From NCBI GenBank assembly GCA_025356715.1, contig JANXRU010000095.1, positions 1-26,118 on the forward strand: a stretch of DNA of 26,118 nt, read 5' to 3'. Positions 1-26,118 of this stretch are shown piece by piece (position 1 is the first letter of the stretch; each line of letters opens with the position of its first letter). The DNA is from Bacteroidota bacterium. GTDB lineage: Bacteria; Bacteroidota; Bacteroidia; B-17B0; B-17BO. A model generated the notes under the pieces. That model did no database searches. It was not told the DNA's origin and saw only the letters and a list, made by a program, of their open reading frames with translations. The position numbers and the translations under genes were made by a program.

Positions 1-1
1 A

Positions 2-445
2 TTTAAGTTAGTGGTTAATTATCCAACCTTAGAAGAAGAAACAAGTATTTTACAATTAGCTCATACTAATATTAATCAAACTGATTTATCAAAAGTACAA
101 GCTATTTTAAATAAAGAAGAAATTAAAAGTTTACGCAAAACCGTATCAAGTATTTTAGTAGAAGAACATTTATTCAAATACATTGCACAAATTGTTGGAA
201 GCACTCGCCACAATCCATCATTATACTTAGGTGCTTCGCCACGCGCATCTATTGCTATACTTAATGCGGCTAAAGCCTGCGCTTGTATACGCGGGCGAGA
301 TTTTGTGAGCCCGGATGACATAAAACATGTGTGTGCCCCCGTATTAAGACATCGTGTTGTACTTACTCCTGAAAAGGAAATGGAAGGTATTACTTGCGAT
401 ACGGTAATTCAGCAATTGGTTGATAAGGTTGAAATTCCAAGGTGA
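2..445 (+). CDS. MoxR-family AAA+ ATPase, C-terminal part (5' end outside window)
   Basis: The reading frame is open from base 2, before the first possible start codon (GTG at 11), so this is the 3' end of a longer gene. The visible 147 codons are not the nucleotide-binding core. They match the helical lid domain of MoxR/RavA-type AAA+ ATPases: the run GASPRAS, followed by a helix rich in Ala/Cys and then DFVSPDDIKHV...VLRHRV near the end, is characteristic of this family. MoxR proteins are thought to act as chaperone-like ATPases that mature or activate partner proteins, often with VWA-domain proteins. Walker A and B motifs would lie upstream of the window and cannot be checked. The gene ends 4 bp from the convergent thioesterase gene. 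The family call is firm; the partner is unknown. Confidence 0.85.
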   Translation, partial: FKLVVNYPTLEEETSILQLAHTNINQTDLSKVQAILNKEEIKSLRKTVSSILVEEHLFKYIAQIVGSTRHNPSLYLGASPRASIAILNAAKACACIRGRDFVSPDDIKHVCAPVLRHRVVLTPEKEMEGITCDTVIQQLVDKVEIPR

Positions 446-449
446 GAAA

Positions 450-974
450 TTAATCTTGCATAAATAAAGCCTTAAGCTCTGTAGCCTCATCTGGCTTCAT
501 TCTTCCGCCTAATACCAAAGATAATTGTCTTCTGCGCAAAGCGCCTTCATAACGTTTTTTCTCTAATTCCGTTTCTGGAATTACTGACGGAACGTGAAGA
601 GGGGCTCCATTCTGATCAATGGCAACAAATGTAAAAATAGCTTCGTTGCATTTTGTTTTTTCTCCAGTTATTGGATTTTCTACAAATACATCAATATAAA
701 CTTCCATACTACTCGAAAAAGCACGAGATACTTTTGCTTCTAAAGTCACTACGCTATTTTGTTTAATGGGATTATCAAAAGATACGTGATTAATAGCTGC
801 CGTAACAACCACACGCTTACAGTGGCGCTGAGCTGCTATTGCTGAGGTAATGTCCATCCATTGTAATAATTTGCCGCCAAATAAATTACCAACATGATTG
901 GTATCATTGGGCATTACTACTTCGGTATTTACAGTATAAGAATCTTGAGAAGGTTTTGATTTTAAAGCATTCAT
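450..974 (-). CDS. Acyl-CoA thioesterase, hotdog fold (YciA/BACH type)
   Basis: This 174-aa cytoplasmic protein has a single hotdog domain and should hydrolyse acyl-CoA to free fatty acid and CoA. The N-terminal signature MPNDTNHVGNLFGG (residues 21-34) followed by the helix ending WMD (39-41) matches the YciA/BACH acyl-CoA thioesterase family. Asn26 and Asp41 are at the positions of the family's active-site residues. A second family block, AAINHVSFDNPI, lies near residues 59-70. The length is normal for a single-domain bacterial member. Its start faces the hemJ-like gene across a 58-bp divergent gap, and its end converges with the MoxR gene. Chain-length specificity cannot be read from the sequence. 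Confidence 0.88.
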   Translation of the reverse strand: MNALKSKPSQDSYTVNTEVVMPNDTNHVGNLFGGKLLQWMDITSAIAAQRHCKRVVVTAAINHVSFDNPIKQNSVVTLEAKVSRAFSSSMEVYIDVFVENPITGEKTKCNEAIFTFVAIDQNGAPLHVPSVIPETELEKKRYEGALRRRQLSLVLGGRMKPDEATELKALFMQD

Positions 975-1001
975 GGTGTTAGATGTATCTTGTAAAAGTA
1001 C

Positions 1002-1009
1002 TACCTTTG
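1002..1009 (+). promoter_or_regulatory. Bacteroidota-type -7 box upstream of the HemJ-like gene
   Basis: TACCTTTG is an exact match to the Bacteroidota sigma-ABfr -7 consensus TAnnTTTG. It lies 23 bp before the ATG at 1033, giving a short leader. The -33 box is poor: only TTAG about 20 bp upstream. The site is therefore supported mainly by the -7 element and its position. Confidence 0.45.
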
Positions 1010-1032
1010 CGGGTAATAAAAAATAAATTAAA

Positions 1033-1614
1033 ATGGAATATAGTTACATCAAAGCGTTACATATCATATTTGTTGTTTGTTGGTTCGCGGGCTTATTTTA
1101 TATGGTTCGTTTATTCATATATACTAAAGAAGCGCATGAAAAGGAAGAGCCAGCAAAGAGCATTTTAACGCAACAATTGTTGATTATGCAGCGTAAATTG
1201 TGGTTTATTATTAGTTGGCCATCAGCCATTGGAACAAGTATTTTTGGAACATGGATGCTTATTCTCAATCCTGTATTATTAACTCAACCTTGGATGTGGT
1301 TGAAATTGATTTTTGTTGGTTTATTGTGGTTATATCATTTACAATGTCATTTTACATACAAACATCAATTAGCGGGCATTTTCAAGCAATCCTCTTTTAA
1401 ATTACGCTTATTTAACGAAGGCGGAACCGTATTGCTTGTCGCTATTGTTTTTTTAGTAGTTGTAAAATCATCAAGCGGCTTAGTATGGGGGATGTTGGGT
1501 TTGTTTATTTTTGCTGCTTTGCTAATGGCTGGAGTTTACATCTACAAAAGGCAAAGAGCTTCTTTTAATGATGAGTCTAAAGATAAATCAACGAATCCTC
1601 CTCAAGCGAATTAA
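1033..1614 (+). CDS. hemJ: HemJ-like protoporphyrinogen IX oxidase (CopD-superfamily membrane protein)
   Basis: This 193-aa integral membrane protein has about four to five hydrophobic helices and a charged C-terminal tail rich in Lys, Asp and Asn. The N-terminal pattern YIKALHIIFVVCWFAGLFY (residues 5-23), followed by an Arg at 26, closely follows HemJ. That family oxidises protoporphyrinogen IX to protoporphyrin IX in bacteria lacking HemG or HemY. His10 sits at the conserved first-helix histidine of HemJ. The start at 1033 places the first helix immediately and lies just after a TAnnTTTG box; a longer overlapping frame from 983 is a different reading frame and is not used. The gene is single and monocistronic. 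CopD-type copper proteins share the fold, so HemJ is the best but not the only label. Confidence 0.75.
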   Translation: MEYSYIKALHIIFVVCWFAGLFYMVRLFIYTKEAHEKEEPAKSILTQQLLIMQRKLWFIISWPSAIGTSIFGTWMLILNPVLLTQPWMWLKLIFVGLLWLYHLQCHFTYKHQLAGIFKQSSFKLRLFNEGGTVLLVAIVFLVVVKSSSGLVWGMLGLFIFAALLMAGVYIYKRQRASFNDESKDKSTNPPQAN

Positions 1615-1669
1615 ATTGGAAAACATATTGGTTTTTGTTTGAAAGTTCGTCATTTAAATTTCAATATTT

Positions 1670-1699
1670 ACCAGTTATTCCCAAAAACTGACCAGTTAT
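1670..1699. repeat. Direct repeat ACCAGTTAT x2, 21-bp period
   Basis: ACCAGTTAT occurs at 1670-1678 and again at 1691-1699. The start-to-start distance of 21 bp is about two helical turns. The second copy overlaps a small palindrome, AACTG-AC-CAGTT (1686-1697). The arrangement is what a dimeric activator or response regulator would recognise, but no binding protein can be named. Confidence 0.4.
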
Positions 1700-1767
1700 C
1701 AATTTTACACCCCCACTTATAGATTAATAATCTTCTAAACTTTCAAAAATGCTTAATATTGTGTTAA

Positions 1768-1800
1768 TTCTTGTTAAGTTTTAGTACCCTTTAACAAGAA
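1768..1800. repeat. Perfect 10-bp inverted repeat, candidate operator
   Basis: TTCTTGTTAA (1768-1777) and TTAACAAGAA (1791-1800) are exact reverse complements separated by 13 bases. The arms are AT-rich and no T-run follows, so a Rho-independent terminator is unlikely. The element is about 58 bp upstream of the proposed -33 box of the receptor operon and could be a regulator site. Confidence 0.5.
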
Positions 1801-1857
1801 AAATTTGGAAATTAAGAAGCGCATAATCAGTATTTTATAAAAAACAACCAAAAAAAC

Positions 1858-1888
1858 TTGCACTAATACACTATCGTTTATATATTTA
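1858..1888 (+). promoter_or_regulatory. Promoter of the TonB receptor / PorV operon
   Basis: TTG at 1858-1860 is followed, after 20 bases, by TATATTTA at 1881-1888. This matches the Bacteroidota -33/-7 pattern (TTG, 19-21 bases, TAnnTTTG) except for the final base. Transcription would start near 1894 and leave a leader of about 35 nt before the ATG at 1930. Confidence 0.5.
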
Positions 1889-1929
1889 TCGGCTCGTATA
1901 AATTCGAATTTTAATTAAAAACTATCAAT

Positions 1930-4900
1930 ATGTTAAGAAATTTTTACTTTTCCATCGTAGCATTCTTATTCCTTGGCGCTGCAGCAGTAGCTCAAAACAC
2001 CAACGGTGCTATCAAAGTACAGCTTAAAGACAAAACAACAGGAGAGGGTATTCCTTTTGCTAACGTTGTAGCTTATCAAAATGGCGTACAGGTAGGCGTA
2101 GGTACTACAGACATGGATGGTTATGCGATGATTAAGCCTTTAGCGCCTGGTAAATATGATGTTAAAGGTGTTTATGTTGGTTATAAGGCTTTAGAAATTA
2201 AGGGAATTAATGTATTTGAGGGAAATACGAAGCCTGTAGTATTAGAGTTAAACAATGATGGCGGTGTAACGACTGATGTGGTTGAAATTGTGGCATACAC
2301 AGAGCCTTTAATTGATGGAGAAATGAAATCAGGTCAAACTGTAACTCGTGAAGAGTATCAGCATATGGCTACAAAAGATATCAATTCAGTTGCTGCAACA
2401 ACAGCAGGTGTATTTCAGGCTGATGAAGGTGCTGCTCTTAATGTACGTGGTGGCCGTTCAAACAATACAACTTATTTTGTGGATGGGGTTAAAGTAATTG
2501 GTGGCGCTGGTGTTCCTCAACAAGGTATTGAAAACGTTCAAGTTGTAACTGGTGGTTTACCTGCATCATATGGTGATGCAACTTCTGGTGTTATTTCTAT
2601 TACAACACGTGGTCCTCAAAGTAAATTTTTTGGAGGTGTAGAATTAATTTCATCTCAATTAACAGATAAATACGGGTATAATTCAGTTGGTTTTTCGGTA
2701 GGTGGACCAATTTTGCAAAAGAAAGATTCTGTAGGGAATAAAACGCCTATTATCGGGTTTTTCTTATCTGGACAAGGTAATTATGAAAAAGATCCTGCTC
2801 CATCTTATAATAAAGTTTATTCTTTAACAGATTCTAAACAAGCTGAAGTTGAAGCAAAACCTTTACGTTTATCTCCTTCTGGTACTGGATTTTTCCCAGA
2901 GTTATATTATGTAACTAAAAGTGATATGACGCAATCTGCTGTTCGTTCAAATGTTGCAAGTCGTTCTATTAACTTAACAGGAAAATTAGATTTTAAATTA
3001 ACGCCTAATACAAACCTTACTTTAGGTGGAGCATTTAATTATGGAAACGCTCATGATTATGTTTATCAATATTCTTTATTTAACTCTCAAAATAATCCTC
3101 AAACCATAGGAACAACTTGGAGAGCTTTTGCACGTATTAACCAAAAATTTGGATCTAACCAAACAGCAACTGAAAAAGAAAAATCTCAAGCCGTTATTTC
3201 AAATGCTTATTTTACATTTTTAGCTAGTTATGAGCAATCAAAATCTAAAACCCAAGATGATACTCATAAAGATAAAATATTCAATTACGGGTATGTAGGT
3301 AAGTTTAACTACACGGTTGATACGGGTATTACAAATTATATTCAAGTACCTACTTTAGGAGGAGGAACTCACTGGGAATACCAAGGTAGAAACATTGGAA
3401 GAACCACATTTGAGAGAAGTGAAGCAAATCCAATTGCCGCTAATTATACGACTCAAATTTTTGATTATTTTGGATCAGTATCTAATATTTTAAATGTACA
3501 AAGTTATAATGGCTTTTTAAATGGAGATAGACCAAATAACATTAACAGTTTATTTTCTTCTACTGGTCGCCAATACAATGGCTATTCAAATAGCGACAAT
3601 ACTCAATTACGTTTCTCTTCATCATTTTCTGCAGATATAAAAAATCATGCGATAATGGTTGGTGTAGAATATGATCAACGTAATCAATCGTATCACACCG
3701 TTTCTCCAATTGGATTATGGGAACGTATGCGTCAGTTAACTAACTCGCATTTAGTATCGTTAGATAAAAGCAATCCTATTTATGTTTCTCAATATAGTGG
3801 ATCTGAAGATTATTTCTACTTACGTTATAATTATGATGAGTCAAAACAAACTCAAATTGATAAATCATTAAGATCTTTATTAGGTTTAGCTAAGGATAAT
3901 CAAACTTATATAAATACAGATGCACTTAATCCAGATGATTTGAAATTAAGTATGTTTAGTGCTTCCGATTTATTATTTAAAGGAATCGCTCCATTAGTAG
4001 ATTATGCTGGTTATGATTATTTAGGAAATAAAGATAACCGTTCTACTTCTATTGATCGATTTTTAAATGAGAAAGATGCTAACGGCAATAACACCTTTGC
4101 TGTTGGAGCATACAAGCCTATTTATGTTGCTGGTTATATTCAAGATAAATTTGATTTTAAAGACATTAAATTCAACGTTGGTGTTCGTGTAGATCGTTTT
4201 GATGCAAATCAAAAAGTAATTAAAGATCCTTACTTGTTTCATGAAGCTTATACTGCTGGAGAGAAATCAGCAAATAAGCCTGAGAATATTAAAGACAATT
4301 ATGTAGTTTATGTGGATAATAACACGTCTTCTAATCCTACAATTGTGGGTTACCGTAATACTGATGAGGCTACAAACACTACAACTTGGTATAACTCTGA
4401 AGGAAAGGAAATTAGTGACCCAAGTGCTTTATTAGTTGACGGTAAAATTAACCCATGGTTAAAAGATGCTGATTACGCTTCTAAAAATGCTTTCAGTGTT
4501 AATGCATTTAAAGATTATGTACCACAAATTAATGTAATGCCTCGTGTGGCTTTTTCTTTTCCTATATCTGATGTAGCTAATTTCTTTGCGCATTATGATG
4601 TGTTAACTCAAAGACCTACTGGTATTAACTTCCAATTCGATCCTCGTGATTATTATTTTATTGGTTCTACTTCAAGTAATCCATTTATTACTAATTCTAA
4701 TTTGAAGCCTGAAAAAACAATTGATTATGAATTAGGGTATAATCAAGTGTTGAACGAAAAGAAAAATGCAGCCATAAAAATCACAGCATTTTATCGTGAA
4801 ATGAGAAACCAAGTTTCTACTCAAACTTTAAACCAAGCATATCCTAAAACATATTATACGTATGTTAATAGAGATTTTGGTACAGTAAAAGGGATGAGTA

Positions 4901-5631
4901 TAGAGTTTGATTTACGTCGTACGGGTGGTGTTTCTTTGACAGCTAATTATACACTTCAATTTGCTGACGGATCTGGATCAAATGCTAATTCAGGTGCTAA
5001 TTTAGCTGGTTCAGGCCAACCTAATTTACGTGTGACTTTGCCTTTAGATTACGATCAACGCCACAACATTACAGTTAACTTAGATTACCGTTTTGGACAA
5101 GGAAAAGATTACAAAGGCCCTCAGTTTAATCGTAAGAAAAAAGATGCTGTTCAAACAGTTCAAATATTTCAAAACATGGGAGCTAACTTAATTCTCCATG
5201 TTGGATCTGGATCTCCTTATACTCGCTACATATCTGCAGTAGCAAATGGTCCTAGTCCAGGAAAATCTTCTATTTTAGGTTCATTAAATGGGTCAAACAA
5301 ACCTTGGCAGTTTAGAGCTGATTTAAGAATTGATAAAGATATTTTATTGACGTGGGGTAAGAAAGATTCTGATAAAAAGAAAACAGCTAGTTTAAATATT
5401 TATTTACAAGTGTTAAATCTTTTAAATACTCAAAACATATTAAATGTGTACAATTATACAGGAAATGCTGGCGACGACGGGTATTTAGCTTCATCAGTGG
5501 GTCAAACAAATACTGGAAATAACGTGAGTCCTCAAGCGTTTACTGACCAATATGGCATTTATATTACTAATCCAGGAAACTATGCACGTCCACGTGTTAT
5601 TAGAATTGGACTTCAATTATCATTCAATTAG
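1930..5631 (+). CDS. TonB-dependent receptor with N-terminal carboxypeptidase-regulatory-like domain
   Basis: This 1233-aa outer-membrane transporter is energised by TonB/ExbBD. A signal peptide covers residues 1 to about 21 (hydrophobic core, cleavage around AVA-Q). A carboxypeptidase-regulatory-like/CNA-B-type beta domain follows (about 26-108; contains GIPFANVVAY and GTTDMDGYA). A plug domain spans about 120-228 and includes NVRGGRSNNTTYFVDGVKV and SYGDATSGVISITTRGP. The rest is a beta barrel ending in an aromatic-rich strand, LQLSFN. Receptors of this build (SusC/RagA-like) import glycans, peptides or metal chelates, but no SusD partner is present. Instead the operon continues 18 bp later with a very large exported protein and then a PorV/PorQ-like barrel. 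This suggests export or surface assembly coupled to the receptor rather than a glycan locus. The substrate is unknown. Confidence 0.92.
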   Translation: MLRNFYFSIVAFLFLGAAAVAQNTNGAIKVQLKDKTTGEGIPFANVVAYQNGVQVGVGTTDMDGYAMIKPLAPGKYDVKGVYVGYKALEIKGINVFEGNTKPVVLELNNDGGVTTDVVEIVAYTEPLIDGEMKSGQTVTREEYQHMATKDINSVAATTAGVFQADEGAALNVRGGRSNNTTYFVDGVKVIGGAGVPQQGIENVQVVTGGLPASYGDATSGVISITTRGPQSKFFGGVELISSQLTDKYGYNSVGFSVGGPILQKKDSVGNKTPIIGFFLSGQGNYEKDPAPSYNKVYSLTDSKQAEVEAKPLRLSPSGTGFFPELYYVTKSDMTQSAVRSNVASRSINLTGKLDFKLTPNTNLTLGGAFNYGNAHDYVYQYSLFNSQNNPQTIGTTWRAFARINQKFGSNQTATEKEKSQAVISNAYFTFLASYEQSKSKTQDDTHKDKIFNYGYVGKFNYTVDTGITNYIQVPTLGGGTHWEYQGRNIGRTTFERSEANPIAANYTTQIFDYFGSVSNILNVQSYNGFLNGDRPNNINSLFSSTGRQYNGYSNSDNTQLRFSSSFSADIKNHAIMVGVEYDQRNQSYHTVSPIGLWERMRQLTNSHLVSLDKSNPIYVSQYSGSEDYFYLRYNYDESKQTQIDKSLRSLLGLAKDNQTYINTDALNPDDLKLSMFSASDLLFKGIAPLVDYAGYDYLGNKDNRSTSIDRFLNEKDANGNNTFAVGAYKPIYVAGYIQDKFDFKDIKFNVGVRVDRFDANQKVIKDPYLFHEAYTAGEKSANKPENIKDNYVVYVDNNTSSNPTIVGYRNTDEATNTTTWYNSEGKEISDPSALLVDGKINPWLKDADYASKNAFSVNAFKDYVPQINVMPRVAFSFPISDVANFFAHYDVLTQRPTGINFQFDPRDYYFIGSTSSNPFITNSNLKPEKTIDYELGYNQVLNEKKNAAIKITAFYREMRNQVSTQTLNQAYPKTYYTYVNRDFGTVKGMSIEFDLRRTGGVSLTANYTLQFADGSGSNANSGANLAGSGQPNLRVTLPLDYDQRHNITVNLDYRFGQGKDYKGPQFNRKKKDAVQTVQIFQNMGANLILHVGSGSPYTRYISAVANGPSPGKSSILGSLNGSNKPWQFRADLRIDKDILLTWGKKDSDKKKTASLNIYLQVLNLLNTQNILNVYNYTGNAGDDGYLASSVGQTNTGNNVSPQAFTDQYGIYITNPGNYARPRVIRIGLQLSFN

Positions 5632-5649
5632 ATCTTAATATTATTTAGT

Positions 5650-8600
5650 ATGAAAAATATGATTCAAATTAAAAGACATCTTTTATTAGCAGCAGCTACA
5701 CTTAGTGTGCTTACTGTTACGTCAAAAGAAAAACAAGGAAACGTGTTTAAAACTTCTAGCGTTCATAAGGTGGCTGCTGGTTGTTCCGCTCCACAGGCCG
5801 CTGCCGAATTAGCTGTAAACAACGTGAGAACTATTATATTTTCAGGATCCGACATGTGGTGGGATTTATTTGGAAGCGGTAATTCATACTATGTAGTCCC
5901 TAAAGTTGAAACAAAATCCAAATGGATTTGTTCCAATTTCTCTGGTAACGTTTGGTTTGGAGGTATTGATTTAGGCGGGCAGTTAAAAGTAGCAGCTCAA
6001 ACGTATCGTCAAGACGGTATCGATTTTTGGTCTGGCCCTTTAAGTACAATCGATGCTACTACTACACAAGATGTCTGTTCTGCTTATGATAAAATTTTTA
6101 AAATAACACGTAATGAAGTTGATGCCTTTGCTTTAGCTGGAGGACCAATAACATCTAATATTAAAAACTGGCCTGGTGACGGTGATTTATCAGCTAATCA
6201 AGACCCTTTATTAGCACCTTATTTTGATGCTGACCAAAGTGGTTCTTATAACCCAGAAGCTGGTGATTATCCTTTATACGACGTTTATAACACTGCAGCT
6301 AAAGATAATTTAGGGGTTTGTAAAGCGCGTGTATTTGGTGACGAAACACTTTGGTGGGTTTATAATGATAATGGTGATGTGCATTCTGCAACAGGCGGTA
6401 AGCCAATTGGTATGGAAGTTAGAGCACAAGCTTTCGCTTTTAAAACAACTGACGAAATTAATAACATGACTTTTTATTCATATCAAATTATTAACCGTTC
6501 TTCTTTCCAATTAACTCAAACTTACATGACAGTTTGGACGGATGCCGATTTAGGATATTATGCAGATGATTATATTGGTTGTGACGTAAAAAGAGGCTTA
6601 GGTTATATTTATAATGCAGATAATTTTGACGAAACCGCTGCTGGTACTAATGGCTATGGCTCGAGTATTCCGGCTTTAGGTTGTGATTTCTTTCAAGGAC
6701 CAATTAATACTACAGATGGTATTGATAATAATGGTGTAAATGGTATTGATGAGCCAGGTGAGCAAATGGGAATGACTAAATTTTTATATTTCAACAATAA
6801 CTTAGCCGGTATTCCTTTACAAATATCGAATCCTCAAAATGCTAGCCAAACTTACCAATATATGACTGGTTTTTGGAAAGATGGTACTCCATTTACTTGT
6901 GGTGGTAATGCTTATGGTGGAATTACGCCAACTAGTTTTGTTTATCCCGCAGATACTTATACTAATGGTCCCTGTGGAGCTGCACCTTGGTCTGAAGTTA
7001 CAGCTGGTAATACGCCAAGTGATAGACGATTCATGCAATCATCAGGGCCTTTTGATTTAGCTCCTGGTGCTGTAAATTTTGTAACGGTTGGTTTACCTTG
7101 GGCTCGTACGTCTACTACGGATCAAAATGCATCCATTCCTTTATTAAAAATTGCAGATGATAAAGCACAAGCTTTATTTGATAATTGTTTTGCGGTATTA
7201 TCTGGGCCAGAAGCGCCTGATATGACGGTTCAAGAATTAGATAAAGAATTAATTTTATATTTTACAAACAAACCAGCGTCTAATAATTATTTAAATAATT
7301 ATAAAGAATTGGATGTAACTATTATTGTGGATACTGTATCCCCTTATTTTGCTGGAGCATCTACTCCTACAAATACAGCTTTTGATAATGTTGATAGATA
7401 TTATCATTTCGAAGGATTTAAAGTATATCAATTATTAAATGATGGAATTACTCAGGAACAATTAACAGATCCATCTAAAGCGAAATTAGCATTTAGTTGC
7501 GACGTAGTAAATGGTGTTAAAACATTAGTAAATTATGTTTATGACGCTACTTCTGGCGGTGATGTAGCTACTGTTAAAGCAGAAGGCCAAGATAATGGGA
7601 TTAAATCCACTTTCCATTTTACGAAAGATTTATTTTCTTCTTCAAGTACACAACAAGTTGTAAATAATAAAACCTATTATTTCTTAACGGTAGCTTATGG
7701 TTATAATGAGTATGCTAAATACAAAGAAGATCAGCCGTTGAGTTCACAAAATGCAGCTAGTTCTTTAGGTCAAAAGCACCCTTATTTAGAAGGTCGTAAA
7801 TCTAAAAAAGCATATGGTATTCCTCATAATCCTACTGCAGAAAATAACGGAACGAGTTCTCAATCACTATATGGTTACGGACCAAAAATTACTCGTGAAG
7901 AAGGACAAGGTAATGGCGGAAATGTTTTAGAGTTCACTGAATCTACAGTAAATGATATCTTAAATTCTACAGGACGAGTTGATCGTATTACTTACGAAAA
8001 TGGTAAAGGACCAATTAATATTAAAGTAGTTGACCCTTTAAATGTGCCAAAAGCAGATTTTTCAGTTGCATTTATCAAAAAGCAATATTATTCAAATGCG
8101 GATTCACTTAAACTTCATGCTTGTGAGTATAATGTAAATAGTAAGGTTTCATTTAGAAATACATATGCTGGCGGACGCTTATTAGGCGATAGTGTAACTT
8201 GGGTATTAAAGAACTTAACTTCAGGAAAAGAATATGTGCCATGTAAATCAATTAAAGTTGGCGAAGAATATTATTTTAGTGAGTTAGGGTTGTCGGTTAA
8301 TATAGGGCAAGTAGTTGATATTGCTGCTGTTTCATCTCCAACATTAGTAACTGAAAAAGTGGTTTTAGCGGGAAGCTTTATAGAAGGAACTATTTCTTTT
8401 TCTGACGCAACCAAACCTTGGTTAGGTGGAATTTCTGACCAAGATGGTACTACTGGAAGAAACTGGATTCGTTCTGGTGGGTATAAAAATAGTGTTGCTA
8501 CTGGCGATCAAAATCAAAACGATTATAATAGTGGAGGTACTTTTGTAGATCCTGATCAATATTTCGAAGCGATTTTAGGAGGAACTTGGGCACCCTATGC

Positions 8601-10023
8601 GTTATGTGCTGCTTCAAAACCTTATGTAAGTGCAGCTATACCAGGTACAAATGCTGCTCCTGGAGCAGGTCAGTCTAACACAAGTGGTGCAATGACTACT
8701 AATCATGATTTAAGAACATTAGCAAGTGTTGATATTGTTTTAACTCCTGACAAGAGTAAATGGACACGTTGTATCGTATTAGACGAGTGTGATGACGCCA
8801 TAATTAACCCAACAGGAGCAAAAAAACTAGAACCTAAACGCAGATACTCTGTTGATAAGCAAGGTGTTGCTTGGAACGCAGGTGGTAATTATAATGAGGC
8901 TGTAGTTGATACACATTATTATGGTTGTGGTTGGTTCCCAGGTTATGCTTTAAATCTAGAAACAGGTGAGCGTTTAAATATTGCCTTCGGCGAAGATTCT
9001 TATCAAACAGCTACAAATGGAAACGACATGATGTGGAACCCAACGGTTATTCCATCCTTTGGTCCAGCATATCCATATGCATTTGGTGGAAGACATTATA
9101 TTTATGTGTTTGGTAATAATAGAAGTAAAACTAATTATGCAGGATTTGCTCCTGTAGGAGGGAAGGATATAAGCGGCTTACACGTTGGGGTTACAGCTTA
9201 CGATGCTACAAATGGAGGAAGCACGAATAGTTTCAGAGACATGGTGGCAACGTATAAATGGGCCTTTAAAAACACCAATACAGTTGCTTTAAATAATTTT
9301 TGGTCAGAAGCTATGTGGGTAAATATTCCTATGCTAACAAATAATAGATATAGCTTTACGAATCCTGCTGATATGCCTTGCGAAGCAAAAGTAAGATTGC
9401 GTGTTTCTAAACCATACAGAACCCGTCAAAGTGGAACATGTTCTGTAAATAATTCTATACGTTTAAGTGGAATTGTTCCTTCAGAGGTAGTTAGTCCAAC
9501 AACTCTTAGTAACCCATCAACATCATCACCATCAGTTAATGTTTCTATTAGTACAGATTCATTGGCTGGAAGTTTTAATAATAATATGGGATATTATACA
9601 TTTAGTACAGCAGATATTTTCTCTACTATAAACAACAATCGTTCTGCTTACGATGCTTTGAATTTAATTAACGTAGTTCCTAATCCATACTACTCTTATT
9701 CTACATACGAGCAAAATAGGGTTGATAACCGTGTTAGAATAACTAATTTGCCTAATAAATGTAAAATAAAAATATTTACTTTAAATGGTACATTAATTAG
9801 AACATTTGATAGAGATGTTACAGGTCAAGAAGATTTATATTTAACTTCTACTGATTTTGTTCACTCTAAAAGAGTGTCATACCAAGATTGGGATTTGAAA
9901 AACCAAAGTGGAATTTCAATATCAAGTGGATTATATATCATTCACGTTGATGTACCAGGTGTAGGTGAAAAAATATTAAAATGGTTTGGTGTAATGAGAC
10001 CTCTTGATTTACAAAGCTATTAA
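5650..10023 (+). CDS. Very large exported protein with FlgD/T9SS-like C-terminal beta domain
   Basis: This is a 1457-aa protein of unknown function. A basic then hydrophobic N-terminus (IQIKRHLLLAAATLSVL) looks like a signal peptide; Met4 is an alternative start. Acidic, Gly-rich Ca-binding-like loops occur near residue 193 (DADQSGSYNPEAGDYP) and near residue 356 (DGIDNNGVNGIDEPGEQ). Aromatic and Asn residues are abundant throughout, as in secreted beta-rich proteins. The last ~118 residues, starting VVPNPYYS and containing KIKIFTLNGTLIRTF and SSGLYIIHV, resemble the FlgD-Ig/type A sorting domains of T9SS cargo. The extreme C-terminus (RPLDLQSY) differs from the usual short Lys-rich T9SS end. 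It is cotranscribed between the TonB receptor and the PorV-like gene, so it is probably displayed at or secreted across the outer membrane with them. No enzyme motif was recognised. Confidence 0.75.
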   Translation: MKNMIQIKRHLLLAAATLSVLTVTSKEKQGNVFKTSSVHKVAAGCSAPQAAAELAVNNVRTIIFSGSDMWWDLFGSGNSYYVVPKVETKSKWICSNFSGNVWFGGIDLGGQLKVAAQTYRQDGIDFWSGPLSTIDATTTQDVCSAYDKIFKITRNEVDAFALAGGPITSNIKNWPGDGDLSANQDPLLAPYFDADQSGSYNPEAGDYPLYDVYNTAAKDNLGVCKARVFGDETLWWVYNDNGDVHSATGGKPIGMEVRAQAFAFKTTDEINNMTFYSYQIINRSSFQLTQTYMTVWTDADLGYYADDYIGCDVKRGLGYIYNADNFDETAAGTNGYGSSIPALGCDFFQGPINTTDGIDNNGVNGIDEPGEQMGMTKFLYFNNNLAGIPLQISNPQNASQTYQYMTGFWKDGTPFTCGGNAYGGITPTSFVYPADTYTNGPCGAAPWSEVTAGNTPSDRRFMQSSGPFDLAPGAVNFVTVGLPWARTSTTDQNASIPLLKIADDKAQALFDNCFAVLSGPEAPDMTVQELDKELILYFTNKPASNNYLNNYKELDVTIIVDTVSPYFAGASTPTNTAFDNVDRYYHFEGFKVYQLLNDGITQEQLTDPSKAKLAFSCDVVNGVKTLVNYVYDATSGGDVATVKAEGQDNGIKSTFHFTKDLFSSSSTQQVVNNKTYYFLTVAYGYNEYAKYKEDQPLSSQNAASSLGQKHPYLEGRKSKKAYGIPHNPTAENNGTSSQSLYGYGPKITREEGQGNGGNVLEFTESTVNDILNSTGRVDRITYENGKGPINIKVVDPLNVPKADFSVAFIKKQYYSNADSLKLHACEYNVNSKVSFRNTYAGGRLLGDSVTWVLKNLTSGKEYVPCKSIKVGEEYYFSELGLSVNIGQVVDIAAVSSPTLVTEKVVLAGSFIEGTISFSDATKPWLGGISDQDGTTGRNWIRSGGYKNSVATGDQNQNDYNSGGTFVDPDQYFEAILGGTWAPYALCAASKPYVSAAIPGTNAAPGAGQSNTSGAMTTNHDLRTLASVDIVLTPDKSKWTRCIVLDECDDAIINPTGAKKLEPKRRYSVDKQGVAWNAGGNYNEAVVDTHYYGCGWFPGYALNLETGERLNIAFGEDSYQTATNGNDMMWNPTVIPSFGPAYPYAFGGRHYIYVFGNNRSKTNYAGFAPVGGKDISGLHVGVTAYDATNGGSTNSFRDMVATYKWAFKNTNTVALNNFWSEAMWVNIPMLTNNRYSFTNPADMPCEAKVRLRVSKPYRTRQSGTCSVNNSIRLSGIVPSEVVSPTTLSNPSTSSPSVNVSISTDSLAGSFNNNMGYYTFSTADIFSTINNNRSAYDALNLINVVPNPYYSYSTYEQNRVDNRVRITNLPNKCKIKIFTLNGTLIRTFDRDVTGQEDLYLTSTDFVHSKRVSYQDWDLKNQSGISISSGLYIIHVDVPGVGEKILKWFGVMRPLDLQSY

Positions 10024-10056
10024 ATCATTTAATCTAATTTTTAAATTACTAGTATT

Positions 10057-11145
10057 ATGAATATATTTTTAAATAAATCAGTAAGTATCATATTAGCAGG
10101 AGGATTTTTAGCCACTTGTTTAACGGCTACTGCAGGAAATCCTGAGCGTGCTGGGCAGGCTGGCGCAGCACAGTTGCTTATAAATCCATATGCTCGTTCA
10201 GCAGGTTGGGCAAGCGCAAATACAGCACGTTGTAAGGGCTTAGAGTCTCAATTTCTGAATGTTGCTGGATTAGCATTTACACGTAAAACAGAATTTATGT
10301 TTATGCGCTCAGCTTTATTTGTTGGCTCAGGAATTAATATTAACTGTTTTGGGTTATCTCAACGTATTGGAGAAACTGGGGCAATTGGTTTAGGAATTAC
10401 CTCTATTGATGGTGGTAAAATAGAAAGAACAACAGAAGAGCAACCTGAAGGTGGTTTGGGTACATATACACCTCGTTTTACAAATATTGCTTTATCATAC
10501 GCTAAAGGTTTTTCCGATAATATTTACGGTGGTGTTACTGTGCGTGTTATTTCTGAAGGCATTGACAATGTTAAAGCTCAAGGTGTATCAATTGATGCTG
10601 GTATTCAGTACCATGCTGGAAAAAATGATCAATTGCATTTAGGCGTTGCTTTAAAAAATTGGGGACCAAAAATGCAATACAAAGGCGATGGTTTGTCAGT
10701 TCAAAATACAGTTACTAATGCTTACGGAAGTACTTATCAGTTAACGTCTGCAAGTAAATCTGCACAATTGGATTTGCCAGCTTTAATGAATATTGGTATA
10801 GCATATGATTTTTATTTAACTAAAGATACAACAGGAAAACTTAAAACTCACCGTATAACTGTTGCTGGTAACTTTACTTCTAATTCATTTACTAAAGATA
10901 ATTTTTTAGTAGGCGTTGAATATAGCTGGAAAGAAATGGTAATGATTAGAGGAGGTATGTACACTGAGAAAGGTTTGTTTACTGGAGATGGTACACGCAC
11001 TTCTGCATTAAATGGCCCAACTTGCGGCGCAACTTTTGAACTGCCAATTGGAGCTAAAAAATCGACTTTCGGAATAGATTATTCATACCGATTTACAAAC
11101 TCATTTAGTGGCGTACATTCATTCGGAGCAAGGATAAATTTTTAA
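10057..11145 (+). CDS. PorV/PorQ-family outer-membrane beta-barrel protein
   Basis: This 362-aa exported protein has a signal peptide of about 26 residues (cleavage near TATA-G). The mature start contains RAGQAGAAQLLINPYARSAG and, soon after, LNVAGLAFTRKTEF, which are hallmarks of the PorV/PorQ family. These are FadL-like barrels of T9SS; PorV itself collects cargo from the SprA translocon and delivers it to the attachment complex. Alternating beta-strand patterns run to the C-terminus, which ends in Phe (GARINF), as is usual for outer-membrane proteins. It is the last gene of the operon, 33 bp after the giant exported protein. It is probably a PorV paralogue dedicated to that neighbour rather than the general PorV, which is normally encoded elsewhere. 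That pairing is inference. Confidence 0.82.
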   Translation: MNIFLNKSVSIILAGGFLATCLTATAGNPERAGQAGAAQLLINPYARSAGWASANTARCKGLESQFLNVAGLAFTRKTEFMFMRSALFVGSGININCFGLSQRIGETGAIGLGITSIDGGKIERTTEEQPEGGLGTYTPRFTNIALSYAKGFSDNIYGGVTVRVISEGIDNVKAQGVSIDAGIQYHAGKNDQLHLGVALKNWGPKMQYKGDGLSVQNTVTNAYGSTYQLTSASKSAQLDLPALMNIGIAYDFYLTKDTTGKLKTHRITVAGNFTSNSFTKDNFLVGVEYSWKEMVMIRGGMYTEKGLFTGDGTRTSALNGPTCGATFELPIGAKKSTFGIDYSYRFTNSFSGVHSFGARINF

Positions 11146-11173
11146 AATATATAACATTTAATTTCAAATTAAA

Positions 11174-11210
11174 AAGAGTCCCGAATAATATTCGGGATTC
11201 TTTTATTTTT
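11174..11210 (+). terminator. Rho-independent terminator after the PorV-like gene
   Basis: The arms AAGAGTCCCGAATA and TATTCGGGATTCTT form a long stem (one G-U pair, with the innermost A-T pairs probably open as the loop). A T-rich tail, TTTTATTTTT, follows directly. It lies 28 bp after the PorV-like stop and before greA, so it closes the three-gene operon. Confidence 0.85.
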
Positions 11211-11224
11211 AAACAACTACAATC

Positions 11225-11698
11225 ATGTCAACAATTGCCTATTATACTGAAGAAGGATTAAAAAAATTAAAGGACGAATTACAGCAATTAAAAACAGTTG
11301 AACGCAAAAGCGTCATTCGTCAAATTTCGGAGGCACGCGACAAGGGCGATTTGTCTGAAAATGCCGAGTATGACGCCGCAAAAGATGCTCAAGGCTTATT
11401 GGAATTAAAAATTGCAAAACTAGAAGATATTATTTTTAATGCTCGAATAGTAGATAGTTCATTATTAGATATTTCTAAAGTGAGCATCTTAACCACAGTG
11501 AAAATAAAAAATTTGAAAAACAACGTAGAAATGAAATATACGATTGTTGCAGAAAATGAGGCGGATTTAAAAGCTGGGAAAATTTCTATAGATTCACCAA
11601 TTGGTAAAGGGTTGCTAGGAAAGAAAGTTGGCGACAAAGTGGACGTTACAGTTCCTGCGGGCATTATCCCGTTTCAAATTATTGAAATCACCATCTAG
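11225..11698 (+). CDS. greA: Transcription elongation factor GreA
   Basis: This 157-aa cytoplasmic factor enters the secondary channel of RNA polymerase and stimulates cleavage of backtracked RNA. It has an N-terminal antiparallel coiled coil (about 1-75). The tip motif GDLSENAEYDAAKD (about 41-54) carries the conserved Asp and Glu that coordinate catalytic Mg. The C-terminal FKBP-like domain ends with the typical run SPIGKGLLGKKVGD...VPAG. The length matches the usual 158 aa. The ATG at 11225 gives the normal N-terminus, with Tyr-Tyr-Thr-x-Glu-Gly a few residues in. It lies just downstream of a terminator, and the HIT gene follows after 2 bp, so the two are very likely cotranscribed. Confidence 0.95.
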   Translation: MSTIAYYTEEGLKKLKDELQQLKTVERKSVIRQISEARDKGDLSENAEYDAAKDAQGLLELKIAKLEDIIFNARIVDSSLLDISKVSILTTVKIKNLKNNVEMKYTIVAENEADLKAGKISIDSPIGKGLLGKKVGDKVDVTVPAGIIPFQIIEITI

Positions 11699-11700
11699 TT

Positions 11701-12096
11701 ATGGCAAGTGTTTTTTCGAAAATTATTGCAGGAGAAATACCATGTTATAAAATTTCAGAAACAGAGGAGTTTATGGCATTCTTAGATGTTTTTCCATTAA
11801 AAAAAGGCCATACATTGGTAATTCCAAAAAAAGAAGTTGATCAGGTTTTTGATTTAGATCAAGATACTTATGTTGGATTAATGGATTTCGCGAAAACGAT
11901 TGCGATTGCCATCAAAAAAACAATTCCTTGTAATAGAGTAGGAGTGAGTGTTATCGGACTTGAAGTGCCACATGCGCATATTCACTTAATTCCTATAAAT
12001 ACAACCAATGATATGAATTTCACTAATTCTAAGTTAATATTTTCTAAAGAAGAGTTTGAATCTATTGCTAATGCAATAAAAAAAAATCTTCTTTAG
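11701..12096 (+). CDS. HIT-family nucleotide phosphohydrolase/transferase
   Basis: This 131-aa HIT protein has the catalytic histidine triad at residues 91-95 (HAHIH, followed by LIP) and the usual N-terminal start FSKIIAGEIPCYKI. Family members (Hint/HinT, Fhit-like) hydrolyse nucleotide phosphoramidates or dinucleoside polyphosphates. It begins 2 bp after greA, a gene pair I recall from other Bacteroidota, and should be translated from the same mRNA. Where many HIT proteins have Gln or Asn two residues before the triad, this one has LEVPHAH. The exact substrate cannot be told from sequence. Confidence 0.9.
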   Translation: MASVFSKIIAGEIPCYKISETEEFMAFLDVFPLKKGHTLVIPKKEVDQVFDLDQDTYVGLMDFAKTIAIAIKKTIPCNRVGVSVIGLEVPHAHIHLIPINTTNDMNFTNSKLIFSKEEFESIANAIKKNLL

Positions 12097-12195
12097 CCTT
12101 ATAAACCCCTGTTAATTATGCTAAAAACACGAATGCTATAATTTGTAGCAGTACTGTGCTTGTTTTTGTTGTTATTTTGCTGAAAATAAATAAGC

Positions 12196-13734
12196 ATGTT
12201 AGTAAAAACGTATGGAAGTGCCGTGCACGGCATTACTGCTACCACCGTAACAGTAGAGGTAAACATTGGACAAGGAATAAATTTTTATTTAGTAGGGTTG
12301 CCTGATAGTGCCGTTAAAGAAAGTCATCAAAGGATTGATGCAGCTTTAAAAAATAACGGATTAAAAATTCCAGGCAAGCAAATCACTGTTAACATGGCTC
12401 CAGCAGATATTCGTAAAGAAGGCTCGGCATACGATTTAACGATTGCAGTGGGCATTTTAGCTGCTTCTGAACAAATTTTATCTGAAGAAGTTTCTCAATA
12501 TATTATCATGGGCGAATTATCGCTTGATGGAGAGTTGCGCCCTATCAAAGGAACCTTACCTATTGCCATAAAAGCAAAGCAAGAAGGGTTTAAAGGGCTA
12601 ATACTACCAATTGAAAACGCTAAAGAAGCAGCTGTTGTTGATGGTTTAGATATATATGGGGTTACTAATATTAAACAAGTAATTGATTTTTTTAATGGAA
12701 CGCTTCATTTAGAAAAAACAACGATTAATATTGAAGATGAATTTCTGACACGATTAGATGATTTTGAATATGATTTTTCGGATGTAAAAGGCCAAGAAAA
12801 CATTAAAAGAGCTTTAGAAATTTCAGCTTCAGGTGGGCATAATGTTATTTTGATTGGCCCGCCAGGTGCCGGAAAAACAATGTTAAGCAAACGGATGCCT
12901 TCTATTTTACCACCACTTACTTTAGATGAAGCATTAGAAACAACTAAAATACACAGTGTTGCTGGGCGTACAAGTAAAACGATGGGGCTTGTTACTAAAC
13001 GACCTTTTCGTAGCCCACACCATACGATAAGCGATGTTGCATTAGTTGGGGGAGGAATGAATGCGCAGCCAGGCGAAATTTCATTAGCTCATAATGGCGT
13101 TTTATTTTTAGATGAATTACCTGAATTTAAAAGGACAGTTCTTGAAGTGATGCGTCAACCATTAGAGGACAGAGTTGTAACTATTTCACGTGCCCGCTTC
13201 AGCGTAGAGTACCCAGCAAGTTTTATGTTAATGGCAAGCATGAATCCTTGCCCATGTGGCTACTACAATCATCCTGAAAAAGACTGTGTATGTGCTCCTG
13301 GTATAGTTCAAAAATATTTGAATAAAATTTCAGGACCACTTTTAGATCGAATTGATTTACATGTGGAAGTAACACCCGTACCTTTCAGTGAACTTAATAA
13401 AATTCAACATTCAGAAACTAGTAAAGAAATTAGGGCAAGAGTTATTAAAGCGAGAGCAATTCAAACAAATCGCTTTAAGGCAACGGATGGTGTATATTGT
13501 AATGCGCAAATGCGAACTAAAGATTTACGCACCTACTGCAACTTGGATGATGCAAGTAATGCGTTGTTAAAAACCGCTATGGAAAGGCTGGGCTTATCGG
13601 CAAGGGCTTATGATAGAATTTTGAAAGTTGCAAGAACAATAGCTGATTTAGATAATTCAGAGGTAATCCAAACAAATCATATTGCTGAAGCCATTCAATA
13701 TAGAAGTTTAGATAGAGATGGTTGGGCGGGATAG
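12196..13734 (+). CDS. YifB/ComM-family Mg-chelatase-like AAA+ ATPase
   Basis: This 512-aa protein has the full YifB/ComM architecture. An N-terminal ChlI-like domain (about 1-165) includes [14 protein letters not shown] and [14 protein letters not shown]+ core carries Walker A GPPGAGKT (221-228), RSPHHTISD (272-280) and Walker B VLFLDEL (302-308). A four-Cys cluster follows (C352, C354, C364, C366), and the C-terminal Mg-chelatase domain extends to about 505. ComM is a helicase that promotes branch migration during natural transformation; other YifB proteins are uncharacterised. It is a single gene flanked by gaps of 99 and 115 bp. The length and all motifs are intact. Despite the Mg-chelatase name, no chlorophyll or cobalt-chelation function is implied. 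Confidence 0.93.
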
Positions 13735-13823
13735 ATTTATTTTCTCATATTATTTTATATTTGTCAGTAATTAATGAAGTTGATTTATATAAAAAAACGC
13801 TTTTTTAAAACTATTTTTTTGTT

Positions 13824-13831
13824 TATCTTTG
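13824..13831 (+). promoter_or_regulatory. -7 box of the CarH-like regulator gene
   Basis: TATCTTTG matches TAnnTTTG exactly and lies 18 bp before the ATG at 13850, giving a leader of roughly 10-15 nt. The -33 position has only TTT. The 3' end of this box is overlapped by the inverted repeat at 13829-13850, so a bound repressor would block the promoter. Confidence 0.5.
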
Positions 13832-13850
13832 TTTAAAATTAGTTAAACAA
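13829..13850. promoter_or_regulatory. Inverted repeat operator at the CarH-like gene start
   Basis: TTGTTTAA (13829-13836) and TTAACAA-type arm TTAAACAA (13843-13850) are exact reverse complements around a 6-bp centre. The element runs from the -7 box to the first base of the start codon. The right half, extended to GTTAAACAA, is identical to the right half of the element between the two divergent operons at 17381-17412. The natural candidate to bind it is the MerR-type protein encoded immediately downstream. Confidence 0.55.
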
Positions 13851-14710
13851 TGTCATTTTATCAAATTTCAGATTTAGAACAATTAACAGGTATAAAAGCC
13901 CATACGATACGCATTTGGGAAAAGCGTTATAATTTAATTGAACCGCACCGTTCGGATACGAATATTAGATTTTATGACGATCAACAATTGAAAAAAATTC
14001 TCAATGTATCTACGCTCATTAATCATGGTTTTAAAATATCAAAAATTGCACAACTTTCTTTAACAGAAATTAAAAAGCACATTCTTTTAATTTGCGATAG
14101 TGACAAAAAGCCTGTCAATGAAGCTTTCGTAAATGATTTGACTATAGCGATGCTTGAGTTTAATGAAATTAATTTTGAAAAAGTGATTTCAAATGCTATT
14201 TTAAAATTTGGCGTTTTTGATGCGATGATAAACGTTATTTATCCTTTTTTAAATAAAGTTGGATTACTTTGGATTATCAATAATACAATGCCGTTTCAAG
14301 AGCATTTTGCTTCTCATTTGATAAAGCAAAAATTACATTCGTTATTAGATAATTTACCCTATAAAACATCAAAATACACTTATTTGCTTTTTTTACCAGA
14401 AAATGAATTTCATGAAATAGGATTGTTGTTTTCAAATTATATATTGCGTGCTAAAGGCATTAAAACTATTTATCTAGGTCAAAATGTACCTTTTCAAAAC
14501 ATAGAAGCGGCTATACTTGAAATTAAGCCCACTCATTTAGTAACGATGATTGTCTCAAATTTGAGTATGGAATTATTTAATCAAAAAAGTGTTTTCAAAT
14601 TAATTCAAGCCAAAAAAATTAAATTTTTAGTTGCTGGACGAATTGATTTGTTGTTACCTTTTGAAAAAACCCATTCAATCAGTATTTTAAAAACTCCAAA
14701 TGATTTGTAA
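13850..14710 (+). CDS. CarH/LitR-type MerR regulator with B12-binding photosensory domain
   Basis: This 286-aa regulator has three parts. The MerR winged helix-turn-helix (about 3-72) reads YQISDLEQLTGIKAHTIRIW and continues with EKRY. A four-helix cap (about 87-165) carries W141 followed nine residues later by E151-H152. A Rossmann B12-binding domain (about 176-286) has E186-x-H188-x-x-G191. W-x9-EH and the axial His motif are the signature of CarH/LitR photoreceptors, where adenosylcobalamin holds a DNA-bound repressor tetramer in the dark and light breaks the Co-C bond to release DNA. The residue set is complete, so B12 light sensing is likely; the axial motif has Glu where many cobalamin proteins have Asp. 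An inverted repeat covers its own promoter, implying autorepression. The photolyase-containing operons next door are the probable targets. Confidence 0.87.
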   Translation: MSFYQISDLEQLTGIKAHTIRIWEKRYNLIEPHRSDTNIRFYDDQQLKKILNVSTLINHGFKISKIAQLSLTEIKKHILLICDSDKKPVNEAFVNDLTIAMLEFNEINFEKVISNAILKFGVFDAMINVIYPFLNKVGLLWIINNTMPFQEHFASHLIKQKLHSLLDNLPYKTSKYTYLLFLPENEFHEIGLLFSNYILRAKGIKTIYLGQNVPFQNIEAAILEIKPTHLVTMIVSNLSMELFNQKSVFKLIQAKKIKFLVAGRIDLLLPFEKTHSISILKTPNDL

Positions 14711-14764
14711 ATAGATTGATGATGTTATGTTAAGATAATACATTTAAACTACAAATTAGTAGCG

Positions 14765-15673
14765 TCAATTTTGAAGCATACTTTCTAACGAAGTATGAGT
14801 AAATGTAAAGCCTTCGTTTCTTATTTTATCAGAACTGACTCTTGAGCCTTCTAATAAAACACATGCCAATTCTCCATATATGGCTTTTAAAATAAATGAT
14901 GGAACAGATGGCATAAAAAATGGTTTATTTAGTATGTTGGCTAACCCAATCATTAAATCTTTATTTGTTATATCGTAAGGTGAATTTGCATTAAACGTTC
15001 CTTCAAGGTCTGTATTTCTGATAGTAAATTCATACAACCTAACTAAATCATCAATACCAACAATTGGCATATATTGTTTGCCACTTCCTAATGGAGAAGC
15101 GAGCCCTAGTTTTACAATTGGTGTTATTTTTTGCAAAGCGCCGCCATCTTTACTAAGAACGGTAGGCAATCTAAGTATGATTACTCTATCAGTAAATTCA
15201 TTAAATGCTTGGTAAGATTTTTCCCATTGAAAACAGCATTCACCTAAAAAATCTTTTCCTGCATTATCTTTTTCTGTAAAAACCTTTTCACTCGTTATTG
15301 CGCCATAATAACCAATAGCAGAAGTCCCAATTAGTGCTTTGATTTTAGTGTTTTTTTCTTTAAGACTTTGAGCTAAAAACAAAGAACTGTTAACTCTACT
15401 ATCAATAATTTCTTTTTTTCTTTTGGTATTCCATCGTTTGTCAACAATACCAGTTCCTGCTAAATGAATAATGTAATCTATATTTTCTATTGCCCGTTTG
15501 TCAATTTGTTTTTCATTAACATTCCAATAAAAAACGGATTCAGATAAGTGTTTTTTGTTTTGCGTTAATCCTTTTATTAAAAATCCTTTTTTTGATAAGT
15601 AGGTAGATATGTGTCGAGCAAGTAATCCACTGTATCCAGTAATTAAAACAGTATGAATAGTAGAGGCTTTCAT
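14765..15673 (-). CDS. TIGR01777-family NAD(P)-binding SDR (YfcH/SDR39U1-like)
   Basis: This 302-aa extended SDR has a Rossmann start at residues 9-20 (VLITGYSGLLAR). The second Gly of the classic motif is replaced (G-Y-S-G-L-L-A), as is tolerated in this group. The segment GTSAIGYYG, with the catalytic-type Ser and Tyr, followed by GKDFLGECCFQWE, is diagnostic of the TIGR01777/YfcH family. A C-terminal DUF1731-like tail ends with LLEGSRVSSDKIRNEGF. The biochemical role is unknown for the family. It is the last gene of the folE operon, 5 bp after idi, and converges with the regulator gene over 54 bp. Membership of this operon suggests light-controlled expression, by inference. Confidence 0.85.
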   Translation of the reverse strand: MKASTIHTVLITGYSGLLARHISTYLSKKGFLIKGLTQNKKHLSESVFYWNVNEKQIDKRAIENIDYIIHLAGTGIVDKRWNTKRKKEIIDSRVNSSLFLAQSLKEKNTKIKALIGTSAIGYYGAITSEKVFTEKDNAGKDFLGECCFQWEKSYQAFNEFTDRVIILRLPTVLSKDGGALQKITPIVKLGLASPLGSGKQYMPIVGIDDLVRLYEFTIRNTDLEGTFNANSPYDITNKDLMIGLANILNKPFFMPSVPSFILKAIYGELACVLLEGSRVSSDKIRNEGFTFTHTSLESMLQN

Positions 15674-15678
15674 TTCTT

Positions 15679-16191
15679 TTATATGCTATGTTTTATTTTA
15701 TCAAAAATTAATTTAAACCAAACGGTATAGTTGTTTGATTTTTCTAACAAATCCTTTTCTATTTCATCAACCGATGCATAGCGATAGGCAACAACCTCGT
15801 CAGGATTAATTAAAGGAAGTGTATTGCATTTACCCAGGTAAACGTAATCCAATTCATATTCGATTAATTGATTAGGCAATATTGTGTGATATATAAAACT
15901 GAATTTATATTCCAATTCGCAAGTCATCCCCATTTCTTCGTTCAGTCTTCTACGTGCTGTTGTTTCTGATGTTTCGCCTTGTTTGGGATGAGTGCAACAA
16001 GTATTTGTCCATAAACCTGCTGAATGATATTTGTGATGCGCGCGTTGTTGAAGTAATAGTTTTTTTTGTGAATTGACGATAACAATAGAAATAGCACGAT
16101 GCAATTTACCTTCAATATGGGCTTGCATTTTTTCCATCACACCTAATTCATTATCGTGTTCATCAACTAATATAACGTATTCTTTACTCAT
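15679..16191 (-). CDS. idi: Isopentenyl-diphosphate delta-isomerase, type I
   Basis: This Nudix-fold enzyme interconverts IPP and DMAPP, supplying allylic primer for carotenoids, quinones and other isoprenoids. It has 170 aa from the chosen start, MSKEYVILVDE. A start 8 codons upstream is possible but would overlap the previous gene more deeply, whereas ATG at 16191 forms a tight ATGA overlap with the DUF2452 stop. Key features are TNTCCTHPKQGE (63-73), with the catalytic Cys at 66 and metal His at 68; the Nudix-type helix RRRLNEEMG (80-88); and Glu112 in the second acidic motif. The length is near the E. coli enzyme (182 aa). Idi inside a B12-light-sensor operon suggests carotenoid supply, although no crt gene is present in the window. 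Confidence 0.92.
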   Translation of the reverse strand: MSKEYVILVDEHDNELGVMEKMQAHIEGKLHRAISIVIVNSQKKLLLQQRAHHKYHSAGLWTNTCCTHPKQGETSETTARRRLNEEMGMTCELEYKFSFIYHTILPNQLIEYELDYVYLGKCNTLPLINPDEVVAYRYASVDEIEKDLLEKSNNYTVWFKLIFDKIKHSI

Positions 16192-16619
16192 ACAGTTGTA
16201 TTTATTATTTCCCAAGTATGGTCACTTAATAACCTTACAGCGCTTATGAAAATTAGATTCTCTTTTTTTAGTTTCCCCCATTCATCAGGAGCAATCATCA
16301 TTAGCTTATAGATTCCATCTTGTTCATATAAATAATAGTCACTCCCAACAAATGGCTCAAAAAACATTGTGGCTGTATATATTTTTTCACTTATTTCAAC
16401 TCGTTTTTTTATATCGAATGCTTGTTGAGCCAATAACTCTGCCTGTTTTTGTAGTTGCAATAATTGTCTATTAGTTTGATCATGCATAGCAGATAAGGCC
16501 CTTGATTTTAATTTACCAACATCTTCGGGCCTTACACTAATACTGCCTATATGGTGTGGATAAGCTAATAAACCTGGGTTTTCGGCAACTTTATCTTTAT
16601 CGATAGGATTTATAAACAT
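16188..16619 (-). CDS. DUF2452 protein, unknown function
   Basis: This is a 143-aa soluble protein without signal peptide or membrane helix. The N-terminus NPIDKDKVAENPGLLAYPH, the central KLKSRALSAMHDQTNRQL and the late motif MMIAPDEWG match the DUF2452 family as I recall it from Flavobacterium-like genomes. A long middle helix (about 38-78) rich in Gln, Leu and Ala probably forms a coiled coil, and the C-terminal third is beta-rich. It is translationally coupled on both sides: its start overlaps the folE stop by one base (TAATG) and its stop overlaps the idi start (ATGA). The tight coupling suggests it acts in the same physiological setting, but no biochemical role is known to me. Confidence 0.8.
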   Translation of the reverse strand: MFINPIDKDKVAENPGLLAYPHHIGSISVRPEDVGKLKSRALSAMHDQTNRQLLQLQKQAELLAQQAFDIKKRVEISEKIYTATMFFEPFVGSDYYLYEQDGIYKLMMIAPDEWGKLKKENLIFISAVRLLSDHTWEIINTTV

Positions 16620-17338
16620 TAGTAATTTGTATTTAAGTGTATGTATTTTAAAAACTCTTGCTTTACTGCTTCTGTGTTAAATTTCCCGCCATAAAAAGAA
16701 CTTACGGTGGCAGAACTATTATCTTTTATCCCTCTTGATGATACGCACAAATGTTTAGCGTCTAATAGCACAGCCACATCTTCTGTTTCTAGAATGTTCT
16801 GCAACTCATTTGCAATTTGCATCGTTAATCGCTCCTGCACTTGTGGACGCTTGGCAAAATAATTCACTATCCTGTTTAGTTTTGATAATCCTATTACTTT
16901 ACCTGATGAAATATACGCTAAATGAGCCTTCCCAAATATAGGCACAAAATGATGCTCGCAGTTACTATAAAACGTAATATCTTTTTCTACTAACATTTGA
17001 TTGTATTGGTACTTGTTTTCAAACAAAGCAATTTTTGGTTTATTTGCTGGATTTAATCCACTAAAAATCTCTTGAATATACATTTTTGCAACTCGTTTAG
17101 GCGTACCTTTTAAACTATCGTCACTCAAATCTAAACCCATAGTCTCCATTATTTGTTTAAAATGAAATTCGATCTTCGTTATTTTATCGTCATCACTCAC
17201 ATCGAACGCGTTAGGTAATAGTGGCGTATCAATACTTGTAGAGATATGTTCATCGCCAATTTCATCAATGGATGCTTCGCTTAAGTTTATGTTCTTTTTA
17301 TTTAACAACGCCTTCGTTTCTATAACTTCATTTCCCAT
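16619..17338 (-). CDS. folE: GTP cyclohydrolase I
   Basis: This enzyme converts GTP to 7,8-dihydroneopterin triphosphate, the first step to tetrahydrofolate and to the methenyl-THF antenna of many photolyases. The 239-aa protein has the Zn ligands C127, H130 and C198, the motif NCEHHFVPIFGKAH (126-139), and QERLTMQIAN (168-177). Residues 1-50 form an acidic, low-complexity extension beyond the ~190-220-aa core. It is the first gene of a leftward operon (folE, DUF2452, idi, SDR) and is divergent from the photolyase operon. A TAnnTTTG box on its strand lies 28 bp before the start. A folE placed beside photolyase genes under a light sensor fits antenna supply. It may be an inducible second copy, which this window cannot show. 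Confidence 0.93.
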   Translation of the reverse strand: MGNEVIETKALLNKKNINLSEASIDEIGDEHISTSIDTPLLPNAFDVSDDDKITKIEFHFKQIMETMGLDLSDDSLKGTPKRVAKMYIQEIFSGLNPANKPKIALFENKYQYNQMLVEKDITFYSNCEHHFVPIFGKAHLAYISSGKVIGLSKLNRIVNYFAKRPQVQERLTMQIANELQNILETEDVAVLLDAKHLCVSSRGIKDNSSATVSSFYGGKFNTEAVKQEFLKYIHLNTNY

Positions 17339-17365
17339 GATTTTAATATTTAAGTAATTTATTTA

Positions 17366-17373
17366 CAAATATA
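17366..17373 (-). promoter_or_regulatory. -7 box of the folE operon
   Basis: Read on the minus strand this is TATATTTG, an exact TAnnTTTG match, ending 28 bp before the folE ATG (17338). No TTG was found at the expected -33 distance, where the left arm of the inverted repeat (17381-17389) lies instead. The promoter may therefore depend on, or be blocked by, a factor bound there. Confidence 0.45.
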
Positions 17374-17374
17374 A

Positions 17375-17404
17375 TTGTATTTGTTTAACTTTTACATATA
17401 TTTG
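17375..17404 (+). promoter_or_regulatory. Promoter of the photolyase operon
   Basis: TTG at 17375-17377, then exactly 19 bases, then TATATTTG at 17397-17404: an excellent match to the Bacteroidota -33/-7 promoter. Transcription would start near 17410. This supports the ATG at 17423 as the first start of the operon and excludes the in-frame upstream ATG at 17375. Confidence 0.65.
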
Positions 17405-17412
17405 TTAAACAA
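17381..17412. promoter_or_regulatory. Perfect inverted repeat between divergent folE and photolyase operons
   Basis: TTGTTTAAC (17381-17389) and GTTAAACAA (17404-17412) are exact 9-bp reverse complements separated by 14 bp. The left arm lies between the -33 and -7 boxes of the rightward operon and just upstream of the folE -7 box. The right arm overlaps the rightward -7 box and start site. One bound tetramer could shut both promoters. The same half-sites occur at the CarH-like gene promoter (13829-13850). Confidence 0.6.
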
Positions 17413-17422
17413 AATTAAAGTC

Positions 17423-17881
17423 ATGTTACACACCATACAAACAAAACAATTTATTAAAAGCGATATTAATACGGTATGGGAATTTATGAGTTCGCCGAAA
17501 AACCTTGCCGCCATTACGCCAGAGTATATGCAATTTGAAGTGTTATCCGATTTAGGAGACGGAAAAATGTATCAAGGACAGATTATAGAATATTATGTAA
17601 AACCATTGTTGGGAATTAAACTACACTGGGTTACCGAAATCACACACGTTCAAGAGCTTCAGTTTTTTGTGGATGAGCAACGTTTTGGGCCTTATAAGTT
17701 TTGGCATCACAAACATTCTTTAAAACCAATAAATGGTGGGGTAGAAATGCTTGATTTAATACACTACCAATTACCCTTAGGAATACTTGGCAAATTAGGA
17801 AATGAATTATTTGTAAAAAAACAATTACAACAGGTATTTGATTATCGATTTAAAGTGGTAGAAAAAATATTTAATACCTAA
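17423..17881 (+). CDS. SRPBCC-family (START/Bet v1-like) protein
   Basis: This 152-aa soluble helix-grip protein is built to hold a hydrophobic ligand. The start reads MLHTIQTKQFIKSDINTVW and runs into FMSSPKNLAAITP, the standard opening of SRPBCC ligand-binding domains. Later motifs are WVTEITHVQELQFFVDEQR and GPYKFWHHKH, typical of the cyclase/dehydrase-like branch seen near SDR and photolyase genes. ATG 17423 was chosen because the promoter's -7 box ends at 17404; a longer frame from 17375 would begin inside the promoter. It is the first gene of the light-response operon, followed after 2 bp by the DUF2805 gene. The ligand is unknown; a pterin, flavin or isoprenoid would suit the neighbours, but this is speculation. 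Confidence 0.82.
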   Translation: MLHTIQTKQFIKSDINTVWEFMSSPKNLAAITPEYMQFEVLSDLGDGKMYQGQIIEYYVKPLLGIKLHWVTEITHVQELQFFVDEQRFGPYKFWHHKHSLKPINGGVEMLDLIHYQLPLGILGKLGNELFVKKQLQQVFDYRFKVVEKIFNT

Positions 17882-17883
17882 TA

Positions 17884-18258
17884 ATGACAACAACTGAAAA
17901 CACTTATTGTTATTACAGTGATTTACCCTCGCCTATGGCATACATGGATGTAGAAGATGTGAATGTAAATTCAGCTATGAATTTATCAGATATTGATATC
18001 AATAGAATAATAGAAATGGCATGGGAAGACCGGACGCCATTTGATGCTATTAAAAATCAGTTCGGCATAAGTGAAAATAAAGTAAAAGCTTTAATGAAAA
18101 AATCATTAAAATTTAGTAGCTATATATTATGGAGGAATCGAGTTCAAAACTGTAATACCAAACATGCTAAAAAAAGAATTGATTCTATTAACAGATTTAA
18201 ATGTTCTTTACAACGATCGATTACATCAAATAAAATATCTAAACGAAACACAAAATGA
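17884..18258 (+). CDS. DUF2805/TIGR03643-family small basic protein
   Basis: This 124-aa protein belongs to an uncharacterised family. The core (about 38-124) has IIEMAWEDRTPFDAIKNQFG, a following helix LMKKSLKFSSYILWRNRV, then TKHAKKR and a C-terminal ISKRNTK, matching TIGR03643/DUF2805. The AWEDRTPF...QFGISENKV segment resembles a helix-turn-helix, and the tail is strongly basic, so nucleic-acid binding is conceivable. About 35 residues precede the core and are poorly conserved in my memory of the family; Met33 is an alternative start. The stop overlaps the next ATG (ATGA), indicating translational coupling to the SDR. I recall such proteins near photolyase genes in other bacteria. The function is unknown. 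Confidence 0.8.
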   Translation: MTTTENTYCYYSDLPSPMAYMDVEDVNVNSAMNLSDIDINRIIEMAWEDRTPFDAIKNQFGISENKVKALMKKSLKFSSYILWRNRVQNCNTKHAKKRIDSINRFKCSLQRSITSNKISKRNTK

Positions 18259-18944
18259 GTAACACTTATTTATTAGCAGGCGCATCTAGCGCTATGGCTA
18301 TTGAAACCTGTAAATTGTTAAAGGCAAATGGGAATACCGTCATTGGAATCTCCACTAAAAAAAACAATGATCACTACAACTTTTGCTATCAAGTAGAAAA
18401 ATATGAAACGGCCTATTTTCCCAAACTAGATACCGCCATAGATGGTATTGTTTATTTCCCTGGGACAATTAATTTAAAACCCTTTCATAGGCTAACAACC
18501 TCAGAGTTTATAAAGGATTATGAAATTAACGCTTTAGGTGCTGTTCAGGTTATTCAATATTATTTGCCGCAATTAAAATTAAGCGCAAAAGCATCCATTG
18601 TATTAATGAGTACTGTAGCTGTTCAAACAGGCATGCCATTTCATTCATCAATCGCTATGGCTAAAGGCGCAATTGAAGGATTAACTAAAGCATTGGCTGC
18701 TGAGTTAGCGCCAAACATTAGGGTAAATACCGTTGCGCCATCATTAACCGTCACGCCATTAGCTGATAGATTTACAAACACTCCTGAAAAAATGGAAGCT
18801 TCCGTAAAAAGAAATCCATTAAAAAAAGTAGGAACAGCCAATGAATTAGCGGAAGCAATTTCATTTCTATTAACCGAAAAATCATCATGGATTACAGGTC
18901 AAATACTAGCTGTAGATGGTGGCATGGGAGCTTTAACATTATAA
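18255..18944 (+). CDS. SDR-family protein with degenerate active site
   Basis: This 229-aa classical-length SDR has most family landmarks: Asn92 in YEINALG, Ser119 in VLMSTVAV, Lys137, and the C-terminal ITGQILAVDGGMG. The catalytic Tyr of Y-x-x-x-K is absent: the position is Ile133 in SSIAMAK. The nucleotide-binding Gly motif is also eroded (AGASSAMA rather than TGxxxGIG). The block TGMPFHSSIAMAKGAIEGLTK is one I associate with SDRs in photolyase clusters, so the change looks like a subfamily property rather than decay. The frame is intact. It may bind a nucleotide or act as a non-redox scaffold rather than as a normal oxidoreductase. It is coupled to the DUF2805 gene by an ATGA overlap and lies 9 bp before the flavin reductase. 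Confidence 0.85.
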   Translation: MSNTYLLAGASSAMAIETCKLLKANGNTVIGISTKKNNDHYNFCYQVEKYETAYFPKLDTAIDGIVYFPGTINLKPFHRLTTSEFIKDYEINALGAVQVIQYYLPQLKLSAKASIVLMSTVAVQTGMPFHSSIAMAKGAIEGLTKALAAELAPNIRVNTVAPSLTVTPLADRFTNTPEKMEASVKRNPLKKVGTANELAEAISFLLTEKSSWITGQILAVDGGMGALTL

Positions 18945-18953
18945 TTAATTAAA

Positions 18954-19595
18954 ATGATCACTAAAGACATTAATTTAAAAGACATACTAAATTTTGAACC
19001 CCGATATAGAGTTGCGTTTATCAATTCCTTGGGAGGCTTTAAAAGTTTAGTTTTAATTGGCACACGAAGTAAAGATGGCGTCAGTAATTTAGCGGTGTTT
19101 AGTTCGTTGTTTCATATTGGAGCTAATCCGCCGTTGCTTGGATTTATAATTCGTCCCGATTCGGTTGAAAGACATACCTTAAGTAATATATTAGAAACAG
19201 GAGAGTTTACGGTAAATCATGTTCGCGAAGAATTTTACAAACAAGCACATCAAACATCTGCTCGTTATGGCAATGATATCAGTGAATTTGGCGCTACGCA
19301 TTTATTAGAAGAAAATAAAACTGGTTTTTACGCTCCCTTTGTAAAGGAAAGTTATATAAAAATGAGCGCCAATTTTATACAAAAAATAGATATTCAAGAA
19401 AATGGAACAATCATGCTTATTGCAAAAATTAAATTGGTATCTGTTCCTACAGATTGTATAGGTGATGATGGATTTATTGATATTGAAAAGGCAGAAACAA
19501 TCACCTGTAGCGGGTTAGACAGTTATCATCGCACAAAAAAAATTGCACGATTAAGTTATGCAAAACCGAATATACCACTTACAGAAATAGTGTAA
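18954..19595 (+). CDS. Flavin reductase-like (FMN-binding split barrel) protein
   Basis: This 213-aa cytoplasmic protein has the DIM6/NTAB flavin-reductase-like split barrel. Visible family blocks are [39 protein letters not shown], then an Arg-Pro-Asp loop, and [17 protein letters not shown] (about 85-101). Relatives bind FMN or FAD and use NAD(P)H to make reduced flavin, though many members with this Tyr/Phe-rich N-terminus are uncharacterised. In this operon, upstream of three photolyase-type flavoproteins, reduced-flavin supply or redox priming of FADH- is a reasonable inference. It lies 9 bp after the SDR and 5 bp before the next gene. Confidence 0.85.
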
Positions 19596-19600
19596 AGAAC

Positions 19601-21094
19601 GTGTTAAAACAAGAAATAAATATAGTTTGGTTTAAACGCGATTTACGTTTTACAGATCATGAGCCACTTTATTTAGCGCAACAACAAAACATTCCAGTAC
19701 TATTACTTTACTGTTTTGAGCCATCGCTAATGACTTATGATGATAGTGACACAAGGCATTGGCGTTTTGTTTACGAATCGCTCAAGGATATGCAAAGTAA
19801 ATTAAATAATTTAAAGGCACAATTATATGTTTTTCATAACGAGATACTTCCTGTATTTAAAGCTATTGAAGAACATTACAGCATACAAACTATTTTTTCT
19901 CATCAGGAAATTGGCAATAAAATAAGCTATAATAGAGATATTTCCGTTCAAGCATTTTGTAAATACAACAATATTAATTGGAAAGAATCGCAGTTACATG
20001 GAGTTATTCGAAAATTAAAAACAAGACAACATTGGGAGCAGCTGTGGTTTCAAACGATGACAGAGCATCCAAAAATGGTAGATGAAACTAATTGGAAAAT
20101 ACTGAAGATAGACGAGATACTTTATGCGAAAATAAAAGGAGAAAATTTATCAACCGAAATAATGACGCCAAATAAAAATTTTCAACAAGGTGGCGAAACG
20201 TTGGCTTGGAAATACTTACAGAGTTTTATTAAAGATAGATGTATTAATTATAGTTCGCATATTTCAAAACCTTTACTGAGTCGTAGAGGTTGTAGCCGAT
20301 TATCACCCTACTTAACTTACGGTAATATTAGTATGCGTATGGTTTATTTATACACACAACAACATTGCCATACCGCAACTCATAAAAGAGTCTTAGCTAA
20401 TTTTAAATCTCGTTTAATATGGCACTGTCACTTTATGCAAAAATTTGAAGATGAGTGCCGCATGGAATTTGAAAACGTAAATCGTGCTTACGACCAATTA
20501 ATTAAACCCAAAAATGAAACCTACATTATGGCTTGGCAACAAGGCAAAACGGGCGTTCCTTTGGTAGATGCTTGTATGCGATGTTTGGTAGCAACAGGCT
20601 ATATCAATTTTAGAATGCGTGCCATGGTAGTTTCTTTTTTTGTATTTAATTTGTGGCAAGATTGGCGTGAACTACATTTTTTAGCCAAACAGTTTTTAGA
20701 TTACGAGCCCGGTATACATTATCCGCAACTGCAAATGCAAAGCGGAGTTACAGGCATTAACACCATTCGTATTTATAACCCAATAAAAAATTCGGAAGAC
20801 CACGATACCGAAGGATTATTTATTAAACAATGGTTACCCGAATTAGCAAACATTCCAGCGTATTTAATACATGAGCCATGGAAATTATCTTTGATAGAAC
20901 AACAGCTATACAGTTGCGAAATTGGCATTAATTATCCTGCACCCATTGTAGATATTGATGCTACACGAAAATATGCAAGCGACTTAGTTTGGCAATACCG
21001 AAAAACAGATTTAATAAAAGCAGAAGGGCAACGCATCCTAAAAAAACATGCTAATAATCCAAAATCACACTTAATAAAAAAAATAAAAAAATGA
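19601..21094 (+). CDS. Cryptochrome/photolyase-family protein lacking canonical catalytic residues
   Basis: The 497-aa protein is clearly a photolyase homologue: an N-terminal antenna domain begins [20 protein letters not shown], and a C-terminal FAD domain contains [18 protein letters not shown] and IRIYNP. Key sites differ from class I enzymes by hand alignment. The E-L-I-W-R motif is R271-L-I-W274-H275. The region of N378/W382/W384 (E. coli numbering) reads [16 protein letters not shown] (370-385), with Gly, Pro and Leu at those places, so the FAD-contacting Asn and the proximal electron-transfer Trp are lost. Trp equivalents at 355 and 312 remain. I recall this IHYPQ...QSG form as a separate subfamily often labelled FAD-binding or cryptochrome-like. 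Translation starts at GTG 19601, 5 bp after the flavin reductase. A repair activity cannot be assumed. Confidence 0.85.
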
Positions 21095-21558
21095 ATCGTT
21101 ACTTAACCCTCATTTATTGTATAGCCCTCCCTTTGTTAGTAGGCGCTTTTTCTGGATTTGCAACTGCCAGCAACATTGGTACTTGGTACGTTACCTTAAA
21201 TAAACCTTGTTTCAATCCTCCCAATTATTTGTTTGCGCCAGTTTGGAGAACCCTTTATGTTATTATGGGAATTTCTTTTTTTATGATTTTACAAATGCCA
21301 AAATCCTTAGCAAGAAAAAAAGCCATTCGTGTTTTTTATATTCAACTATTTTTAAATTTTGGGTGGAGTTTTATCTTTTTTAATTTTCATTTATTAGGCA
21401 TTGCTTTAATAGAAATTTGCATCATGTGGGTAGCTATTTTAAGTATGATTATCCTATTTAAAAAAATAAATACAACAGCCGCATACCTTCAAATCCCTTA
21501 TTTAATGTGGGTTTCGTTCGCTACAGTATTAAATAATAGTTTGTGGTGGTTAAACTAA
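21091..21558 (+). CDS. tspO: TspO/MBR-family tryptophan-rich sensory protein
   Basis: This 155-aa protein has five hydrophobic helices, as in bacterial TspO, which binds porphyrins, haem and sterol-like ligands. Diagnostic blocks are [23 protein letters not shown] in the first loop (given in part: [13 protein letters not shown]), the second-helix [19 protein letters not shown] in helix 3 and LNNSLWWLN at the C-terminus. TspO from Rhodobacter modulates photosynthesis genes, and bacterial TspO can degrade protoporphyrin in a light-dependent way. The ATG overlaps the stop of the preceding photolyase-like gene (ATGA), so the two are coupled. Its place in the operon suits a role against light-excited porphyrins, by inference. 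It is full length and intact. Confidence 0.92.
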
Positions 21559-21570
21559 TATTAAAAAACG

Positions 21571-21642
21571 ATGACAACTTTTTCAGAAGCTAACTGGGAG
21601 CATATTGTTATGGTTAATTGTGAAGTGCCTGAAAATGAGTGA
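21571..21642 (+). CDS. Possible 23-aa small ORF after tspO
   Basis: ATG at 21571 opens a 23-codon frame (starts MTTFSEANWEHIV, ends PENE). It begins 12 bp after tspO and its end overlaps the start of the next small ORF by eight bases, an arrangement like that of coupled genes in this operon. No homologue is recognised and the length is too short for coding statistics, so it may be chance. Confidence 0.2.
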   Translation: MTTFSEANWEHIVMVNCEVPENE

Positions 21643-21760
21643 AAAAATATTTACCGAAACACATCCTGATCGCTATCGTTATAAAAAAATAACATCAATA
21701 CATGAAATTGTCGTTTTTATTAAACACAAAGATAAACTGGCTATACCATGTGACAACTAA
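21635..21760 (+). CDS. Possible 41-aa small basic protein
   Basis: ATG at 21635 opens a 41-codon frame beginning MSEKIFTETHPDRYRYKKI and ending DKLAIPCDN. It is basic, with a hydrophobic beta-like stretch (IHEIVVFIK) and one Cys. It sits between tspO and the DUF2256 gene, in the operon direction. I do not recognise a family. It could be real, or the remnant of a gene whose front half is the preceding 23-codon frame. Confidence 0.3.
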   Translation: MSEKIFTETHPDRYRYKKITSIHEIVVFIKHKDKLAIPCDN

Positions 21761-21778
21761 AAATAATAATATCTACAC

Positions 21779-21922
21779 ATGAAAGGCGTAAAAAAACAAA
21801 ATCTACCTTCTAAAATTTGCTTGGTTTGCAACTTGCCATTTACGTGGAGAAAAAAGTGGGATAAAAATTGGAACGATGTCAAATACTGCAGCGACAGGTG
21901 TAAAACAACTAAAAAAAGATAA
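21779..21922 (+). CDS. DUF2256 small four-cysteine protein
   Basis: This 47-aa protein begins [18 protein letters not shown] and has CxxC at C14/C17 and a second pair C37/C41 (YCSDRC). The segment [18 protein letters not shown] between them has the conserved Trp residues of DUF2256. The spacing suggests a zinc ribbon. The family is uncharacterised; I recall members beside photolyase and cryptochrome genes. It ends one base before the ATG of the FeS-BCP photolyase at 21924, which shows both that this gene is real and that the photolyase begins there rather than at the upstream in-frame ATG (21876) inside this gene. A partner or cofactor-related role with the photolyase is inferred from position only. 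Confidence 0.88.
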
Positions 21923-21923
21923 C

Positions 21924-23465
21924 ATGAGCACTAAAAAAACACTTCGTTTAATTTTGGGAGATCAACTCAATAGCCAACATAGTTGGTTTAAAAGCGTTGA
22001 TAAATCAGTTACTTATGTGCTAATGGAAATTAGAACAGAAACAGATTATGCGACACATCACATACAAAAAGTTGTTGGCTTTTTTGCCGCTATGCAGCAA
22101 TTTGCATACGAGTTGTTACAAAAAAAACACCAAGTCGTATATATTTATCTTAATGATAAACACAATTTACAAGCCTTTGATAAAAATTTATCTGCATTGA
22201 TTTTAAAAGAAAAATTTACTCATTTTGAATATCAATTTCCAGACGAATATAGAGTAAACACCCACTTAAAAGTTTTTTGCAAAACACTTGTCATAGAAAA
22301 TAGTGCAACAGATAGCGAACATTTTTTAACTACGCGCCATGAACTTGGTGCTTTTTTTGAAGGAAAAAAAATGTATTTGATGGAAAGTTTTTATCGAGCA
22401 TTGCGAAAAAAGCATCATATCCTAATGGATGGAAACAATCCACTAACAGGGCAATGGAACTACGATAAAGATAATCGAAAAAAATTACCTGCTAATCATA
22501 TCTGCACATCGCCTTTAGTTTTCGATAATGATGTGACGGCCATTGTACATGAAATTAAAAAACAAAACATTAAAACAATTGGGAACATAGATTCTAAAAA
22601 TTTTGTATGGCCAATTAACCGAACACAATCATTACAGTTACTTGAGTTTTTTGTACAAGAATGCCTCCCATTATTTGGCACATACGAGGATGCAATGACT
22701 CCCAACGAATGGTCGCTGTACCACTCGAGATTATCCTTTTCTATGAATATAAAATTATTATCGCCAAAAGAAGTTATTAGCCGAGCCATTGTCGAGTGGG
22801 AAGCAAGACCTAACGAAATTGAAATCAATCAACTCGAAGGTTTTGTGCGACAAATATTGGGTTGGCGTGAATATATGCGTGGAATTTATTGGTTAAAAAT
22901 GCCCGAATTTGAAAGCATGAATTTTTTTAATCATACCGAAAAATTACCAAAATGGTATTGGACAGGAGAAACAAAAATGAAATGTTTAAGTCATACTATT
23001 AAACAATCTCTTAACTATGCATACGCTCATCATATACAACGATTAATGGTAACGGGCAACTTCGCCTTATTAGCTGGTGTGCATCCTGATGAAGTAGATA
23101 AATGGTATTTAGGTATTTATATAGATGCTCTTGATTGGGTTGAAATTACCAATACAAGGGGCATGAGTCAGTTTGCAGATGGTGGTATTATAGGTACAAA
23201 ACCGTATGTAAGCTCTGCTTCTTATATCGATAAAATGAGCCATTATTGTGGCACATGCTATTATAAAAAATCAGTGAAAATAGGTGATAGGGCTTGCCCC
23301 TTTAATAGTTTGTATTGGAATTTTTATGATAAACACGAAGATAAATTAGCTAAAAATCCACGCATTGGTATGATGTATAATGTTTGGCGACGCATGACAC
23401 CAGATGTTAAATCTGATTTATTACAACAAGCTGAATTTTATTTAACTAATATTGATACATTATAA
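21924..23465 (+). CDS. FeS-BCP photolyase (prokaryotic (6-4) photolyase, PhrB/CryB type)
   Basis: This 513-aa protein starts MSTKKTLRLILGDQLN, the characteristic opening of the iron-sulfur bacterial cryptochrome/photolyase class (cryptochrome/photolyase-related, DUF523-type antenna domain). The C-terminal domain has YAHHIQRLMVTGNFALL (two conserved His at 369-370), NTRGMSQFADGG and YCGTCYY. Four Cys fit the [4Fe-4S] ligands of PhrB: C354, C442, C445 and C458. Characterised relatives repair (6-4) photoproducts and carry FAD, a lumazine antenna and the cluster; Rhodobacter CryB also has regulatory roles. ATG 21924 was chosen because it follows the DUF2256 stop by one base; the earlier ATG at 21876 lies in that gene. 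The DASH cryptochrome gene begins 1 bp after it. The length is typical (~510 aa). Confidence 0.93.
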   Translation: MSTKKTLRLILGDQLNSQHSWFKSVDKSVTYVLMEIRTETDYATHHIQKVVGFFAAMQQFAYELLQKKHQVVYIYLNDKHNLQAFDKNLSALILKEKFTHFEYQFPDEYRVNTHLKVFCKTLVIENSATDSEHFLTTRHELGAFFEGKKMYLMESFYRALRKKHHILMDGNNPLTGQWNYDKDNRKKLPANHICTSPLVFDNDVTAIVHEIKKQNIKTIGNIDSKNFVWPINRTQSLQLLEFFVQECLPLFGTYEDAMTPNEWSLYHSRLSFSMNIKLLSPKEVISRAIVEWEARPNEIEINQLEGFVRQILGWREYMRGIYWLKMPEFESMNFFNHTEKLPKWYWTGETKMKCLSHTIKQSLNYAYAHHIQRLMVTGNFALLAGVHPDEVDKWYLGIYIDALDWVEITNTRGMSQFADGGIIGTKPYVSSASYIDKMSHYCGTCYYKKSVKIGDRACPFNSLYWNFYDKHEDKLAKNPRIGMMYNVWRRMTPDVKSDLLQQAEFYLTNIDTL

Positions 23466-23466
23466 T

Positions 23467-24759
23467 ATGAAGAGGTCTATTGTTTGGTTTAAAACCGACT
23501 TACGTTTGCACGACAATGAAACTCTTGTACAAGCCATTGCGCAAAGCGACGAGATAATACCCGTATATTGTTTTGAAGATGATCATTATAAAACTAGTGA
23601 ATTTAATTTTTTAAAAACAGGAAATTTTAGAGCCCAATTTTTATTAGAATCCTTACAAGGCCTAGACAAACATTTACGAGAGTTAGATTCCGGATTATTA
23701 ATTATGCGAGGTAATGCAGCTCAAGAGATAACCAAAGTTGCGGCATACTTTGGTGCACAAAAAGTGTTTGCCAAAAAAGAAGTAGCACACGATGAAAAAA
23801 ACACAGAAGCTGTTGTTGAAAAAAAATTATGGGAAATAAATTGTACGCTAGAAACATATAGCACAAGCACGTTATATCATGCGGTAGATTTACCTTTTTC
23901 AATTAAAGATATACCAAATATTTTTACAAACTTTAGAAAAAAAGTAGAAAAGGAATCCAGTATTAGACCCATATTTGATGCACCAAAACAGATCATATCA
24001 CCCAAAATAAAACAATGGGAACTCCCCAGCTTGCAACAACTTGGATTAACACCAACCATTAAAGATACTCGACAGGTTATTGATTTTAAAGGTGGGGAAA
24101 GCGAAGGCTATAAACGTTTGCATCATTATTTTACTAAAACAAAAGCGATATCATCGTATAAAGAAACTCGCAACGGATTAATTGGAGCTAATTATTCTAC
24201 AAAATTTTCAGCATGGTTGGCAAATGGTTGTTTATCGCCACGCGAAATTTATTATGAACTAAAAAAATACGAATCGGTTTATGGCGAAAATGAATCTACA
24301 TATTGGTTAGTATTTGAATTATTGTGGCGCGATTATTTTAGATTTATGATAAAGAAACACCGTAATAGTTTTTTTTTACAAGCTGGTATAAAAGCAGTTG
24401 AATCTAATTTAAAAACGCATAGTCCAGAAATTTTGCAGAAATGGATAAATGGACAAACAGGTGTTGATTTTATAGACTCTAATATGCTTGAATTAAAATA
24501 TACAGGCTTTATGAGTAATCGTGGAAGACAAAACGTAGCGAGTTTTTTGGTAAATGATTTAAAGCTCGATTGGCGATTTGGCGCAGCTTATTTTGAACAA
24601 CAATTAATAGATTACGATGTTTGCAGCAATTGGGGAAATTGGGCTTATTTGGCTGGCGTTGGCAATGACCCAAGGGGCAACCGCTATTTTAATATAGAAA
24701 AGCAAGCTCATGATTATGATTCGAATGAGCTCTATAGAAAGACTTGGTTAAATCATTAA
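23467..24759 (+). CDS. DASH-family cryptochrome
   Basis: This 430-aa cryptochrome has the antenna domain start SIVWFKTDLRLHDNETL, the central FKGGESEGYKRL (207-218), LSPREIYYEL (256-265), the catalytic-region helix FELLWRDYFRFM (283-294) and the C-terminal NWGNWAYLAGVGNDPRGNRYF (388-408). WRDYFRF together with GVGNDPRxxRYFxxxKQ is diagnostic of CRY-DASH. These proteins bind FAD and usually MTHF, repair CPDs in single-stranded or looped DNA, and may signal. It is slightly short at the C-terminus but complete. ATG 23467 is used: it lies 1 bp after the previous stop and directly before the domain, whereas an ATG at 23452 would extend into the upstream gene. It is the last gene of the rightward operon and converges with the class I photolyase after 2 bp. 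Confidence 0.92.
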   Translation: MKRSIVWFKTDLRLHDNETLVQAIAQSDEIIPVYCFEDDHYKTSEFNFLKTGNFRAQFLLESLQGLDKHLRELDSGLLIMRGNAAQEITKVAAYFGAQKVFAKKEVAHDEKNTEAVVEKKLWEINCTLETYSTSTLYHAVDLPFSIKDIPNIFTNFRKKVEKESSIRPIFDAPKQIISPKIKQWELPSLQQLGLTPTIKDTRQVIDFKGGESEGYKRLHHYFTKTKAISSYKETRNGLIGANYSTKFSAWLANGCLSPREIYYELKKYESVYGENESTYWLVFELLWRDYFRFMIKKHRNSFFLQAGIKAVESNLKTHSPEILQKWINGQTGVDFIDSNMLELKYTGFMSNRGRQNVASFLVNDLKLDWRFGAAYFEQQLIDYDVCSNWGNWAYLAGVGNDPRGNRYFNIEKQAHDYDSNELYRKTWLNH

Positions 24760-24761
24760 AT

Positions 24762-26060
24762 TCACCGCAACGCCTCTTTATATGCCTTTAATGTTCTGGT
24801 GCGGGCTTGCGCATGATCAACAATAGGTGTAGGGTATTGGCAAGAGTTTAGTTCAGGAATCCATGAATTGATGTATTGTAATTCTTTATCAAATTTAATC
24901 GTTTGCGCGGTCGGATTAAAAATTCGAAAATAAGGAGCAGCATCACAACCACTACCTGCTGCCCATTGCCAACCACCATTATTCGCACTCAAATCAAAAT
25001 CAAGCAATTTATCGGCAAAATAGGCTTCGCCCCAACGCCAATCTATTAATAAATCCTTTACTAAAAAACTTGCCACAATCATTCGAACTCTATTGTGCAT
25101 AAAACCCGTTGCGTTTAATTGTCGCATACCAGCATCAATTATAGGGTAACCAGTTTTTCCATCGCACCAAGCTTTAAATTCTTGCTCATTGTTACGCCAT
25201 ACAATGTTATTGTATGCTGGTTTAAAAGCACCTTTAACCACATGCGGAAAATGGAATAAAATCATCATATAAAAATCTCGCCATATCAATTCGTTAAGCC
25301 ACGTTTCGCTTAACCCTTGCGCAGATCGAGCTAACGTTCTAATACTAACTGTACCAAAACGCAAATGTACGCTAAGCATGGTTGTGCCTTGTATCGAAGG
25401 AAAATCACGTTGTAGACTATACTTAATGAGTAATTCTTTTTTTATTGTTTTAGTAGGTATAGTTAAATTAGTTTTTTTAAAACCTATATCTTCTAATGTC
25501 GGAATCTGTTTAAATTCTGTTTTATAAAATTCCGAAAAATACTTTTCGGTTGGATACGATGCCAGATAAAACGCATTGAGTTTAGCTTTCCATTTTTTAC
25601 TATAAGGCGTAAAAATAGTGTATGGTTTCCCATCATCTTTTGTTACTTCCGCTTTTTCAAAAACACATTGGTCTTTGTAAGTCATAAAATTAATGCCTTT
25701 GCTAGATAAAAACTGTTTAATGCTTTCATCTCGTTCTATCGCACGAGGCTCATAATCGTGATTAGTATAAACAGCATCAATAACGTAAGTCTTAGTTAGC
25801 TCTTCAAAAGCTTTAAGAGGATTGCTTTGTAATACCAGCAGACTAGACTGATGTTGTTGTAATTGCTCATTTAGTTGAGTTAGTGTTTGATGAATGAAAT
25901 CGACTCGTTGATCTTTTTTAGTTGGAAGTTTTTCCAAGATCGTTTTATCAAAAATAAAAATCGGCAATACGTTACACCCACTTTTAAGTGCATGGTAAAG
26001 CCCCGCATTATCATTTAAACGCAAATCTCTTCTAAACCAAAATAGGGCAATTTTTTTCAT
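24762..26060 (-). CDS. phrB: Class I CPD photolyase
   Basis: This 432-aa photolyase should split cyclobutane pyrimidine dimers with blue light. The N-terminal antenna domain opens KIALFWFRRDLRLNDNAGLY. The FAD domain contains NELIWRDFY (256-264), with substrate Glu257 and Trp260; the electron-transfer Trp candidates are W298, W341 and W364. MHNRVRMIVASFLVKDLLID (321-340) and SANNGGWQWAAGSG (358-371) are the textbook class I blocks, and IFNP follows. The size is slightly below E. coli PhrB (472 aa). It is on the strand opposite the other photolyases and tail-to-tail with the DASH gene. The 58 bp visible upstream of its start show no copy of the GTTAAACAA element, so its control may differ from the operon's, or its operator may lie beyond the window. 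Confidence 0.94.
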   Translation of the reverse strand: MKKIALFWFRRDLRLNDNAGLYHALKSGCNVLPIFIFDKTILEKLPTKKDQRVDFIHQTLTQLNEQLQQHQSSLLVLQSNPLKAFEELTKTYVIDAVYTNHDYEPRAIERDESIKQFLSSKGINFMTYKDQCVFEKAEVTKDDGKPYTIFTPYSKKWKAKLNAFYLASYPTEKYFSEFYKTEFKQIPTLEDIGFKKTNLTIPTKTIKKELLIKYSLQRDFPSIQGTTMLSVHLRFGTVSIRTLARSAQGLSETWLNELIWRDFYMMILFHFPHVVKGAFKPAYNNIVWRNNEQEFKAWCDGKTGYPIIDAGMRQLNATGFMHNRVRMIVASFLVKDLLIDWRWGEAYFADKLLDFDLSANNGGWQWAAGSGCDAAPYFRIFNPTAQTIKFDKELQYINSWIPELNSCQYPTPIVDHAQARTRTLKAYKEALR

Positions 26061-26118
26061 TTAATAGCATTGTATTATAAAACGACTGAGCGAAGGTAAA
26101 TTATAAATAGTTATAATG

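Follow-up and report, generated by a model that had tools for sequence, protein, structure and literature searches.

Four photolyase/cryptochrome genes at positions 19601–26060 of the window (the entire 26,118-nucleotide stretch of Bacteroidota DNA analyzed here) raise the question of whether they form a unit and what would switch it on. The preliminary description had assigned them to four distinct subfamilies and had ruled out tandem duplicates; all four ORFs were intact, and profile matches, residues, and phylogeny supported this assignment. We constructed a maximum-likelihood tree of 55 rows, including 20 random rows of the unusual photolyase/cryptochrome-like protein designated CRYX plus 2 plasmid rows, 15 random DASH rows, and 9 class I rows; FeS-BCP was left out because it was not safely alignable. 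CRYX, DASH, and class I formed separate groups with no shared recent clade (support 100/100, 100/100, and 70/94, respectively), indicating that there were no recent duplicates among the three and ruling out recent tandem duplication for them.

Identity and conservation of the photolyase genes

The FeS-BCP protein (21924–23465, plus strand), a PhrB/CryB-type (6-4) photolyase-like protein, showed PF04244 as its sole Pfam match at E 0.001 (240 bits). Its best solved relative was 7ykn, named a (6-4) photolyase (E 4e-166, residues 21–529), and the cysteine pattern kmkC, yCgtC, and raCp was aligned as in 7ykn; we take these four cysteines to be the Fe-S cluster ligands. The start at 21924 was preferred over the mechanical ORF start at 21876, as the latter overlaps the gene for a DUF2256 protein (21779–21922, plus strand; 78 bits, cut-off 25), which had been overlooked previously. 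The DASH cryptochrome (23467–24759, plus strand) passed TIGR02765 with 543.6 bits against a cut-off of 317.05 when the ORF was taken from 23452, and grouped with 1np7 (support 100/100). DASH cryptochromes repair CPDs in single-stranded DNA. The class I CPD photolyase gene (24762–26060) lies on the minus strand and converges with the DASH gene, the two ORFs being separated by 2 bp. Its best solved relatives were class I enzymes such as 1owl, and it was identical to E. coli Phr at E274, N341, M345, N378, and the Trp triad, which we take to be the class I catalytic residues. The protein scored below both NCBIfam class I cut-offs (396.4 bits against 884.6, and 352.9 against 506); both are models of narrow scope (8-HDF type and PRK10674), and the class I assignment therefore rests on residues and the tree instead. 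Judging from family membership, the cluster may cover CPD, (6-4), and single-strand lesions.

Conservation of all four genes as a block in relatives had also been considered, and this did not hold: the class I gene adjoined the DASH gene in 0/20 testable related loci. In locus L001, the closest to the window in gene order, the class I gene was on another contig, and 4.8 kb examined past the DASH end (contig L162 of the same genome) contained no class I gene. The adjacency count and the L001 layout together rule out a conserved four-gene block. What is conserved is a core of three genes, CRYX, FeS-BCP, and DASH, with class I elsewhere in the genome. The three core genes occurred together in 20 of 80 CRYX loci, and a PF04244 homologue lay within 2.5 kb of CRYX in 44/69 testable loci, which is above chance; the 69 omit 11 loci with less than 4.5 kb beyond CRYX and no PF04244 match, making the fraction somewhat generous. 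Gene order and content differed from locus to locus. Such variation, together with a fourth gene outside the conserved block, would suit mere hitch-hiking in an operon, in which ordinary photolyases are neighbors without common control. We regard this as very unlikely, because the same rare palindrome recurs upstream of unlinked light-related genes, as described below.

CRYX, a divergent photolyase-like protein

CRYX (19601–21094, plus strand) carries PF03441 (216 bits) and PF00875 (72 bits) and scored below every NCBIfam photolyase cut-off. Assignment to class I, DASH, or plant-type proteins was rejected, as all of these scores were sub-threshold and the protein formed its own clade on a long branch; as judged from profiles and phylogeny, CRYX fits none of the named photolyase/cryptochrome classes. 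We collected CRYX rows by retaining 87 of 89 matches (at least 30% identity, 380–900 aa) and adding that of the window, giving 88 rows; removal of one contained copy left 87. In 88/88 rows, the CPD-contact Glu at the E274 position was replaced by Arg, N341 by Phe, and the FAD-N5 Asn (N378) by His, and the M345 position held Ala in 82 rows and Ser in 6. The position of the FAD-proximal W382 was occupied by Leu, Phe, Ile, Val, Thr, or Met, with Trp in 0/88 rows. CRYX thus lacks the canonical CPD photolyase residue set (E274, N341, M345, N378, W382) and marks a photolyase-like subfamily whose active-site letters depart from the textbook pattern. Since the canonical CPD-contact residues were replaced in 88/88 rows, no lesion can be assigned to CRYX.

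CRYX was found in Bacteroidota, Gammaproteobacteria, Alphaproteobacteria, and Deinococcus. Its most likely role appears to be that of a DNA-lesion flavoenzyme of an uncharacterized subfamily with altered flavin chemistry, and this is the least certain step of our reading; a repair role is suggested by one fusion and by the neighbors of CRYX. Loss of the CPD-contact Glu, Asn, and Met and of the FAD-N5 Asn could instead mean that CRYX is a true cryptochrome, i.e., a signaling photoreceptor, and the available text of PMC9239080 proposes a role in light sensing for an uncharacterized bacterial photolyase-related family that is possibly CRYX. However, in Deinococcus proteolyticus CRYX is fused to a uracil-DNA glycosylase domain, a PF04244 homologue is often its close neighbor, and the W277, R344, and D372 positions are retained in 88/88 rows; we therefore consider a signaling role unlikely, and favor the lesion flavoenzyme. 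Cryptochrome signaling had been suggested for the cluster, and nothing direct was found for it; the adjoining sensor candidate is a CarH/LitR-like MerR protein, which had gone unnoticed.

A predicted operator and a CarH/LitR-like regulator

Light probably activates the photolyase cluster. In our preferred reading, to which we assign a probability of about 0.7, the cluster would be one locus of a photoprotection regulon that is induced by light and controlled by a B12 photoreceptor; the photoprotection island proposed earlier is probable. The cluster runs divergently from an operator-like 30-bp palindrome, TGTTTAA-N16-TTAAACA, hereafter the box, of which an exact copy lies at 17382–17411. Leftward on the minus strand are GTP cyclohydrolase I (folE; 16619–17338, profile match), a DUF2452 protein (16188–16619; 38.9 bits, cut-off 25), isopentenyl-diphosphate isomerase (idi; 15679–16215, above two NCBIfam cut-offs), and, at the end of the string, a TIGR01777 (YfcH-like) oxidoreductase (14765–15673). 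The folE product supplies the pterin precursor of the MTHF antenna, and its gene diverges from the intergenic region that also precedes the rightward string, in agreement with the earlier suggestion of shared cofactor genes. The rightward string on the plus strand opens with an SRPBCC/cyclase-like protein (17423–17881, start inferred), which itself showed no Pfam match and was 52% identical to an L142 protein with a marginal PF03364 match. It continues with a DUF2805/TIGR03643 protein (17884–18258, profile matches), a short-chain dehydrogenase (SDR; 18255–18944, Pfam), a flavin reductase-like protein (18954–19595, PF01613), CRYX, a TspO/MBR protein (21091–21558, Pfam), DUF2256, FeS-BCP, and DASH. 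Between TspO and DUF2256, a possible DUF2071 remnant (21571–21642, plus strand) showed a weak match (8/19 residues identical); the gene is intact in L001 and L016.

CarH binds DNA in a B12-dependent manner, and binding is lost in light. We propose that the single box between the divergent strings would control both, and that a near-identical palindrome abutting the start codon of the MerR-B12 gene (TGTTTAT-N16-TTAAACA, one mismatch; 13820–13849) would allow the regulator to control itself. In the dark, the regulator with adenosylcobalamin would occupy the box, which overlaps promoter-like elements, keeping both strings and carH off; light would break the cobalamin photoreceptor and release the protein from DNA. 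Photolyases for CPD and (6-4) lesions, pterin for their antenna, and isoprenoid precursor would then be made. In many relatives, the class I CPD photolyase also appears to belong to this regulon, including those in which its gene lies apart from the cluster.

We examined the spacing of exact half-site pairs in the 80 CRYX loci (1.33 Mb). N16 occurred 19 times and N17 and N29 once each, and the remaining spacings between 0 and 40 yielded no pairs. Of the 19 N16 pairs, 14 had the start of a recognized cluster gene no more than 70 bp away. The relaxed pattern matched three times in the window against 0.01 expected. The third match (22983–23005), within the FeS-BCP gene and with a different spacing, was taken as chance, and an N6 spacing for the carH box was dropped in favor of N16 with one mismatch. 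Across 15 genomes hand-chosen from the loci, 12 of them because a box (one N17) had already been seen at the CRYX locus, there were 54 box sites compared with 1 for the reversed control. Box targets in relatives included folE, crtI, PTPS, a CarH-like gene, photolyase strings, and a rhodopsin gene with blh divergent from it; boxes also preceded an ECF sigma gene and a TetR_C_23 gene, some lay beside fasciclin, Porph_ging, or uncharacterized genes, and one was inside a gene. Among the matches listed, a box was located within 5 kb upstream of 9/22 class I CPD genes and 6/19 CRYX genes, subfamily being read from the span of each gene's PF03441 match. In a set of 30 genomes, 22 had at least three PF03441 matches and 8 had none; 3 of these 8 still carried boxes (6 sites). 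No box was present in the 58 bp of sequence available ahead of the class I gene in the window. We found no publication on the box in open-licence PMC text, and it may be described elsewhere.

The regulator (13850–14710, plus strand) matched PF13411 and PF02607, both over the cut-off, and contains W141, E151, H152, E186, H188, and G191. We take W..EH and ExHxxG to be the defining cobalamin motifs of CarH/LitR. Among CarH homologues, the W and EH were present in 31/31 rows and the ligand-position His in 29/31, the latter being missing from 2 of 30 homologues. The protein resembles CarH (PDB 3whp, 5c8d) in its MerR and B12-binding domains and both motifs; unlike CarH, it reached only 98 bits of the 400-bit NF052513 equivalog cut-off, and we therefore name it CarH/LitR-like, a distant homologue with a predicted photoreceptor role.

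The carH gene adjoins photolyases in the window and crtI in 29/30 fetched relatives. An N16 pair with at most two mismatches was present within approximately 330 bp at 20/30 carH promoters, compared with 0 to 10 of 30 for other spacings from N8 to N24; N17 was also raised (10/30), which makes the site model provisional. We then compared 30 genomes with and 30 without a CarH homologue, drawn from 100. At a threshold of E 1e-15, 30 genomes lacked a match and all of these were used; of the 70 that had one, 30 were taken in listed order, leaving out G004. The box was present in 29/30 genomes with CarH (92 sites, 0.88/Mb) and 6/30 without (7 sites, 0.09/Mb; Fisher p 7e-10), rates being given per Mb because genomes without a CarH match were smaller; one CarH-bearing genome of the 30 had no box. 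The reversed control gave 9 and 2 sites, respectively. The 7 boxes in genomes where no CarH homologue was detected, and those preceding ECF sigma and TetR_C_23 genes, could indicate that the box serves another light or singlet-oxygen regulator (a second MerR, TetR_C_23, or ECF-related protein), CarH being a mere member of the regulon. This appears improbable given how strongly the box tracks CarH and its presence at most carH promoters; in addition, long palindromes fit binding by a MerR-type dimer or tetramer. We thus retain the CarH-like protein as the candidate regulator.

A wider proposal, which we hold tentatively and at slightly under even odds, is that one 30-bp operator in light-exposed Bacteroidota jointly switches several photolyase classes, pterin antenna supply, carotenoid synthesis, rhodopsin/retinal genes, and the regulator, with CRYX, a flavoprotein subfamily of wide distribution, among them; with its flavin set against the invariant His373 and without a Trp-triad entry residue, CRYX would perform new photochemistry. 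If true, DNA photorepair, carotenoids, and rhodopsin phototrophy would be joined under one switch; one short operator would list candidate light-induced genes in Bacteroidota isolates and metagenome bins, and light sensing by non-photosynthetic Bacteroidota would become directly testable.

Comparison with known systems

A close parallel was the Pseudomonas LitR/PplR-PmlR system, in which, according to the available text, similar gene types are light-induced: a LitR/CarH-type MerR protein accompanies light-induced PhrB, CryB, SDR, and folE (PMC9758184). That LitR is class II and acts under a LOV protein, whereas the B12-ligand residues are present in the window's regulator; the predicted 30-bp N16 palindrome, the Bacteroidota host, and CRYX, DASH, and TspO in the string also distinguish the present locus. 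In lake Nitrospira, as in the window, an FeS-BCP (6-4) photolyase gene adjoins one for an uncharacterized photolyase-related protein, which is only possibly CRYX; the accessible part of that account mentions neither DASH nor CarH (PMC9239080). MliR, a Bacteroidetes MerR-like regulator, was set aside because, in the text available, it has no effector domain and concerns iron (PMC9478572), and the accessible parts of PMC9426592, PMC9498864, and PMC12627116 provided general background only. Photolyase gene clustering has already been published for proteorhodopsin-bearing marine Flavobacteriia, which resemble the present case in that photolyase and related genes are grouped in Bacteroidota with a proteorhodopsin lifestyle; the portion of that account available describes no operator, regulator, or subfamily analysis (PMC5932025). 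Although photolyase clustering itself is already known, the regulatory result, i.e., the box and its association with CarH, is new here.

Four photolyase-type genes and their conservation

The four photolyase-type proteins that the preliminary description had placed side by side are real, and its reading was roughly right. The FeS-BCP (21924–23465, plus strand) and DASH (23467–24759, plus strand) proteins passed their family tests; the class I CPD photolyase (24762–26060) carries the class I residues as in E. coli Phr and scored below both narrow NCBIfam cut-offs. CRYX, an unusual photolyase/cryptochrome-like protein (19601–21094, plus strand), matched no named photolyase/cryptochrome class.

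The light-related gene set spans 13850–26060. It comprises the MerR-B12 (CarH/LitR-like) gene, hereafter carH (13850–14710), a leftward string from 17338 (folE, DUF2452, idi and TIGR01777), a rightward string from about 17423 (SRPBCC-like, DUF2805, SDR, flavin reductase, CRYX, TspO, DUF2256, FeS-BCP and DASH) and the convergent class I CPD photolyase gene on the minus strand. The genes of the rightward string mostly overlap or sit a few bases apart, except for a 220-bp gap between TspO and DUF2256 (21559–21778), which may conceivably be a decayed DUF2071 gene; this gene is intact in the related loci L001 and L016. The window resembles Bacteroidota DNA: it also encodes a type IX secretion-type protein of the PorV family, and the closest CRYX loci were those of Bacteroidota (best 80 of at least 590 loci).

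Conservation was surveyed in these best 80 loci. In 44 of 69 testable loci, CRYX had a PF04244 homologue no more than 2.5 kb away, which in 29 shared 50% or more identity with the window's FeS-BCP; CRYX, FeS-BCP and DASH occurred together in 20 of the 80. The class I CPD gene adjoined DASH in 0 of 20 testable loci. The four-gene block proposed earlier held as a three-gene core, with a class I member that is adjacent here and did not adjoin DASH in the relatives tested. The order from folE to DASH in L001, whose contig stops within DASH, is the same as in the window with DUF2071 replacing TspO; TspO is retained in L016 and L019. The PF04244-type proteins near CRYX formed two groups in the 80 loci, with 56–75% and 31–35% identity to the window's FeS-BCP.

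Clustering of photolyase genes is itself not new, because excerpts of one report describe proteorhodopsin-bearing Flavobacteriia as enriched in a photolyase gene-proximity cluster (PMC5932025). Excerpts of another place an FeS-BCP gene beside an uncharacterised photolyase-related family (PMC9239080).

CRYX active site and distribution

The odd active site predicted for CRYX is among the more interesting content of the locus. CRYX residues were compared at E. coli Phr positions in 88 rows. In all 88 rows, the E274 position is Arg, N341 is Phe, W384 is Met and N378, the flavin-facing residue, is His. The M345 position is Ala (82) or Ser (6), W382 is Leu, Phe, Ile, Val, Thr or Met (Trp in 0/88), and W306 is Trp in a single row, while W277, R342, R344, W359 and D372 are retained throughout. 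In the tree, CRYX formed a separate clade on a long branch with support of 100/100; the tree program warned that long branches meet, so how deep this clade lies with respect to plant CRY is uncertain.

A protein search returned at least 7999 scored homologues with all subfamilies mixed; the 120 matches listed showed 70–82% identity, the window's own protein excepted. Among plasmid records, the best 25 of 192 matches (36–46% identity to CRYX) came from Salinivibrio, Vibrio, Pseudoalteromonas, Persicobacter, Tritonibacter and Deinococcus. In the annotated Salinivibrio and Tritonibacter plasmid regions examined, CRYX overlaps, or is followed by, a DUF2256 gene; the annotated Deinococcus region has none there, and two further regions bear no annotation. 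On a Deinococcus proteolyticus plasmid (L167, 4998–7271), a C-terminal uracil-DNA glycosylase domain is fused to a CRYX-family protein. Four more Deinococcus plasmid matches to CRYX carry a uracil-DNA glycosylase annotation at the matching position.

A predicted operator and its likely reader

The folE/SRPBCC intergenic region of the window contains the box TGTTTAA-N16-TTAAACA (17382–17411), and an N16 pair with one mismatch (13820–13849) abuts the carH start codon. Exact half-site pairs in the 80 loci had spacings of N16 (19), N17 (1) and N29 (1), and none had any other spacing from 0 to 40. Of the 19 N16 pairs, 14 lay no more than 70 bp from a recognised cluster gene's start, and the remaining five were 144 to 1348 bp away. 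No description of this box was found in the portions of open-licence PMC literature searched.

The motif TAnnTTTG, the Bacteroidetes −7 element, overlaps 35 of 152 arms (23%) in 76 unique boxes vs 34 of 658 lone half-sites (5%), which suggests that box-based control would act directly on the promoter. In the window, TATATTTG lies within the box at 17397–17404, and its reverse complement lies beside it at 17366–17373.

The CarH-like protein is most likely the reader of the box, as judged from pairs at carH promoters, co-occurrence across genomes and the conserved cobalamin motifs of the CarH homologues. Such homologues (E 1e-15) were present in 70 of 100 relatives of the Flavobacterium macrobrachii genome bearing L017. 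An N16 pair with up to two mismatches lay within about 330 bp upstream in 20 of 30 fetched carH loci, compared with 0 to 10 of the loci at other spacings (8–24); with a limit of one mismatch, only 6 of 30 had a pair, and the right arm at carH is often TGAACA instead of TAAACA. In CarH-bearing genomes, the box occurred in 29 of 30 (92 sites in 104.9 Mb; reversed-pattern control 9), and in CarH-less genomes in 6 of 30 (7 sites in 76.1 Mb; control 2; all totals hand-summed). The flank contained a homologue of the L132 CrtI in 29 of the 30 carH loci. The carH loci L168–L197 carry further boxes, 16 of them with no more than one mismatch, outside the carH promoter about 0.9–1.5 kb downstream of the carH start; these probably precede the following crtI gene.

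This predicted light switch, read from sequence, is likewise among the more interesting content. The gene content of the window resembles that of the Pseudomonas LitR system, in which, according to excerpts, LitR-type regulators act on light-induced genes including photolyase, ufaM, folE and cryB (PMC9758184). A MerR-family gene is also given, in part of another source, as the first of a flavobacterial carotenoid cluster (PMC11855829).

The predicted regulon

Fifteen genomes, 12 of them picked because the box had already been shown there, contained 54 sites (reversed control 1). Box neighbours were checked by family models with one to three representatives each; the rest were judged from how they aligned with proteins of the window or from sequence appearance. 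Family models recognised Bac_rhodopsin (L126, L134), Blh (L134), FolE (L143), PTPS (L121), TetR_C_23 (L131), ECF sigma (L120, L122), fasciclin (L144) and AIRS (L129); CrtI (L132, L150, L155) scored above the CrtID cut-off, and a CarH-like MerR (L128) reached 68 of 400 bits. A sensible target was absent at some sites (L123, L124, L127, L148 and others).

Among relatives of the L001 genome, 22 with at least three PF03441 proteins had 51 sites in 21 genomes (control 3), and eight without PF03441 had 6 sites in three (control 2). Among the genes listed, the box lay within 5 kb upstream of 9/22 class I and 6/19 CRYX genes. In an even draw across the phylum, it occurred in 53 of 296 genomes (139 sites vs control 19, listed counts added by hand).

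Boxes also precede genes for fasciclin-like secreted proteins without an obvious light link (L125, L133, L144, L147, L158, L159; one Pfam-confirmed). Tandem boxes 41–44 bp apart were seen in L120 (612–682), preceding an ECF sigma gene, and in genomes G004, G005, G007, G008, G011, G014, G073, G074 and G086; those of G004 (L146) lie between rhodopsin- and blh-like genes, and those of G073, G074 and G086 are upstream of class I CPD genes.
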